Shown here piece after piece: positions 1-64,000 of a DNA stretch of 64,000 nt. The translations under genes were made by a program, and so were the position numbers. The stretch lies in contig NZ_CP090059.1 in assembly GCF_021391395.1 (NCBI RefSeq), positions 3,829,001 to 3,893,000 of the forward strand, given 5' to 3'. A model generated the notes under the pieces. It saw only the letters and a list, made by a program, of their open reading frames with translations, was not told the origin of the DNA and did not search any database. This DNA is from Sphingomonas cannabina. Lineage in GTDB: Bacteria > Pseudomonadota > Alphaproteobacteria > Sphingomonadales > Sphingomonadaceae. Position 1 is the stretch's first letter. Every line of letters starts with the position of its first letter.

Positions 1-1
1 G

Positions 2-610
2 GCCGCCGATCGCCGGACCGTGGCGCCGGACAGGATCGCAGCGCCAGTCTCCCCCAATATCCTTCAGGCCGGGGCCGTGATTTCCGCCGCTCTGATCACC
101 GGCATCCGGTCCGATCTGCCCGGCCAGATCACTGCCCAGGTCACGGAGAACATCTACGATAGTCCGACCGGACGTATCCTTCTTGTGCCGCAGGGCACGC
201 GTGTCATCGGCCAGTACGACAACAACGTGCAGTTCGGGCAGAGCCGAGTGCTTCTGGTCTGGAACCGGCTGATCTTCCCGAACGGCCGAAGCATCGTCCT
301 GGAACGGCAGCCTGGCGCTGATGCGGAGGGCTATGCCGGCCTGCAGGATGGCGTCGATTATCACTGGTGGGATCTCGCCAAGGCGGCCGGCCTTTCGACC
401 CTTCTAAGTGTTGGCGCCGAACTCGCCGTCGACAACGACGATCGCCTCATTCAGGCGATCCGCAACGGCGGCCAGGATACGATCAATGATGCCGGCCAGC
501 AGATCGTCCGGCGTCAACTCAACGTTGCCCCGACCCTGACGATAAGGCCGGGATTTCCGGTCCGCGTGATCGTTACCCGCGACCTTGTGCTCGAACCATA
601 CGGAGGGTGA
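2..610 (+). CDS. trbI: TrbI, conjugal transfer (T4SS) protein, C-terminal part
   Basis: TrbI is the VirB10-type component of the trb mating-pair apparatus. It spans the periplasm and links the inner-membrane ATPases to the outer-membrane pore. Only the C-terminal VirB10-like domain (about 200 residues) is present; the reading frame is open to the left edge, so the N-terminal anchor and proline-rich region lie outside. The family pattern is clear: LQAGAVISAALITGIRSDLP near the start, then VPQGTRVIGQYD, RLIFPNGRSIVLERQPGAD, and a C-terminus RRQLNVAPTLTIRPGFPVRV. The stop is followed one base later by the GTG of the DUF2274 gene, as expected for the end of a trb operon. Confidence 0.92.
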   Translation, partial: AADRRTVAPDRIAAPVSPNILQAGAVISAALITGIRSDLPGQITAQVTENIYDSPTGRILLVPQGTRVIGQYDNNVQFGQSRVLLVWNRLIFPNGRSIVLERQPGADAEGYAGLQDGVDYHWWDLAKAAGLSTLLSVGAELAVDNDDRLIQAIRNGGQDTINDAGQQIVRRQLNVAPTLTIRPGFPVRVIVTRDLVLEPYGG

Positions 611-611
611 T

Positions 612-860
612 GTGGCCAAATTGAAGCTCGGTGCACTGATCGACGACAAACCCGTGAAGGTGACGGTCGAACTTCCAGCGATGCTTCATCGCGATCTCGT
701 GGCCTACGCAGAGGTTCTTGCTCGGCAGAGCAGACGAGACATCAGCGATCCGACGAAGCTCATCGCACCGATGCTGGCGCGGTTTATCCAAACTGATCGC
801 GGTTTCGCCAAGGCTCGAAGGGATCAGGGGTCGCAAAAGACCGACCGTGCGGAGCCATAG
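612..860 (+). CDS. DUF2274 family protein (trb-associated)
   Basis: This small protein of 82 residues matches the DUF2274 family, which is regularly found directly downstream of trbI in proteobacterial integrative elements; its function is unknown. I chose the GTG at 612 because it lies one base after the trbI stop, follows the GGAGGG at 602-607, and gives the usual N-terminus MAKLKLGALIDDKPVKVTVE. The middle (LHRDLVAYAEVLARQ) looks helical and the C-terminus is charged. The last 37 bases overlap the convergent LysR gene. Position suggests an accessory role in conjugation, but nothing in the sequence proves it. Confidence 0.85.
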   Translation: MAKLKLGALIDDKPVKVTVELPAMLHRDLVAYAEVLARQSRRDISDPTKLIAPMLARFIQTDRGFAKARRDQGSQKTDRAEP

Positions 861-1798
861 TCGCGGCTTTGGGTGTCTATGATCGTCTCGCTCTGCGGCG
901 ATCCGAATCTGCTGGTTGCGAGCAGTTGCGCTATCTGCAGAAAGCTGAGGCAGGCTGGATTGTCATTCGTTGCAGACCAGACGACGCTGAACGGCACGAT
1001 GTCGGCCGGAGCCGTCAGGGGTCGCAGCACCAGACCAGGAACGTTGACCGCCGTCCACGCAGCGGAAACCAGAGTGATGCCCTGACCAAGACTGACGAGG
1101 TTCATAAGCGTGTCTTGCAGCGCCAGCTTGTCTTCAATGTTGGGGTAGGTGCTGTAATCGGCCGCACGGCGGACAATATAGTCATGCACCTCCGGACCGG
1201 GCTCGCTTCGGCTGACGATGAAGTGCGCCCCCTTGAGGTCGGGCCAGTCGAGTTGGGGCCTTCCGGCAAGCGGATGGCCCGCCCACAGCGCTACGTGGAC
1301 GCGCTCGCGCCAGAGCTCGCGCGTCTCGCATCCGGGAATTGGATCTGACCCAGTGATGATCGCGGCGTCCAGTCGCTGAACGCGGATGGCCGCGATGTGC
1401 TCGCGCCGACCGCCGTCGCGCAGATCGATCCTCACTCGCGGATGCTGCTCGGTATAGGCTTCGATCAGTTGGCGCAGGCATCCCCCGGCAAGCGACGTCA
1501 GGATGCCGATGCGCACCAGGCCCGTTTCAGCGCGGCGCATCGCACGAGCCGAGCGCCGTGCCGCCTCAAATTGCTCAAGCGCCGGTGCGACCTCAGCCAA
1601 GAACTGCTGTCCCGCCGGGGTTAGCCGCACACCGCTGCGGGTCCGCTCGAACAGCGACACACCGAGATGGTCTTCTAGCTGCTTTAGCGCGCGGCTGACG
1701 CTCGACTGGTCAACATCGCACAGTTCCGCGGCGCGCCTGAAGCTGCCTGCTTGGGCGGCAACGGTGAGATAGTGAAGTTGCCGAAGAGCATTCCTCAC
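824..1798 (-). CDS. LysR-family transcriptional regulator
   Basis: A LysR-type regulator has an N-terminal winged helix-turn-helix and a C-terminal effector-binding domain of the periplasmic-binding fold. The first 60 residues carry the typical pattern (LRQLHYLTVAAQAGSFRRAA, then SSVSRALKQLEDHLGVSLFE and RLTPAGQQF). The effector domain begins at GLVRIGILTSLAGG. A GTG at 1798 gives a standard 324-residue protein; an upstream ATG at 1888 in the same frame would add 30 residues without family resemblance, so I prefer 1798. It converges on the DUF2274 gene and overlaps its end by 37 bases. Regulators at this position are common next to trbI in related islands, so it may control the element, but its ligand cannot be told from the sequence. 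Confidence 0.88.
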   Translation of the reverse strand: MRNALRQLHYLTVAAQAGSFRRAAELCDVDQSSVSRALKQLEDHLGVSLFERTRSGVRLTPAGQQFLAEVAPALEQFEAARRSARAMRRAETGLVRIGILTSLAGGCLRQLIEAYTEQHPRVRIDLRDGGRREHIAAIRVQRLDAAIITGSDPIPGCETRELWRERVHVALWAGHPLAGRPQLDWPDLKGAHFIVSRSEPGPEVHDYIVRRAADYSTYPNIEDKLALQDTLMNLVSLGQGITLVSAAWTAVNVPGLVLRPLTAPADIVPFSVVWSATNDNPACLSFLQIAQLLATSRFGSPQSETIIDTQSRDYGSARSVFCDP

Positions 1799-2262
1799 GA
1801 CACCGCCCCGCACAGGAACGCCGCAACTTTCTCGCTCAACTCTGGCGCAATCGCTTTTCGGAAGTGCGAAGCGATTTCGGCCTCCCACACCTCGCGTCGG
1901 TTCCTACATCGTGGCGGAGCGTGAGCAGGAGAACGGCCGCCGTTATTGTCGGGAGCCGCGCCAAAACGAAAAGAAGCGTCACGAGGGGGCCCGTGCAGCC
2001 GGCATGGAGCGCGGTGAGCAGCATGTCGTTGGTGGCGCTGGCTCGAACCATAAGGCCGTGCGGGCATGAGCTCAGGCCCACCGCGATCTCGGGGGCTCCA
2101 GGCGGCGACCTGACGCCCTTTGCCGAAAGCGGCGTCCCCAAGGCTGTGGGTTGTTAGCGCGGCATCAAACTGACCTGCCGACGACCCTCGTATGTCCCCA
2201 AACTTTCCTCCGAAGCTCTCTTCCACTCCCTTACGCTCCGCTATATAACCCACAAATACCAC
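1799..2262. other. Intergenic stretch without a convincing gene
   Basis: About 460 bases separate the LysR start from the promoter of the cargo operon. One minus-strand reading (1836-2141) ends in a hydrophobic segment (PLVTLLFVLARLPTITAAVL) preceded by HAG and followed by a basic tail. It faintly resembles the last helix of a CPBP-type membrane protease and might be a decayed remnant. It overlaps the 5' end of the longer possible LysR frame and has no clear start or ribosome-binding site, so I do not call it a gene. Nothing else recognisable was seen. Confidence 0.4.
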
Positions 2263-2305
2263 TTGAGCCGGTATGGTTACATGTATAGGGAATTTTGGGG
2301 AATTT
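2263..2305 (+). promoter_or_regulatory. Possible promoter/operator of the cargo operon
   Basis: An AT-rich patch stands out just before the HTH gene. It contains TTGAGC at 2263-2268 and TATAGG at 2284-2289, a -35/-10 like pair with a short 15-base spacer. Overlapping the -10 is a tandem repeat of GGGAATTT-like sequence (near 2288 and 2297). The direct repeats could be the site of the HTH protein encoded next. This is inference from sequence pattern only. Confidence 0.3.
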
Positions 2306-2331
2306 AAAGGTCTCCCCGGGGGTCATGAAAA

Positions 2332-2754
2332 GTGTCGGAAGAGTTCTATACGGTCGACTACGCGGCGGAGCAGTTGAAGCTGCACCCGAAGACCGTGCTC
2401 AAGTTCATTCGTCAGGGTCAGTTGCGCGCCACGAAGGTCGGTCGCCAGTACCGCATCTTGCGCTCCGACCTTGCCGCCTTGGCTGGTGACCACCGTCCTG
2501 CTCGGGGCATGTCGCGCGAGGTTCGATCGACCACGATCGTCGACATCTCCAACGCGGATGCCGAATTCGCGAGAAGGATGGCGGCGCTTCTGACCGGCGC
2601 CCGCAAGGCCGGCGGCCGGTCGACCGAACCCGTGAGCGTAGACGTCACCCACGATCCCGCAAACAATCAGGTCAAGATAATCGTCGTCGCCCGGCCATCG
2701 GATGCGGCCGAGATCCTGCAGCTTGCGGAAGTCCTGCTAGAGGGGCGGACATGA
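2332..2754 (+). CDS. Excisionase/MerR-type helix-turn-helix protein, first gene of cargo operon
   Basis: This is a 140-residue protein starting with GTG. Residues 5-55 form an excisionase-type (HTH_17, MerR-like) DNA-binding domain: YTVDYAAEQLKLHPKTVLKF followed by IRQGQLRATKVGRQYRILRS. The remaining 85 residues are a separate alpha/beta domain I do not recognise (VSVDVTHDPANNQVKIIVVA near the end). Its stop overlaps the next gene's ATG (ATGA at 2751-2754), so the two are translationally coupled. The likely role is autogenous control of the operon rather than excision, because the active-looking integrase lies far downstream with its own AlpA-like partner. The target site is not known. Confidence 0.85.
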   Translation: MSEEFYTVDYAAEQLKLHPKTVLKFIRQGQLRATKVGRQYRILRSDLAALAGDHRPARGMSREVRSTTIVDISNADAEFARRMAALLTGARKAGGRSTEPVSVDVTHDPANNQVKIIVVARPSDAAEILQLAEVLLEGRT

Positions 2755-3617
2755 CCTCCGCCTTCCGGACGACAGATGGCGCGAGAGCAGTTCGCAACCG
2801 CTATGAGCAGCTTCTGCAGCAATGGCCGTCGCCGACCCGCCGCCATCTCGTGCCGACCTCGGCAGGCGAGACCTTCGTGATTGAAAGCGGCCCGGTCGAT
2901 GCGCCGGCCGTGGTCCTATTACACGGCACCGCCTCGAACTCCGCCATGTGGCTGGGCGACGTCGCCGGGTGGACCCAGCGCTTCCGCGTCTTTGCTGTCG
3001 ACATCATCGGCGATGCGGGTCTCAGCGCGTTCAACCGCCCCCCGCTCGACACAGACGCGCATGCCCGATGGCTTGATGACGTGCTCGCCGGTCTCTCGCT
3101 CCAACGCGCGTCGCTTGTCGGCATCTCCCTGGGCGGTTGGCTCTCGCTCGATTATGCGACGCGTCGTCCTGAGCGCGTGCAAAAGCTCGTCGTCATCAAC
3201 CCCGGCGGCGTCGGGCAGCCTCGGAACGTGCTGATCTGGGCGCTCCCGCTCTTGATGCTTGGCCGGTGGGGCCGCCGCAAGATGATGGAACGGATAGCCG
3301 GCGCCCCGAGCGGTTCGCCGTCTCCTGACCAAGCGGAAGCGGCTACCTTCTTCGAGCTAATTTTCCGCCACTTCCGGCCCCGTACCGCGATGCTTCCCCG
3401 TTTCGAAGATGCTGCGCTCGACCGGCTGTCGATGCCGGTCCTGGCGATCATCGGAGGTAAAGACGTCTTCATCGATGCGCCCGGCACCCGCACGCGTCTC
3501 GAGGCGCACGTTCATGACCTGACGGTGTCGTTCCTTCCTGACGCCCACCACTTCGTACCCGATCAGGCTCCGAAGATCGAAGCCTTCCTGGCGGCGCAGC
3601 CGGCAGCGTCGGTGTAG
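2751..3617 (+). CDS. Alpha/beta-fold hydrolase
   Basis: A 288-residue cytoplasmic alpha/beta hydrolase with all landmarks. The oxyanion motif is HGTASNSAMW (His58-Gly59), the nucleophile elbow GISLGG has Ser126, the probable acid is Asp238 in GGKDVFID, and the base is His266 or His267 in DAHHFVP. There is no signal peptide. A cap segment of about 60 residues (150-215) lies between nucleophile and acid. The family includes esterases, lipases, C-C hydrolases and haloperoxidases, and the substrate cannot be assigned. The gene starts inside the stop of the HTH gene and is followed after 11 bases by the EF-Ts fusion gene. Confidence 0.9.
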   Translation: MTSAFRTTDGARAVRNRYEQLLQQWPSPTRRHLVPTSAGETFVIESGPVDAPAVVLLHGTASNSAMWLGDVAGWTQRFRVFAVDIIGDAGLSAFNRPPLDTDAHARWLDDVLAGLSLQRASLVGISLGGWLSLDYATRRPERVQKLVVINPGGVGQPRNVLIWALPLLMLGRWGRRKMMERIAGAPSGSPSPDQAEAATFFELIFRHFRPRTAMLPRFEDAALDRLSMPVLAIIGGKDVFIDAPGTRTRLEAHVHDLTVSFLPDAHHFVPDQAPKIEAFLAAQPAASV

Positions 3618-3628
3618 GCGCGCCCCCT

Positions 3629-4918
3629 ATGAACAAGATCGATATCAACCTCGTTAAAGCCCTGAGGAAGCGCACCGCAGCCGGAGTGCTGAGTTGCAGG
3701 AACGCGTTGATTGATACCGGTGGTGACCTCGATGCGGCAGTGAAGCTTCTCCATGAACGGCACCTTTTTCCCGCCGCGATTGAGCGACGACCTGCTGCCG
3801 AGGGGCTGCTCGCCTTCCTCGTGAACGCCCGGCGCGGAGTCATCGTTGAGCTTGCCGCCGAGACGGACTTCGTCGCCCGCAATCCTCTGTTTCAAGAAGC
3901 AGCGCAGGCCATCGCGAGGACAACCCTCACTGCGGGAGGCGAGTTGGCCGAGACGCTCGTGGCGCCATCGCCGGATGGCCAGGGGAACGTAGCGGACTAT
4001 GTGCGTCGATTGGCGACGACGTTCGGCGAGAACGTTCATCTGCGGCGAGCGGGCGCTCTCAGCACCGACAAAGGTGTGATCGGCGCGTACGCGCACCATG
4101 CTCCAGCGCCGGGGCTTGGCAGGATGGTCGCGCTCGTGGCGATCAGCGGAGCGGCTGGCCCAACTGCCGGTTCAGTGGCGAGAAAAGTTGCCATGCACAT
4201 TGTTGGCGCAGCACCATTGTGGTCGAGCGTCGAAACTGTTCCGCCATCGATCCGCGAACAGAAGCGGTTGAGCATCGATAAAGGCCACGATCATACGCCA
4301 GACGCGCGAGAAATTGATATCGAAGCAAGACTGGAGCGGTTCTACGATCAGACCGTCCTTCCTCGACAACGCTTCCTGCTCGACCCCTCGATGACTGTCG
4401 CCGAGTATCTGGTTACCGAGGTCGGTCCGGAGGCTCTCGTAGAGGGCTTCGTCTGTTTTCGCGTCGGAGAAGACGCGGCGCACGACGCGCGTGTCGCCGA
4501 AGCTGCGGAATTTGAATGGACCTTCGGTAATGATTGGTCTGACGAACGCCCCTCGAAACTGACCGCTGTCGGCGACGAGCGGGTCTTTGTGATCTCGCCT
4601 AGTGGTCCGAAACTGCGAGACGATCGTGACGCCGTCGACCTTATCAATGCGGCATGGTCAGCCGGTGCGACCATCATCGCCCTGCCTGTAGCGCGGCTGT
4701 CGAGCGACTTCCTGCCTCTCAGCACAAGGAAAGCCGGGGCGATCCTGCAGAAATTCTCCAATTTCCGCACCAGGGTCGCGATAATGGGCGATCTATCCGT
4801 CGAAATGGAGGGAAGTCACGCCCTGCGTGACTTTGTCTACGAGTCGAACAATCGGGGTGACATCATCTTCGTCAATGATCTTGACGCACTCGGGCAAATT
4901 CTTCTGACAAGCAGATAG
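3629..4918 (+). CDS. EF-Ts paralogue fused to a C-terminal DUF4180 domain
   Basis: Residues 1 to about 282 are a full-length elongation factor Ts: N-terminal UBA-like helix bundle (VKALRKRTAAGVLSCRNAL), the AETDFVARN motif with Thr79-Asp80-Phe81, and the C-terminal FLLDPSMTVAEYL segment near 249-261. EF-Ts is the nucleotide-exchange factor of EF-Tu, and Asp80/Phe81 are the residues E. coli EF-Ts inserts near the Mg site. Residues about 308-429 match DUF4180 (ALPVARLSSDF, AGAILQKFSNFR, ALRDFVYESN, IIFVNDLDALGQIL), a family of unknown function. The N-terminal motif is altered from the usual TGAGMMDCKKAL. The gene is cargo on a mobile element, not the housekeeping tsf, which would sit next to rpsB. 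No stop or frameshift separates the two parts. Its role is unknown; modulating EF-Tu under stress is an inference. Confidence 0.88.
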   Translation: MNKIDINLVKALRKRTAAGVLSCRNALIDTGGDLDAAVKLLHERHLFPAAIERRPAAEGLLAFLVNARRGVIVELAAETDFVARNPLFQEAAQAIARTTLTAGGELAETLVAPSPDGQGNVADYVRRLATTFGENVHLRRAGALSTDKGVIGAYAHHAPAPGLGRMVALVAISGAAGPTAGSVARKVAMHIVGAAPLWSSVETVPPSIREQKRLSIDKGHDHTPDAREIDIEARLERFYDQTVLPRQRFLLDPSMTVAEYLVTEVGPEALVEGFVCFRVGEDAAHDARVAEAAEFEWTFGNDWSDERPSKLTAVGDERVFVISPSGPKLRDDRDAVDLINAAWSAGATIIALPVARLSSDFLPLSTRKAGAILQKFSNFRTRVAIMGDLSVEMEGSHALRDFVYESNNRGDIIFVNDLDALGQILLTSR

Positions 4919-4957
4919 ACAAAGATGACATCAGCAATTTAGCAGGACAAGTTGCGA

Positions 4958-6406
4958 ATGGCCTCAATCGTTTCGAACGGCGCTAGCCAGTTTCCATCAT
5001 TAGATATGGAGACATGCCGCCTCGACCGTCGCCAGTTGCTCGCGGCGTTGCCCCTTCTGATTGCATTTCCCACGGGCGTTAATGCGACGCAGCAAGCTGG
5101 TGTCGATGGCGCAGCGTTCGAGGCGCTCGGGCAATATTGCGGTGTCTATCGATTGTCTAACTCTCGCGCGATCGGGATAAACCGGTTTATCACCGATGGC
5201 GGTCGCGGTGTTCTCTTCTTTGCCGACTATTCGACCAGTCTGGTGCGTCCGCTTTTTCAGGTTGATGTTGATCGGTTTGCTATGGGGCCTCCCGGCGGAG
5301 GCGAGACGCCGGTTCTACTGGCACTTAATTTCAAAAGAGATTCCCAGGGCTCGGTTTGTTCGGTGATCAGGAAGGGCCCGGCTGGCATTCAGGACGAGGC
5401 GCGGCGAAGCGCAGGGTCCGATGAGGAAGTGCGCTTCACCCAGGGCGGAGCTTCGCTTGCGGGCACGCTTGCGTTGCCGTCCGGAACCGGACCGCACCCC
5501 GCGATTATACTGCTGCATGGATCGGGTCCGCTTACACGTCATTCGTTCGGACCATATCCACGCTTCTTCGCCAGTCTCGGCTTCGCCGTTCTCACCTATG
5601 ACAAGCGGGGCACAGGTGCATCGAACGGTCGGCGGCTCGATGCATCGACTGGCGCGCCGGAGACCCTCTCGCCATCCTATTATCCAGACGATCTGCTGGC
5701 TGATGCACGCGCGGCTCATCGGTATCTGAGCGGCAGGCCTGAGATTGATCGCGGGCGCATCGGCTTTTGGGGATCGAGCGAGGGCGGCATGCTCGCAACG
5801 CAAGCAGCGGCCGCCGAACCAAGCACCGCCTTCGCCATCAATTCCTCAGGATTCATGGGCCCACTTTGGGAAACATTATACTATCAGGGTGGCGCGCTCA
5901 TGCGCTCGCGCGGCGCGAGCGAAGCGGACATTGCCGAAGCTGATACGTTCAACAGCTTCTGGATGAATGTGGCCCGCACTGGCCACGGTTATGACGAGTT
6001 CATACGGCGCCGCGCTGAACTGCTACGCGCGGGCAAAGCCAGTTCGCTCTATTATGTTAGCGATGAGTATCGCTCGCTTGCTCAGATGCGCTGGTCGTGG
6101 CGGCACATTCTGGCCTTTGACTCGACAAAGGCGCTTCGAATGGTCCGATGCCCCGTGCTTGGCATCTTCGGGGAAGCTGACGTCCTGACTGATGCGAAAC
6201 AAGCTTCAGCCGCGATGCGCAGGGCGTTGACCGCCGGCGGTGACAAGCAACTGACGACACGGATCATTCCCAACGCAACCCACTCGCTTATGGCGACCAA
6301 CCGGGAAGGCATGGCGCCAGGCGTGTTTGATCTGCTGACACGCTGGTTGGAAGAGAATGCCAGAAGCGCGCCCCAGATACTGACGAATTCTCAGTCCGAT
6401 CGTTGA
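4958..6406 (+). CDS. Secreted alpha/beta hydrolase (serine hydrolase/acyl-peptidase type)
   Basis: A hydrolase of about 480 residues with an N-terminal export signal (LDRRQLLAALPLLIAFPTGV; twin Arg but no full Tat consensus). A unique region of about 150 residues comes first, then the catalytic domain begins near GGASLAGTLALPSG. It carries the HGSG oxyanion motif, the nucleophile elbow GSSEGG (Ser274), an acid in GIFGEADVLT, and His in IPNATHSLM. This arrangement is seen in BAAT/YfhR-like and S9-type esterase-peptidases. I chose ATG 4958 because AGGAC lies 9 bases upstream; a TTG at 4952 and an ATG at 5006 are alternatives. It follows the EF-Ts fusion by 39 bases on the same strand. The substrate is unknown. 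Confidence 0.87.
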   Translation: MASIVSNGASQFPSLDMETCRLDRRQLLAALPLLIAFPTGVNATQQAGVDGAAFEALGQYCGVYRLSNSRAIGINRFITDGGRGVLFFADYSTSLVRPLFQVDVDRFAMGPPGGGETPVLLALNFKRDSQGSVCSVIRKGPAGIQDEARRSAGSDEEVRFTQGGASLAGTLALPSGTGPHPAIILLHGSGPLTRHSFGPYPRFFASLGFAVLTYDKRGTGASNGRRLDASTGAPETLSPSYYPDDLLADARAAHRYLSGRPEIDRGRIGFWGSSEGGMLATQAAAAEPSTAFAINSSGFMGPLWETLYYQGGALMRSRGASEADIAEADTFNSFWMNVARTGHGYDEFIRRRAELLRAGKASSLYYVSDEYRSLAQMRWSWRHILAFDSTKALRMVRCPVLGIFGEADVLTDAKQASAAMRRALTAGGDKQLTTRIIPNATHSLMATNREGMAPGVFDLLTRWLEENARSAPQILTNSQSDR

Positions 6407-6414
6407 GGTGCCCA

Positions 6415-7116
6415 GTGCGATCCCAATCAGAGATATCCCGATTGAGCCACACGTCAGTGACGGCCTATGCACGCGCTACGGGCTTGTTCCTGATAGTGAC
6501 GATCATCGCGGGGTGGTTCGGGGAAATGCACGTTCCTTCGATCATGATCACCGGCGACACTGCCACTACGGCCGATCAACTCCGATCCAACGAGAGACTC
6601 TTCAGGCTAGGTTTCGCGGCCTACCTGCTTGAAGCATTCAGCGATGTGGTCCTGGCCTGGCTGTTCTACGTCCTTCTCAAGCCGGTCAACCGCGAGTTGG
6701 CGTTGCTTTCGGCGTTCTTCGGTCTGGTTTCGATGACCCTCTTCGCCGTGACAAAGATGTTCTATGTCTCAGCACCGATGTTCCTGGCGGGCAATGCCCC
6801 GGCAGCTTTCCAGCCCAACCAGCTGGAGGCGTTAGCGAGCCTGTTCCTGTCGCTGTATGCGAGCTTGAACGGCTTTTTCATGCTCTTCTATGGAGCCGCC
6901 TGGATCATCCGCGGCTGGCTAACCTTCAAATCAAGGTATTTGCCGCGATTTCTGGGTGTGATCATGGTCGTCGCTGGCCTCGGCTTCGTGACGAAGAACA
7001 TCACGCTCGTGCTCGTTCCGGAATATTCATCTGAACTGCTAATCGCGCCGATGCTCCTTAATGGGCTAACGCTCACAATCTGGATTTTAATTAAAGGCGT
7101 TGATCGCGCAAACTGA
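6415..7116 (+). CDS. DUF4386 family membrane protein, last gene of cargo operon
   Basis: An integral membrane protein of about 233 residues matching the DUF4386 family, whose function is unknown. Hydrophobic helices are visible around ATGLFLIVTIIAGWFG, AYLLEAFSDVVLAWLFYVLL, LALLSAFFGLVSMTLFAV, LFLSLYASLNGFFMLFYGAA, FLGVIMVVAGLGFV and LLIAPMLLNGLTLTIWILI, suggesting six membrane segments. I prefer the GTG at 6415, which has GAGG at 6405-6408 overlapping the previous stop; a TTG at 6403 in the same frame overlaps that stop codon. Overlap with the hydrolase gene supports co-transcription of 2332-7116. Homologues are often small-molecule stress or cargo genes in diverse bacteria. Confidence 0.85.
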   Translation: MRSQSEISRLSHTSVTAYARATGLFLIVTIIAGWFGEMHVPSIMITGDTATTADQLRSNERLFRLGFAAYLLEAFSDVVLAWLFYVLLKPVNRELALLSAFFGLVSMTLFAVTKMFYVSAPMFLAGNAPAAFQPNQLEALASLFLSLYASLNGFFMLFYGAAWIIRGWLTFKSRYLPRFLGVIMVVAGLGFVTKNITLVLVPEYSSELLIAPMLLNGLTLTIWILIKGVDRAN

Positions 7117-7420
7117 GACATCGCGATATCACGGCGCCAATCGGAGACTGAATGACGTTTCTTTCTCTGCCACTCCACGCGCCGAATTTGCTTCAACACG
7201 TTCAAGATATCCGCATTTGCAAAATGTCGGCTCAGAAGCGGTCGTTCTAGACGCGCGGTGGCCACAGTAGCCACCAGAGGCACCGCGTTGCCTGGCGCAC
7301 CCTCCACGCTATATCCTTTTCATGGTGAGATGGTCCAAGCTGAAGCGGGCGACTGACATCCTCCTGAAAGCCGATTGTCCCGCTGCTCGGGAACAAGACA
7401 GCGAGGCCGACCGGTCCATG
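7117..7420. other. Non-coding stretch after the cargo operon
   Basis: No gene is supported here. A short perfect hairpin (GGTGGC at 7257-7262 pairing with GCCACC at 7270-7275, seven-base loop) could help end transcription but lacks a T run. The right part merges into the degraded integrase sequence. Confidence 0.4.
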
Positions 7421-7573
7421 TGGCGCCTCGTTCGGGAAGCAGCCGACTTGGCGCCGACACTTTGTATCCATGACCCTCGGCATAGCCTTGCCAGCCCTGC
7501 GGTCATGTCCTGCGAAACAACCGTCTTCACCTTCGGCCTACTCGGCCATGAGGCGCGTCACGGCCTTGATTAG
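7421..7573 (+). pseudogene. Decayed C-terminal fragment of a tyrosine integrase
   Basis: The translation from 7421 reads WRLVREAADLAPTLC, then IHDPRHSLASPAVM, then TFGLLGHEARHGLD and a stop. This follows the box II region of phage-type tyrosine recombinases (consensus HDLRHSFAS, then GRLLGH, then the tyrosine segment). His and Arg of HxxR and the LLGH histidine remain, but the catalytic tyrosine segment (RYAHL) is lost, the Leu in HDLRH is Pro, and the upstream part of the gene is missing. It ends 98 bases from the tRNA-Leu remnant, which fits an old tRNA-targeting island. It differs from the intact P4-type integrase at 8191-9447. Confidence 0.62.
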
Positions 7574-7671
7574 CCCGTCGCCGAAGGGCACTTAGTCGGA
7601 GGCTTCGCCACCGGCGAGATGAAGCCAAGAGGGGCCGTGAGGACCACCGCTATTTCAACGCCTAAGGGAGA

Positions 7672-7724
7672 TGGTGCGGGTGGTCGGTATCGAACCAACA
7701 CTCCTTTCGGAACCGGATTTTGAA
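7672..7724 (-). pseudogene. 3' half of a tRNA-Leu(CAA), probable attachment-site remnant
   Basis: Read on the minus strand this gives, in order: an anticodon loop with CAA followed by the 3' stem strand TCCGG, a long variable region (TTCCGAAAGGAGT), a good T arm (GTTGG-TTCGATA-CCGAC), the acceptor strand CACCCGC, discriminator A and encoded CCA. The 5' half expected beyond the anticodon loop (7725 upward) does not pair and has no acceptor partner GCGGGTG. Identity that stops at the anticodon loop is typical of attachment sites used by tyrosine integrases. Translating this DNA on the plus strand gives a spurious peptide beginning VRVVGIEPTLL, a known annotation trap. Confidence 0.75.
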
Positions 7725-7940
7725 GGGAGTCGTGTCTCCCCAGGGCTCGGCATTTTCGCAAGCATCGAACCTTCTGGCATCGCCCGTCAGCTCCTACCTG
7801 CTCCTGTGCCGCACCTAGCAGGCAAGAGAAACCCGCCGATGTGTACGCTACGGCCCGAAAATGCCGCACGGCTTTCCAACGGGACTTCCAGTATCGACAT
7901 CTATCGTTCTCAATCGCCTCAGCAACGTAGGAGATTGGGC

Positions 7941-8225
7941 GTGGCAAAAGTCGAAATCACGCAAATTCGAAGAACAATCCGGCGGCAGCAGTTGCGCGAA
8001 ATGGTCCCGCTGGCCGACAGCACCATCTATGAGATGGAGCAGCGCGGAGAATTTCCGCAGCGCTTTGCCCTGTCGCCGCGCTGTATCGTCTGGGACCTCG
8101 CGGAAGTCGAAGCCTGGCTGATGGCGCGGCGGGCATCTCCGGTCCGCCGCGCACAGCATCCGGACGTGTCCAAACGAAAGTCACGTCCGGTCAAAGGGCG
8201 GGATCCAGCTCGACCAGGGGCATAG
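7941..8225 (+). CDS. AlpA-like helix-turn-helix regulator
   Basis: A 94-residue AlpA/excisionase-type protein. The helix-turn-helix covers roughly residues 17-40 (QQLREMVPLADSTIYEMEQR) and is followed by the wing FPQRFALSPRCIVWDLAEVE, then AWLMARR and a basic tail. GTG at 7941 is chosen because AGGAGA lies six bases upstream; the frame is open further upstream but runs through the tRNA remnant. AlpA-type proteins activate integrase transcription or act as directionality factors in P4-like islands. Its 3' end overlaps the convergent integrase by 35 bases, so the two form one module. Confidence 0.85.
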   Translation: MAKVEITQIRRTIRRQQLREMVPLADSTIYEMEQRGEFPQRFALSPRCIVWDLAEVEAWLMARRASPVRRAQHPDVSKRKSRPVKGRDPARPGA

Positions 8226-9447
8226 CCGGCGGCAGCAGGGTCGGAACATGCTTCCGTCCATCTATCCACGCGTCGACGATGTCCGCCCACTCCTGCATCA
8301 TATGCCGACGCTGAACCTCGTATTCTGCTTTGTTGTAGACGCCCCGCGATGACCGGCCGTCTTCATGCGCTAGGCACTTCTCGATCCAATCCCGATTGAA
8401 ACCCAACTCGTTCAGCAACGTCGATCCAGTCCGCCGCAGGTCGTGGACCGTGAACGGTTCGAGCGGCAGCCCATCTTGTTTAGCCTGCTCCACAACCGAA
8501 TAGGTCACACGGTTGAACGTCGCGCGTGACATTGGAGCATCAGCGTCATACCGCGAAGGCAGCAGATACCGGGAGTTACCGGCGCAGGTTTTGAGCGCAA
8601 TCATGATGTCGAGGGTTTGACGGCACAGATAGACATTGTGCGCCTTCGACCGCTTCATCCGCTCTTTGGGAATCGTCCAAACAGCGTTTTCGAAATCGAC
8701 CTCATCCCATACCGCGTCCTGCAGTTCGCTTTTGCGCACCATCGTTAGTAGGAAGAGCCGCATCCCCAAGCGGATAGTCGGCAGCGTGGCGACCTTTTCC
8801 AACTCTTTTAACATCACTCGAATTTCGGCTGGTGACAGAGCGCGATCCTTCGGCGTGAACGTCGCGATCGATGCCGGTCCGACGTCATCGGCGGGATTGG
8901 CCACCTTCTCGCCATGCAAGATCGCGAACCCGTAGATCTGCTTCAGGATGTCCCGGACGTGGATCGCCGTCGCCGGTGCGCCGCGCTCGACAATCTTTCC
9001 GCATTGGGCTCGAAGGTCGTCCGGCGTGATCTCGGTAAGCAGGCGGTTGCGCCAAACCGGCAACAGCTCCCGTTCAAAGATGGAACGACGCATAGCTCGG
9101 GTGCTGTCGGCCATCGGTGCGTTCACCAGCCATTTTTCGCCGAACTCGCCGAAGCTCTTTGCTTCCTTGATACGACGCTTCTCGCGCTGCTTTTCAATGG
9201 CCGGCGATCGTCCCTCGCTGATCGCTCGCCGCGCGTCCAGGCACAGCTCTCGGGCTCGCGCGAGCGAGATTCCATCTCGCCCGTATTTGCCAAGGTAGAC
9301 CGTCTCGCGTCTTCCATTGAGCCGATAGTCCAGCCTGAACGACAGGGCGCCCGATGGCGCGACGCGCACATACATCCCGTCGCGGTCCGTCACCTTGTAC
9401 ATTTTCTCTTTAGGTTTCAGCGCCTTGATTGCTGCGTCCGTCAACAT
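8191..9447 (-). CDS. int: P4-type tyrosine integrase (DUF4102 N-terminus)
   Basis: A 418-residue site-specific recombinase. The N-terminal DUF4102 arm-binding domain spans about 1-85 (LTDAAIKALKPKEKMYKV, then DGMYVRVAPSGALSFRL). The core-binding domain follows, then the catalytic domain with Arg238 (MVRKSEL), a Lys near 265-268, His335 and Arg338 (HDLRRTGS), His361 (LAHEDG) and nucleophile Tyr371 (GVYNKAEY). All catalytic residues are present, so it looks active. ATG 9447 has GGAGGTGG close upstream and gives the standard family start. It lies between AlpA and guaA with its 5' end toward guaA, so the guaA 3' end is its likely target. Confidence 0.93.
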   Translation of the reverse strand: MLTDAAIKALKPKEKMYKVTDRDGMYVRVAPSGALSFRLDYRLNGRRETVYLGKYGRDGISLARARELCLDARRAISEGRSPAIEKQREKRRIKEAKSFGEFGEKWLVNAPMADSTRAMRRSIFERELLPVWRNRLLTEITPDDLRAQCGKIVERGAPATAIHVRDILKQIYGFAILHGEKVANPADDVGPASIATFTPKDRALSPAEIRVMLKELEKVATLPTIRLGMRLFLLTMVRKSELQDAVWDEVDFENAVWTIPKERMKRSKAHNVYLCRQTLDIMIALKTCAGNSRYLLPSRYDADAPMSRATFNRVTYSVVEQAKQDGLPLEPFTVHDLRRTGSTLLNELGFNRDWIEKCLAHEDGRSSRGVYNKAEYEVQRRHMMQEWADIVDAWIDGRKHVPTLLPPAMPLVELDPAL

Positions 9448-9464
9448 GGTACGCCACCTCCAAG

Positions 9465-9575
9465 AAAGTACCGTCACGCGGTTTTGGGGGGCTCTCGTCG
9501 GAAAAGTCTGCGCATTGTCAGCAGCTTAGCGCAAAAAAAGTACCGTCAGGAGCCTCGTCTCTCCTGACGGTACTT
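9465..9575. repeat. AAGTACCGTCA repeats and perfect hairpin over the integrase promoter
   Basis: The 11-base motif AAGTACCGTCA occurs three times: direct at 9466-9476 and 9538-9548, and inverted at 9565-9575. The second and third copies form a perfect 15-bp inverted repeat (arms 9538-9552 and 9561-9575) with an 8-base loop. The first copy lies about 20 bases from the int start codon. Such arrays near P4-type integrases are usually integrase arm sites or regulator operators. I infer a site bound by Int or the AlpA-like protein that controls int. Confidence 0.6.
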
Positions 9576-9740
9576 CCAAATCTCACGCCGATCAATACGG
9601 GCAAGGACCGTCAATGGGGCCGACAGCTCCGATCTCTGCCCACCGATAGACATCGATAGATGCTGATAGGAATATTTATATTTATCAGTGGGTTAGATCG
9701 CACTCTGGCGTAGTTTTGGATACGCCCGGATAGGCGAAAA
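9576..9740. other. AT-rich junction between integrase and guaA, probable attachment region
   Basis: This spacer includes an AT-rich dyad: CTGATA at about 9662 and TATCAG at about 9682 flank GGAATATTTATATT. GATAG also recurs at 9646-9667. No gene is present. The island-chromosome junction should lie here or within the last codons of guaA, because guaA is complete and continuous core sequence follows. Without the other island end I cannot define the crossover. Confidence 0.4.
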
Positions 9741-11297
9741 TCATTCCCACTCGATCGTCCCGGGCGGCTTCGACGTATAGTCGTAGGTCACCCGGTTGAT
9801 GCCCTTCACCTCGTTGACGATCCGGGTCGCCACCCGCGACAGGAAGTCGCCCGGGAACTGGTAGGCGTCGGCGGTCATGCCGTCAGTGGAGGTCACCGCG
9901 CGCAGGGCCAGCACGCTGTCGTAGGTTCGCCCGTCGCCCATCACGCCGACGCTGCGCACCGGCAGCAGTACCGCGAACGCCTGCCAGATCGCGTCGTAGA
10001 GGCCGGCGTTGCGGATTTCCTCGAGGTAGATCGCATCGGCCTTGCGCAGGATGTCGCAACGCTCCTTGGTCACCTCGCCGGGGATGCGGATCGCGAGGCC
10101 CGGGCCGGGGAACGGATGGCGCCCGACGAACGCCTCGGGCAGGCCGAGTTCGCGACCGAGCTCGCGGACCTCGTCCTTGAACAGCTCCCTGAGCGGCTCG
10201 ACCAGCTTCATGTTCATGCGCTCGGGCAAGCCGCCGACATTGTGGTGGCTCTTGATCGTCACTGACGGGCCGCCGGTGAAGCTGACGCTTTCGATCACGT
10301 CCGGGTAGAGCGTGCCCTGCGCGAGGAAATCGGCGCCGCCGATCTTCTTCGCTTCGCCCTCGAACACGTCGATGAAGGTCTTGCCGATGAACTTGCGCTT
10401 GGCTTCAGGATCGGTGACGCCCGCCAGGCCGGACAGGAACAGCGTCTCGGCGTCCACGTGCACCAGCGGGATGTTGTAGCTGTTGCGGAACAGGCTGACG
10501 ACCTGCTCCGCCTCGCCGGCGCGCATCAGGCCGTGGTCGACGAACACGCAGGTGAGCTGGTCGCCGATCGCCTCGTGGATCAGCACCGCCGCCACCGCCG
10601 AATCGACGCCGCCGGAAAGGCCGCAGATCACGCGGCCCTTCCCCACCTGCTCGCGGATCTCGGCGATCTTGGTCTGGCGGAACTCGGCCATCGTCCAGTC
10701 GCCGGCAAGGCCGCAGACGTGGCGAACGAAATTGGCGAGTAGCCGGCCACCATCCGGGGTGTGCACCACTTCTGGGTGGAACTGCATCGCGTAGATGCGG
10801 CGCGCATCGTCGGCGATCACCGCGAAGGGCGCGCCGGGGCTCTGCGCCACCGGGCGGAAACCAGGGGCGAGGCTGGTCACCTTGTCGCCATGGCTCATCC
10901 ACACCTGGTGGGTCTCGCCTTCCGCCCAGAGGCCGTCGAACAGCGCGCAGCCGTCGACGATCTCGATGAAGGCGCGGCCGAACTCGCCGCTGTCGCCGAG
11001 CACCACCTCGCCGCCGAGCTGGTGCGTCAGTGCCTGCTGGCCGTAGCAGATGCCGAGGATCGGCAGGCCCGCATCGAGGATCGGCTGCGGGATGCGGGGG
11101 CTGCCTTCGTCGAGCACCGAGGCGGGGCTGCCCGAGAGGATGACGCCCTTGGGCGCCATCCGCTCGAACGCGGCCTCGGCAGCGGTGAAGGGGGCGATCT
11201 CGCTGTAGACCCCGGCCTCGCGCACGCGGCGCGCGATGAGCTGGGTGACTTGGCTGCCGAAGTCGACGATCAGGATGGAATCAGAGCGGGCGTCCAT
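9741..11297 (-). CDS. guaA: GMP synthase (glutamine-hydrolysing)
   Basis: GuaA converts XMP, ATP and glutamine into GMP in the last step of guanine nucleotide synthesis. The 518-residue protein has a class I glutamine amidotransferase domain (about 1-200) with Cys84 in GICYGQ and His174/Glu176 in FHPEV. The ATP-pyrophosphatase domain has the P-loop GLSGGVDS near 226-233. The C-terminal dimerisation domain ends in [16 protein letters not shown]. The gene is full length, so insertion of the neighbouring island at its 3' end did not disrupt it. The 3' end of guaA is a recognised genomic-island target in other bacteria. Confidence 0.97.
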
Positions 11298-11343
11298 GTG
11301 CGGCGGTTAAGGATGCGCGGCGCGACTGTAAAGCGGGCAAAAA

Positions 11344-11477
11344 TCCCCTCACCCGTCGGGAGAGGGAGGGGCCCGCCGGCGAAGCCGGTGGGAGGGTGAG
11401 GGTGACCATCGCTGGCCGCAGTCACCCTCACCCTCCCGCAGCTTCGCTGCTCCTTCCCTCTCCCAATGGGAGAGGGA
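11344..11477. repeat. Imperfect inverted-repeat intergenic element
   Basis: Two arms of about 45 bases, rich in GGGAGAGG and GTGAGGGTGA motifs, face each other around a short centre near 11405-11420. Each arm holds its own small hairpin (for example GCCGGCGAAGCCGG near 11373). The element fills the gap between prolyl oligopeptidase and guaA and resembles a MITE or REP-type palindrome. No coding potential is seen. Confidence 0.6.
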
Positions 11478-11484
11478 CTGTCGA

Positions 11485-13626
<2,142 letters not shown>

Positions 13627-13644
13627 GGTCCCCAGACAAGAAAA

Positions 13645-13674
13645 GAAGGCCGCAGCCTATCGGCCGCGACCTTC
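13645..13674 (-). terminator. Rho-independent terminator after rplQ
   Basis: Arms 13645-13657 and 13662-13674 form a 13-bp stem with two G-U pairs in the minus-strand RNA and a four-base loop. Transcribed leftward it is followed by TTTTCTTG. It ends the alpha operon 28 bases after rplQ and lies just upstream of the prolyl oligopeptidase start. Confidence 0.85.
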
Positions 13675-13701
13675 TTCACAAGTCCGAAATTGCCGAAGGG
13701 C

Positions 13702-14124
13702 TTACGCCGCCTCGTCGAAGTCCTCGTCGCCCAGCACCGGACCCGAATCCTGGCCCTTGGCGGAGACGTCGCGGTCGACGAACTCGATGATCGCCATCGG
13801 CGAGGCATCGGAGGCGCGGATGCCGGCCTTGATGATGCGGGTGTAGCCGCCGTTGCGGTCGGCGTAGCGCGCCGCGAGGACGTCGAACAGCTTGGTGAGC
13901 TGCGCGTCGTCGAGCAGGCGTGCGTGCGCGAGGCGGCGGTTGGAGAGGCCGCCCTTCTTGGCGAGCGTCACCAGCTTCTCGACATAGGGGCGAAGCTCCT
14001 TCGCCTTGGCGAGCGTGGTGGTGATCTGCTCATGCTTGATGAGCGCGGCCGCCATATTGCGGAACAGGGCGGCGCGGTGGGCCGAGGTGCGCTGCAGCTT
14101 ACGGCCGCCGACACGATGACGCAT
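13702..14124 (-). CDS. rplQ: 50S ribosomal protein L17
   Basis: L17 binds 23S rRNA near the peptide exit tunnel. The 140-residue product starts [20 protein letters not shown] and has the family core [14 protein letters not shown] and [21 protein letters not shown] short acidic tail (GDEDFDEAA) makes it a little longer than the E. coli protein. It is the last gene of the alpha operon, 117 bases after rpoA, and is followed by a clear terminator. Confidence 0.98.
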
Positions 14125-14210
14125 GGTTCACTTCCTTCGTTCGTTAACGGGCCGTCTTACGGAACCCGAGACCAGGTGACCGTAAGGCCGTCACCATCGC
14201 CGTCTTCAAA

Positions 14211-14236
14211 TCCTCCCCGAGCGAGCTCGGGGAGGA
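14211..14236. repeat. Perfect hairpin in the rpoA-rplQ spacer
   Basis: TCCTCCCCGAG at 14211-14221 and its exact complement at 14226-14236 form an 11-bp stem with a four-base loop. The same stem sequence occurs at 20149-20179, so it is a dispersed repeat. Neither copy is followed by a T run on the transcribed strand; an RNA-processing or stability role between rpoA and rplQ is possible. Confidence 0.6.
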
Positions 14237-14241
14237 ATGAC

Positions 14242-15306
14242 TTACCCCAGAATCTCCTGCTCCAGCTTCTTGGCCATCTCTTCGATGTTCTCGGGCGGCC
14301 AGCCGGGGATTTCCATGCCGAGGCGCAGGCCCATGCTCGAGAGCACTTCCTTGATCTCGTTCAAGGACTTGCGGCCGAAGTTCGGCGTGCGCAGCATCTC
14401 GGCCTCGGTCTTCTGGACCAGATCGCCGATGTAGATGATGTTGTCGTTCTTGAGGCAGTTGGCCGAGCGCACCGACAGCTCGAGCTCGTCGACCTTCTTC
14501 AGGAGGAAGCGGTTGATCGTCGCGGTGTCGCCGGCCGGCTCCGCGCCCGCCGCCGGAGCCGCGACGCCGACCGGGGCGGCACGGGTGACCGCCGAATCGT
14601 CGAAGTGGACGAACAGCGCCAGCTGGTCCTGCAGGATGCGGCCCGCATAGGCGATCGCGTCCTCCGGCGTCACCGTGCCGTCGGTCTCGACGGTCAGCGT
14701 GAGCTTGTCGTAGTCGAGCTCCTGGCCGACGCGGGTGTTCTCGACCTTGTACGAGACCTGGCGCACCGGCGAGTAGAGCGCGTCGACCGGGATCAGGCCG
14801 ATCGGCGCGTCCGCCGGACGGTTAGACGCCGCGGGGACATAGCCCTTACCGGCATCGGCGGTCAGCTCCATGTTGAGCGTCGCGCCGTCGTCGAGGTGGC
14901 AGATGACGAGATCGGGGTTCATCACCTCGATGTCGCCCGACACGGCGATGTCGCCGGCCTTGACCTCGCCCGGGCCGGTCGCGGCGAGCTGGAGGCGCTT
15001 CGGCCCCTCGCCCTGCATCCGGATCGCGAGCTGCTTGACGTTCAGGACGATGTCGGTCACGTCCTCGCGCACGCCGGCGAGCGACGAGAACTCGTGCAGC
15101 ACGTTCTCGATCTTGATCGAGGTGACGGCGGCACCCTGGAGCGACGAGAGCAGGACGCGGCGCAGCGCATTGCCGAGCGTCAGGCCGAAGCCACGCTCCA
15201 GCGGCTCGGCGACGAAGGTCGCCTTGCGCTTGCCGTCGCCGCCCGGCTTCTTCTCGAGACCGGTCGGCTTCTTGAGTTCCTGCCAATTCTTTGCGTTGAC
15301 GGACAC
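14242..15306 (-). CDS. rpoA: RNA polymerase alpha subunit
   Basis: The alpha subunit nucleates polymerase assembly and contacts activators and UP elements. The 354-residue protein has the N-terminal dimerisation domain (about 1-235; [20 protein letters not shown] and [18 protein letters not shown] are diagnostic). A flexible Ala/Pro-rich linker follows, then the C-terminal DNA-binding domain (about 265-335; [18 protein letters not shown] and [14 protein letters not shown]). The length is slightly above E. coli because of the linker. It is transcribed with rpsM, rpsK and rplQ. Confidence 0.98.
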
Positions 15307-15406
15307 GGGCTTCCCCTATGGTTTTGGGCGGGAGCTTCTGGCCATAAGCTCCGGCCGGTGAGGATGCCGGCGCAGCGCGATCAACCGCGCGCCGGCGACG
15401 GATGAC

Positions 15407-15796
15407 TTAGACGCGACGACGCTTGGACGGGCGGACGCCGTTGTGCGGGATCGAGGTCACGTCGCGGATCGAGGTGATCTGGAAGCCCACCGCCTGCAGC
15501 GCGCGGAGCGCCGACTCGCGGCCCGAACCTGGACCCTTGACCTCGACCTCCAGCGTGCGGACGCCGTGCTCGGCAGCCTTGCGGCCCGCGTCCTCGGCGG
15601 CGACCTGGGCGGCATAGGGCGTCGACTTGCGCGAGCCCTTGAAGCCCATCATGCCGGCCGACGACCAGGAGATCGCGTTGCCCTGCGCGTCGGTGATGGT
15701 GATCATGGTGTTGTTGAAGCTGGCGTTCACATGGGCGACGCCGGCGGTGATGTTCTTGCGTTCGCGACGGCGAAGACGCTGCGGTGCTTGTGCCAT
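15407..15796 (-). CDS. rpsK: 30S ribosomal protein S11
   Basis: S11 forms part of the 30S platform near the mRNA exit site. The 129-residue product contains the diagnostic [20 protein letters not shown], the loop [14 protein letters not shown] and the end [11 protein letters not shown]. It lies between rpsM and rpoA in normal alpha-operon order. Confidence 0.98.
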
Positions 15797-15850
15797 TGGA
15801 AAATCCTGACCTCGAGTAGCGGAAAGGGAGCCGCGTTCAGCGGCTCAACC

Positions 15851-16219
15851 TCACTTCTTTTTACCGGCGATCGGCTTGGCCTTGCCCTTGCGGGTGCGCG
15901 CATTGGTGTGCGTGCGCTGGCCGCGGACCGGCAGGCCCTTGCGATGGCGCAGGCCGCGGTAGCAAGCGAGGTCCATCAGCCGCTTAATGTTCATCGCGGT
16001 CTCACGGCGGAGGTCACCCTCCACGGTGTAGCCGGCGTCGATCGCTTCGCGGATCTGAAGGACCTCCTGGTCGGTCAGGTCCTGAACGCGGCGCTCGGCT
16101 GCGATGTTCAGCTTCTCGGTGATTTCCTTGGCCTTGGCCGGACCAATGCCGTGGATATACTGAAGCGCGATCACCACGCGCTTGTTGGTCGGGATGTTGA
16201 CGCCCGCAATACGTGCCAT
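15851..16219 (-). CDS. rpsM: 30S ribosomal protein S13
   Basis: S13 is a 30S head protein that contacts the P-site tRNA and forms the inter-subunit bridge with L5. The 122-residue product begins [20 protein letters not shown] and has [20 protein letters not shown] and a lysine-rich tail. It is the first gene of the alpha operon here. Unusually, adk does not lie immediately upstream; about 4.3 kb of other genes intervene. Confidence 0.98.
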
Positions 16220-16378
16220 GAAAGTTGTTCTCCCAGCTCCACGGGGCCGGCATGGCTGGCTGGCCCCATCTCATCGCGTTGCATCCCGAAACGCGAAATT
16301 CCGGCGAGCGCACGAACGCGCCGCCGGGTCAACCGGTGTTTCGGAATGAGGCGCAGATAGGCGCGCGGGCGGGGCGAG

Positions 16379-16612
16379 TCAAGCATGCGGTGCCGGAGCG
16401 GCGTGCAGACCCAGCCATTTGCGCAAGGCGACGCCGGACCACACCAGCTCGACCAGCCCGAACGGCCAGGCGCCTTGGAGGAAACCATAGGCCGATCCCA
16501 TGAGGCAGGCGACGGCGAAGGCGAGCGTCCACCAGGGAGACCGCGTCTCCAGCGCATAGCAGACGAGCATGGCGGTGACGGCGGCGAGGCCGAACAGGGT
16601 AAGCAGGTCCAT
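16379..16612 (-). CDS. Small hypothetical membrane protein
   Basis: A 77-residue protein with two or three hydrophobic stretches: LLTLFGLAAVTAMLVCYAL, then WWTLAFAVACLMGSAYGFLQ and WPFGLVELVWSGVALRKW. The aromatic pattern and compact membrane organisation look like a genuine small inner-membrane protein of sphingomonads, but I do not know a function. It is on the same strand as rpsM, 159 bases upstream of it, and diverges from the GST gene. Confidence 0.7.
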   Translation of the reverse strand: MDLLTLFGLAAVTAMLVCYALETRSPWWTLAFAVACLMGSAYGFLQGAWPFGLVELVWSGVALRKWLGLHAAPAPHA

Positions 16613-16789
16613 GACCGGGGTGATGCGCCAGCGGGCGGTCCGATGCCAAGCCGCTCAGGCGCAAGATGATCTGAACCGGCGATCTGGACAGCGATAAAAA
16701 TGTCGCCGAGCGTGTCGATTTCCGGAAAGCTCGTTCGTCGCCAAGGTGAGACGCAAAAAGGGAGCGGCTCAAGCAGGGAGACGGACACG

Positions 16790-17434
16790 ATGACGATCAC
16801 CATCACAGCCTTTGAACGATCGCCCGACGGTGGGAAGGGCCTGGCGCGCGATACCCGCGTTCGCTGGGCGCTCGAGGAAGCGGGGCAGCCTTACGAGGTT
16901 CGTCTCGTGTCCTTCGCGGGGATGAAGGAACCGGCGCACCTGGCCCTCCATCCTTTTGGCCAGATCCCGACCTATGAGGAAGGCGATCTCTCGATCTTCG
17001 AGACGGGGGCGATCGTCTTCCATATCGCGGAGCGGCATGGCGGCCTCCTGCCGGAAGAACCGGATGCCCGGGCGCGCGCGATCACCTGGATGTTCGCGGC
17101 GCTCAACACCGTGGAACCACCGATCCTGGAACTCGTGACCGCCCGAGTATTCGAGGGCGACAAGCCGTGGGCGGGGGAGCGCTTGCCGTTGGTGATGGAT
17201 CGAGTCCGCGCCCGGCTGGACAAGCTTTCGGCTCGCCTGGGTTCCGCCGATTGGCTCGACGGCACGTTCAGCGCGGGCGACCTCCTGATGGTGTCGGTCC
17301 TGCTCCGGCTGAGAATGTCGGGAATCCTGGACGAATATGCCAATCTGGCTGCCTATGTCGCCCGCGGCGAAGCACGCCCGGCCTATCAGCGCGCTTTCGA
17401 CGCGCAGCTGGCGGTCAACGCGCCATCGCTTTGA
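16790..17434 (+). CDS. Glutathione S-transferase family protein
   Basis: A 214-residue two-domain GST. The thioredoxin-like N-terminal domain (about 1-85) includes HPFGQIPTYEEGDLSIFETG, which holds the cis-Pro and the glutathione gamma-Glu site (E-T/S). The helical C-terminal domain carries the N-capping Asp motif GTFSAGDLLMVSVLL. ATG 16790 is preceded by AGGGAG and gives MTITITAFERSPDGGKGLAR. The catalytic residue is not obvious, so its substrate is unknown. It is one of the genes separating adk from rpsM and is the only one on the plus strand. Confidence 0.9.
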   Translation: MTITITAFERSPDGGKGLARDTRVRWALEEAGQPYEVRLVSFAGMKEPAHLALHPFGQIPTYEEGDLSIFETGAIVFHIAERHGGLLPEEPDARARAITWMFAALNTVEPPILELVTARVFEGDKPWAGERLPLVMDRVRARLDKLSARLGSADWLDGTFSAGDLLMVSVLLRLRMSGILDEYANLAAYVARGEARPAYQRAFDAQLAVNAPSL

Positions 17435-17439
17435 ACCGA

Positions 17440-17534
17440 CGTCATTCCCGCGTAGGCGGGAATCCATTCCGGCTGGCCGAGGTGAGACACTTCAGCTTCA
17501 GCGACAATGGGTTTCCGCCTTCGCGGGAATGACG
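17440..17534. repeat. Paired-hairpin dispersed repeat (CGTCATTCCCGC type)
   Basis: It begins CGTCATTCCCGCGTAGGCGG and ends with the inverted counterpart CCGCCTTCGCGGGAATGACG. Each half can also fold on its own. It lies between the convergent GST and histidine kinase genes. It belongs to the same general class as the elements near 18951, 20781, 47082, 49851 and 57263. Confidence 0.75.
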
Positions 17535-17557
17535 ATTCAATCTGTGACGGACAGACT

Positions 17558-18904
17558 CTAGCCCCTCGGCAGCACGATCGCGGCGATCAGGCCGGGTCCG
17601 TTGTCGCCGAGGTCGAGTCGGCCGCCGTGAAGCCTCGCCACCGCCTCGACCAGCGCGAGGCCGAGGCCGGCGCCGGGCTTGCTGCGGGCGGGGTCGAGAC
17701 GGCCGAAGCGGCGGCGGGCCTCGGCCTGCTGTTCGGCGGGGATGCCGGGGCCGCGATCCTCGACCTGGAAACGGATCTCCCCCTCCCCCGCCGTCAGCCG
17801 CAGCACGATCTCGCCGCTGTCGCCGGCATGGCGCAGCGCGTTGTCGACGAGATTCGCCAGTGCCTGCGACAGCAGCTCGCGATGGAGCGGCATCGGCGAC
17901 GGATCGGCGTCGAGCGCGAGGTGAAGCGTCACCCCATCCTCTTCGGCGAGCGGTTCGTAAAGCTCGGCGAGCGCGGTCAGCAGTTCGGCGGGCGCGGCCT
18001 CGGCGAAGCTGGTGCGGGTGGCGGCTTCGGAGCGGCTGATCTCCAGCAGCACGGCGAGCATCCGCGTCACGATCTCGGTCTCGGTGACGAGGCCGGCGAG
18101 TGCGGCGTCGCGCTGGGCCGGGTCCTCCGCGGCGAGCGCAGCCTCGGCGCGGGCGCGCAGGCGGGCGATCGGGGAGCGCAGGTCGTGGGCGACGCTGTCG
18201 GTGACGATGCGCAGCTCGCCCATCAGCCGCTCGATCTTGTCGAGCATCGCGTTGACCCGCCCGCCCAGGCGATCGAAGGCGTCGCCCCGCCCCTCCGCCA
18301 CCACGACCCGCCGGGCGAGGTCGCCGGCCGCGACGGCATCGGCGGTAGTCGCGACGGCGTCGATGCGCCGCGTGACGTAACGGGTCAGCACCAGGCCGCC
18401 GGCGATGCCGAGCAGGAAGGAGAACAGCATCGACAGGAACAGCGCGCGCTCGATGGTGCGTTGGGCGGTCTCCCAATCGTCGAGCTGGCGGCCGCTCACC
18501 AGCCAGCCGGCGCCGATGCGGCGGGCGATGAAGCCGGCCTCCCGCTGCGACCAGGGGCCGTCGGCGGCGAGGCGCTCGATGCGGAAGGCGGGGTCGGTCA
18601 GCGTGATGTCGAAGCGGTCGGGGCCGGCGCCGGCGAGCCGGGTGCCTCTGCGGTCGACGATCGCGGCGACGAGCGAGCCGTCGTCGGCGGCGCGGGCCTG
18701 CTCGATCGCGACGCGAAGCGCGGCCTCGCCGGCGCGGCGCTCAACGGCGGCAAGCGATTCCGACTGCTCGACGGTGTCGCGGCGCAGCTCCTCGATCGCG
18801 TCATCATGGGTGGCGTGCCAGAGGAAGGCGACCGGCACGAGCCCCGACACCAGCGCGAGCAGGATCGCCGCGAGCGCCATGCGGGCGGTAGTGGAGAGTC
18901 TCAT
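17558..18904 (-). CDS. Sensor histidine kinase
   Basis: A 448-residue membrane sensor kinase. TM1 is at about 8-28 and TM2 at about 155-175, with a periplasmic sensor of roughly 120 residues between them. A HAMP domain follows, then the H box SVAHDLRSPIARLR with His240. The ATPase domain has NLVDNALRHAG (N box), DRGPGIP (G1) and GAGLGLALV (G2). It lies downstream of its likely partner, the OmpR-type regulator at 19057-19746, but a repeat element of about 100 bases separates the two, which is unusual for such a pair. The signal is unknown. Confidence 0.93.
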   Translation of the reverse strand: MRLSTTARMALAAILLALVSGLVPVAFLWHATHDDAIEELRRDTVEQSESLAAVERRAGEAALRVAIEQARAADDGSLVAAIVDRRGTRLAGAGPDRFDITLTDPAFRIERLAADGPWSQREAGFIARRIGAGWLVSGRQLDDWETAQRTIERALFLSMLFSFLLGIAGGLVLTRYVTRRIDAVATTADAVAAGDLARRVVVAEGRGDAFDRLGGRVNAMLDKIERLMGELRIVTDSVAHDLRSPIARLRARAEAALAAEDPAQRDAALAGLVTETEIVTRMLAVLLEISRSEAATRTSFAEAAPAELLTALAELYEPLAEEDGVTLHLALDADPSPMPLHRELLSQALANLVDNALRHAGDSGEIVLRLTAGEGEIRFQVEDRGPGIPAEQQAEARRRFGRLDPARSKPGAGLGLALVEAVARLHGGRLDLGDNGPGLIAAIVLPRG

Positions 18905-18950
18905 CTCCAGCTTCCTGCGCGGCTTTGCTGTGACAGTGTCATCCCTACTC

Positions 18951-19046
18951 CGTCACCCCGGCCTTGGGCCGGGGTCCACCGTGCCGCTTATCCTATGGCC
19001 TGTCAGCTTGCTGCACCGTGGATGCCGAAACAAGTCCGGCATGACG
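18951..19046. repeat. Paired-hairpin dispersed repeat (CGTCACCCCGG type)
   Basis: It starts CGTCACCCCGGCCTTGGGCC and ends GAAACAAGTCCGGCATGACG, with the inner GGTCCACC and GTGGATGCC also matching. Near-identical borders occur at 20781-20867, 47082-47186 and 57263-57380. It lies between the response-regulator and kinase genes of one two-component operon. Confidence 0.8.
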
Positions 19047-19056
19047 GGTGTGACGA

Positions 19057-19746
19057 TCAGGCGGCAGCGAGCTTGTACCCAGCGCCCCGGACCGTGTGGA
19101 GGAGCGGCGTCGGAAAGCCCTCGTCGATCTTGCGGCGGAGGCGCGCGATGTGGACGTCGACGACGTTCGATCCGGGATCGAAGTGATAGTTCCAGATCTT
19201 CTCGAGCATCATCGTGCGCGTCACCACCTGGCCGGCATTGCGGGCGAGATACTCCAGCAGGCTGAACTCGCGCGCGCCGAGCGGGATCGCGCGGCCGGCG
19301 CGGGTGACGGTGCGGGCGAGCAGGTCGATCTCGAGGTCGCCGACGCTGAGCCGTGCCGTCTGGGCGCCGGCGCTGCGGGCATCGGCGCGGCGCAGCAGCG
19401 CCTCGACCCGGGCAAGCAGCTCGGCGAAGGAAAAGGGCTTGGTGAGATAGTCGTCGGCGCCGGCCTTGAGACCGCCGACGCGGTCGTCGACCGATCCCAG
19501 CGCGGACAGCACCAGCGCGGGCGCGGTGATGCCGGCGGCGCGGGCGGCGCCGATCATCGCAAGACCATCGAAGCCCGGGAGCATCCGGTCGACCACCAGC
19601 ACGTCGAACGTGCCTTCGCTGGCGAGGAACAAGCCGTCGCGCGCGTCGTTCGCGACCTCGACCGCATAGCCGGCCTCGCCAAGTCCCTTGGCGAGATAGG
19701 CGGCGGTGGAGGCGTCGTCCTCGACGACCAGGATCTTGCGCGTCAT
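19057..19746 (-). CDS. OmpR-family response regulator
   Basis: A 229-residue two-domain regulator. The receiver domain has the acidic pair Glu9-Asp10-Asp11 (VVEDD), phosphoacceptor Asp53 in VVDRMLPG, Ser/Thr and Lys in LVLSALGS and YLTKPFS. The C-terminal winged helix is of OmpR/PhoB type (LGAREFSLLEYLARNAGQVV, then HIARLRRKIDEGF and RGAGYKL). I start at ATG 19746 (MTRKILVVEDD) rather than the upstream ATG at 19857, which would add 37 non-family residues. It is the probable partner of the downstream kinase. Confidence 0.94.
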   Translation of the reverse strand: MTRKILVVEDDASTAAYLAKGLGEAGYAVEVANDARDGLFLASEGTFDVLVVDRMLPGFDGLAMIGAARAAGITAPALVLSALGSVDDRVGGLKAGADDYLTKPFSFAELLARVEALLRRADARSAGAQTARLSVGDLEIDLLARTVTRAGRAIPLGAREFSLLEYLARNAGQVVTRTMMLEKIWNYHFDPGSNVVDVHIARLRRKIDEGFPTPLLHTVRGAGYKLAAA

Positions 19747-19859
19747 CCGACGCTGGATAGCACCGCTGTCCACCGCAGCGGAAGCGGCCGGCGAGAGGGG
19801 AGTCTCTCCGCCGGCCGCGCCCCCTCGGGGAGCAGGGGCCTCCCCGAGGGAACCCATGA

Positions 19860-20030
19860 TTACTGCGCCTTGGTCTGAGCCGGAGCGGTCGTGGTCGTCG
19901 TGGTCTTGGTCTTGGCCTTCTTCACGACATGGTGGTGCTTGGCCGGGGCCGGCGCGGCCTTCTTCGCCTCGGCGAGCGAGGGGGCGGCGATCAGCGCAAG
20001 GGCGGCAGTCGACAGCAGCAGACGGGTCAT
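19860..20030 (-). CDS. Small exported Lys/His/Thr-rich peptide
   Basis: A 56-residue product begins with a clear signal peptide (MTRLLLSTAALALIAAPSLA, then EA). The mature part is low complexity: KKAAPAPAKHHHVVKKAK, a run of threonines, then APAQTKAQ. A purine-rich ribosome-binding site (GGAGAAATCGCC) precedes the ATG at 20030. The composition resembles acid-shock or metal-binding periplasmic peptides, but no family can be assigned. It sits 113 bases before the response regulator on the same strand and might be part of or regulated by that system. Confidence 0.65.
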   Translation of the reverse strand: MTRLLLSTAALALIAAPSLAEAKKAAPAPAKHHHVVKKAKTKTTTTTTAPAQTKAQ

Positions 20031-20148
20031 GGCGATTTCTCCTTCAACTCTCCGGCCCGGCAGGGGCCGCCGGGTCGAGGGAAGGATTAGCCCCGCTCAC
20101 CTCACGGCGAGGTGACGGGGAGATGAAAATCGCGTCATGTTGGCCAAC

Positions 20149-20179
20149 ATTCCTCCCCGAGTTTGTCTCGGGGAGGAAT
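20149..20179. repeat. Perfect 13-bp hairpin, same stem as at 14211
   Basis: ATTCCTCCCCGAG (20149-20161) pairs exactly with 20167-20179 around a five-base loop. It lies just downstream of the SRPBCC gene (minus strand) and may end its transcript, but no T run follows. Confidence 0.6.
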
Positions 20180-20186
20180 TGGGCCG

Positions 20187-20732
20187 CTACTTCTTCTTAG
20201 CCGGCTCGGGCGCGGGCAGAGCCTCGGCGGCGGCCTTGAGGCGGGCGAGCTGCGTACCGAGCACCTTGTCGACCAGCGGCGCCAGCGTCTCGCCGCCCTG
20301 GCGCATGTAGCCACCGACGACATAGGTGAGCGTGACCTTGGTCGCGTTGGCACCCTCGCCGTCGAGCTTGAAGCTGAGCGTCGCCGCCACCGCCTCCGCC
20401 TGGAGCGGGCCGAGCGCGCCAACCATACGGATCATGCGGCCGGGGGCGACGTAGACGATATGGGCGTGCTCGATGCTGCCCTTGTCGGGCAATCGCTCGC
20501 AGAAGCAGCCGGTCGCCTGTGCGTCCATGTAGAGATTGGCGCTGTCGCCGGAATAGGTGTGCTCCGGATCCCACCATTTCTGCGGCGCGCGCAGGGTCTC
20601 CCAGGCGGTGGCGATCGGGGCGTCGATGGTGAGCGTCTGCTCGACGACGAAGCTGGCGGGGGTGGAGGCGGTGACCTCCGCCGCGGCGGGCGTGGCGGCG
20701 AGCAGAGCCGCCAGTGCGAACAGGTGCTTCAT
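20187..20732 (-). CDS. Exported SRPBCC (START-like) family protein
   Basis: A 181-residue protein with a signal peptide (MKHLFALAALLAATPAAA, then EV) and a START-like polyketide-cyclase fold. The family pattern is VVEQTLTIDAPIATAWETLR, then WWDPEHTYSGD, a GRMIRMVGALGPLQ strand and a C-terminal helix LVDKVLGTQLARLKAAAEAL. Such domains bind hydrophobic ligands; none can be named here. ATG 20732 is preferred over 20786 because it starts the signal peptide. It lies downstream of adk, with a repeat element between. Confidence 0.85.
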   Translation of the reverse strand: MKHLFALAALLAATPAAAEVTASTPASFVVEQTLTIDAPIATAWETLRAPQKWWDPEHTYSGDSANLYMDAQATGCFCERLPDKGSIEHAHIVYVAPGRMIRMVGALGPLQAEAVAATLSFKLDGEGANATKVTLTYVVGGYMRQGGETLAPLVDKVLGTQLARLKAAAEALPAPEPAKKK

Positions 20733-20780
20733 CGATCCCCTCCCATTTGAGAGGAACAGAGTAGCCCGCCCTACATACAA

Positions 20781-20867
20781 CGTCACCCCGGACTTAGTCC
20801 GGGGTCCACTGTACCACCGGCTTCATGGCCTGTTGACGCGTGGATGCCGGAACAAGTCCGGCATGAC
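20781..20867. repeat. Paired-hairpin dispersed repeat (CGTCACCCCGG type)
   Basis: It runs from CGTCACCCCGGACTTAGTCC to GAACAAGTCCGGCATGACG, with inverted borders of the same family as 18951-19046. It fills the gap between adk and the SRPBCC gene and separates core ribosomal-cluster genes from the inserted block. Confidence 0.8.
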
Positions 20868-20877
20868 GGCTAGTAGT

Positions 20878-21531
20878 TCAGGCTTTCCCGTCCAGGATCG
20901 CCTCGATCGCCTCGGTCACATGGGCGATGTCGGCCATGCCGTCGACGCGGCTGACGATGCCGCGCGCCTCGTAGATCGGCAGGATCGGCGCGGTCTTGGC
21001 GCGGTACTCCGCCATGCGGGTGCGGACCGTTTCGGCATTGTCGTCGGGGCGGCGCTTGAACTCGTGGTGGCCGCAGACGTCGCAGGTGCCGGGGACCTTC
21101 GGCTGCTTGAACTTGTCGTGGTAGCCCTCGCCGCAATTGGCGCAGGTGAAGCGGCCGGTGATGCGCTCGACCAGCGCGTCCTCGTCGACGGTCAGCTCGA
21201 TGACATGGTCGAGCTTGCGGCCGCGCTCGGCGAGCAGGTCATCCAGCGATTCGGCCTGCGCGGCGGTGCGGGGATAGCCGTCGAAGATCGCGCCCTTCGC
21301 CGTATCCGGCATGTCGAGCCGCTCGCCGATGATGCCCGAGACGATCTCGTCGGAGACGAGCTCGCCCGCCTCCATCACCGCCTTGGCCTTGAGTCCGATC
21401 GGCGTGCCCGCCTTGACCGCGGCGCGCAGCATGTCGCCGGTCGAGAGCTGGACCATGCCGCGATCGGCCTCGAGGCGGCTCGCCTGGGTCCCCTTGCCCG
21501 CCCCCGGCGGTCCCAGCAGGATGATGTTCAA
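20878..21531 (-). CDS. adk: Adenylate kinase with zinc-type LID
   Basis: Adk interconverts ATP, AMP and ADP. The 217-residue enzyme has the P-loop GPPGAGKGTQ (7-16), the AMP-binding STGDMLR and DGYPRT motifs, and a long-form LID domain. The LID carries Cys130, Cys133, Cys150 and Cys153 (FTCANCG and GTCDVCG), a four-cysteine zinc site more common in Gram-positive enzymes but also found in sphingomonads. It follows secY by 27 bases, the normal end of the spc operon. Confidence 0.97.
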   Translation of the reverse strand: MNIILLGPPGAGKGTQASRLEADRGMVQLSTGDMLRAAVKAGTPIGLKAKAVMEAGELVSDEIVSGIIGERLDMPDTAKGAIFDGYPRTAAQAESLDDLLAERGRKLDHVIELTVDEDALVERITGRFTCANCGEGYHDKFKQPKVPGTCDVCGHHEFKRRPDDNAETVRTRMAEYRAKTAPILPIYEARGIVSRVDGMADIAHVTEAIEAILDGKA

Positions 21532-21558
21532 CGCTGTCTCCCTGAATACGCGCTGCGC

Positions 21559-22923
21559 TTAGCGCAGTCGGCCGCCCTTCAGCTTCGCCTTCTTGATGAG
21601 GTCGCCATATTGGTGCGCCAGCAGGTGCGACTGGATTTGAGTCACCGTGTCCATCGTCACGTTGACGACGATCAACAGGCTGGTGCCGCCGAGATAGAAG
21701 GGGATCGACAGCGCCGACACCAGATATTCGGGCAGCAGGCAGATCACCGCGAGATAGGCCGCGCCGATCACGGTGATGCGGGTCAACACGTAATCGAAAT
21801 AGGCTTCGGTGTTCTTGCCCGGGCGGATGCCGGGGATGAAGCCGCCGTAGCGCTTGAGATTGTCGGCCGTCTCTTCGGGATTGAAGACAACCGCGGTGTA
21901 GAAGAACGAGAAGAAGACGATGCCGAGCCCGTACAGCACCATGTAGATCGGGCTGCCGTGCTGGAGATACTGGTTCAGCGTGATCACGAAGTCGCCGAGG
22001 CGGCTCTCGCCCGCAGCGTGCTGGCCGGCGAACTGGGTGATCGTCAGCGGCAGCAGCAGCAGCGACGAGGCGAAGATCGGCGGGATCACGCCGGCGGTGT
22101 TGAGCTTGAGCGGCAGGTGGCTGCGCTCGGCCTGGACGCCGCGCTGCGTCTGGCGCTTGGGATACTGGATCAGGATGCGGCGCTGGGCGCGCTCCATGAA
22201 GCAGATGAACAGCACCAGGCCGACCACCGCGACGATGATGCCGACCAGCTTGAAGGTATCGATCGTGCCGGTGCGGCCGCCCTCGAACAGCTGGACGAGG
22301 GTGGTCGGGAGGTGCGCGACGATGCCGGCCATGATGATGAGGCTGATGCCGTTGCCGATGCCGCGACTGGTGATCTGCTCGCCCAGCCACATCAGGAACA
22401 TGGTGCCGCCGATCAGCGAGATCACCGCGGCGATGCGGAACAGCATGCCCGGCGCGATCACCGCCTGCACGCCCTGGCTGGCGCCGAACGCCTCCAGGCC
22501 GACGGCAATGAAATAGCCCTGCACCGCGGTCAGCGCGACGGTGCCGTAGCGGGTATACTGGTTGAGCTTCTTGCGGCCGCTCTCGCCTTCCTTCTTGATC
22601 GCAGCGAGCGTCGGCGACAGCGAGGTCGCGAGCTGCACGACGATCGAGGCGGTGATGTAGGGCATCACCCCGAGCGCGATCAGGCTCATGCGGGTGAGCG
22701 CGCCGCCCGAGAAGGTGTTGAAGAAGTCGAGCACGCCGCCCTGGGTCTGCTGGCTGAGCAGGCCGAGCGCGGTCGGGTCGATGCCCGGCAGCGGGACGTA
22801 GCTCAGCATCCGGAACACGATCAGCGCGCCGAGCGTGAACCACAGGCGCTTCTTGAGATCGGTCGCCTGGCTGAACTTGGCCAGGTTGATGCTGCTGGCG
22901 AGGCTGTCGGCTGCGGATGCCAT
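21559..22923 (-). CDS. secY: Preprotein translocase subunit SecY
   Basis: SecY is the channel of the general secretion pathway. The 454-residue protein shows ten membrane helices and the family motifs RMLSYVPLPGIDP, GIGNGISLIIMAGI, and RYGGFIPGIRPGKNTEAY in the large cytoplasmic loop needed for SecA and ribosome contact. The amphipathic N-terminus is typical. It lies between rplO and adk; a perfect inverted repeat separates it from rplO. Confidence 0.98.
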   Translation of the reverse strand: MASAADSLASSINLAKFSQATDLKKRLWFTLGALIVFRMLSYVPLPGIDPTALGLLSQQTQGGVLDFFNTFSGGALTRMSLIALGVMPYITASIVVQLATSLSPTLAAIKKEGESGRKKLNQYTRYGTVALTAVQGYFIAVGLEAFGASQGVQAVIAPGMLFRIAAVISLIGGTMFLMWLGEQITSRGIGNGISLIIMAGIVAHLPTTLVQLFEGGRTGTIDTFKLVGIIVAVVGLVLFICFMERAQRRILIQYPKRQTQRGVQAERSHLPLKLNTAGVIPPIFASSLLLLPLTITQFAGQHAAGESRLGDFVITLNQYLQHGSPIYMVLYGLGIVFFSFFYTAVVFNPEETADNLKRYGGFIPGIRPGKNTEAYFDYVLTRITVIGAAYLAVICLLPEYLVSALSIPFYLGGTSLLIVVNVTMDTVTQIQSHLLAHQYGDLIKKAKLKGGRLR

Positions 22924-23027
22924 CGTGTCTGCGGTCCTGGAAACTGAAACGGCGACGAGCGCGAAACCCGCCCGCCGCCGCTCATATAGTCACGCTTGGA
23001 AGGTTGTCTAACCTCTCAAGCTCCATT

Positions 23028-23098
23028 GCTTCCCCGGCGAAGGCCGGGGCCCAGTTGCGAGCGGCCCGAAGCTGGGCCCCGGCCTTCGCCGGGGAAGC
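23028..23098. repeat. Perfect 27-bp inverted repeat between rplO and secY
   Basis: GCTTCCCCGGCGAAGGCCGG and the next seven bases (arm 23028-23054) are exactly complementary to 23072-23098, with a 17-base spacer. Each arm contains its own short palindrome (CCCCGGCGAAGGCCGGGG). In the minus-strand operon transcript it would form a very stable hairpin just after rplO. Confidence 0.85.
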
Positions 23099-23108
23099 GA
23101 TATAACGC

Positions 23109-23636
23109 TTACTTCGCCGCCCGCTTCTTGCCGGCGCGGCCGGTGTTCTTCTTGGCGGCGGCCTTCTCGGCGGCGGGGACGATCTCGGGGATCGTCACCG
23201 TGCCGCCGGCCTTCTCGACCGCCTCGCGCGCCGACTTGGACGCGCCGGCGACGGTGAAGTTCAGCTTGGCCTTGAGCTCGCCCTTGCCGAGCAGACGGAC
23301 GCCGTCCTTGCCGCCGCGGGTCAGGCCCGCCGCATTGAGCGCGGCCTGGTCGATGTCGGTGCCGGTCAGCTTGCCGTTATCGACCGCCTTCTGGATCGCG
23401 CCCAGGTTCACCTCGGCATAATCCTTGGCGAAGATGTTGTTGAAGCCGCGCTTCGGCAGGCGCATGTGGAGCGGCATCTGGCCGCCCTCGAAGCCCTTGA
23501 TCGAGACGCCCTCGCGGCTCTTCTGACCCTTCTGGCCGCGGCCGGCGGTCTTGCCCAGGCCCGAGCCGATGCCGCGGCCGACGCGCACGCGGCCCTGACG
23601 GGCGCCCTTGTTGTCACGGAGATCGTTGAGTTTCAT
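23109..23636 (-). CDS. rplO: 50S ribosomal protein L15
   Basis: L15 is a late-assembly 23S rRNA-binding protein. The 175-residue product has the glycine-rich N-terminus ([32 protein letters not shown]) and the globular part [13 protein letters not shown] lysine/alanine-rich tail makes it longer than the E. coli protein (144). It is flanked on both sides by perfect inverted-repeat elements. Confidence 0.97.
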
Positions 23637-23697
23637 GTCTGTGCACTCGCTTTCGCTTTTGTCGCGCAGGGGCGGAAGGGCCGCCCCGTCCCAAAAT

Positions 23698-23778
23698 CGT
23701 CATCCCGGCGAAAGCCGGGATCTCATGCCGCAGTCCGTTCGCCTGTTGCTGGAGATCCCGGCTTTCGCCGGGATGACG
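23698..23778. repeat. Perfect 27-bp inverted repeat between rpmD and rplO
   Basis: Arm 23698-23724 (starting CGTCATCCCGGCGAAAGCC) is exactly complementary to arm 23752-23778, with a 27-base spacer. A second copy with the same arms is at 59568-59648. It lies inside the spc operon, eight bases from the rpmD stop. Confidence 0.85.
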
Positions 23779-23785
23779 TGGAATC

Positions 23786-23986
23786 TTACGATTCCACGCT
23801 CACCATATGCTGCACCTTGCGGATCATGCCGCGGACCTCGGGAGTGTCCTTGAGCTCGACCGTCTTGTGCATCTTGTTGAGGCCCAGACCGATCAGCGTC
23901 GCGCGCTGGTCCTTGGTCCGGCGGATCGGCGAGCCGGTCTGGGTGATCTTCACCGTGCCGGCCGCGGCTTCCTTCTTCGCTGCCAT
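23786..23986 (-). CDS. rpmD: 50S ribosomal protein L30
   Basis: L30 is a small 23S rRNA-binding protein. The 66-residue product has the family core [19 protein letters not shown] and [20 protein letters not shown]. It starts seven bases after the rpsE stop. Confidence 0.97.
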
Positions 23987-23992
23987 CTCAGA

Positions 23993-24703
23993 TTACTCCG
24001 CGATCGCGGCCGCATCCGCCTCGGCGGTCTGCGAACCACCGCGGCCGAGCAGGTCGGCGATCTTCTTGCCGCGGCGCTGCGCGACGCTCTTGGGCGAGGT
24101 CTGCTCGCCGAGCGCCTCGAAGGTCGCGCGGATCATGTTGTACGGGTTCGACGTGCCGATCGACTTGGTCACCACGTCCGCCACGCCCAGGCTCTCGAAG
24201 ACGGCACGCATCGGGCCGCCCGCGATGATGCCGGTACCGGCCGGAGCCGAACGGAGGTAGACCTTGCCCGCGCCGAAGTGGCCGCGGCCGTCATGGTGCA
24301 GCGTGCGCCCTTCCTTGAGCGGCACGCGGACCATCTTCTTCTTGGCCGAAGCGGTCGCCTTCGAGATCGCCTCCGGCACCTCGCGCGCCTTGCCGTGGCC
24401 GAAGCCCACGCGGCCCTTGCCGTCGCCAACGACGACCAGCGCCGCGAAGCCGAAGCGCTTGCCGCCCTTCACCGTCTTGGAGACGCGGTTGATGTGGACG
24501 AGCTTCTCGATCAGCTCCTCGCCGCCTTCCTCGCCGCTGCCGCGACGATCGTCGCGCCGGCCACGACCGCCGTCACGGCCGCCACGGCCGCCGCGGTCAC
24601 CGCCGCCACGGCCACGGCCGCCACGGGGACCACGACCGCCCTCGGGAGCGGGGGCACCGGCCTCGACGGGCGCGCCCTCGACCTGGGTGTTCTCGTCAGC
24701 CAT
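23993..24703 (-). CDS. rpsE: 30S ribosomal protein S5 with RG-rich N-terminal extension
   Basis: S5 is a fidelity protein of the 30S body. The conserved protein begins around residue 60 ([20 protein letters not shown]) and continues with GYGKARE-like and [15 protein letters not shown] motifs. In front is an extension of about 58 residues rich in Arg-Gly and Asp ([20 protein letters not shown]), giving 236 residues against about 166 in E. coli. No other ATG is placed to remove it, and a ribosome-binding site precedes the first ATG. RG-rich segments often bind RNA. The extension is probably a lineage trait. Confidence 0.96.
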
Positions 24704-24706
24704 GCC

Positions 24707-25054
24707 TTAGAACTCCAATCCATTCTCGCGCGCGGCTTCCGCCAGCGCCTTGACGCGACCGTGGAACAGGAAGCCGCCACGGTCGAACACGACCTGCGTC
24801 ACGCCTGCCTTCTTGGCCGCCTCGGCGACCTTCGCGCCGACGGCCTTGGCCGCCTCGATGGTCGCGCCGGTCTTGTCGGCGCCGAGCGTCGACGCCGCCG
24901 CGATCGTCTTGCCCTCGGCATCGTCGATGACCTGGGCGTAGATGTGCTTGCCCGAGCGATGCACCGACAGCCGCGGACGGCCGCCGCCACGCGCGCGGAG
25001 CGCGGTGCGGTTGCGGCGACGCCGCTTCTCGAAGAGAGAGAGACCCTTGGTCAT
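24707..25054 (-). CDS. rplR: 50S ribosomal protein L18
   Basis: L18 brings 5S rRNA to the large subunit. The 115-residue product has [40 protein letters not shown] and the terminal [20 protein letters not shown]. Its first base overlaps the rplF stop region (25054), so the two are translationally coupled. Confidence 0.98.
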
Positions 25055-25587
25055 TACTTCTTCTTCCCTTCCTTGCGGAAGATATACTCGCCCGCGTACT
25101 TGATGCCCTTGCCCTTGTACGGCTCCGGCTTGCGCCAGCGACGCACTTCGGCGGCGAACTGGCCGACCTTCTGCTTGTCGCTGCCCGAGATCTCGACCGT
25201 GGTCTGATCCGGGGTCTTGACCTCGAGGCCTTCCGGCACGTCGAGATCGACGTCGTGGCTGTAGCCGAGCTGAAGCTTGAGCTTCTTGCCCTGCGCGTTG
25301 GCGCGATAGCCGACGCCGGTGATCTCGAGGCGCTTCGAGAAGCCCTCGGTCACGCCGGTCACCAGGTTCTGCACCAGCGTGCGCTGCATGCCCCAGAAGG
25401 CGCGCGCCTGCTTGGTGTCGTTCGCCGGCTTGACGACGATCCCGTCGCTTTCGACCGTGTAGCTGATCTCGTCACGCAGCTGGAGCGAAAGCGTACCCTT
25501 CGGCCCCTTCACGTTGAGCTGGCCACCCTCGATCGTGGCGGTGACGCCCGCCGGGACCGAAACCGGCCTCTTGCCGATGCGGCTCAT
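25054..25587 (-). CDS. rplF: 50S ribosomal protein L6
   Basis: L6 lies near the sarcin-ricin loop and factor-binding site. The 177-residue product starts [20 protein letters not shown] and ends with the rRNA-binding segment [20 protein letters not shown]. It overlaps rpsH and rplR by one base at each end. Confidence 0.98.
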
Positions 25588-25982
25588 CAGAACACCTCCG
25601 CCAGCACTTCGCCGCCGACGTTCTGCTCGCGCGCTTCCGCGTCGGAGAGCACGCCCTTCGGCGTCGAGACGATGGTGATGCCCAGGCCGTTGCGCACGCG
25701 CGGAAGCTCCTGCGAGCCCGAATAGACGCGGCGGCCCGGCTTCGAGACACGCGCGACGTGCTTGATCGCCGGCTGGCCCTCGAAATACTTGAGCTCGATG
25801 CGGATGCCCGCGGCGGGGCCCATCTGCTCGTCGCTGTAGCCGCGGATATAGCCCTCGCGCTGGAGCACGTCGAGCACGCGGGCGCGCAGCTTCGACGCCG
25901 GCGTCAGGACGGAGTCCTTGCGCGCGCGCTGGCCGTTGCGGATGCGGGTGAGCATGTCACCCAGGGGATCGGTCACTGCCAT
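25587..25982 (-). CDS. rpsH: 30S ribosomal protein S8
   Basis: S8 binds the central domain of 16S rRNA and in E. coli represses the spc operon by binding an S8 site near the L5 start. The 131-residue product begins [20 protein letters not shown] and has the RNA-binding [20 protein letters not shown]. No S8-like mRNA site was recognised here. Confidence 0.98.
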
Positions 25983-25992
25983 CTTTTTACCC

Positions 25993-26298
25993 TTACCAGC
26001 TCGACTTGGTGATGCCGGGGATCAGGCCCTTGTTGGCCAGATCGCGCAGCATGACGCGGGCGAGACGGAACTTGCGGTAATAGCCGCGCGGACGGCCGGT
26101 GAGTTCGCAGCGGTTGCGGATGCGCGTCGGGTTCCCGTTCCTCGGGATCTCCGCCATCTTGAGCCGCGCGATGAGGCGCTCGGTCTCGCCGAGGCTCTCG
26201 TCGTTCGCCTGCGCCTTCAGCTTCGCATAACGGCCGGCGTACTTCTTCACCAGCTTCTTGCGACGCTCGTTCTTGTTGATCGAACTCAGTTTCGCCAT
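25993..26298 (-). CDS. rpsN: 30S ribosomal protein S14
   Basis: S14 is a 30S head protein. The 101-residue product is the long, zinc-free type typical of proteobacteria: [20 protein letters not shown] lacks the CxxC pairs of the zinc form. It ends [14 protein letters not shown]. It lies between rplE and rpsH. Confidence 0.98.
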
Positions 26299-26318
26299 GG
26301 ACTTAAGCTCTCTTTCTC

Positions 26319-26900
26319 TTACGCAGCCTGGGCCTGCTCACCGGTCATGCCGATGAACGGGAAGCCGAACAGGCGCAGCAGCTCGCGAGCCTCTTCGTCG
26401 GTCTTCGCGGTGGTGGTGACGATGATGTCCATGCCGCGGACCTTGTCGATCCGGTCATAGTTGATCTCCGGGAACACCAGCTGCTCCTTGAGACCCATCG
26501 CATAATTGCCCCGGCCGTCGAACGACTTGGGATTGAGGCCGCGGAAGTCGCGGACGCGGGGAAGCGCGATCGTGACGAGGCGGTCGAGGAACTCGTACAT
26601 GCGCTCGCGGCGGAGGGTGACCTTCGCGCCGATCGGCATGCCCTCGCGCAGCTTGAACTGCGCGATCGACTTCTTCGCGCGCGTCACGACAGGCTTCTGA
26701 CCGGCGATCAGCTCCATCTCGGACGCTGCCTGCTCGACCTTCTTCTTGTCCTGCGTCGCCTCGCCCACGCCCATGTTGAGCACGATCTTCTCGATCCTGG
26801 GCACTTCCATCACATTCTTGTAGCCGAACTTCTCCGTCATCGCCTTGGCGATGCGGTCGTCGTACAGCTTACGCATGCGCGGGGTGTAGTTGTCAGCCAT
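26319..26900 (-). CDS. rplE: 50S ribosomal protein L5
   Basis: L5 binds 5S rRNA and contacts P-site tRNA. The 193-residue product has [39 protein letters not shown] and [19 protein letters not shown]. Its start overlaps the end of rplX by eight bases. Confidence 0.98.
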
Positions 26901-27210
26901 TGATGACCTCCCCGGTCTTGACGGCCACGCGGACCTTCTTGCCGTCCTTCACCTCGAAGCGGACGCGCGTCGGCTTGCCGTCCTTGGTCACATGCGCGAC
27001 CTTGGAGACGTGGAGCGGCGCTTCCGAACGCTCGAGGCCGCCCTGCGGGTTGGCCTGCGAGGGCTTGCGGTGACGCACGGCGACGTTGACGCCCGACACG
27101 ACGACCTTGCCGTCCTTCGGCAGCGACTTGACGACCTCGCCGGTCTTGCCCTTGTCCTTGCCGGACAGGACGATGACCTGGTCGCCCTTCTTGATCTTGG
27201 CAGCAGCCAT
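26893..27210 (-). CDS. rplX: 50S ribosomal protein L24
   Basis: L24 initiates large-subunit assembly. The 105-residue product begins [20 protein letters not shown] with the KOW motif, and has [20 protein letters not shown]. The ATG at 27210 overlaps the rplN stop; a longer open frame upstream is the rplN region read in another frame. Confidence 0.97.
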
Positions 27211-27578
27211 CACAGCACCTCGGGCGCGAGCGAAATGATCTTCATATAGCCCTTCGAGCGCAGCTCGCGGACCACCGGGCCGAAGATACGGGTGCCGATC
27301 GGCTCCTCGTTCTTGTTCACCAGGACGGCGGCGTTGCCGTCGAAGCGGATCACCGAGCCGTCGGCGCGGCGGATGTCCTTCGACGTGCGAACGATCACCG
27401 CGCGGTGGACGTCGCCCTTCTTGACGCGACCCCTCGGCACCGCCTCCTTGACGCTGACGACGATGACGTCGCCCACGCCGGCGGTGCGGCGCTTGGAGCC
27501 GCCCAGCACCTTGATGCACTGCACCCGCTTCGCGCCGCTGTTGTCAGCGACGTCGAGATTGGACTGCATCTGGATCAT
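27210..27578 (-). CDS. rplN: 50S ribosomal protein L14
   Basis: L14 forms inter-subunit bridges. The 122-residue product starts [20 protein letters not shown] and ends [18 protein letters not shown], both diagnostic. Coupled to rplX through overlapping stop and start. Confidence 0.98.
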
Positions 27579-27642
27579 CGATCCGGTTCCTTCTCAACTG
27601 CGCCCGATTCCGACCGGGACGCGCCTTCGTTCCAATGCGGAC

Positions 27643-27915
27643 TTAAGCGTCCGCCGCGATCATCTCGGGCGTCGTGTGGGTGTTGACCCGCTCGATCACC
27701 TTCCAGGTCTTCTGCTTGGAGATCGGGGCGGTCTCTTCGATCCGCACCGTCTCGCCGGCCTTGAACTCGTTCGCCTCGTCATGGGCGTGATACTTCTTCG
27801 AGCGGCGGATGATCTTGCCGTAGAGCGGGTGCTTCACCTTGCGCTCGACGTTCACCACCACCGTCTTGTCGGCCTTGTCCGACACGATCACCCCGGTCAG
27901 CACGCGCTTCGGCAT
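27643..27915 (-). CDS. rpsQ: 30S ribosomal protein S17
   Basis: S17 binds 16S rRNA early in assembly. The 90-residue product begins [20 protein letters not shown] and carries the OB-fold pattern [19 protein letters not shown] and [18 protein letters not shown]. It ends the S10 gene order (rplP, rpmC, rpsQ); 64 bases separate it from rplN. Confidence 0.98.
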
Positions 27916-27928
27916 GTCTCGGGACTCC

Positions 27929-28132
27929 TTACTTGGCAGCCGAGCGCGAGCGCTCGGACTGCAGCGTCTTGATACGGGCGATGTCGCGACGGACCTCGCG
28001 CACGCGGCTCGGCTTCTCGAGCTGGCTGGTCGCCGCCTGGAAACGGAGGTTGAACGCCTCGCGCTTGAGGTTGCCCAGCTCCTCGGTGAGCTGATCGTCG
28101 GTCTTCGCCCGAAGATCGGTTGCCTTGGTCAT
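27929..28132 (-). CDS. rpmC: 50S ribosomal protein L29
   Basis: L29 lies at the tunnel exit and is part of the docking site for SRP and trigger factor. The 67-residue product [20 protein letters not shown] contains [20 protein letters not shown] and [20 protein letters not shown] 28132 lies five bases after the rplP stop; the frame open upstream is rplP read out of frame. Confidence 0.97.
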
Positions 28133-28137
28133 CTCTA

Positions 28138-28569
28138 TCAACCCTCCAGGTGCGACGTGTCGCCGAGACGCGCCACGACCTTGGTCTTGATCGGCAGCTT
28201 CATCGCCGCACGCTCGAACGCTTCCGCCGCAAGCGGGCCGGGCACGCCGTCCAGCTCGAACAGGATACGGCCCGGCTTGACGCGCGCCGCCCAGAATTCC
28301 GGCGCGCCCTTGCCCGAGCCCATGCGGACCTCGGCCGGCTTCGACGACACCGCGACGTCCGGGAAGATGCGGATCCACAACCGCCCCTGACGCTTGATGT
28401 GACGCGTGATCGCGCGGCGGGCCGCCTCGATCTGGCGCGCGGTGATCCGCTCCGGCTCCATCGCCTTCAGGCCATAGGAGCCGAAGTTCAGCGCCGTGCC
28501 GCCCTTGGCATCGCCATGGATGCGGCCCTTGAACTGCTTGCGGAACTTGGTCTTCTTCGGTTGCAGCAT
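28138..28569 (-). CDS. rplP: 50S ribosomal protein L16
   Basis: L16 organises the A-site tRNA region. The 143-residue product starts [20 protein letters not shown], has [20 protein letters not shown] and [20 protein letters not shown]. It follows rpsC by three bases. Confidence 0.98.
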
Positions 28570-28572
28570 GGC

Positions 28573-29289
28573 TTAGTTCCTGCGATCGCGGTCATCGCGC
28601 GCGGGGCGCACGCCGGAGGTCTGCGCCTCCACCATCAGACGGTCCTGGGCGAGCGGATCATGACCCAGGATCTCGCCCTTGAAGATCCACACCTTGACGC
28701 CGCAGACGCCGTAAGCGGTGTGCGCCTCGGCCTCGGCATAGTCGAGGTTGGCGCGCAGCGTGTGCAGCGGCACCCGGCCCTCGCGATAACCCTCCGACCG
28801 CGCGATCTCGGCGCCGCCGAGACGGCCGCCGCAGGCGACGCGGATGCCGTCGGCACCCAGGCGCATCGCCGACTGCACCGCGCGCTTCATCGCGCGACGG
28901 AAGGCGATACGGCGCTCGAGCTGATCGGCGATGCCCTGCGCGACGAGCTTGGCGTCGATCTCGGGCTTGCGGATCTCGACGATGTTCAGCGACACGTCCG
29001 AGCTGGTCATCGCGCCGAGCGTCTTGCGCAGCTTCTCGATGTCCGAGCCCTTCTTGCCGATGATCACACCGGGGCGCGCCGCGTAGATCGAGATGCGGCA
29101 CAGCTTGGCCGGACGCTCGATCACCACCTTCGAGATCGCGGCCTGCGGCAGCGTCTTGACGATGTACTGGCGGATCTTGAGGTCCTCCAGCAGCAGACGG
29201 CCATAGTCATGGCCTTCCGCGAACCAGCGGCTGTCCCAGGTGCGGTTGATCTGGAGACGCAGACCGATCGGGTTGCTCTTGTGACCCAT
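28573..29289 (-). CDS. rpsC: 30S ribosomal protein S3
   Basis: S3 lines the mRNA entry tunnel. The 238-residue product begins [20 protein letters not shown]. The KH domain has the loop [16 protein letters not shown] and the C-terminal domain [20 protein letters not shown]. Its start overlaps the rplV stop by one base. Confidence 0.98.
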
Positions 29290-29666
29290 TATGCTTCTTC
29301 CTGCTCGCGCACGACGATGCGCAGACGGCTGAACGGCTTCAGGATGCGGGTGGACTTGCCACGGCCGCGGGTCGCGAAGCGCTTCATCGTGATCGACTTG
29401 CCGACCGACGCCTCGGCGACGACGAGCGCGTCGACGTCGAGGTTGTGGTTGTTCTCGGCATTGGCGATCGCGGAGGCGAGCACCTTGCGCGCGTCCTCGG
29501 CCATCGCCTTCTTCGAGAAGGCGAGGATGTTCATCGCGTCGCCCGCCTTCTTGCCGCGGATCAGGCCCGCGACCAGGTTGAGCTTCTGCGCCGAGCCGCG
29601 GATCTGCGTGCCGACCGAGAGCGCCTCGTTGTCGGCAACGCGGCGGGGAGCCTTATCCTTCGACAT
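29289..29666 (-). CDS. rplV: 50S ribosomal protein L22
   Basis: L22 lines the peptide exit tunnel; its beta-hairpin tip affects macrolide sensitivity. The 125-residue product has [40 protein letters not shown] and the hairpin [19 protein letters not shown]. Overlaps rpsS by one base. Confidence 0.98.
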
Positions 29667-29944
29667 CAGCGCTTACCCTTCTTGTCGGCGGCGTGGCCGG
29701 GGAAGAAGCGGGTCGGCGCGAACTCGCCGAGCTTCATGCCCACCATGTCCTCGTTGACCGACACCGGCACGTGCTTGCGGCCGTTGTAGACGTTGAACGT
29801 CAGGCCGACGAACTGCGGCAGGATCGTCGAGCGGCGCGACCAGGTCTTGATCGGGCCAGCGCGGGTGCCGGCGTCCTGAGCGGCTTCCGCCTTCTTGAGA
29901 AGGCTGAGGTCCACGAACGGACCCTTCCAGACGGAGCGAGCCAT
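29666..29944 (-). CDS. rpsS: 30S ribosomal protein S19
   Basis: S19 pairs with S13 in the 30S head. The 92-residue product [20 protein letters not shown] has [20 protein letters not shown] and [19 protein letters not shown] 29944 overlaps the rplB stop; the upstream in-frame ATG at 30034 is inside rplB and rejected. Confidence 0.98.
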
Positions 29945-30792
29945 TACTTCTTCCTCGCGTGACGCGAACGGATGATCATCTTGTCCGTCGCCTTGTTGTG
30001 ACGGGTGCGCGCACCCTTGGTCGGCTTGCCCCACGGGGTGACCGGATGACGGCCGCCCGAGGTCCGGCCCTCACCACCGCCGTGCGGGTGGTCGACCGGG
30101 TTCTTGGCGACGCCGCGGGTCAGCGGACGCTTGCCGAGCCAGCGGTTGCGGCCGGCCTTGCCAAGGTTCTGGTTCTGGTTGTCGGGGTTCGACACCGCAC
30201 CGACCGTCGCCATGCAGTTCGCATGGATATAGCGCTGCTCGCCCGAGTTCAGGCGGACGATCACCATGCCGCGGTCACGGCCGACGACCTGCACATAGGT
30301 GCCCGCCGAACGCGCGATCTGGCCGCCCTTGCCCGGCTTCATCTCCACATTGTGGACGATGGTGCCGACCGGCATCTGGCCGAGTTCCATGGCATTGCCC
30401 GGCTTCACGTCGGTCTTGCGGCCGGCGATCACCTTGTCGCCGACGCCCAGGCGCTGCGGCGCGAGGATATAGGCCAGACGGTCCTTGCCGTTCTCGTCGG
30501 CGCCATAGTTGACCAGCGCGATGAACGCGGTGCGGTTCGGGTCGTACTCGATCCGCTCGACCGTGCCGACGACGTCCCACAGGCGGCGCTTGAAATCGAC
30601 GATGCGATAGCGCTGCTTGTGGCCGCCCGCGATGCCGCGCGAGGTCACATGGCCCTTGTTGTTGCGGCCGCCCGTCTTGGTCTTGCCTTCGGTCAGCGCC
30701 TTGACCGGACGGCCCTTGTAGAGGCCCGAACGGTCGACGAGGATCAGGCCGCGACGTGCGGGGCTCGTCGGATTGTAATGCTTGAGTGCCAT
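29944..30792 (-). CDS. rplB: 50S ribosomal protein L2
   Basis: L2 is required for subunit association and peptidyl transferase assembly. The 282-residue product has the conserved [20 protein letters not shown] loop with the essential histidine, and [20 protein letters not shown]. It follows rplW by four bases. Confidence 0.98.
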
Positions 30793-30796
30793 CGCC

Positions 30797-31114
30797 TCAG
30801 ATTCCCGTCGTCACGTCGATTTGATCGCCTTCGGCGAGCGTCACGATCGCTTTCTTGATGTCCGAGCGGCGGTAGGGCGCGCCCTTCCACTTCTTGGTCT
30901 TGCCCTTCTGGACGATCGTGTTGACGCCGGTCACCTTGACGTTGAACAGCGCCTCGACGGCCGCCTTGATCTCGGGCTTGGTCGCATCGTTCGCGACCTT
31001 GAACACCACCGCGTTCGCCTCCGAGACCAGAGTCGCCTTTTCGGTGATGTGCGGCGCGACGATCACGTCGTAGTGGCGGTTGTCGACCGCCGCCTTCTTC
31101 GATGCCTTAGCCAT
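30797..31114 (-). CDS. rplW: 50S ribosomal protein L23
   Basis: L23 is the main docking site of trigger factor and SRP at the exit tunnel. The 105-residue product has [20 protein letters not shown] and [20 protein letters not shown]. It overlaps rplD by eight bases. Confidence 0.97.
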
Positions 31115-31736
31115 TGAAGCGCGCCTCCAGCTTCTCGACGGCAGCGCGGGTCAGGACCAGCGTGTCGTGCTTCAGGATGTCGTAGACGTTGGCGCCGATC
31201 GCCGGCAGCACGTTGATCTGCGACAGGTTGCCAGCGGCCTGCGCGAAGCTGGTCTCGACGGCGTCGCCGTCGATCACCAGCGCGGTCTTGCCGAAGCCGA
31301 GCTTGGCGAGATCGCCCTTCAGCGTCTTAGCCTTGCTGTCCTTCACGGTCAGGCTGTCGAGGACGATCAGCGAACCCGCCTTGGCGTGGCTCGACAGCGC
31401 CATCTTGAGGCCCAGCGCGCGGATCTTCTTGTTCAGCGACGGATTGAAGTCGCGGACGCGGGCGCCGTGCGCCTTACCGCCGCCGATGAACACCGGCGCG
31501 CGGCGATCGCCGTGACGGGCGGTGCCGCCGCCCTTCTGGCGGCCGTACTTCTTGCCCGAACGCGCGACATCCGAACGCTCGCGGGTGCCGCGGGCGGTGC
31601 CGCGGCGCTTCTCGAGCTGCCAGGTGACGACGCGGTGCAGGATGTCGGCGCGCGGATCGAGACCGAAAATCTCGTCCGAGAGCTCGACGTCCACCGCCTT
31701 CGCCTTGGCGTCGAAGGATTGAACCTTGACCTTCAC
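31107..31736 (-). CDS. rplD: 50S ribosomal protein L4
   Basis: L4 lines the exit tunnel; in E. coli it also represses the S10 operon. The 209-residue product has the extended loop [20 protein letters not shown] and the GRGTGRAR-like ARSGKKYGR region, plus [13 protein letters not shown]. It starts two bases after rplC. Confidence 0.97.
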
Positions 31737-31738
31737 GT

Positions 31739-32494
31739 TCAGCCCTCCTGGCCTTCGGTGGCCTCGGGAGCCGCCGGCGCTTCCGCGGGCGTCTCGGCCG
31801 GAGCCTGGTTGTTGTTGGCGACGGCCTTCAGGCCCGCCGGATACGGCGCGTCCTTGTGGGCCGGGACCTTGACCGCGTCCTTGACGAGCAGCCAGCCGCC
31901 CTTCGAGCCGGGCACCGAGCCCTTGACGAAGATCAGGCCGCGCTCGACGTCGGTCGAGACGATCTCGAGGTTCTGCTGGGTGCGATTGCGCGCGCCCATG
32001 TGGCCGGCCATCTTCTTGTTCTTGAAGACGCGGCCCGGATCCTGACGGTTGCCGGTCGAACCATGCGAACGGTGCGAGACCGACACGCCGTGGGTCGCGC
32101 GCAGACCGCCGAAGCCCCAGCGCTTCATCGCGCCGGCGAAGCCCTTGCCCTGGGTCACGCCCTGGACGTCGACCAGCTGGCCGGCGACGAAGTGATCGGC
32201 CGAAATCTCGGCGCCGACGTCGAGGAGGTTGTCCTCGGTCACGCGGAATTCGACGACCTTCGCCTTGGGCTCGACCTCGGCCTTGCCGAAGTGGCCGCGC
32301 TGCGGCTTGGCGACGTTCTTGGCCTTGGCGCTGCCCGCGCCAAGCTGGACGGCGGTATAGCCGTCACGATCGGTTTCGCGGCGGGCGACGACCTGCAACG
32401 CCTCGAGCTGCAGGACGGTGACCGGCACATGGCGGCCATCGTCCTGGAACAGGCGGGTCATCCCCATCTTCTTCGCGATCACGCCAGTGCGCAT
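31739..32494 (-). CDS. rplC: 50S ribosomal protein L3
   Basis: L3 reaches the peptidyl transferase centre. The 251-residue product starts [20 protein letters not shown], with [39 protein letters not shown] and [20 protein letters not shown]. An acidic/alanine-rich tail of about 35 residues ([18 protein letters not shown]) extends it beyond the E. coli length of 209. The upstream in-frame ATG at 32584 lies in the leader hairpin region and is rejected. Confidence 0.97.
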
Positions 32495-32801
32495 GATCCA
32501 TTGCTCCCATACAGAGGCACCCGACGGATGATTCCGCGGGTGCGTGACGGGCACCCATCGAAGTATTACTTCGATGGGACCCAACCTCAGCCCAAAAATG
32601 ATGCGCGCCCCCGTCCGGGCTGAATGTTCCTCATGACAAGGAACGCGACGGGAGACGCGGCCCGGAGCGAACTCCGGCGGTATCTCTATGTCTGTGAGGG
32701 GTTTGGTCCCTCGACCCTTCCTTACGTCGGCCCAGGGCCAGTCGAGGAAGGGAGCGTCAGCGACTCATGGCCGCGACACGAATCTCGTGTGAGGCGGCGC
32801 C
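32495..32801 (-). promoter_or_regulatory. Long structured spacer between rpsJ and rplC
   Basis: S10-operon genes are tightly packed everywhere else here, but 307 non-coding bases separate rpsJ from rplC. A perfect 11-bp hairpin with a three-base loop (arms 32554-32564 and 32568-32578, CCCATCGAAGT) lies 60 bases before the L3 start. A second one pairs CCCTTCCT (32715-32722) with AGGAAGGG (32745-32752) around an inner GGCCC/GGGCC stem. Neither has a T run on the transcribed strand. Possible roles are an internal promoter, an RNA-processing site or an L4-type attenuator; the sequence does not decide. Confidence 0.5.
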
Positions 32802-33113
32802 TTACGCGAGCTTGATCTCGACGTCAACGCCGGCCGCGAGGTCGAGCTTCATCAGCGCATCGACCGTGTTGGCGGTCGGCTGCACGATGTCGAGCATGCG
32901 CTTGTAGGTGCGCACCTCGAACTGCTCGCGCGACTTCTTGTCGATGTGGGGACCACGGTTGACCGTGAACTTCTCGATCTTCGTCGGAAGCGGGATGGGG
33001 CCACGGATGAGCGCGCCGGTGCGGCGGGCGGTGTCGGCGATCTCGCCGGTCGCCTGATCGAGCACGCGGTGATCGAACGCCTTCAGGCGAATGCGGATAT
33101 TCTGCGTTTCCAT
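32802..33113 (-). CDS. rpsJ: 30S ribosomal protein S10
   Basis: S10 is a 30S head protein that also acts in NusE-dependent antitermination. The 103-residue product [20 protein letters not shown] has [20 protein letters not shown] and [19 protein letters not shown]. It is the first gene after the tuf terminator and therefore probably has its own promoter in 33114-33204. Confidence 0.98.
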
Positions 33114-33204
33114 GTCCCTACCGATGCGAAAGAGCGGGCCCCGCTGCCGGGGCTCTTGCTGGTTCAAACTCAAACTGGAGGCGGGCCCTTACAGGTGCCC
33201 CCGT

Positions 33205-33248
33205 AAAAAAGCAACCGCCCGACACTCTTTCGGAGTGCCGGGCGGCGC
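33205..33248 (-). terminator. Strong rho-independent terminator after tuf
   Basis: GC-rich arms 33211-33227 and 33233-33248 pair around a five-base loop (TTTCG on the plus strand, CGAAA in the minus-strand RNA) with one or two mismatches. On the minus strand TTTTTT (33210-33205) follows. The plus strand reads TTTTATTTTC after the stem, so it could work in both directions. It separates the str operon from the S10 operon. Confidence 0.92.
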
Positions 33249-33261
33249 TTTTATTTTCAGC

Positions 33262-34452
<1,191 letters not shown>

Positions 34453-34533
34453 TGTTTCCCTACCTTCTGATCAAATTTCCCGGACCGCTGATGGGACTCG
34501 CGAGAACGCGGCCCCATAGCGGCATGTTTGCTG

Positions 34534-36627
<2,094 letters not shown>

Positions 36628-36735
36628 GACCTGAGTTCCTTAGCGATGTGGGGAGCCGGACGATCCGGGCTCCCCATATGTAGGTAAGAAAATTACCAGC
36701 GCTACCCGCCGGCCGGAGCCGACGGGTGGCAGAGA

Positions 36736-37206
36736 TTACCAGCGGTAGTGGCTGAAGGCGCGGTTCGCCTCGGCCATGCGGTGCGTGTCCTCGCGCTTCT
36801 TCACCGCGTTGCCGCGGTTGTTCGAGGCGTCGAGCAGCTCGCCCGACAGGCGCGCCGCCATGGTGTGCTCGCTGCGGTTGCGCGCCGCGGCGATCAGCCA
36901 GCGGATCGCTAGCGCCTGCGCGCGCTCCGGACGGACCTCGACCGGCACCTGGTAGGTCGCACCGCCGACGCGGCGGCTGCGGACCTCGATGCCCGGCTTC
37001 ACATTGTTGAGCGCATCATGGAACACGCCCAGCGGATCCTTCTTGGCGCGCGCCTCGACGGTGTCGAGCGCGCCATAGACGATGTTCTCCGCGACGGACT
37101 TCTTGCCGTCGAGCATCACGCTGTTCATGAACTTCGAAAGCACCTCATCCCCGAACTTGGGATCAGGCAGGATTTCCCGCTTCTCGGGACGACGACGACG
37201 AGCCAT
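36736..37206 (-). CDS. rpsG: 30S ribosomal protein S7
   Basis: S7 nucleates the 30S head and is the regulatory protein of the str operon in E. coli. The 156-residue product [20 protein letters not shown] contains [20 protein letters not shown] and ends [11 protein letters not shown]. Confidence 0.98.
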
Positions 37207-37269
37207 CTCAGATTTCCTTCTTGATCTTCAGCGAACCCGGAACCCGTCCGGCGCTTACTCTGGCTGTGA

Positions 37270-37641
37270 TTACTTCGGACGCTTGGCGCCGTACTTCGAG
37301 CGCGACTGCCGGCGGTCCTTGACGCCCTGCGTGTCGAGCACACCGCGCAGCACGTGGTAGCGCACGCCCGGAAGGTCGCGCACACGGCCGCCGCGGATGA
37401 GCACCACCGAGTGCTCCTGCAGGTTGTGGCCCTCGCCCGGAATGTAGCTGATGACCTCGCGCTGGTTGGTCAGGCGGACCTTGGCCACCTTACGCAGCGC
37501 CGAGTTCGGCTTCTTCGGGGTCGTGGTATAGACGCGGGTGCAGACACCGCGCTTCTGCGGGTTCTGTTCCATCGCAGGGACCTTCGACTTGGCCTTCTGC
37601 GGGTCGCGGCCCTTGCGGACCAGCTGGTTGATCGTCGGCAT
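37270..37641 (-). CDS. rpsL: 30S ribosomal protein S12
   Basis: S12 monitors decoding, and its residues determine streptomycin response. The 123-residue product [20 protein letters not shown] has the loop [18 protein letters not shown], with Lys at the classical resistance position (wild type), and [22 protein letters not shown] 37641 is the family start; an upstream in-frame ATG at 37752 is not conserved-looking. It is the first gene of the minus-strand ribosomal supercluster. Confidence 0.98.
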
Positions 37642-37970
37642 GAAGCCCTTCACCTTATCTTGCCGGAACAGTCCGGCGGTTACTTTGTCGGTGCCGCAAA
37701 CGGCAAAGGCCAGGGGAAGCCAAAGCAGCCCCCCGGGCCCAACGTCCGACAACGTTCATTGCTTGCCCCGCGGATGAACGAAAGCGCAGCCGAAAGCCGG
37801 CATTCCCCACGCGGAACGGAGCGGGCCTATAGCGATGGCGCGGTGAGCGGTCAATGGGCGCGCGAGAGCCACGTACCGCCCTGCTCGCTTCGTCGATTCC
37901 CGACTGCCGCCGAACCCCGCCGCCTGCTAGAACGAGACTCGGCATCGATTGCCGAACGGGGGTGAGCCAC
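37642..37970. other. Divergent intergenic region between rpsL and the bactofilin gene
   Basis: About 330 bases with no supported gene. It must hold the promoter of the str operon (minus strand) and of the bactofilin gene (plus strand, GGGGGTGAG just before its ATG). I could not identify convincing -35/-10 boxes by eye. Confidence 0.4.
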
Positions 37971-38450
37971 ATGTTCAATTCGTCGAACCGCGGCCGCGAG
38001 TCTGCGCCGTCTTCCTCGCAGCCTGCAAACGGGAACGGCAAGCGCGCCGCGGCGGGCAGCGGCCTGTTCTCCGTGATCGGCCCGGACGTGACGGTCACCG
38101 GCAACATCGTCGCGGCGGCCGACCTGCATGTCGACGGGCGAGTCGAAGGCGACGTCGTGTGCGGCGCGCTGACCCAGGGCACCGATAGCGCGATCCACGG
38201 CGGCGTCACTGCCGAAACCGCACGCATCGGCGGCAGCATCGAAGGTGCGGTGCGTGTCCGCCAGCTCCTCGTCGAGCGCACGGCGCGAATCGCCGGCGAC
38301 ATCGAATATGAGATGATCACCATCGAGAGCGGCGGCCAGATCGACGGCGCGCTGCGCCGCGTGACCTCGCTCACGCTGACGCCCGCCGCGCCGGCGCTGC
38401 TGGCGAGCACGGCCAAGGCAGAGATCGAAGAGACGCAGCTCGTCGCCTGA
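37971..38450 (+). CDS. Bactofilin family cytoskeletal protein
   Basis: Bactofilins polymerise without nucleotides and place envelope enzymes or stalk and polar structures. The 159-residue protein has a flexible N-terminus (SSNRGRESAPSSSQPANG) and a central beta-helix of short repeats (VIGPDVTVTGNIVAAADLHV, VDGRVEGDV, TARIGGSIEG, ARIAGDIEYE). ATG 37971 follows GGGGTGAG. It ends four bases before the convergent DUF4142 gene. No M23 peptidase partner gene is adjacent. Confidence 0.9.
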   Translation: MFNSSNRGRESAPSSSQPANGNGKRAAAGSGLFSVIGPDVTVTGNIVAAADLHVDGRVEGDVVCGALTQGTDSAIHGGVTAETARIGGSIEGAVRVRQLLVERTARIAGDIEYEMITIESGGQIDGALRRVTSLTLTPAAPALLASTAKAEIEETQLVA

Positions 38451-38454
38451 CGGA

Positions 38455-39009
38455 TCAGAGCGCCTTGGCGGCAGCGAGATTGGCCCGGACGGGCGGCGCG
38501 CCGTAGCTCGCGAAGCTCTTGAGCTCGGGATCGCCTTCGTTCGCGAGGTAGCGTTCCTTGAGCAGGGCCTCGAGCTTGGTCAGCGCGACGACCATCTGCG
38601 CCTTGAGCGCCGTGTCGAACGCGGCGCCGTTCGCCTTCTGCAGCGTCGCGATGTTGTCGTTCTGCTCGTCGTCGAGCGACGCGTCGATCAGCAGGTCCGG
38701 CTGTGTGGCAGCGGCGAGCTTGAGCTTCATCGTCGACTGGGTGCGATCGAGCATCAGCTTCTTGCCGAACGCTTTGACCCTGGCGCTCGTCCCCTTCTGC
38801 TCGGCGAGCGAGCCCGCGCCCGCGATATAGGCGTTGAGCGACGCCACGCTGTCGACGAACGTCTGGTCGGGCGACTTGGACGGCTCGGGCCTGGGCGCGA
38901 TGATGTTGGCGATCGGGCTGTCGTTGGCGGCTTCGGTCGCGTTCTCGGTCCCGGGCGTGCAGCCGGCGACGAGGACGAGCGCGGCAACGGCAGCGAACGG
39001 TGATTTCAT
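38455..39009 (-). CDS. DUF4142 family lipoprotein
   Basis: A 184-residue putative outer-membrane or periplasmic lipoprotein with the lipobox VLVAGC near residue 15. The DUF4142 four-helix domain follows (DQTFVDSVASLNAYIAGAGS, ARVKAFGKKLMLDRTQSTMK, VALTKLEALLKERYLANEGD). ATG 39009 is chosen because AAGGAGG stands six bases upstream; another ATG at 39015 is too close to that site. The family is common in sphingomonads, with ferritin-like helices but no proven function. Confidence 0.87.
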   Translation of the reverse strand: MKSPFAAVAALVLVAGCTPGTENATEAANDSPIANIIAPRPEPSKSPDQTFVDSVASLNAYIAGAGSLAEQKGTSARVKAFGKKLMLDRTQSTMKLKLAAATQPDLLIDASLDDEQNDNIATLQKANGAAFDTALKAQMVVALTKLEALLKERYLANEGDPELKSFASYGAPPVRANLAAAKAL

Positions 39010-39091
39010 CGACATCCTCCTTGTCACGCAATCAGCTTGGCCGAGCGGCGCGCGGGCTGCTAGTCCAAATCGGCAACCGAAGGAGTTCGCG

Positions 39092-39550
39092 ATGCCACTC
39101 CCTGCTCTCCCCTGGGACGGCGGCTGCCGCTGCGGCGCGGTCCGCTTCCGCGTGAGCATGCCGCCGCTGTTCACCGCCGTCTGCCACTGCACCGGCTGCC
39201 AGCGGATGACGGCGAGCGCCTATTCGACCACGCTGGCGGTGCCCCAGGACGGGTTCGCCGTGACCGAGGGCGAGACGGTGATCGGCGGCCTCCACGGCGA
39301 ACGGCTGCACCACCAGCATTGCGACCGCTGCAAGAGCTGGCTGTTCACGACCTTCGAGCCGGCGACCGGCTTCGTCAACGTCCGCGCGACCATGCTCGAC
39401 GATCCGAGCTGGTTCACGCCGTTCATCGAGAACTATACAAGCGAGGCGCTGCCCTGGGCGCGGGTGGATGCGCCGCACAGCTTCGAGAAGTTCCCGCCGA
39501 TGGAGCAATATCAGCCACTGCTGGCGGAGTTTGCGTCCACTTGCCGATAA
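39092..39550 (+). CDS. GFA/CENP-V family zinc protein
   Basis: A 152-residue member of the glutathione-dependent formaldehyde-activating (GFA) family. The zinc cysteines are visible: Cys12 and Cys14 (GCRCGAVRF), Cys31, Cys33 and Cys36 (CHCTGC), Cys77 and Cys80 (CDRC). ATG 39092 is preceded by AGGAG. Many family members do not act on formaldehyde, so a specific activity is not claimed. Its 3' end overlaps the convergent gene at 39511 by 40 bases. Confidence 0.9.
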   Translation: MPLPALPWDGGCRCGAVRFRVSMPPLFTAVCHCTGCQRMTASAYSTTLAVPQDGFAVTEGETVIGGLHGERLHHQHCDRCKSWLFTTFEPATGFVNVRATMLDDPSWFTPFIENYTSEALPWARVDAPHSFEKFPPMEQYQPLLAEFASTCR

Positions 39551-40098
39551 TACTCCGGTGAAACCCTGCGATCCAAGCTTTCGGCAAAGCGGCAGAGCTC
39601 CGGCAGACCACCGAAAACCGCACCTGAGGGCAACGTGAGCTTACGCTTCGTTCCCAGCCACGTCGTTCCGCTCAGAACGAGCGATAGTTCATATGATTTG
39701 CTCCCCCATAGAAGGATCGACCAGACGCCGAGGTCGATGCGACGTACCTTAACGGAAACTATCTCGTTCAAAGGCACATTCCGACCGACACCGAAAAGAC
39801 CGTGTATTTGAACGCCTTCCTCGGTTTGCCGAATCGCCGGCTTATCGGTCGTAAGCCGGCGCACCATCGCGATGGTATAACGAAGGCAGAGCAAGGCCAG
39901 GGTCGAGCCGGCGACCATGCCGGCTAGGCCATGTCCGAGTGCCATCCACGCCGCGCGGTCCGGCAGGATCTGATCAGGATGACGATAGAGGTCGAACGCA
40001 ATCCATGCAGATCCCGCCGTAAAGGCCGCGAAAAACAATAGTCCAAGAACGGCATTCCCGGGATTGAACCACAAGACCAATCCGCGCCGCACTCGCAT
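39511..40098 (-). CDS. Hypothetical membrane protein with PH-like C-terminus
   Basis: A 195-residue protein with two predicted membrane helices (NAVLGLLFFAAFTAGSAWIA and ALGHGLAGMVAGSTLALLCL). A cytoplasmic beta-rich domain follows (GVQIHGLFGVGRNVPLNEIV, SVKVRRIDLGVWSILLWGSK), resembling bacterial PH-like membrane proteins. No function is known to me. It starts eight bases after lpdA on the same strand and could be co-transcribed. Less GC-rich codon use than its neighbours suggests a recent acquisition or weak expression. Confidence 0.7.
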   Translation of the reverse strand: MRVRRGLVLWFNPGNAVLGLLFFAAFTAGSAWIAFDLYRHPDQILPDRAAWMALGHGLAGMVAGSTLALLCLRYTIAMVRRLTTDKPAIRQTEEGVQIHGLFGVGRNVPLNEIVSVKVRRIDLGVWSILLWGSKSYELSLVLSGTTWLGTKRKLTLPSGAVFGGLPELCRFAESLDRRVSPEYYRQVDANSASSG

Positions 40099-40106
40099 AT
40101 GCTCGC

Positions 40107-41501
40107 TCAGATATGCAGCACGCGTCCGTAGGCCGCGAGCACGCCCTCGTGCATCATCTCGCTGAGCGTCGGGTGCGGGAACACCGTCTCGATCAGCTCG
40201 GCCTCGGTCAGCTCGCCGGTCTTGCCGATGGTGTAGCCCTGGATCAGCTCGGTGACCTCGGCGCCGATCATGTGCGCGCCCAGCAGCTCGCCGGTCTTGG
40301 CGTCGAACACCGTCTTCACGAAGCCCTCCGCCTCGCCGAGCGCGATCGCCTTGCCGTTGCCGATGAAGGGGAACTGGCCGACCTTGACCTCGTAGCCCGC
40401 TTCCCTGGCCTTGGCCTCGGTGAGGCCGACCGACGCGATCTGCGGGCGGCAATAGGTGCAGCCGGGGATGTTCTTCGGGTCCATCGCGTGCGGGTGCTTG
40501 CCGGCGATCGACTCGACGGCGATCACGCCCTCGTGGCTGGCCTTGTGCGCGAGCCATGGCGGCGCGGTCACGTCGCCGATCGCGTAGAGGCCGTCGACAT
40601 TGGTCTTGCAGGCGCCGTCGGTGACGATGTGGCCGCGCTCGGTCTTCACGCCGAGCGCCTCCAGGCCGATGTTCTCGGTGTTGGGGACGATGCCGATCGC
40701 GACGATGACATGGCTGAACTCGCCCTCGGTTACCTTACCGTCCTTGCCCTTGATCGATGCCTTCACGCCCTTGTCGGTCACGTCGAGCTTCTCGACGCCG
40801 GCGCCGGTCATGATCGTCATGCCCTGCTTCTTGAGCTGCTTCTCGAGGAAGGCGGAGACGTCAGCGTCCTCGACCGGGACCAGGCGGTCGAGCATCTCGA
40901 CCACGGTCACGTCGGCACCAAGGTCCTTGTAGAAGCTCGCGAACTCGATCCCGATCGCGCCGGAGCCGATCACCAGCAGCTTGGACGGCATCTCGGCGGG
41001 CGTCAGCGCATGGCGGTAGGTCCAGATGCGTTTGCCGTCGGCCTTGGCGAACGGCAGGTCGCGCGCGCGGGCGCCGGTGGCGACGATGATGTTCTTAGCG
41101 GTGAGCTCGGTGGTCTTGCCGTCCTTGGTGACGGAGAGCTTGCCCTTTCCGGTCAGCTTGCCCTCGCCCATGTGGACGTCGATCTTGTTCTTCTTCATCA
41201 GGTGCGTGACGCCCTGATTGAGCTGCTTGGCGACCCCGCGCGAGCGCTTCACCACCGCCTCCAGGTCGGCACTGATCTTGTCAGCGACCAAGCCGTAATC
41301 CTTGGCGTGCTGCATATAGTGGAAGATCTCGGCCGAGCGCAGCAGCGCCTTGGTCGGGATACAGCCCCAGTTGAGGCAGATGCCGCCCAGCAGCTCGCGC
41401 TCGACGATCGCCGTCTTGAGCCCGAGCTGCGCCGCGCGGATCGCCGCGACATAGCCGCCGGGGCCGGAGCCGAGGACGATGAGATCGTAGGTATCAGCCA
41501 C
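40107..41501 (-). CDS. lpdA: Dihydrolipoyl dehydrogenase (E3)
   Basis: E3 reoxidises lipoamide of 2-oxoacid dehydrogenase complexes using FAD and NAD. The 464-residue flavoprotein has the FAD motif GSGPGG (11-16), the redox disulfide Cys42-Cys47 in GGICLNWGCIPTK, the NAD-binding GSGAIGIEFASFY, and the dimer-interface His-Glu in FPHPTLSEMMHE. It lies downstream of pdhC, so it serves the pyruvate dehydrogenase complex. Confidence 0.97.
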   Translation of the reverse strand: MADTYDLIVLGSGPGGYVAAIRAAQLGLKTAIVERELLGGICLNWGCIPTKALLRSAEIFHYMQHAKDYGLVADKISADLEAVVKRSRGVAKQLNQGVTHLMKKNKIDVHMGEGKLTGKGKLSVTKDGKTTELTAKNIIVATGARARDLPFAKADGKRIWTYRHALTPAEMPSKLLVIGSGAIGIEFASFYKDLGADVTVVEMLDRLVPVEDADVSAFLEKQLKKQGMTIMTGAGVEKLDVTDKGVKASIKGKDGKVTEGEFSHVIVAIGIVPNTENIGLEALGVKTERGHIVTDGACKTNVDGLYAIGDVTAPPWLAHKASHEGVIAVESIAGKHPHAMDPKNIPGCTYCRPQIASVGLTEAKAREAGYEVKVGQFPFIGNGKAIALGEAEGFVKTVFDAKTGELLGAHMIGAEVTELIQGYTIGKTGELTEAELIETVFPHPTLSEMMHEGVLAAYGRVLHI

Positions 41502-41529
41502 TGGGGAGGTCCTTTCGGGAGGAATGTGG

Positions 41530-41940
41530 TTACGCGCCGGCGTCCGCCAAGGGCGGCACCTCGCGGGGGCGGCGATCGGCGTCGATGGCGACGAAGGTGA
41601 AGTGCGCCTGCGTCACCTTGTGATGGTTGCGCTCGTGGCGGTGGCGGCGCCAGGCTTCGACGTCGATCGTCATCGAGGTGCGGCCGGTCTTCACCAGCCG
41701 GGCGAACACCGACACCTCATCGCCGACGAACACCGGATTGAGGAACTCCATGCCGTCGAGCGCGATCGTGACCGCGCGGCCGCCGCAATGGCGGCTGGCG
41801 ACCGATCCGGCGGCAAGGTCCATCTGGCTCAGCAGCCAGCCGCCGAAGATGTCGCCGTAGGGGTTGGCGTCGGCCGGCATCGCGACCACGCGAATCGTCG
41901 GCTCGTCCAACGGCGGCGCGGCGGAGTCACTTGCGGTCAT
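41530..41940 (-). CDS. Acyl-CoA thioesterase (hotdog fold)
   Basis: A 136-residue single-hotdog thioesterase of the YciA/BACH type. Signatures are ANPYGDIFGGWLLSQMDLAA and NPVFVGDEVSVFARLVKTG. These enzymes hydrolyse acyl-CoA. ATG 41940 lies within the upstream small membrane-protein gene (14-base overlap), supporting one operon pdhC, membrane protein, thioesterase, lpdA. Substrate range is not deducible; position suggests acetyl-CoA or short acyl-CoA balance. Confidence 0.9.
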   Translation of the reverse strand: MTASDSAAPPLDEPTIRVVAMPADANPYGDIFGGWLLSQMDLAAGSVASRHCGGRAVTIALDGMEFLNPVFVGDEVSVFARLVKTGRTSMTIDVEAWRRHRHERNHHKVTQAHFTFVAIDADRRPREVPPLADAGA

Positions 41941-42148
41941 CGTCGCGGCCTCCGCGGTCGATCGTCCAGGCACGGCGCAGCGGGCCGATGCCCATCAACA
42001 CCACCGCGACGCCGGCGCACCAGCCGACCAGACGGATAGTGTCGCCCCCGAGCGGATAGGCCCAGGCGCCGACCGCGGTGATCAGCGCGGTCGCCATCAG
42101 CCCCGCGGCGATGTGGAGAAGCTCGATGAGGGTACGGAGGACCGGCAC
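41927..42148 (-). CDS. Small two-helix membrane protein in the pdh operon
   Basis: A 73-residue product starting with GTG 42148 (preceded by GAGGGTACGGAGG-like purines read on its strand is weak). Two hydrophobic helices are seen: LHIAAGLMATALITAVGAWA and VGWCAGVAVVLMGIGPL, with a charged tail RGGRDDDRK. It starts 12 bases after pdhC and overlaps the thioesterase start, so it is positioned as a genuine operon member. No family was recognised. Confidence 0.65.
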   Translation of the reverse strand: MPVLRTLIELLHIAAGLMATALITAVGAWAYPLGGDTIRLVGWCAGVAVVLMGIGPLRRAWTIDRGGRDDDRK

Positions 42149-42159
42149 CGGACGCCGTC

Positions 42160-43476
42160 TCAGGCGACGAACGCCAGCGGAGCCTCGACCAGCTCCTTGA
42201 ACACCTTCATCAGTTCGGCCCCGTCGGCGCCGTCGATCGCGCGATGGTCGAAGCTGCCGGTCGCCGACATGACGGTGGCGACGCCGAGCGCGTCGTCGAC
42301 GATGTACGGCCGCTTCTCGCCGGCGCCGATCGCCATGATCATGCCCTGCGGCGGATTGATCACCGCCTCGAACTGCTTGATGCCGTACATGCCCATGTTC
42401 GACAGGCTGGCGGTGCCGCCCTGATATTCCTCGGGCTTGAGCTTGCCTTCCTTCGCGCGGCCGGCGAGCTCCTTCATCTGCGTCGAGATGGAGGCAAGGC
42501 CGGCATTGGCGGCGTCGCGGATGATCGGGGTGATGAGGCCCGACGGCGTCGACACCGCGACCGAGACGTCGGCGCGCTGGTAGCTGACCATCTCGTTGCC
42601 GAGGAAGGTGACGTTGCACTTCGGCACCTGAACCAGCGCGACGCCGAGCGCCTTGATCAGCAGGTCGTTGACCGACAGCTTCACCCCGCGCGGCTCGAGT
42701 GCCTTGTTGAGCTCGCCGCGCAGCTTGAGCAGCGCATCGAGGCGGATGTCCACCGTCAGGTAGATGTGCGGGATCGTCTGCTTGGCCTCGGTCAGGCGGC
42801 GCGCGATCGTCTTGCGGATGTTGGAGAGCTTCTCGACCTCGTGCGGGATGGTCTCGTCATACCAGACCGGCTTGTGCTCGGCAGGCGCGGCGGCGGGAGT
42901 CGCGGCGGCAGCGGCCGGCGCCTCGGCGGGCTTGGCGGCGGTAGCGGCGCCGGGCTTGGCGCCCTCGACGTCGGCCTTGACGATGCGGCCGTTGGGGCCG
43001 GAGCCGGCGACGGTGGCGAGATCGATGCCCTTGTCCGCGGCGATACGGCGGGCGAGCGGGCTGGCCTTCACGCGATCGCCCGATGCGGCGGGAGCGGGTG
43101 CCGGTTTCGATTCGGTTGCGGCAGGAGCCGGCTTCGGAGCCTCCTCGGCCTTGGGTTCGGGCGCCTTGGCCTCCTCCTTGGCGGGAGCAGCCGCCGGCGC
43201 GGGCGAGGCCGATGCCGCGGCGGAGGCATCCTCGCCTTCCTCGGCCAGGATCGCGATCACCGCGCCGACCTTGACGCCATCGGTCCCCTCGGGGACGACG
43301 ATCTTGGCGATCGTACCCTCGTCGACCGCCTCGAACTCCATCGTCGCCTTGTCGGTCTCGATCTCGGCCATGATGTCGCCGGACTTGACCGTGTCGCCTT
43401 CCTTGACGAGCCACTTGGCAAGCGTGCCCTCCTCCATGGTCGGGGACAAAGCGGGCATCTTGAGTTCGATCGCCAT
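42160..43476 (-). CDS. pdhC: Pyruvate dehydrogenase E2, dihydrolipoamide acetyltransferase
   Basis: E2 forms the core of the pyruvate dehydrogenase complex and moves the acetyl group to CoA. The 438-residue protein has one lipoyl domain (lipoyl Lys43 in [11 protein letters not shown]) and an Ala/Pro/Glu-rich hinge. The E3/E1-binding domain is [20 protein letters not shown], with [15 protein letters not shown]. The catalytic domain carries His411 and Asp415 in [11 protein letters not shown]. It is followed by a small membrane protein, a thioesterase and lpdA; E1 genes are not in the window. Confidence 0.96.
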
Positions 43477-43594
43477 GAGTGACTCTTCTTTCTCCTGGGG
43501 GCGGGGCCTCCTTTGCGCCCGACCCGCTCCGGGTCAAGACTTGCGCGAACAGTCGACCCGCGCCACGTAACGCCTGAGACGGGGGAGAAGGATC

Positions 43595-44050
43595 ATGCGC
43601 ACCTATCTGGTGGTGGTCGACGACAGCCCGGAAGCCGAGGCGGCGTTGCGGTTCGCGGCGCGGCGCGCGGTCAAGACCGGAGGCAACGTGCTGATCCTGG
43701 CGCTGATCCCGCCGGCCGAGTTCGTGCAATGGGGCGGCGTCCAGGCAACGATCGAGGAAGAGGCGCGACTTCATGCCGAGGCGCTGGTCGCCGGCGCCGC
43801 GGGGACATTGCTCGACGAATCGGGGGTGGTGCCTTCGATCGTGGTCAAGCAGGGCGACGGGCCCAAGATCGTGCGCGAGATGATCGCCAGCACGCCCGAC
43901 ATCGCCGCACTGGTGCTGGGCGCCGCCGCGAGCGGGGCGCCGGGGCCGCTCGTCACCCATTTCGCCGGTGCGGATGCCGGCAAGCTGCCGGTGCCGGTGA
44001 TGATCATCCCCGGCTCACTGGACCGCGAAGCCATCGACCGGGTGAGCTGA
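43595..44050 (+). CDS. Universal stress protein (UspA family)
   Basis: A 151-residue single USP domain. It begins MRTYLVVVDDSPEAEAALRF with the usual strand-and-Asp start, and ends with IAALVLGAAASGAPGPLVTH and PVPVMIIPGSL. The canonical ATP-binding G-2x-G-9x-G(S/T) motif is only partly matched (LGAAASGAPGPLVT), so nucleotide binding is uncertain. GGGGGAGAAGG precedes the ATG. It is four bases from the M28 peptidase start and likely co-transcribed. Confidence 0.88.
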   Translation: MRTYLVVVDDSPEAEAALRFAARRAVKTGGNVLILALIPPAEFVQWGGVQATIEEEARLHAEALVAGAAGTLLDESGVVPSIVVKQGDGPKIVREMIASTPDIAALVLGAAASGAPGPLVTHFAGADAGKLPVPVMIIPGSLDREAIDRVS

Positions 44051-44054
44051 GGCG

Positions 44055-45347
44055 ATGCGGATCGTCCTCATCGCCGCCGCGCTCCTTCCCTTCCCCGCCG
44101 CCGCGCGCGAGGCGCCGAGTCCGGAACGGCTCAAGGCCTCCGTCGAGAAGCTGGTGAGCTTCGGCACGCGCCACACGCTCTCATCCTCCACCGATCCCAG
44201 GCGCGGGATCGGCGCCGCGCGGCGCTGGGCGGCAGGAGAGTTCGAGCGGATCGGCAAGGGCTGCGGCGGCTGCCTGCATGTGGAGACTATCGAGAAGGTC
44301 TTCACCGGCCCCCGCGCGCCGGACGGGGTCAACATCGTCGACGTGCTCGGCGTGCAGCAGGGCAGCGAGCCCGGGCGCGTCGTCATCGTCCAGGGCCATA
44401 TCGACAGCCGCGTCAGCGACGTGATGGATGCCACCAGCGACGCGCCCGGCGCCAACGACGATGCCTCGGGCGTCGCGCTGGTGCTGGAGGCGGCGCGCAT
44501 CCTCTCCAAGGAGAAGTTTCGGGCAACGATCATCTACGCCGCCCTATCCGGCGAGGAGCAGGGGCTGTTCGGTGGGCAATTGCTCGCCGAGACCACCAAG
44601 GCGCGCGGATGGAAGGTCGACGCGGTGCTCAACAACGACATCGTCGGCAACACCATCGGCCAGAACGGCCAGCGAGTCGCGGACCGGGTGCGCGTCTTCT
44701 CCGAAGGCATCAGGACGGCGGAGGACCTGCCCGCCCAGCGCGCCCGGCGCGGCAACGGCGGCGAGGACGACGGTCCCAGCCGCGCGCTGGCCAAGGCGAT
44801 CGACGGAGTCGCGGCGACCTTGCCGGGCGGGCTCGACGCGTTCCTGGTCCGCCGGCCCGATCGCTTCGGGCGCGGCGGCGATCATGAGCCGTTCCTGAAG
44901 CTCGGCTATCCGGCGGTGCGCTTTTCGGTGGGGATCGAGAACTACACCCAGCAGCACCAGAACCTGCGCACCGAGAACGGCATCGCGTACGGCGATACCG
45001 TCGACAAGATGGACTTCCCCTATCTGGCCAAGGTGACGGCGATCAACGTCGCGACGATCGCGCGACTGGCGGGAGCCCCTTCGGCACCGGAGGAGGTGGT
45101 GATCGGCGGCGCGCTGTCGAGCGATACCGACGTCCGGTGGAAGCCGGTCGCGGGCGCCGCGCGCTACCGCGTCCATGTCCGCCGCAACGATGCGCAGGAC
45201 TGGCAACGTGCCGTCGACGTCGCGGGCGGCGAGACGGGAACCAAGCTCAAGGACGTGATCGTCGACGACGTGTTCGTCGGCGTGTCGGCGGTGGCGGAGG
45301 GTGGGGCCGAGAGCCTGGTGACGTTCGCCGGGCGCGCTGCCCCCTGA
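44055..45347 (+). CDS. Exported M28-family zinc aminopeptidase
   Basis: A 430-residue periplasmic peptidase with a signal peptide (MRIVLIAAALLPFPAAA). The M28 co-catalytic metal ligands are in place: His115 and Asp117 (GHIDSR), Asp135 or Asp136 (PGANDDASG), the Glu167-Glu168 pair (LSGEEQG), Asp195 (NNDIVGN) and His in GGDHEPFLK. The C-terminal 90 residues form an extra beta domain (VRWKPVAGAARYRVHVRRND) resembling fibronectin type III. Family members remove N-terminal residues from peptides. Confidence 0.93.
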   Translation: MRIVLIAAALLPFPAAAREAPSPERLKASVEKLVSFGTRHTLSSSTDPRRGIGAARRWAAGEFERIGKGCGGCLHVETIEKVFTGPRAPDGVNIVDVLGVQQGSEPGRVVIVQGHIDSRVSDVMDATSDAPGANDDASGVALVLEAARILSKEKFRATIIYAALSGEEQGLFGGQLLAETTKARGWKVDAVLNNDIVGNTIGQNGQRVADRVRVFSEGIRTAEDLPAQRARRGNGGEDDGPSRALAKAIDGVAATLPGGLDAFLVRRPDRFGRGGDHEPFLKLGYPAVRFSVGIENYTQQHQNLRTENGIAYGDTVDKMDFPYLAKVTAINVATIARLAGAPSAPEEVVIGGALSSDTDVRWKPVAGAARYRVHVRRNDAQDWQRAVDVAGGETGTKLKDVIVDDVFVGVSAVAEGGAESLVTFAGRAAP

Positions 45348-45404
45348 GCGCGCCCGGCGGTGGGGCTGGGCCGGAAAGGAGAAAACGGCCCGCCCTCTAA
45401 CGGA

Positions 45405-46460
45405 TCAACGTCGCAGGTACTTGCACTTGCAAGCGGCTCTGCGCACGACCTTGCGGTAGGTGCGCACCGGCGCGGCCTCATAGACATATTCGGTGGTGGT
45501 CGTGGTGGTCGTCACCGCCGGGATCACCGTCACCGTGGTGACGCTGCCATAGGGGCCGGGCACCACCGTCGTGTAGGGCTGGGCGCCGCCGGCGTAGACG
45601 TGATGTCCGCCGTAATAGGGCGCCGGCTGCACCACCTCCGCCGGCGGTGCGTACACCACCGGCGGAGGCGGATACGCCCCCCCGGGATAGCCTGGCTCGG
45701 GATAAGGTGCGCCATAAGGCGGTGGCGGTGGCGGTGGCAGGTCGCGGCGCCGACGATGATCGTCCTCGGCCTTGTCGATCAGGCCACCCGCGAGCGCGCC
45801 GACCCCGGCCCCCAGCAGCGTGCCGCCGAGCTTGTCGCCATGTCCTGCGATCACATTGCCGGCGACGCCGCCCACCACGCCGCCGATCACCGCACCGCCG
45901 ACGCCATCGTCGCGACGCTCGGGAGGCGGAGGTGGCGGATAGGGTGCACCGGGTTCATAACCCTCGTCATAGGCATAGCCCTCGTCGGGATAGGCCTGGT
46001 CGCCGTCGTAGCGGTCCCAGTCGATCCCGCCGACGCTGTCCTGGACGCGGCCATAGCCGTCGACGAGCACGGCATCGTCGTAATAGCGCACCCAGTTGTA
46101 GCCATAGGGCGGCGCGCCGAGGCCATAGGTCGCGAAGTCGGTGACGTAGAAGGTCGGCGCGAACCAGTAGCGCGGCAGCACCCAGCCGCGCACCGGCCGG
46201 CGATAGGCCCCCCAGCCGCCGGGCGCATAGACGCCGGCATACCAGCGGCCGTTGACGCGACCGCCCCAGCGGTGGTGCCCCGGCATCGGGCGCGGCCGGT
46301 TCCAGTTGCCGCCGTGCCAGCCCTGCGGCCGCGCCGGCATCGGCGTCGTCCGCGGCGGACCGCTCCACTGGCCGCGCGGCGCCCGCTGCGCCTCGGCGGG
46401 CGCGGCGACGGCGATTGCGGCGACTGCGGCGGCTGCGATCCAATAGGCACGCATCGTCAA
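45405..46460 (-). CDS. RcnB-like glycine-zipper envelope protein
   Basis: A 351-residue exported protein (signal MRAYWIAAAAVAAIAVAAPA, cut near AEAQ). A Trp/Arg/Pro-rich region with an RcnB-type motif follows (YGLGAPPYGYNWVRYYDDAV). Then comes a Tyr/Asp/Pro stretch, a glycine zipper (GGAVIGGVVGGVAGN and GGTLLGAGVGALAGG), polyproline segments, a run of seven threonines and a basic CKCKYLRR end. RcnB is a periplasmic nickel/cobalt-homeostasis factor, and glycine zippers insert in membranes. The combination suggests an envelope structural or metal-related role, not proven. Either ATG 46460 or 46454 may start it. Confidence 0.85.
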   Translation of the reverse strand: MTMRAYWIAAAAVAAIAVAAPAEAQRAPRGQWSGPPRTTPMPARPQGWHGGNWNRPRPMPGHHRWGGRVNGRWYAGVYAPGGWGAYRRPVRGWVLPRYWFAPTFYVTDFATYGLGAPPYGYNWVRYYDDAVLVDGYGRVQDSVGGIDWDRYDGDQAYPDEGYAYDEGYEPGAPYPPPPPPERRDDGVGGAVIGGVVGGVAGNVIAGHGDKLGGTLLGAGVGALAGGLIDKAEDDHRRRRDLPPPPPPPYGAPYPEPGYPGGAYPPPPVVYAPPAEVVQPAPYYGGHHVYAGGAQPYTTVVPGPYGSVTTVTVIPAVTTTTTTTEYVYEAAPVRTYRKVVRRAACKCKYLRR

Positions 46461-46584
46461 AGCGTCTCCCCTGCTGGCGCCAGCCTCCCCACCCGGCAGC
46501 CACGGTTAATCCCTGGCCGGAGTGTAAGCCATCGCCGCCGCAGGGGCGACGGCGATGGATGGTTAACGACTGTCCCGTTTAGGG

Positions 46585-47067
46585 TCAGACCATCCGGGGT
46601 GCGAGCAGGCGCACCAGCGCCTCGCAGCCGGCCGCGTCGCCGGCATCGAAGCGCGCGGGCGACGGGCTGTCCAGATCCAGGACACCCAGCAGCTCGCCCT
46701 GGTGGACGATCGGCACCACCAGCTCGGAACGGCTGGCGGCATCGCAGGCGATATGGCCGGGGAAGGCGTGGACGTCCTCCACCAGTTGCGTCTCGCGGGT
46801 TTGGGCGGCGGTGCCACATACGCCCTTGCCCATGGGAATGCGGATGCAGGCTGGCTTGCCCTGGAACGGGCCCAGCACCAGCTCGCCGTCGACCGCGCGA
46901 TAGAAGCCGGCCCAGTTGAGGTCGGGCAGATACTGCCAGATCAGCGCGGCGGCATTGGCCATGTTGGCGATCGCATCCGGCTCGTCCGCGGTGAGCGCGT
47001 CGAGCGCGGTTTCGAGATCGCGGTAGAGCTCGGTCTTGCTGCCGGCGGCAATGGCGAATTCGTACAT
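46585..47067 (-). CDS. msrC: Free methionine-(R)-sulfoxide reductase (GAF type)
   Basis: This enzyme reduces free Met-R-sulfoxide with thioredoxin. The 160-residue GAF-domain protein keeps the three catalytic cysteines: Cys74 (GKPACIRI), Cys84 (GKGVCGTA) and Cys108 (GHIACDAAS), and the C-terminal SELVVPIVHQGELLGVLDLD. ATG 47067 gives the family start; an in-frame ATG at 47109 lies in a repeat element. It stands downstream of that repeat. Confidence 0.92.
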   Translation of the reverse strand: MYEFAIAAGSKTELYRDLETALDALTADEPDAIANMANAAALIWQYLPDLNWAGFYRAVDGELVLGPFQGKPACIRIPMGKGVCGTAAQTRETQLVEDVHAFPGHIACDAASRSELVVPIVHQGELLGVLDLDSPSPARFDAGDAAGCEALVRLLAPRMV

Positions 47068-47081
47068 TGCTTGTTCTTCCC

Positions 47082-47186
47082 CGTCACCCGGCGTTGTGCC
47101 GGGGTCCATCTACCGCAGGCGCACTGCTCACGGATCGAGCGTTGCATGTGCGGCGCCGTGGATGCCGGAACAAGTCCGGCATGACG
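47082..47186. repeat. Paired-hairpin dispersed repeat (CGTCACCCGG type)
   Basis: It runs from CGTCACCCGGCGTTGTGCCG to GGAACAAGTCCGGCATGACG with a longer centre than the other copies. It lies between arfB and msrC. Confidence 0.78.
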
Positions 47187-47196
47187 AATTTTAGGG

Positions 47197-47604
47197 CTAA
47201 TCCAGCCGCACCTTCCCCCGTCCCGCCTTCACCGCGCTGCGCCCCTTCTTCTCGTCGACGCGGCGCGCCTTCGCGGCCTTGCTGGGCTTGGTCTTCACCC
47301 GCTTGGCCTGGCGGACGTGCGCTTCGGCGATCAGCTCGGCGAGGCGGGCGCGGGCGTCCTCGCGGTTGGCGTCCTGGGTACGGAAGCGGCGCGCGGTGAT
47401 GACCAGCTCGCCGCCCGCGGTCATGCGGGTGCCGGCGAGCTGCTTCAGGCGCTGATAGGCGTGGGGCGGCAGGCCGAGGCGGAACACGTCGACGCGCAGC
47501 TGCACCGCGGTCGCGACCTTGTTGACGTTCTGCCCGCCGGGACCGGAAGCGGCGAGGAACTTCTCCTCGACGATCGCGTCGGCGATTCGCTCCTCAGCCA
47601 CCAT
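47197..47604 (-). CDS. arfB: Alternative ribosome-rescue factor B (peptidyl-tRNA hydrolase ArfB)
   Basis: ArfB (YaeJ) hydrolyses peptidyl-tRNA on stalled ribosomes without a stop codon. The 135-residue protein has the catalytic GGQ at 23-25 (SGPGGQNVNKV) and the long Lys/Arg-rich C-terminal tail (KRVKTKPSKAAKARRVDEKK), which enters the empty mRNA channel. It lacks the codon-recognition domains of release factors. Its start overlaps the upstream pseudouridine synthase by 11 bases. Confidence 0.95.
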   Translation of the reverse strand: MVAEERIADAIVEEKFLAASGPGGQNVNKVATAVQLRVDVFRLGLPPHAYQRLKQLAGTRMTAGGELVITARRFRTQDANREDARARLAELIAEAHVRQAKRVKTKPSKAAKARRVDEKKGRSAVKAGRGKVRLD

Positions 47605-48256
47605 CGGCGAAGCCCTCGAAACGGGCCGGCAAGGGCGCCTCGGCATGGACGTCGGGCTTGCCCGGTCGGGGTAGACGAATCTCCGCGGCGTGGAGCAGCA
47701 AGTAGGGACCGTCGCGGCCGTAGACGCGGTCCCCGACGATCGGCAGCCCCAGCCCCTCCGCGGCATGGACGCGGAGCTGGTGGGTGCGGCCCGTCTCGGG
47801 CAGGAACTCGACCAGCGCGCGATCATCGCGGACGGTGACCGTGCGCCAGCGCGTCACGGCCTTCTTGCCGTTGGGACTGCCCGTCATTCGCCAGCCGGCC
47901 TCGCGCGTACTCACCTTGGCGAGCGGCAGGTCGATCACACCCTCCCCACGTTCCGGCACGCCCTCCAGCACCGCGAGATAGCGCTTCGTCACCTGTCCAG
48001 CCTCGAACGCCTGGCCGAAGCGTTTCACCGCGCCCGGATTGCGCGCGAGCAGCAGGCAGCCGGAGGTGTCGCGGTCGAGCCGATGCACCGCGACCGGCAG
48101 GCGGCGGAAGCCGAAGGTCAGCTCGTCCGCCATCGATTCGACGCTGGGCGAGCGATCGCGCGGGCGGTCGACCGGCAGGCCCGCAGGCTTGTCGAGCACG
48201 ATCGCCTCGCCATCGAGGAAGAGGATGCGGTCCGCTAGCATCGGCCCGCTATACAT
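47594..48256 (-). CDS. RluA-family pseudouridine synthase
   Basis: A 220-residue RNA pseudouridine synthase with catalytic Asp61 in HRLDRDTSG. Other motifs are VLDKPAGLPVDRP, EAGQVTKRYLAVLEG and ETGRTHQLRVHAAEGLGLPI. It lacks an S4 domain and is of short RluA type, so an rRNA or tRNA target is likely but the site is unknown. ATG 48256 or 48241 may be used. Coupled to arfB by overlap. Confidence 0.92.
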   Translation of the reverse strand: MYSGPMLADRILFLDGEAIVLDKPAGLPVDRPRDRSPSVESMADELTFGFRRLPVAVHRLDRDTSGCLLLARNPGAVKRFGQAFEAGQVTKRYLAVLEGVPERGEGVIDLPLAKVSTREAGWRMTGSPNGKKAVTRWRTVTVRDDRALVEFLPETGRTHQLRVHAAEGLGLPIVGDRVYGRDGPYLLLHAAEIRLPRPGKPDVHAEAPLPARFEGFADGG

Positions 48257-48362
48257 ATCCCCTCCCGCAAGCGGGAGGGGTTCGGGGAGGGCTTGCGGAG
48301 GGGGGAGCCGGACCCTCCCCGATTCCCGGTCCCGCGAGGGTACGGGACCGGGCGGGAGCAGG
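48257..48362. repeat. Intergenic GC hairpins between wrbA and the RluA gene
   Basis: Two perfect hairpins are present: CCCCTCCCG (48259-48267) with 48272-48280 around CAAG, and CCCGGTCCCG (48325-48334) with 48343-48352 around eight bases. No T run follows on either strand. They resemble dispersed intergenic palindromes more than terminators. Confidence 0.55.
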
Positions 48363-48965
48363 TTACGCGGTCAGCTTGGCCGCGACCTCGGCGATGCGAC
48401 GGCCCTGGTAGCGGGCGCCGTCGAGGTCCTTGGCACTCGGCTGGCGGCTGCCGTCGCCGCCGGCGACGGTGGTCGCGCCATAGGGGGCGCCGCCAACGAT
48501 CTCGCTGATGTCCATCTGCCCGGCGTGACCATAGTCGAGGCCGACGATGGTGAGCCCGAAGTGCAGCAGGTTGGTGATGATCGAGAACAGCGTCGTCTCC
48601 TGCCCACCATGCTGGGTCGCGGTCGAGGTGAAGGCGCCGGCGACCTTGCCGTGCAGCGCGCCAGTCGCCCACAGGCCACCGGCGGTGTCCCAGAACGCCG
48701 CCATCTGGCTCGCCATGCGGCCGAAGCGGGTCGGCGCGCCGACGATGATCGCGTCATAGGCCTTGAGCGCGTCGGGACCCTCGATCACCGGATGAGGGCT
48801 ATTAGTCTTGAAATGCGCCGCCTCGACCACCGCCTGCGGCGCCGTTTCCGGCACGCGCTTGATGTCGACCTCGGCGCCGGCGCCGCGTGCGCCCTCGGCG
48901 ACCGCTTCGGCCATCTGCTCGATGTGGCCGTAGGAGGAATAATAGAGAACCAGGACCTTGGGCAT
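48363..48965 (-). CDS. wrbA: NAD(P)H:quinone oxidoreductase WrbA
   Basis: WrbA is an FMN-dependent two-electron quinone reductase. The 200-residue flavodoxin-like protein has [20 protein letters not shown] (FMN phosphate loop), [36 protein letters not shown] and GLDYGHAGQ. All are diagnostic. ATG 48965 is the family start. It follows the pirin gene on the same strand by 63 bases; both are redox-related and may be co-expressed. Confidence 0.95.
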
Positions 48966-49028
48966 GTGACGTGCTCCCTTGAAAGAAGCCGCCGTGCCGG
49001 CACCGGCCGGGCACGACGGCATTGCGGA

Positions 49029-49748
49029 TTATTCGGCGTCGACCAGGACGATCTCGGCGTCCTCGATCGCGGTGATGGTGACGGTCTGGCCGCCCGACAG
49101 CGCCGCGCCGTCGCGGGCCTCGAAGCGGGTTCCCTCGATCTCGATCGCGCCCACGGCGGGGACGAGATAGGCATGGCGCCCCTCGCCGACGTTGTGGGTC
49201 ACGCTCTCGCCAGCCTTGAGCGTCGCGCCGAGCACGCGGGCATCGGCCCGGATCGGCAGCGCGCCCTCATCGTCGGCGAAGCCCGAAGCAAGCGTCACGA
49301 ACCGGCCGGAGCGATCGCCCTTGGGGAAAGGCTTGGCGCCCCAGGAGGGCTGGCCGCCCGCGCGCTTCGGCTCGATCCAGATCTGGAACAGCGTCGTCGT
49401 CTCGCCTTCCAGATTATATTCGGCATGGCGCACGCCCGTGCCCGCGCTCATCACCTGGACGTCGCCCGCGCCCGTGCGGCCCTGGTTGCCCATCGAATCC
49501 TGATGGGTGATCGCGCCTTTGCGGACATAGGTGATGATCTCCATGTCGCGATGCGGATGCGGCGGGAAGCCGGAGTTCGGGGCGATCTCGTCGTCGTTCC
49601 ATACGCGGATCGCGCCCCAGCTCTCGCGCTTGGGATCGTAATAATTGGCGAAGCTGAAGTGATGGCGGGCGTTGAGCCAACCATGGTCGGCATGACCCAG
49701 GCTGTCGAACGGACGCCGTTCGATCCTGGCCGCGGTGGTGGTGGTCAT
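49029..49748 (-). CDS. Pirin family protein
   Basis: A 239-residue bicupin. The metal-binding pattern of the N-terminal cupin is visible (FPPHPHRDMEIITYV, with His-His-His, and Glu in HAEYN). Also seen are GHADHGWLNARHHFSFANYY at the start and FQIWIEPKR. Bacterial pirins include quercetin dioxygenases and regulators of pyruvate metabolism; activity cannot be assigned. ATG 49748 is preferred to the in-frame ATG at 49856, which lies at the repeat element. It is divergent from the LysR gene at 49948. Confidence 0.93.
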   Translation of the reverse strand: MTTTTAARIERRPFDSLGHADHGWLNARHHFSFANYYDPKRESWGAIRVWNDDEIAPNSGFPPHPHRDMEIITYVRKGAITHQDSMGNQGRTGAGDVQVMSAGTGVRHAEYNLEGETTTLFQIWIEPKRAGGQPSWGAKPFPKGDRSGRFVTLASGFADDEGALPIRADARVLGATLKAGESVTHNVGEGRHAYLVPAVGAIEIEGTRFEARDGAALSGGQTVTITAIEDAEIVLVDAE

Positions 49749-49850
49749 CGCAAATCTCCCTTGGTTGCCGGCAAGATAGGCGAGGCCTGGATCGCGTAAA
49801 TGGAAACGTTGGAAACGGATTGTTTCCGCCCTGGGCAGAAGGTAGTGAAA

Positions 49851-49933
49851 CGTCATCCCGGACTTGATCCGGGATCCAGAGTCACAGGCGACCCGGCGTT
49901 TGACCCTGGATGCTGACTTTCGTCAGCATGACG
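49851..49933. repeat. Paired-hairpin dispersed repeat in a divergent promoter region
   Basis: It runs from CGTCATCCCGGACTTGATCC, through GGATGCTGACTTTCGTCAGC, to ATGACG. It fills much of the pirin-LysR intergenic region and ends one base before the ribosome-binding site AAAGGAG of the LysR gene, so it could influence that promoter or transcript. Confidence 0.75.
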
Positions 49934-49947
49934 AAAGGAGCCTGGCG

Positions 49948-50880
49948 ATGCGCCTTCCCGATTTCGAAGCCTGGGCGGTGTTCGCCTGTGTCGTCGAGCA
50001 CCGCTCGTTCAGCGCCGCGGCCGAGGCGATCGGCGTCAGCAAGGCGACCGTCTCCAAGGCGGTGGCGCGGCTGGAGGCGTCGCTCGGCACGACCTTGTTC
50101 CACCGCACCTCGCGCCGGCTGTCGCTGACCGAGAGCGGCAGGGCGCTCGCCGAACGCGCCCAGCGCATCCTCGCCGAGGCGCAGGCGGCCGAGGAGGCGG
50201 CGCACGATGCCGCCACCGCACCGGCCGGGCTGATCCGCGTGGCGGCGCCGCTGGCGTTCGGCATCCGCTATGTGGCCAAGGCGGTCGCCGATTTCCTCGC
50301 GGCCTATCCGGCGGTGGAGATCGATCTTCGCCTGTCCGACGCCAAGGTCGATATCGTCGCCGAGGGATTCGACATCGCGCTGCGCATCGCCGACCTGCCG
50401 GACAGTTCGCTACGCGCCCGCCGGCTGGCGCCGATCGCCGGACGGACGGTGGTGGCGCCCTCCTATCTCGAGAAGCACGGCACGCCGCGCCACCCGGCTG
50501 AGCTCGGCGAACATCTGTGCCTGCGCTATGCCAATCTCGCCCAGCCGAACCTGTGGCATTTCCGCAAGGCCGACGGCGAGGAAGCGGCGGTGCGCCCGCA
50601 CGGCCCCCTTCTCACCGACAGCGGCGACGCGATGCTGCCGACCCTGCGCGCGGGCCTCGGCATCGCGCGGCTACCGGATTTCATCGTCGACGAGGACCTT
50701 GCGCGCGGGACGCTGGTCGAGATCCTGCCGGACTGGGCGACGATGGGCATCGCGCTCCACCTGCTGACGCCGCCGAGCGCGCTTCGCCCGGCGCGCGTCG
50801 AGGCGCTGATCGAGCATTTCGCGACGGTGTTCAGGACATTGTGCGCCGCCCCGCTCAGCACCCCGCGACTCGCCGGTTAA
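49948..50880 (+). CDS. LysR-family transcriptional regulator
   Basis: A 310-residue LysR-type regulator. The winged HTH is FEAWAVFACVVEHRSFSAAA with GVSKATVSKAVARLEASLG and RTSRRLSLTESGRALAERA. The effector domain includes GLIRVAAPLAFGIRYVAKAV. ATG 49948 has AAGGAG eight bases upstream. It is divergent from the pirin-wrbA pair, which is its most likely target by the usual LysR arrangement. Confidence 0.93.
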   Translation: MRLPDFEAWAVFACVVEHRSFSAAAEAIGVSKATVSKAVARLEASLGTTLFHRTSRRLSLTESGRALAERAQRILAEAQAAEEAAHDAATAPAGLIRVAAPLAFGIRYVAKAVADFLAAYPAVEIDLRLSDAKVDIVAEGFDIALRIADLPDSSLRARRLAPIAGRTVVAPSYLEKHGTPRHPAELGEHLCLRYANLAQPNLWHFRKADGEEAAVRPHGPLLTDSGDAMLPTLRAGLGIARLPDFIVDEDLARGTLVEILPDWATMGIALHLLTPPSALRPARVEALIEHFATVFRTLCAAPLSTPRLAG

Positions 50881-50930
50881 CTCCGGTTAGGGGGAAATTA
50901 ACCTTTTGCCTTCAGACACGCTTAGGTTAA
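50875..50930 (+). promoter_or_regulatory. CtrA-type boxes upstream of ctrA
   Basis: TTAACC half-sites occur three times within 56 bases: GGTTAA at 50875-50880 (inverted), TTAACC at 50898-50903, and GGTTAA at 50925-50930 (inverted). TTAACC is the alphaproteobacterial CtrA half-site. The spacing and location right before ctrA fit autoregulation, as known in Caulobacter. The first copy overlaps the stop of the upstream LysR gene. Confidence 0.6.
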
Positions 50931-50993
50931 TGCTTCGCCTCAATGCGCAGCGGCCGAGGGGGGCCGTTGTCGTCCGGGCAAGGGGACCAACGG

Positions 50994-51707
50994 ATGCGCG
51001 TGCTGCTGATCGAAGACGAGCCGACGACCGCGAAGGCGATCGAGCTCATGCTCAACACCGAGGGCTTCAACGTCTACACGACCGATCTGGGCGAGGAAGG
51101 CTTGGATCTCGGCAAGCTCTACGACTACGACATCATCCTGCTCGACCTCAACCTGCCGGACATGCACGGCTATGACGTGCTCAAGAAGCTGCGCGTCGCG
51201 CGCGTGCAGACGCCGGTGCTGATCCTGTCGGGCGTCAGCGAGATGGACAGCAAGGTGCGCTCGTTCGGCTTCGGCGCCGACGACTATGTCACCAAGCCGT
51301 TCCACCGCGAGGAGCTGATCGCGCGCATCCATGCCGTGGTGCGCCGGTCGAAGGGCCATTCGCAGTCGGTGATCCGCACCGGCAAGCTGGCGGTGAACCT
51401 GGACGCCAAGACCGTCGAGGTCGACGGCGCCCGCGTGCACCTGACCGGCAAGGAATATGCGATGCTGGAGCTGCTGTCGCTCCGCAAGGGTACCACGCTG
51501 ACCAAGGAGATGTTCCTCAACCATCTCTACGGCGGCATGGACGAGCCGGAGCTCAAGATCATCGACGTCTTCATCTGCAAGCTGCGCAAGAAGCTCAGCA
51601 TGGCGACCGACGGCGAGAACTACATCGAGACCGTCTGGGGCCGCGGCTATGTGCTGCGCGATCCGGAGGATCAGGTGGTGGCGATGCCGGAAACGCAGGT
51701 CGCCTGA
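50994..51707 (+). CDS. ctrA: Cell-cycle master response regulator CtrA
   Basis: CtrA controls cell-cycle, motility and other genes in alphaproteobacteria. The 237-residue regulator begins [20 protein letters not shown]. It has phosphoacceptor Asp51 ([17 protein letters not shown]), [14 protein letters not shown], and an OmpR-type DNA-binding domain [20 protein letters not shown] with [11 protein letters not shown] and GRGYVLRDP. Asp51 is exactly the position of Caulobacter CtrA. ATG 50994 fits the family; an upstream ATG at 50943 is ignored. It has its own terminator. Confidence 0.96.
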
Positions 51708-51732
51708 TCGCATTCTCCGCAAGGAAGCTTCA

Positions 51733-51770
51733 AAAGGGTCGTCGCTTCTTCACCGAAGCGGCGGCCCTTT
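51733..51770 (+). terminator. Rho-independent terminator after ctrA
   Basis: AAAGGGTCGTCGCTTC (51733-51748) pairs with 51755-51770 through a 16-bp stem with two G-U pairs and a six-base loop. The right arm ends in a short T run (CCCTTTCCCGTTC). Confidence 0.85.
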
Positions 51771-51803
51771 CCCGTTCATGGCCGCTTCACCTCTGTCCGT
51801 CAT

Positions 51804-51823
51804 TTGATTACGACTGTAGTCAA
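51804..51823. promoter_or_regulatory. Dyad operator (TTGATTAC-N4-GTAGTCAA) before the acetamidase gene
   Basis: TTGATTAC at 51804-51811 and GTAGTCAA at 51816-51823 are complementary with one mismatch around GACT. The TAC-N4-GTA core resembles BlaI/MecI/CopY-type boxes. It abuts the ATG at 51824, which supports use of the later ATG at 51839. No such repressor gene is nearby, so the regulator is unknown. Confidence 0.45.
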
Positions 51824-51838
51824 ATGGGTAGAATAACG

Positions 51839-53125
51839 ATGCGCAATACGATCATCGCAATGCTGGCGGCGCTTCTCGTCCCGTCACCGGCGCTGGCCGA
51901 GAGCGAGCAATGGATCGTCGCCGTCGACCTGTGGGGAAACACCGCCTATTCGACGCTGACCATCGATCGCGACGGCGAGCGTATCTCGGGCAACCTTGAT
52001 GGCGATCGCGTCGAAGGGGCCGTATCGAAGCGTAAGCTGGAGTTCACGGCCGCCGACGCCAAAGGCGCCCCCTCGCGCTTCACGGCCACGCTTTCCGGCG
52101 ACCGGGCGAGCGGTGAGGCCGAGATGCCCGACACCAACGACGCCGCCCGCCGCGTCCGCCACGCCTTCATCGCACGCCGTATCCCCGATCGCCCCGCCGG
52201 CGGACCGCGCGTGATCGATTTCCGGCCGACCGACTTTTCCAACGCTTTCGACCCGCATCGCGCGCCGGTGACGACGATCTGGCCCGGCGACACCGTCCGC
52301 ACCTCGACCATCGACTCGGGCGGCGTCGACGCGGCTGGCGTCACCCGCGCGCTGTTCGGCAACCCGCAGACCGGCCCGTTCTTCGTTGCCGGCGCGGCGC
52401 CCGGCGACACGCTCGTCGTCACGATCAAGCGGCTGGCGCCCAACCGCGACTGGGCCGACAGTCTCGACGCGGTGGTCGGCCGCGCCGCCGGCCTTGCTCT
52501 GGCGAAGCAGCTCGACGGTCTCGGCAAGCCGGTCCGCTGGCGGCTCGATCGCACGCGCGGCACCGCCTCGCCGGAAGGCGCGGAAGGGGCGCTCAAAGAC
52601 TATGCCGTGCCGCTGCGCCCGATGCTCGGCGGCCTCGCCGTGGCGCCCGGCTTCGGATTCCAGCCGGTCTCGACCGGCGATACCGGCAATTTCGGCGGCA
52701 ACATGGACTTCAACGAGGTGGTCGAGGGCAACCGTGTCTACCTGCCGGTACAGCAACCGGGCGCGCTACTCTATCTCGGCGATGCCCACGCGCTGCAGGG
52801 CGACGGCGAGACCACGCAATACGCGCTCGAGACCTCGATGGACGTCGAATTCTCGGTCGATCTCGTCAAGGGCAAGCGGATCGCGATGCCGCGGGTCGAA
52901 TCGCCGACGGAGATCATGGTGCTGGGCCAGGCCGGTTCACTCGACGACGCGCTCAAAGCGGCGAACACCGGCATGATCGCATGGCTGCGCGCGGACTATG
53001 GCATGACGCTGTCGCAGGCGGCGCAGGTGATGGGCAGTGCGGCGAAGTTCTCGATCGCCAATCTCGCCGGACGCAGCGTGGGCGTTGCGGCGAAGCTCGA
53101 CAAGTCGCTGTTGCCACGGCGCTAG
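51839..53125 (+). CDS. Exported acetamidase/formamidase family protein
   Basis: A protein of about 428 residues with a signal peptide (MRNTIIAMLAALLVPSPALA). A unique N-terminal beta domain of about 100 residues follows (WIVAVDLWGNTAYSTLTIDR). The FmdA/AmdA amidase fold then has TIWPGDTVRTSTIDSGG, GPFFVAGAAPGDTLVVTIKR, STGDTGNFGGNMDFNEV and YLGDAHALQGDGE. FmdA-type enzymes hydrolyse short amides; exported forms with an extra domain are less studied. ATG 51839 avoids the operator dyad; ATG 51824 is possible. Its stop shares CTAG with the convergent PilZ gene stop. Confidence 0.9.
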   Translation: MRNTIIAMLAALLVPSPALAESEQWIVAVDLWGNTAYSTLTIDRDGERISGNLDGDRVEGAVSKRKLEFTAADAKGAPSRFTATLSGDRASGEAEMPDTNDAARRVRHAFIARRIPDRPAGGPRVIDFRPTDFSNAFDPHRAPVTTIWPGDTVRTSTIDSGGVDAAGVTRALFGNPQTGPFFVAGAAPGDTLVVTIKRLAPNRDWADSLDAVVGRAAGLALAKQLDGLGKPVRWRLDRTRGTASPEGAEGALKDYAVPLRPMLGGLAVAPGFGFQPVSTGDTGNFGGNMDFNEVVEGNRVYLPVQQPGALLYLGDAHALQGDGETTQYALETSMDVEFSVDLVKGKRIAMPRVESPTEIMVLGQAGSLDDALKAANTGMIAWLRADYGMTLSQAAQVMGSAAKFSIANLAGRSVGVAAKLDKSLLPRR

Positions 53126-53769
53126 CCTCGGTCCGTCCATGGGTACTCGGCCGCCCAGCGCGCGAGCGTCTCCAGCGCGAGCGGGCGGTCGAAGCGCACG
53201 CCCGCGCGGCGGCCGTCGCACCAGCGGACGACGCCTTCGAGGATCGGCAGGCCGGCGATACGGAGCACCACCGGGTCGTCGACCGCGGCCCATTCGGCGG
53301 CATCCACCTTGGCGCCGCCTTGCGAGATGTCGTGCACCAGCACCGGCCGATAGACGATTCCGCAGCGGATCAATGCCGGTGCGCCGACCGCCAGGCGTGG
53401 CTGGCGCGGCACCGGGCCGTCCGGCGGCTGGGCCGCGCCCGCGAGCAGCCGCTCGACGTCGATATGCTCAGTGAATTGAATGCCGGCATCCCCGCCCCGG
53501 ACCCAGCGAATGTGGCCGGGGATCGTCGGTCCCGCCTTGAGCTCGATCGCCACCTCCTCTCCCACCGCGATCGGCGCATAGAGGCGTGCCATTGCGCCAC
53601 CGGCCGAGATGTTGCGGATCAGGCAGAGCCCCTCGCGGCCGCCGCAGACGATGCGGGCGGCGCGGAATATGGTGGCATAGCGCTGGTCGGTGCGACGATC
53701 GCACAGCGCAGGCACGCGTCCGGGGCCGCTGAACAGCGCCACTCGACGGTCCTGGCGTAGCTCGTCCAT
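53122..53769 (-). CDS. Double PilZ-domain protein (copy 1)
   Basis: PilZ domains bind cyclic di-GMP. The 215-residue protein has two. The first (about 24-110) carries both boxes: Arg25/Arg26/Arg30 in DRRTDQR and NISAGG (53-58). The second (about 125-205) has DISQGG but no clear Arg box. Sequence order and length match the neighbouring protein at 53896-54537, so this is a tandem duplication. No effector domain is attached; such proteins act by protein-protein contact. The target process (motility, exopolysaccharide) is not deducible here. Confidence 0.88.
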   Translation of the reverse strand: MDELRQDRRVALFSGPGRVPALCDRRTDQRYATIFRAARIVCGGREGLCLIRNISAGGAMARLYAPIAVGEEVAIELKAGPTIPGHIRWVRGGDAGIQFTEHIDVERLLAGAAQPPDGPVPRQPRLAVGAPALIRCGIVYRPVLVHDISQGGAKVDAAEWAAVDDPVVLRIAGLPILEGVVRWCDGRRAGVRFDRPLALETLARWAAEYPWTDRG

Positions 53770-53895
53770 CCGCGAAGCCTTTCCCGTGGCTCCGCGCTGC
53801 CGGCGGTCAGCCGGAGCCTGGCTCGCAAAACTCGGTTTCGTATCCTGCCGGAACCTTAAGCAAGGCTCCGAAATCGCGCGATCCGCCGACGGCCG

Positions 53896-54537
53896 CTATT
53901 GCGAGCGTTCGGTCTCCGCCGCCCATTTCGCGAGCGTCTCGAGCGGAAGCGGCATCTCGAAGGCGACGCCGGCGTGCTCCTCGTCGCGCCAGCGGACGAT
54001 GCCCGTGAGCGGCGGCAGGCCAGCGACGCGGAACACCAGCTTCTGACCCTGTTCGGTGGTCGGCAGCGCGCGGAACTTGAGACCGCCCTGCGAGATGTCG
54101 CAGACCTGCACCGGATAGACGCGGACGCCGCTGCGCATCATCGCCGGCAGGCCCACGCCGAGCCGGGGTGCGCGCGGCTCGAACTGGCCGGCGACGTCGT
54201 CCTCACCGGCCAGGAAGCGCACGATCTCCAGCTTCTCGTCGAACTCGACGCCGGCGACCTCGCCGCGCGTCCAGCGGACGATGCCGCTGAGCTTGCGGCC
54301 CGACTTGAACTCGATGACCACTTCCTCGCCGACACGCGCCGGCGAGTAGAAATGGGCCATGACGCCGCCCGAGGAGATGTTGCGGATCACGCACAGCTCG
54401 TCGCCGTGCGTGCGCACCACCTTCGCCACGCGCAGCACGGTGACGTGCCGGCGATCGCCGCGCCGTTCCGGGGCGGACGCACCATGACCATCGACAGCAA
54501 TGCCGCCGGGCGCGCTGTTCCTCAGATTCTCGAACAC
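53896..54537 (-). CDS. Double PilZ-domain protein (copy 2)
   Basis: A 213-residue paralogue of the downstream gene. The first PilZ domain has the Arg box at 25-30 (ERRGDRR) and NISSGG (53-58). The second has VCDISQGGLKFRAL and ends GIVRWRDEEHAGVAFEMPLP, then LETLAKWAAE as in copy 1. The conserved boxes fall at identical residue numbers in both copies. It lies 127 bases upstream of copy 1, transcribed in the same direction. Confidence 0.88.
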   Translation of the reverse strand: MFENLRNSAPGGIAVDGHGASAPERRGDRRHVTVLRVAKVVRTHGDELCVIRNISSGGVMAHFYSPARVGEEVVIEFKSGRKLSGIVRWTRGEVAGVEFDEKLEIVRFLAGEDDVAGQFEPRAPRLGVGLPAMMRSGVRVYPVQVCDISQGGLKFRALPTTEQGQKLVFRVAGLPPLTGIVRWRDEEHAGVAFEMPLPLETLAKWAAETERSQ

Positions 54538-54672
54538 GGCCGATCCACGTGGTGACCGCGTACCCCGGGGGCCACCATTGGCTCCGGTTCGGACGCGATT
54601 ACCGCAAACAAATTTTGTCGGTGAAAGGTTAACGAAAAGTAAATTTCAGGCGAATCGCCCCCGGAAGTGGAA

Positions 54673-56364
54673 TCATTTCCGCTCCCACACCTTCTCCCCG
54701 CCGACCCAGGTTTCGAGCACCTTGATCGCGCGCAGCTCGGCGGGGCCGGCGAGCGTCGGATCGCGGTCGACGATGATGAAGTCGGCGCGCATTCCCGGTG
54801 CGAGCGTACCGAAGCGGTCCTCGGCGAAGCCGGCATAGGCCGCGTCGGAGGTGAACGCCTTCCACGCCGCCTCCCGGCTCAGCTTCTCCTCCGGACGCCA
54901 GCCGCCGGCCGGCTCGCCCTTGGCATCCTCCCGCGTGATCGCGACCGCCCAGCCGACGAAGGGATTGGGGCTCTCGACCGGATAGTCCGAACCGAACGCC
55001 AGCCGCGCGCCCGTCTTCTGGATCGAAGCCCAGGCATAGGCCCCGCCGAGCCGCTGCGGCCCCAGCCGCGTCTCGGCCATCCGCCAGTCGCTCGCCTCGT
55101 GCACCGGCTGCATCGAGGCGATGGTGCCGTGCTTGCCGAACTTGGGGAGGTCGAGCGGGTCGACGATCTGGGCATGCTCGATGCGCCAGCGGCGGTCGCC
55201 CTTGTAAGTGTTCGACAGCTCCTCGATCGCGTCGAGAACCTGTTGGTTGGCGCGGTCGCCGATCGCATGGACCGCAATCTGGAGGCCGTCCATCGCGCCG
55301 CGGCTCATCATGTTGAGCAGTTGGTCGTCCTTGAGGAAAGTGAGGCCGGTATTGCCCGGCGCGTCGGCATAGGGCGCCTTGAGCCACGCCCCGCGCGAGC
55401 CGAGCGCGCCGTCGGCATAGAGCTTGATCCCGCCCATCCGCAGCCGATCGCCGTAGAGCCAGGGCGTCGGCCCGGTGCCGCCGACCTTGAGTGCGGTCTC
55501 CACCCCGCTGCCGTAGGACATGATGCGGATGCGCAGATATCCGGCATCGCCCATGCGGCGATAGACCAGCCAGTCGTCCAGGCTGGTGCCCATGTCGGCG
55601 GTGGCAGTGATGCCGAGGCTGAGCAGCGCCTCCTGCGCCTTCAGGAACGCCATGTTGCGGTCGAGCGGGGTCGGCGGCGGCAGCTTGGCCTCGATCAGCG
55701 CCTTGGCAGCGTCGACGAACACGCCGGAGGGCTGGCCGTTCGGCAGCCGCTCGATCCTTCCGCCGGGCGGATTGGGGGTCTTGGCGGTGATGCCGGCCTC
55801 GCGCATCGCCGCGCCGTTCGCCCACCCGGCGTGACCGTCCGCGCGCTCCAGATACACCGGCTTGTCGGCGACCGCGGCGTCGAGATCGGCGGCAGTGGGG
55901 AAACGGCCGAGACCCCACACCTCCTGGTTCCAGCCGCCACCGACGATCCAGGCGCGCGTCGAATTGGCGGCGGCATAGGCGCGGACGCGCTGCTGCGCGT
56001 CGGCGAGCGAGGTCGAGCTGAACAGGTCGAGCTCCATCGCGCGCTTGCCGAGGTCCATGACATGGCCGTGCGCGTCGATCATGCCGGGGATGGCGACGCG
56101 GCCCTTCATGTCGGCGCGCCAGTCGAGCTTGTCGGGGCGCTTGTCGAACTTCTGGAGGAGCCGCACCACCTTGCCGTCGGGCGACATCAGAATGCCGGTG
56201 AAGCGGACCTGATGTCCGTCCTTGTCGAGCGTGACGCCGTCGACATTGTCGACCAGCGCGTCGGCATGGACCGGCGCTGCGGCGAGGAAGGAGAGAGCGG
56301 CAAGGAAGGACGCGCCCCATTTGCGCGATCCGGTCGAATGCACGAAGCGGCTGGAGACCTGCAT
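54673..56364 (-). CDS. Exported amidohydrolase (YtcJ/amidohydrolase_3 type)
   Basis: A 563-residue metal-dependent hydrolase with an N-terminal signal (WGASFLAALSFLAAAPVHA, then DA). Metal-binding signatures are IPGMIDAHGHVMDLGKRAME, ADMGTSLDDWLVYRR, ADGALGSRGAWLK, VHAIGDRANQQVLDAIEELS, EHAQIVDPLDLP and FGSDYPVESPNPF. The C-terminus re-enters the small beta domain (MRADFIIVDRDPTL). The substrate of this family is mostly unknown. ATG 56364 is chosen for the signal peptide; an in-frame ATG at 56463 would run into the divergent gene. Confidence 0.92.
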   Translation of the reverse strand: MQVSSRFVHSTGSRKWGASFLAALSFLAAAPVHADALVDNVDGVTLDKDGHQVRFTGILMSPDGKVVRLLQKFDKRPDKLDWRADMKGRVAIPGMIDAHGHVMDLGKRAMELDLFSSTSLADAQQRVRAYAAANSTRAWIVGGGWNQEVWGLGRFPTAADLDAAVADKPVYLERADGHAGWANGAAMREAGITAKTPNPPGGRIERLPNGQPSGVFVDAAKALIEAKLPPPTPLDRNMAFLKAQEALLSLGITATADMGTSLDDWLVYRRMGDAGYLRIRIMSYGSGVETALKVGGTGPTPWLYGDRLRMGGIKLYADGALGSRGAWLKAPYADAPGNTGLTFLKDDQLLNMMSRGAMDGLQIAVHAIGDRANQQVLDAIEELSNTYKGDRRWRIEHAQIVDPLDLPKFGKHGTIASMQPVHEASDWRMAETRLGPQRLGGAYAWASIQKTGARLAFGSDYPVESPNPFVGWAVAITREDAKGEPAGGWRPEEKLSREAAWKAFTSDAAYAGFAEDRFGTLAPGMRADFIIVDRDPTLAGPAELRAIKVLETWVGGEKVWERK

Positions 56365-56417
56365 GGCTCCGCCATATGGTGAAGCCGGCGATTTGGCGAG
56401 AGTTTGACGAGAGAGCG

Positions 56418-57260
56418 ATGCGAGCAACCCATTCGATGACCCTGATCCTGGCCGGATTGGCACTGACGGCGTGCGGCGGGAAAGCGCCTGCGGGCGGCAA
56501 TGCCGCGAGCGCGGAAAGTGTCGCGAATGTGGCCGCCACGCCCGCCAACGTCACAGCCGCGACGCCGGCTCCGACACCCACGCCGACCGCTGCGGCGAGC
56601 GAGACCACGCTCAAGACCGAGGATTACAGCTTCACCTACAGCTATCCCGCCGCCGCGGCGGCGATCGTGCCGCTCCGCCTATGGCTCGACAAGGATCGGG
56701 ACGAGCTTCGCACCACCCTCGCCAAGGACAGCGCCGACGCCCGCGAGCAGAGCAAGAGCGGCGATTTCAGTTTCAATCCCTATGATTCGAGCACCGAATG
56801 GAAGGTGGTGACCGAAACGCCGCGCCTGCTGAGCCTTTCGGCGGAGATCTACGAATTTTCCGGAGGCGCGCACGGCAATCCGGGCTTCCGCTCGTTGGTG
56901 TGGGACAAGACCGCCGACCGCCGCCTCGACCCGGCGGAGCTGTTCACCTCGAAGGCGGCGATCCAGACGGCGATCGGGAATGCCTTCTGCAGGCGGATCG
57001 ACGCCGAGCGCGCGAAGCGGCGCGGCGAAGCGGTGGATCGCTCCTCCGACGATCCGTTCAGCCAATGCCCCAGGGTCGAGGAGGCGACGCTGATCCTGGG
57101 ATCGACGAACCGGCAGACGGTCAACCGGATCGGCCTGCTGGTTGGCCCCTATGTCGCAGGGCCCTATGCCGAAGGATCGTACGACGTGACGCTGCCGGTC
57201 ACGCCGGCGCTGCTGCGTGCGGTGAAGCCGGAGTATCGGAGCGCCTTCGCGGCGCGGTAA
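56418..57260 (+). CDS. RsiV/DUF3298-like lipoprotein
   Basis: A 280-residue lipoprotein with lipobox LALTACGG near residue 20 and an Ala/Thr/Pro linker (TAATPAPTPTPTAAAS). A DUF4163/DUF3298 pair follows (FTYSYPAAAAAIVPLRLWLD, then SLSAEIYEFSGGAHGNPGFR and DKTADRRLDPAELFTSKAAI). RsiV-type proteins bind peptidoglycan or lysozyme-like ligands; here there is no sigma-factor partner, so only an envelope role can be inferred. It is divergent from the amidohydrolase with 53 bases between starts. Confidence 0.85.
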   Translation: MRATHSMTLILAGLALTACGGKAPAGGNAASAESVANVAATPANVTAATPAPTPTPTAAASETTLKTEDYSFTYSYPAAAAAIVPLRLWLDKDRDELRTTLAKDSADAREQSKSGDFSFNPYDSSTEWKVVTETPRLLSLSAEIYEFSGGAHGNPGFRSLVWDKTADRRLDPAELFTSKAAIQTAIGNAFCRRIDAERAKRRGEAVDRSSDDPFSQCPRVEEATLILGSTNRQTVNRIGLLVGPYVAGPYAEGSYDVTLPVTPALLRAVKPEYRSAFAAR

Positions 57261-57262
57261 GG

Positions 57263-57380
57263 GTCACCCCGGACTTGTTCCGGGGTCCACTGGGCGGTCA
57301 GATGCTGGCTTCGGTTCCAGCCGGGACCTCAACGCTGGTCCTTGCGGAACAGTGGATGCCGGAACAAGTCCGGCATGACG
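57263..57380. repeat. Paired-hairpin dispersed repeat (long centre)
   Basis: It starts GTCACCCCGGACTTGTTCCG and ends GGAACAAGTCCGGCATGACG, the inverted borders of the family. The centre contains a second inner palindrome (GGTTCCAGCCGGGACC). It separates the convergent RsiV-like and dehydrogenase genes. Confidence 0.8.
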
Positions 57381-57390
57381 GTTCCGTGCT

Positions 57391-58257
57391 TTACCGCGCA
57401 ATCCGCCGCACCAGCGCGCTGGTGTCCTGGCGGCCGCCGCCCATGTGCTGCACCTCGGCATAGAACTGGTCGACCAGCGCCGCGACCGGCAGCAGCGCGC
57501 CGTTCACCCGCGCCTCCTCCAGTGCCAGCCCCAGGTCCTTGCGCATCCAGTCGATCGCGAAGCCGAAGTCGAACTTGTCCTCGCCCATCGTCTTCCAGCG
57601 ATTGACCATCTGCCAGCTCTGCGCCGCTCCGCCGGAGACCGCCTCGAACACCTTGTCGAGATCGAGCTCGGCCGCCTGGGCGAAGCGGAGCGCCTCGCTG
57701 AGGCCCGCCAGCACTCCGGCGATCGCGATCTGGTTGACCATCTTGGTGGTCTGTCCCGCACCCGGACCGCCGACATGGACGATGCGCGCAGCATAGGCGT
57801 CGATGATCGGCCGCGCCGCCGCCATCGCCTCGTCCGAGCCGCCGCACATGATCGAGAGCGCGCCGTTCTCCGCCCCCGCCTGGCCGCCCGACACTGGCGC
57901 GTCGACGACGAGCAGCCCTCGCGCGGCCCCCTCTTCGGCGAGCCGGCGGGCGATGATCGCCGAGACGGTGGTGTGATCGACGAACAGCGCGCCCGGCGCC
58001 ATCGCCGCGAAGGCGCCGTCGGGGCCGAGCGTCACCTCATCGAGGTCCGCGTCCCGCCCGACGCAGCTCACCACCACCTGCTTGCCCCTGGCGGCTTCCG
58101 CCGGCGTCGCGGCCAGGGTACCGCCATGCTCGGCGACCCAGGCTTCCGCCCTGGCGCGGGTGCGGTTGTAGACGGTGACATTGTGCCCGGCGGCGGCGAG
58201 GTGGCGGGCCATCGGAGCGCCCATCACGCCCAGCCCGAGATATGCGATGTCGGCCAT
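57391..58257 (-). CDS. 3-hydroxyisobutyrate dehydrogenase-family oxidoreductase
   Basis: A 288-residue beta-hydroxyacid dehydrogenase. The Rossmann start is YLGLGVMGAPMARHLAAAGH with NRT after strand 2 (favouring NADP). It also has DAPVSGGQAGAENGALSIMC, GPGAGQTTKMVNQIAIAGVL with the catalytic Lys, and KDLGLALEEA. Relatives act on 3-hydroxyisobutyrate, tartronate semialdehyde or succinic semialdehyde. The gene is divergent from ilvA with 54 bases between starts. Confidence 0.92.
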   Translation of the reverse strand: MADIAYLGLGVMGAPMARHLAAAGHNVTVYNRTRARAEAWVAEHGGTLAATPAEAARGKQVVVSCVGRDADLDEVTLGPDGAFAAMAPGALFVDHTTVSAIIARRLAEEGAARGLLVVDAPVSGGQAGAENGALSIMCGGSDEAMAAARPIIDAYAARIVHVGGPGAGQTTKMVNQIAIAGVLAGLSEALRFAQAAELDLDKVFEAVSGGAAQSWQMVNRWKTMGEDKFDFGFAIDWMRKDLGLALEEARVNGALLPVAALVDQFYAEVQHMGGGRQDTSALVRRIAR

Positions 58258-58311
58258 ATGGGCCGCATAAGCGGCATTCCCCCGCGGCGCCAGATGGTCT
58301 AGGCGGCTCCG

Positions 58312-59556
58312 ATGGCTACTCGTCCCGTCCGCAGCTCCGAACCGCTTCCCGTCACCATCGAGGATGTCCGGGCGGCTGCGATGCGGATTCGGGGCGCGGT
58401 GGTGCGCACGCCGACGCTGCACAGCAAGACACTGAGCGACCTCACGGGCGCGACCGTCTACCTCAAGTTCGAGAACCTCCAGTTCACCGCCGCCTACAAG
58501 GAGCGCGGTGCCCTCAACACGCTGCTCCAGCTCGATGCGGACGCGCGGGCGAAGGGCGTGATCGCCGCCTCGGCCGGCAATCATGCGCAGGGCCTCGCCT
58601 ATCACGGCGCCCGGCTCGGCGTGCCGGTGACGATCGTCATGCCCAAGCCGACACCGACGGTGAAGGTGATGCAGACGCAGAGCCACGGCGCGACGGTGAT
58701 CCTGGAGGGCGAGAGTTTCGACGACGCCTATGCCCATGCCCGCAAGCTGGAGGCGGAGCGCGGCTACACCTTCGTCCATCCCTTCGACGACCCGCGCATC
58801 ATCGCGGGGCAAGGAACCGTCGCGCTCGAGATGCTCGAGGACGCGCCCGAGATCGACACGCTGATCGTCCCGATCGGCGGCGGCGGGCTGATCTCCGGCA
58901 TGGCCGTGGCGGCCCGCGCGGCGCCTCGCGAGGTCCAGATGATCGGCGTCGAGGCCGAGCTCTACCCCTCGATGTACAACCGCCTACACGGCACCAGCAT
59001 GGCGTGCGGCGGCGACACGCTGGCCGAGGGCATCGCGGTCAAGGAGCCTGGGGTGATCACCTCGCAGTTCGTCGAGGCGCTGGTCGACGACGTGCTGCTC
59101 GTCAACGAGCGACGGCTGGAGGAGGCGCTGAGCCTGCTGCTCCAGATCGAGAAGACGGTGGTCGAGGGCGCCGGCGCCGCCGGCCTCGCCGCGCTGCTCG
59201 CGTTCGGCAGCCGCTTCCGCGGGCGCACGATCGGCATCGTGCTGTGCGGGGGCAACATCGACACGCGCCTGCTCGCCAACGTACTGCTGCGCGACCTCGC
59301 CCGCTCGGGGCGGCTCGCGCGCCTGCGCATCCGGCTGCAGGACCGGCCGGGCGCGCTCTATCATGTCGCACGCATCTTCGACCAGGAAGGCGTCAACATC
59401 ATCGAGGTCTATCACCAGCGCGTCTTCACCTCGCTGCCGGCCAAGGGGCTGATCACCGACATCGAATGCGAGACGCGCGACCGCACGCATCTCGACCGGC
59501 TGATCGCGGCGCTCCGGCAGGCGCATTACGAAGTGAGCCTGGTCGAGCTCGCCTGA
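58312..59556 (+). CDS. ilvA: Threonine ammonia-lyase with C-terminal ACT domain
   Basis: It deaminates threonine to 2-oxobutyrate, the first step of isoleucine synthesis or of threonine breakdown. The 414-residue PLP enzyme has Lys63 (TAAYKERGA), SAGNHAQGLAYHG, the phosphate loop IGGGGLISGM, and a single ACT-like domain (RLRIRLQDRPGALYHVARIF). The single, short regulatory domain distinguishes it from the two-ACT-like E. coli IlvA. Confidence 0.93.
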   Translation: MATRPVRSSEPLPVTIEDVRAAAMRIRGAVVRTPTLHSKTLSDLTGATVYLKFENLQFTAAYKERGALNTLLQLDADARAKGVIAASAGNHAQGLAYHGARLGVPVTIVMPKPTPTVKVMQTQSHGATVILEGESFDDAYAHARKLEAERGYTFVHPFDDPRIIAGQGTVALEMLEDAPEIDTLIVPIGGGGLISGMAVAARAAPREVQMIGVEAELYPSMYNRLHGTSMACGGDTLAEGIAVKEPGVITSQFVEALVDDVLLVNERRLEEALSLLLQIEKTVVEGAGAAGLAALLAFGSRFRGRTIGIVLCGGNIDTRLLANVLLRDLARSGRLARLRIRLQDRPGALYHVARIFDQEGVNIIEVYHQRVFTSLPAKGLITDIECETRDRTHLDRLIAALRQAHYEVSLVELA

Positions 59557-59567
59557 GAATTGCCTGC

Positions 59568-59648
59568 CGTCATCCCGGCGAAAGCCGGGATCTCCATCGG
59601 CAGGCGAACGGCTCATGGCACGAGATCCCGGCTTTCGTCGGGATGACG
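59568..59648. repeat. Inverted repeat, second copy of the spc-operon element
   Basis: Its arms (CGTCATCCCGGCGAAAGCC and complement) match the element at 23698-23778; the right arm has one change (TTTCGTCGGG). It lies just after ilvA. Confidence 0.82.
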
Positions 59649-59889
59649 GTCGGAAATATGAGTCGGACCGAATCATATCCGCGACGAAACGAGTCCCGCG
59701 ACACTTCCGCCCGAATCGCGATTCCGGCACATTATGGCGGGCGCGCCAGTTCCCCCGTTTCGCGCGCCCACCTTCCCTTCGGCGCCTTGTTAACCCTCTT
59801 TCGTGGTAAAGCGCCTTTTCATCACGATTCCTCCGTATCATAGTAGCTTCCGAACAACGCATCGGGCGTTGGGTCCGGGGTTTGGATCG
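59649..59889. other. Leader/promoter region of bpt
   Basis: About 240 bases with no supported gene. One CtrA-type half-site TTAACC is at 59790-59795. The bpt frame is open upstream to an ATG at 59803, but those 29 residues do not look like the family N-terminus. Confidence 0.35.
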
Positions 59890-60672
59890 GTGACTGCACC
59901 TTTTCGTTTTCCGCGTTTCTTCGTCACCGCGCCCTCGCCGTGCCCCTATCTGCCCGGGCGGCAGGAGCGGAAGGTCTTCACCGAGCTCAACGGCCAGCAC
60001 GCGAGTGAGCTCAACGACGCGCTCGGCCGGATCGGCTTCCGCCGCAGCCAGTCGGTCGCCTATCGCCCGAGCTGCGCCGGCTGCGCCGCCTGCGTCTCGG
60101 TCCGCGTCGTCACCGAGGGCTTCAAGCCCAACGCGACCCAGCGCAAGCTGCTGCGCCGGCACGAGGACCTGGAAGCCCACGCCTGCCGCCCCTGGGCGAC
60201 CGACGAGCAGTTCCAGCTGCTGCGGCGCTATCTCGCGACGCGCCATCCCGGCGGCGGCATGGCCCAGATGGACGAGGGCGATTATGCCGACATGGTCGAG
60301 CAGAGCCCCGTCAACAGCTACGTCGTCGAATATCGCGAACCCGCAACGGAGGGGAAACGCGGCCGGTTGATCGGCGCTTGCATCACCGACCGGCAGGCGG
60401 ACGGGCTGTCGATGATCTACAGCTTCTTCGACGCCGACGATCCGGAGCGCCCGAGCCTTGGCAACTACATCATCATGGATCACATCCTGCGCGCACGCGA
60501 CGCGGGACTCCCCTATGTCTATCTCGGCTATTGGGTGAAGGGGTCCGAGCGAATGGCGTACAAGACGCGCTACCGCCCGATCGAGGTTCTCGGCCCGAAC
60601 GGCTGGGCCGCGTTTGACCCCGACGCCGACCCGGTCCCGCCGCATGCGCCGCGGGTGCGCGAGCTGGTTTGA
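59890..60672 (+). CDS. bpt: Aspartate/glutamate leucyltransferase (bacterial N-end rule)
   Basis: Bpt adds leucine to N-terminal Asp or Glu, marking proteins for ClpS-ClpAP. The 260-residue ATE-fold enzyme has the N-terminal cysteine region (Cys18 in SPCPYLPGR; Cys62, Cys65 and Cys68 in [11 protein letters not shown]) and SQSVAYRPS. The C-terminal GNAT-like part has [20 protein letters not shown] and [20 protein letters not shown] 59890 gives the family start [20 protein letters not shown]. Confidence 0.93.
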
Positions 60673-60699
60673 GCGGCGAGGCCGAGAAAGAGAATCTTG

Positions 60700-60854
60700 T
60701 TCACGCGGAGGCGCGGAGGCGCGGAGATATACCGCCTGCTGCACCTTCAGCCGCGCCAGCGGCCTTTAGCCAGTCGATGAGGACAATGAGGTCTCGCTGA
60801 CGCGAGACGGCACCGCTGGCGAGACATCTCCGCGTCTCCGCGCCTCCGCGTGAA
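60700..60854. repeat. MITE-like element with 29-bp terminal inverted repeats
   Basis: TTCACGCGGAGGCGCGGAGG and the next nine bases (60700-60728) are complementary to 60826-60854 with one mismatch. The arms carry a GCGGAGGC tandem motif. The centre (97 bases) has no coding potential. It lies between the convergent bpt and redoxin genes. Confidence 0.75.
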
Positions 60855-60859
60855 CCAGA

Positions 60860-61465
60860 TCAGTCGGCGTACTTCACCGAACAGCCATAGGGCCGCGTCT
60901 CCGCCACCGACACCGGCTTGCCCGCCTTGAGCTCTCCCAGCGCCGCCAGCACATGGTTGCGCGCTCCGGCGATGTCGCCGACGTCGGAGGTCGGCTTGTC
61001 GTCGATACCGCCCTGGTAGACGAGCTTGCCCGAGCCATCGATGATATAGATGTGCGGCGTCGTCTTGGCGCCATAGCCCTTGCCGACCACGCCCTTGGGA
61101 TCGAGCAGATAGTCGGTCGGCGTCGCCTTCGTCTTCTTGACGAACGCCTGCGCCTCGGCGCCGGTCATGTAGCCCTGCTTGCCCGGCGCGCCCGAGTTGA
61201 TCGTCAGCCACACCACGCCATCGGCGCGCGCGGCGGCCTGGGTCTTCTGCATGTTGCCGCTGTTGTAGTGCTTCTGCACGAAGGGGCAGCCGGGGTTGTT
61301 CCACTCGAGCACCACGGTCTTGCCGCGGAACTGCGACAGCTCGACGTTGCGGCCGTTCATGTCGGTCAGGCGGAAATTGCCGGCCTGGGCGCCGACGGTC
61401 TGCTCGGCGCCGGCGGGCACTGCCAGCGCCATGGCAACGGCCAGGGTTGCGAAAGCCAGTCTCAT
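60860..61465 (-). CDS. Exported thioredoxin-fold (redoxin/AhpC-TSA) protein
   Basis: A 201-residue periplasmic protein (signal MRLAFATLAVAMALAVPAGA). The thioredoxin-like fold has VVLEWNNPGCPFVQKHYNSG, with Cys before Pro-Phe but without the second cysteine of CxxC, and TTPHIYIIDGSGKLVYQGGI with the cis-Pro. It resembles thioredoxin-family proteins next to DsbD-like reductases. A lone cysteine suggests peroxidase-like or mixed-disulfide chemistry. It follows dsbD by 14 bases on the same strand, so DsbD is the probable electron donor. Confidence 0.88.
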   Translation of the reverse strand: MRLAFATLAVAMALAVPAGAEQTVGAQAGNFRLTDMNGRNVELSQFRGKTVVLEWNNPGCPFVQKHYNSGNMQKTQAAARADGVVWLTINSGAPGKQGYMTGAEAQAFVKKTKATPTDYLLDPKGVVGKGYGAKTTPHIYIIDGSGKLVYQGGIDDKPTSDVGDIAGARNHVLAALGELKAGKPVSVAETRPYGCSVKYAD

Positions 61466-61479
61466 CCTGTCTCTCCCTA

Positions 61480-63495
61480 TCAGCCCCCCGCCCGCTCGAT
61501 CAGCATCGCCTGGGTCAGCACCTGCGGCAGCACCTCAGGCTGCGAGCCGCCGCGACCATACCATAGATAGAGCGGAACGCCTGCCCGATTATGCGCCTCG
61601 ATGAAGCGGCCGAGCGCCGGATCGCCGTCGGTCCAGTCGCCGACCAGCACCGCGACCTTGCCCTTCGCCAGCGCGTCGCGGACGGCGGCGGTCTCGATCA
61701 CCGCCTTCTCGTTGACCTTGCAGGTGAGGCACCAGTCGGCGGTGAAATAGGCGAACACCGGCCGCCCCTCCGCCCGTAGCTGGGCGAGGCGGGTCTCGGA
61801 GAAGGGTTCGGTGCCGGCTACCTCGGCTGCGGCCTGAGCCGGCGCACGCGTGATCATGGCGACACCGGTGAGCGCTGCGACCACGGCCACCGTGCCCGGC
61901 AACCACGCGAGCGCGCGGCCTTTCGCCTGTCTCAGCCCCGTCCACCACAGCCCCGCCGCCAGCAACGCCGCGGCGGCAAGGCCGATCGTCATGCCACTGA
62001 CGCCGGCCTCTTGCCCCAGCACCCAGGCGAGCGCGAGCGCGGTCAGGAACATCGGCACCGCGAGGATACGCCGCAGCGTCTCCATCCACGGCCCCGGCTT
62101 GGGCAGGCGCCGGCGGAGTGCCGGGATAAAGCCGATCGCCAGGAACGGCAGCGCGAGCCCGAGGCCGAGGCCAGCGAACACGGTGAGCGCGCCCCACCAT
62201 GGCAGCACTAGCGCGGCGGCCAACGCTGTGGCCATGAACGGGCCGGCGCACGGCGTCGCCACGAAAGCGGCGAGCGCGCCGGTGGCGAAAGCGCCGCCCT
62301 TGCCGCTCGCCGCAAGCCGATTGGCCATACCCGGCGCGCTCAGTTCGAACAGCCCGGCGAGGTTGAAGGCGATCGCCGTCACCAGCAGCAGCAGGACGAA
62401 GATCACGCGCGGGTCCTGGAGCTGGAACGCCCAGCCGACGGTCGCGCCGCCTGCCCTCAACGCCAGCAGGATCGCGCCGAGCGCCACGCACATCAGCACC
62501 ACCCCGGCGGTATAGGCGAGCGCCTCGCCCCGCGCGCCCTCGCCGCCCGAGCGGGCGAGGCTCAACGCCTTGAGGCTGAGGATCGGGAAGACGCAGGGCA
62601 TGACGTTGAGGATCAGCCCGCCAAGCACCGCCCCGGCGAAGGCCGCCAGCGCCGCGCCCCAGGCCATCGCCTGCTGCGGCGCCGCTACGGCACCCGGAGT
62701 TGCGCGAACCGAGAAGCCTTGTCCCTCGCCGGTCGCCAGCACGCCCTCGACCGCAGGGGGTCCGCCAGCCTTGGCCTTGGTCTCGACCACCAGCAGGTCG
62801 CCCTCGCGCGACACCTTCTGCGGGGCGGCATAGTCGATCGCGCCGTCGGTCAGCGGGAAGAAATAGACGTCCTTCGCTGGTGCACCGGCCGGGAAAGGCA
62901 CGCCGAGGCGGAAGGTGCCGCCGTCGATCGCGAAGCTTGCCGGGCTGCCCAGCGGCTTGGGCAGCGCCCGGCGCCAGCCGTCGAACTCAGCCCGGCGCTT
63001 GGGCGGGATCGCGCCGTCGCCGACGGTCAGCGCGGTCGCCAGCGTCGCGCTCTCGGGGACGCAGATCTCCTCGGTGCAGACGAGATAGTCGAGCTTGACC
63101 CCGATCGGCAGCCGCATGCCCGCCGCGAGGCCGGCGGGGAGCTTCAACGTCACGAACTGGGTGAACGGCCCCTCGTAGACATAGTTCATCAGGCCCGCGA
63201 TCAGCAGCCGGTGCGGCACCGGATATTGGATCGGCCCAACCGTCACGCCGGCGGGCAGCGTCCAGTGCGCCTCGGTCTCGACGCCGGCGTCCCCGGGGTT
63301 CTTCCAATAGCCATGCCAGCCCGCCTCCGGTCGCGAGACAAAGGCCAGCGTCACCTCGCCCCCCGCCGCCGGACGGTCGGTCTCCGCCACCAGATCGATC
63401 GCGATATGCCGCTGTCCCGGCGTCTGCGCGATCGCCGGAATGGCTAGCCAGGCAGCGAGCGTCATCAACACGAAAGAAACCAGCCGCATCAGCAT
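61480..63495 (-). CDS. dsbD: Thiol:disulfide interchange protein DsbD/ScsB type
   Basis: DsbD moves electrons from cytoplasmic thioredoxin to periplasmic proteins. The 671-residue protein has a signal peptide and an N-terminal DsbC/ScsB-like domain (about 25-260, VTLAFVSRPEAGWHGYWKNP). The transmembrane CcdA-like domain has two cysteine sites (NVMPCVFPIL and VATPCAGPFM). The C-terminal thioredoxin domain carries Cys589-Cys592 in FTADWCLTCK. This layout is the ScsB-like long form of alphaproteobacteria. ATG 63495 or 63489 begins it. It is divergent from the phosphatase gene. Confidence 0.94.
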   Translation of the reverse strand: MLMRLVSFVLMTLAAWLAIPAIAQTPGQRHIAIDLVAETDRPAAGGEVTLAFVSRPEAGWHGYWKNPGDAGVETEAHWTLPAGVTVGPIQYPVPHRLLIAGLMNYVYEGPFTQFVTLKLPAGLAAGMRLPIGVKLDYLVCTEEICVPESATLATALTVGDGAIPPKRRAEFDGWRRALPKPLGSPASFAIDGGTFRLGVPFPAGAPAKDVYFFPLTDGAIDYAAPQKVSREGDLLVVETKAKAGGPPAVEGVLATGEGQGFSVRATPGAVAAPQQAMAWGAALAAFAGAVLGGLILNVMPCVFPILSLKALSLARSGGEGARGEALAYTAGVVLMCVALGAILLALRAGGATVGWAFQLQDPRVIFVLLLLVTAIAFNLAGLFELSAPGMANRLAASGKGGAFATGALAAFVATPCAGPFMATALAAALVLPWWGALTVFAGLGLGLALPFLAIGFIPALRRRLPKPGPWMETLRRILAVPMFLTALALAWVLGQEAGVSGMTIGLAAAALLAAGLWWTGLRQAKGRALAWLPGTVAVVAALTGVAMITRAPAQAAAEVAGTEPFSETRLAQLRAEGRPVFAYFTADWCLTCKVNEKAVIETAAVRDALAKGKVAVLVGDWTDGDPALGRFIEAHNRAGVPLYLWYGRGGSQPEVLPQVLTQAMLIERAGG

Positions 63496-63567
63496 CCGCG
63501 TCCTTGCCGCCCCGCTCCCGCTCCCTCATAGCGCGTCCCGCGCCCTTTGCACTTCCGGAGACTGGAT

Positions 63568-64000
63568 TTGAAGCTCGCTCCCTTCGCCGCCCTGGCCGCG
63601 CTTCTCGCCACGCCGCTCGCCGCGCAGGAGGCGCCCCCGCCGCCGCCCGCTCCCAAGCTGATCGTGTTCATCTCGGTCGACCAGTTCTCCGCCGACCTGT
63701 TCGCCGAGTATCGCAACCACTGGACCGGCGGCTTCGCACGGCTGCTGCAGGGCGCGGTGTTCCCCTCCGGCTACCAGAGCCATGCCGCGACCGAGACCTG
63801 CCCCGGCCATTCGACGCTGCTGACCGGCGATCATCCGTCGCGCACCGGCATCATCGCCAATGACTGGGTCGATCTCAAGACGGCGCGCGAGGACAAGACC
63901 GTCTATTGCGCCGAGGACGAGAGCGTGCCGGGCAGCAATTCGAGCGCCTATACCGTCTCGGACAAGCACCTGCGGGTGCCGACGCTGGGCGAGCGGATGA
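63568..64000 (+). CDS. PafA/PhoK-like alkaline phosphatase, N-terminal part (runs off the window)
   Basis: The first 144 residues of an exported alkaline phosphatase superfamily enzyme; the gene continues past the right edge. TTG 63568 is used, with CCGGAG nine bases before. The signal peptide is KLAPFAALAALLATPLAAQ. The phosphatase core starts KLIVFISVDQFSADLFAEYR with metal ligand Asp38, followed by the predicted nucleophile Thr77 in ATETCPGHSTLLTG and GIIANDWVD. The threonine nucleophile and the IIAN context fit the PafA/PhoK group known from sphingomonads. Full assignment needs the missing metal ligands. Confidence 0.85.
   Translation, partial: MKLAPFAALAALLATPLAAQEAPPPPPAPKLIVFISVDQFSADLFAEYRNHWTGGFARLLQGAVFPSGYQSHAATETCPGHSTLLTGDHPSRTGIIANDWVDLKTAREDKTVYCAEDESVPGSNSSAYTVSDKHLRVPTLGERM

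Follow-up and report, generated by a model that had tools for sequence, protein, structure and literature searches.

What raises a question at this locus is that a mobile element in the genome of Sphingomonas cannabina carries a second translation elongation factor Ts (EF-Ts), joined within one protein to a DUF4180 domain. The window, i.e., the whole stretch of DNA analyzed, comprises 64,000 nucleotides. Our analysis suggests that this ICE-borne spare EF-Ts, encoded in an operon that is found elsewhere without EF-Ts, is a switchable accessory helper for EF-Tu, through which amino acids are delivered to the ribosome.

A single gene encodes EF-Ts and DUF4180

The preliminary description had read EF-Ts and DUF4180 in one uninterrupted frame at 3629-4918, and this proved exact: the frame runs from ATG to TAG and encodes 429 amino acids, with no internal stop. 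Its features are as follows.

3629..4918, plus strand: gene of the EF-Ts - DUF4180 fusion, placed third in the operon, 11 bases past the hydrolase gene
3629..4483, plus strand: EF-Ts domain, residues 1-285
3866..3871, plus strand: Asp80-Phe81 of the TDFV motif (D80 in 10/10 and F81 in 9/10 members)
4232..4342, plus strand: residues 202-238, site of the canonical coiled-coil arm, here degenerate (alignment and model)
4514..4540, plus strand: invariant linker EWTFGNDWS (residues 296-304), with a low model confidence that probably reflects flexibility
4559..4903, plus strand: DUF4180 domain, residues 311-425, predicted STAS-like fold (PF13788, model and fold comparison)

The profile search proposed in the preliminary description returned both domains above curated cut-offs. 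The tsf equivalog TIGR00116 matched residues 1-283 (139.4 bits, cut-off 104.05), PF00889 (EF_TS) matched residues 70-281 (E 7.1e-36; 124.2 bits, cut-off 27), and PF13788 (DUF4180) matched residues 316-423 (E 1.8e-30; 105.6 bits, cut-off 25), the latter over profile positions 3-110 of 112, that is, the whole domain. The TDFV motif (T79-D80-F81-V82, including Asp80-Phe81) and the DPSMTVAEYL end, both pointed out before, are present in the translation. PDB chains matched by the fusion sequence represent eight distinct sequences, all of them EF-Ts or EF-Ts fusions. The AlphaFold2 model of the whole protein (85 sequences; mean pLDDT 87.5, pTM 0.64) consists of two confident parts and a low-confidence join at about residues 281-310, and does not fix the mutual placement of the domains; its EF-Ts part superposes on 1efu, 4pc3 and 7vmx. 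Two wrongly joined genes, or an artefactual frame, are ruled out by nine other full-length proteins having the same architecture at 52-79% identity.

The linker EWTFGNDWS was found unchanged in 12 of 12 aligned rows, a conservation exceeding that of the EF-Ts core, and model pLDDT is about 47 at residues 291-300. When residues 272-316 were used as a query, 14 candidates were scored and the seven at E ≤ 1 were all family members; this silence beyond the family is weak evidence of absence, since the full-length proteins P0006, P0007, P0009 and P0010 were themselves missed.

Modelled alone, the DUF4180 domain reached a pLDDT of 87.6 and a pTM of 0.80. In the VIA-align comparison of this model, the top 28 rows are taken up by STAS proteins and by SLC26 transporters, themselves STAS-bearing, at modest scores near background, and no PDB chain matched the DUF4180 profile at E ≤ 1. 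The fold is thus predicted, at these modest scores, to be STAS-like, and comparison by eye leads us to guess that T366, near the start of helix 2, lies in the place of the STAS phospho-acceptor Ser/Thr. Given this modest-scoring resemblance to STAS regulatory domains, the earlier suggestion that DUF4180 serves as a sensor or second activity appears reasonable. In the literature searched, from which subscription journals mostly fell outside, DUF4180 received a passing mention only, for a small protein annotated as an alpha/beta hydrolase.

Two observations concern variation in this domain. In the DUF4180 tree, the window protein (residues 311-429) has an end branch of 0.26, as compared to 0.06-0.07 in its nearest relatives; judging from this longer branch, the domain is changing faster in the window copy. 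Furthermore, the C-terminal DUF4180 parts of P0003 and P0005 are near-identical, though P0005 is far more diverged elsewhere, as if by recombination inside the family.

The fusion is an additional EF-Ts of single origin

A canonical tsf gene is present elsewhere in the genome (G000:C1 2576063-2576713; 215.9 bits, against 126.5 bits for the fusion), and our reading of the raw neighbouring sequence places it beside rpsB, pyrH and frr. The genome has one EF-Tu gene above the TIGR00485 cut-off, six weaker matches being other GTPases. This sole EF-Tu gene lies within the window (33271-34452, minus strand), in host DNA past guaA and about 28 kb from the fusion, a closeness that is probably due to chance, as set by the integration site.

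That EF-Ts is normally a single-copy gene, as stated at the outset, agrees with the survey of Pseudomonadota: an EF_TS match was obtained in 284 of 299 genomes, and two matches only in this genome and in G349, a fragmented assembly of 240 contigs in which both matches come from a single candidate. Canonical EF-Ts and fusion were found together in all four fusion genomes fetched (Nitratireductor soli, Niveispirillum sp., Phyllobacterium salinisoli and N. pacificus), so that the extra copy beside the canonical one holds in this genome and in those four.

The survey of EF-Ts/DUF4180 architectures that had been proposed was carried out on 5.77 billion proteins, with 7998 candidates scored and 726 past E 0.001. 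Both domains occur in 12 of the best 120 of these 726, comprising at least 10 full-length proteins (421-454 aa, the window protein included) and two fragments. Within the family of S. cannabina, DUF4180 exceeded its cut-off in this genome only (298 genomes), and within the class in this genome and one other, where it is unfused (385 genomes); no further fusion was found at E ≤ 1e-80 in 298 additional relatives. From this distribution, we conclude that the gene was acquired.

In a tree of 51 EF-Ts sequences, the ten fusions form one clade (100/100) on a stem of 1.33, nested in a group of EF-Ts that includes canonical alphaproteobacterial copies. The row nearest to this clade is P0013, an EF-Ts of ordinary length, at a weak fork (93/62). 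The fusions are likewise one clade (99/100) in the DUF4180 tree of 32 rows, in which the sister is not resolved. At the sequence level, then, the fusion has a single origin rooted in alphaproteobacterial EF-Ts. By comparison with locus L003, the HTH and esterase genes had dN/dS values of 0.13 and 0.14, the EF-Ts and DUF4180 parts of the fusion values of 0.23 and 0.20, and the 25-codon linker region showed no non-synonymous changes at a pS of 0.45; for L005 and L006, where dS was saturated or infinite for several parts, the ratio can be described only as low. By these measures, the fusion is under purifying selection.

The fusion is carried by an ICE inserted at guaA

The following features delimit the carrier within the window.

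20..610, plus strand: visible part of TrbI (conjugation), where the ICE transfer genes end (PF03743, E 3.6e-66)
8191..9477, minus strand: tyrosine-recombinase integrase of the ICE (PF00589, E 8e-21; PF13356, E 1.5e-19)
9741..11297, minus strand: guaA (GMP synthase), host gene holding the attachment site (PF00958 and PF00117)
9743..9756, no strand: attachment-site core ATTCCCACTCGATC at the guaA 3' end, a 14-bp direct repeat

A second copy of ATTCCCACTCGATC was located at genome positions 3772821-3772834, when shuffling predicts 0 in 20 kb; as the two copies bound the element, its length is about 65.9 kb. Other proteins of the ICE include AlpA, VirB8, a TrbE-like protein, a coupling protein and a relaxase. 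On the basis of the integrase, the conjugation genes and the 14-bp repeats at both ends, the carrier is a guaA-site ICE, as the claim of a mobile element had anticipated, and its transfer is predicted. The integrase is 92% identical in L003 and L004, and the exact attachment core is present in L003 and absent from L004. A stretch of 7312 bases across the operon is common to N. soli and Niveispirillum at 95.1%, the integrase and guaA following in both.

At the far end of the ICE (genome 3773133-3796356; L017, L081), 10 proteins were scored as defence types, with matches to ZacA (E 7.3e-88), ZacB (2.5e-118), ZacC (4.7e-269) and AbiEi/AbiEii, and to DpdE, DruE, DrmMI and LmuB among helicase, methylase and nuclease genes. 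Immediately downstream of the fusion (4952-7116), we observed genes for a DUF4386 protein and for another alpha/beta hydrolase, which is Peptidase_S15-like and unrelated in type to the first; these two genes had no tblastx-like matches in L003-L005.

Other mobile genomes were also searched for the fusion. A pattern scan of viral contigs gave 29 matches, none of them a relative. Tblastn against phage records gave seven, of 26.7-30.8% identity, all confined to the EF-Ts part (query residues 1-280) and none reaching 80% query coverage; in several, the matched DNA seems to be of host origin. In the plasmid collection, 84 records matched and none covered 80%.

The operon also occurs without EF-Ts

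Two genes precede the fusion.

2332..2754, plus strand: HTH_17 'excisionase family' regulator, first gene of the operon (PF12728, E 9.1e-14)
2751..3617, plus strand: alpha/beta hydrolase, Nap/YbfK-like, second gene of the operon (PF00561, E 9.3e-16)

The HTH gene overlaps the esterase gene by 4 bases. Over residues 13-274, the hydrolase matches the solved carboxylesterases NP (Nap) and YbfK (4ccw, E 1.6e-32; 4ccy, E 1.9e-32), and the GxSxGG, Asp and His of the catalytic triad are all in place in the alignment. The order HTH - esterase - fusion is shared by the window, L003, L004 and L005, the HTH protein keeping its position at 75-90%. In N. pacificus (L006), the fusion is present and neither HTH nor hydrolase was found beside it; there (L006:3523-5924), the genes ahead of it encode TetR, a protein resembling flavodoxins and FMN reductases, and an ECF sigma factor whose tail is weakly SnoaL-like, a different, stress-like setting.

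The same operon with a lone DUF4180, and without EF-Ts, was recovered at six loci: L019, L020, L023 and L027 (the latter two on Klebsiella plasmids), L041 (Nonomuraea) and L037 (Paraclostridium). The gene order is HTH - esterase - DUF4180 in five of them and HTH - DUF4180 - esterase in L037. Its occurrence in Klebsiella, Nonomuraea and Paraclostridium means that the EF-Ts-free trio spans Pseudomonadota, Actinomycetota and Bacillota. Against 398 Pseudomonadota genomes, the hydrolase gave four matches at E ≤ 1e-60: this genome; G607 and G389, in which an unfused DUF4180 sits next to HTH and hydrolase; and G439, where HTH and hydrolase occur with no DUF4180 within the 10 kb read. In the plasmid collection, 13 records hold the HTH type, adjoined by the hydrolase in 12 and by DUF4180 in eight (five Klebsiella, Nonomuraea, Burkholderia stagnalis and Paraclostridium); the B. 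stagnalis record gave no hydrolase match at E ≤ 1e-30. HTH-esterase pairs lacking DUF4180 were seen in Bosea, Microvirga, three Klebsiella records and L018, and one Klebsiella plasmid (L036, L023) has two such pairs, one with DUF4180 and one without.

It was also considered that DUF4180 might always accompany this operon, which is refuted by 16 Streptomyces records, Paracoccus and others (of 28 records) having other neighbours, as seen in the loci looked at (L025, L024). On an Enterococcus plasmid (L026:4214-5357), an alpha/beta hydrolase of a different type lies immediately upstream of DUF4180, and DUF4180 may pair with hydrolases more widely.

From the spread of the trio, we infer that EF-Ts was added to a pre-existing trio, though the reverse order, fusion first and operon later, is also allowed by N. 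pacificus, which has the fusion without HTH or hydrolase. No description of the HTH - esterase - DUF4180 operon was found in the literature searched.

Central EF-Tu contacts are kept and the coiled-coil arm is degenerate

In canonical EF-Ts, Asp80-Phe81 enters the nucleotide site of EF-Tu. To compare the contacts, the 10 full-length fusions were aligned with six canonical EF-Ts, using contact lists taken from passages of PMC3747624 and PMC9529903. K9, R12, T79, D80 and H147 are kept in all ten fusions, as is K or R at position 23, and F81, V82 and G126 in nine; R12 and H147 are contacts of EF-Tu domains I/III. M19, I125, G152 and A174 are changed in all ten, and are retained by five canonical copies in the same alignment; K51 (1/10), G16 (2/10), D21 (3/10) and V234 (1/10) are rarely kept. 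K9, G16, M19, D21 and G152 we take to be contacts as well. Judged from these residues, the heart of the exchange surface is present and its rim is shifted. The N-terminal motif AAGVLSCRNAL had been described as changed, suggesting diverged binding: this stands for M19, but the change is partly a trait of the branch (P0008 has a near-canonical AAGVMDCKRAL), K9, R12 and K/R23 are kept throughout, and the other uniformly changed contacts (I125, G152 and A174) lie outside the motif.

The long stem branch, together with contact residues changed in all members, could be read as an EF-Ts domain that has lost its role at EF-Tu and become a protein-binding scaffold or chaperone for the esterase/DUF4180 system, and it is indeed the new linker, rather than the EF-Ts core, that forms the most constrained stretch. 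However, all members retain R12, D80 and H147, and nine of ten F81, even as neighbouring residues drift, and a scaffold would have no reason to retain TDFV; we consider this reading unlikely, if worth weighing.

The coiled-coil arm is present in E. coli EF-Ts and in the canonical copies aligned, and is not universal among EF-Ts; that of T. thermophilus is not known to have it. In all ten fusions the arm is degenerate: the SGKP turn and the EKMVEG motif are missing, an IEARLxRF-like remnant alone is left, and the model shows merely short helices (206-214 and 231-242) with a pLDDT of 60-65 at 211-230. The preliminary description of a complete EF-Ts is accordingly slightly overstated, as regards the arm and the C-terminal tail, which is replaced by the new linker.

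An arm that is degenerate in ten of ten members while central EF-Tu contacts remain brings up target protection, because in E. coli both Q-beta replicase and CdiA-CT nucleases depend on this arm. EF-Ts would anchor DUF4180 on EF-Tu, or the arm-less EF-Ts would replace the canonical one, so that phages, toxins or antibiotics fail. Q-beta resistance has reportedly been obtained by deleting the EF-Ts coiled coil. As given in part of PMC4200798, the E. coli coiled coil contacts the Q-beta beta-subunit of the replicase, and according to passages of PMC9071432, coiled-coil tsf mutants resist CdiA-CTs, whose action in E. coli requires the arm. The Zac, AbiE and other defence-type genes at the far end of the ICE point in the same direction. 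Nevertheless, a PADLOC-DB 2.0.0 search with five proteins of the locus, the three of the operon and the two encoded next downstream, gave no match at E ≤ 0.001, and the genes closest to the fusion encode an HTH protein and an esterase rather than defence functions. These cells also continue to make a canonical, arm-bearing EF-Ts, so that protection would have to be dominant. The short EF-Ts of T. thermophilus (196 aa) is moreover a precedent for arm loss without defence. Target protection is doubtful, and the setting put forward at first, antibiotic, toxin or phage attack, drew no support from the PADLOC search of these five proteins. Resistance to enacyloxin or kirromycin was considered as a purpose, and no supporting evidence was found.

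In another reading, the fusion would stand in for the canonical copy in bulk translation, as a backup or in its place, DUF4180 being irrelevant. This would agree with the TIGR00116 score above the equivalog cut-off and with the name 'translation elongation factor Ts' in public databases; yet canonical tsf is present in all five genomes inspected, and DUF4180 and linker are kept under purifying selection, which makes this improbable. A chance hitch-hiker or annotation artefact on the ICE, to which rarity might point (298 additional relatives gave no match at E ≤ 1e-80), is very improbable given an architecture conserved in at least 10 full-length proteins (best 120 of 726), purifying selection and an operon kept across genera.

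A proposed regulated accessory factor for EF-Tu

Overall, the fusion is most likely a regulated accessory factor for EF-Tu, a role that fits the kept contact residues even though several contacts are changed. The fuller reading that we tentatively prefer is that of an induced, regulated accessory EF-Ts acting on host EF-Tu, with STAS-like gating under chemical stress. An old mobile cassette of HTH regulator, Nap-type esterase and DUF4180 would handle a small ester or lactone compound, and in an alphaproteobacterial lineage a duplicated EF-Ts would have fused, in a single event, with the DUF4180 protein from such a cassette or from one closely related to it. Opening of the operon by the regulator would lead to production of the fusion, whose EF-Ts domain would dock on the single EF-Tu of the host and serve there as an additional, or a modified, nucleotide-exchange factor, and the STAS-like DUF4180 and invariant linker would gate exchange, or tie its action to the compound or the esterase. 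The sequences themselves show that the fusion exists, arose once, is an extra copy within an operon, is mobile and under purifying selection, and keeps the core contacts. As for function, the fusion probably binds EF-Tu, and the chances that it catalyzes nucleotide exchange seem about even. Because the operon exists elsewhere without EF-Ts, the likely trigger shifts to a small molecule handled by the esterase; a chemical trigger might well operate, while gating by DUF4180 is possible at a lower level of confidence.

What is new is that a real EF-Ts paralogue, both selected and mobile, is joined to a new partner domain and lies in an operon undescribed in the literature searched. With such a second EF-Ts, linked to a STAS-like domain, a regulator and an esterase, the recycling of EF-Tu would itself be open to acquired control. 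DUF4180 gains a handle, as its membership in an operon and a fusion partner are now shown, and a concrete question is raised regarding the binding partner of the conserved EWTFGNDWS linker. A bolder version, which we regard as rather improbable, is a transferable, ligand-gated alternative EF-Ts, in which a STAS-like switch and an arm-less exchange factor take over EF-Tu when the esterase-linked compound is present, the EF-Tu/EF-Ts complex thereby becoming unusable by arm-dependent toxins, RNA-phage replicases and EF-Tu-binding antibiotics. If this is true, it would be, to our knowledge, the first case of a core translation GEF placed under a layer of control that moves horizontally.

Comparison with known systems

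The fusion shares with canonical EF-Ts (tsf; TIGR00116, PF00889) the UBA-like N-domain, the core fold, TDFV, R12 and H147, at 31-35% identity with the copies of its own genome, of the other fusion genomes and of E. coli. It differs in not adjoining rpsB, in its degenerate arm, and in a C-terminal tail swapped for linker and DUF4180. The literature on extra EF-Ts proteins, subscription journals mostly outside, is by title mostly plant, algal, mitochondrial and M. tuberculosis structure work. EF-Ts-like proteins of phages, namely Caulobacter phage Colossus gp247 and Lactococcus Ceduovirus gp21, are thought, in the passages concerned, to act on host EF-Tu, and resemble the fusion in being EF-Ts sequences on mobile genomes. 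Unlike the fusion, gp247 is described there as a truncated form of 98 aa, and those passages mention neither DUF4180 nor a linked operon. The predicted fold of DUF4180 resembles, at scores near background, that of STAS regulators (RsbS, SpoIIAA, TM1081), with no detectable sequence relation, and the Bacillus carboxylesterases NP (Nap) and YbfK are the nearest solved relatives of the operon hydrolase. The HTH_17 - hydrolase - DUF4180 operons are built from the same three families as the operon in the window, but without EF-Ts and with DUF4180 as a separate protein.
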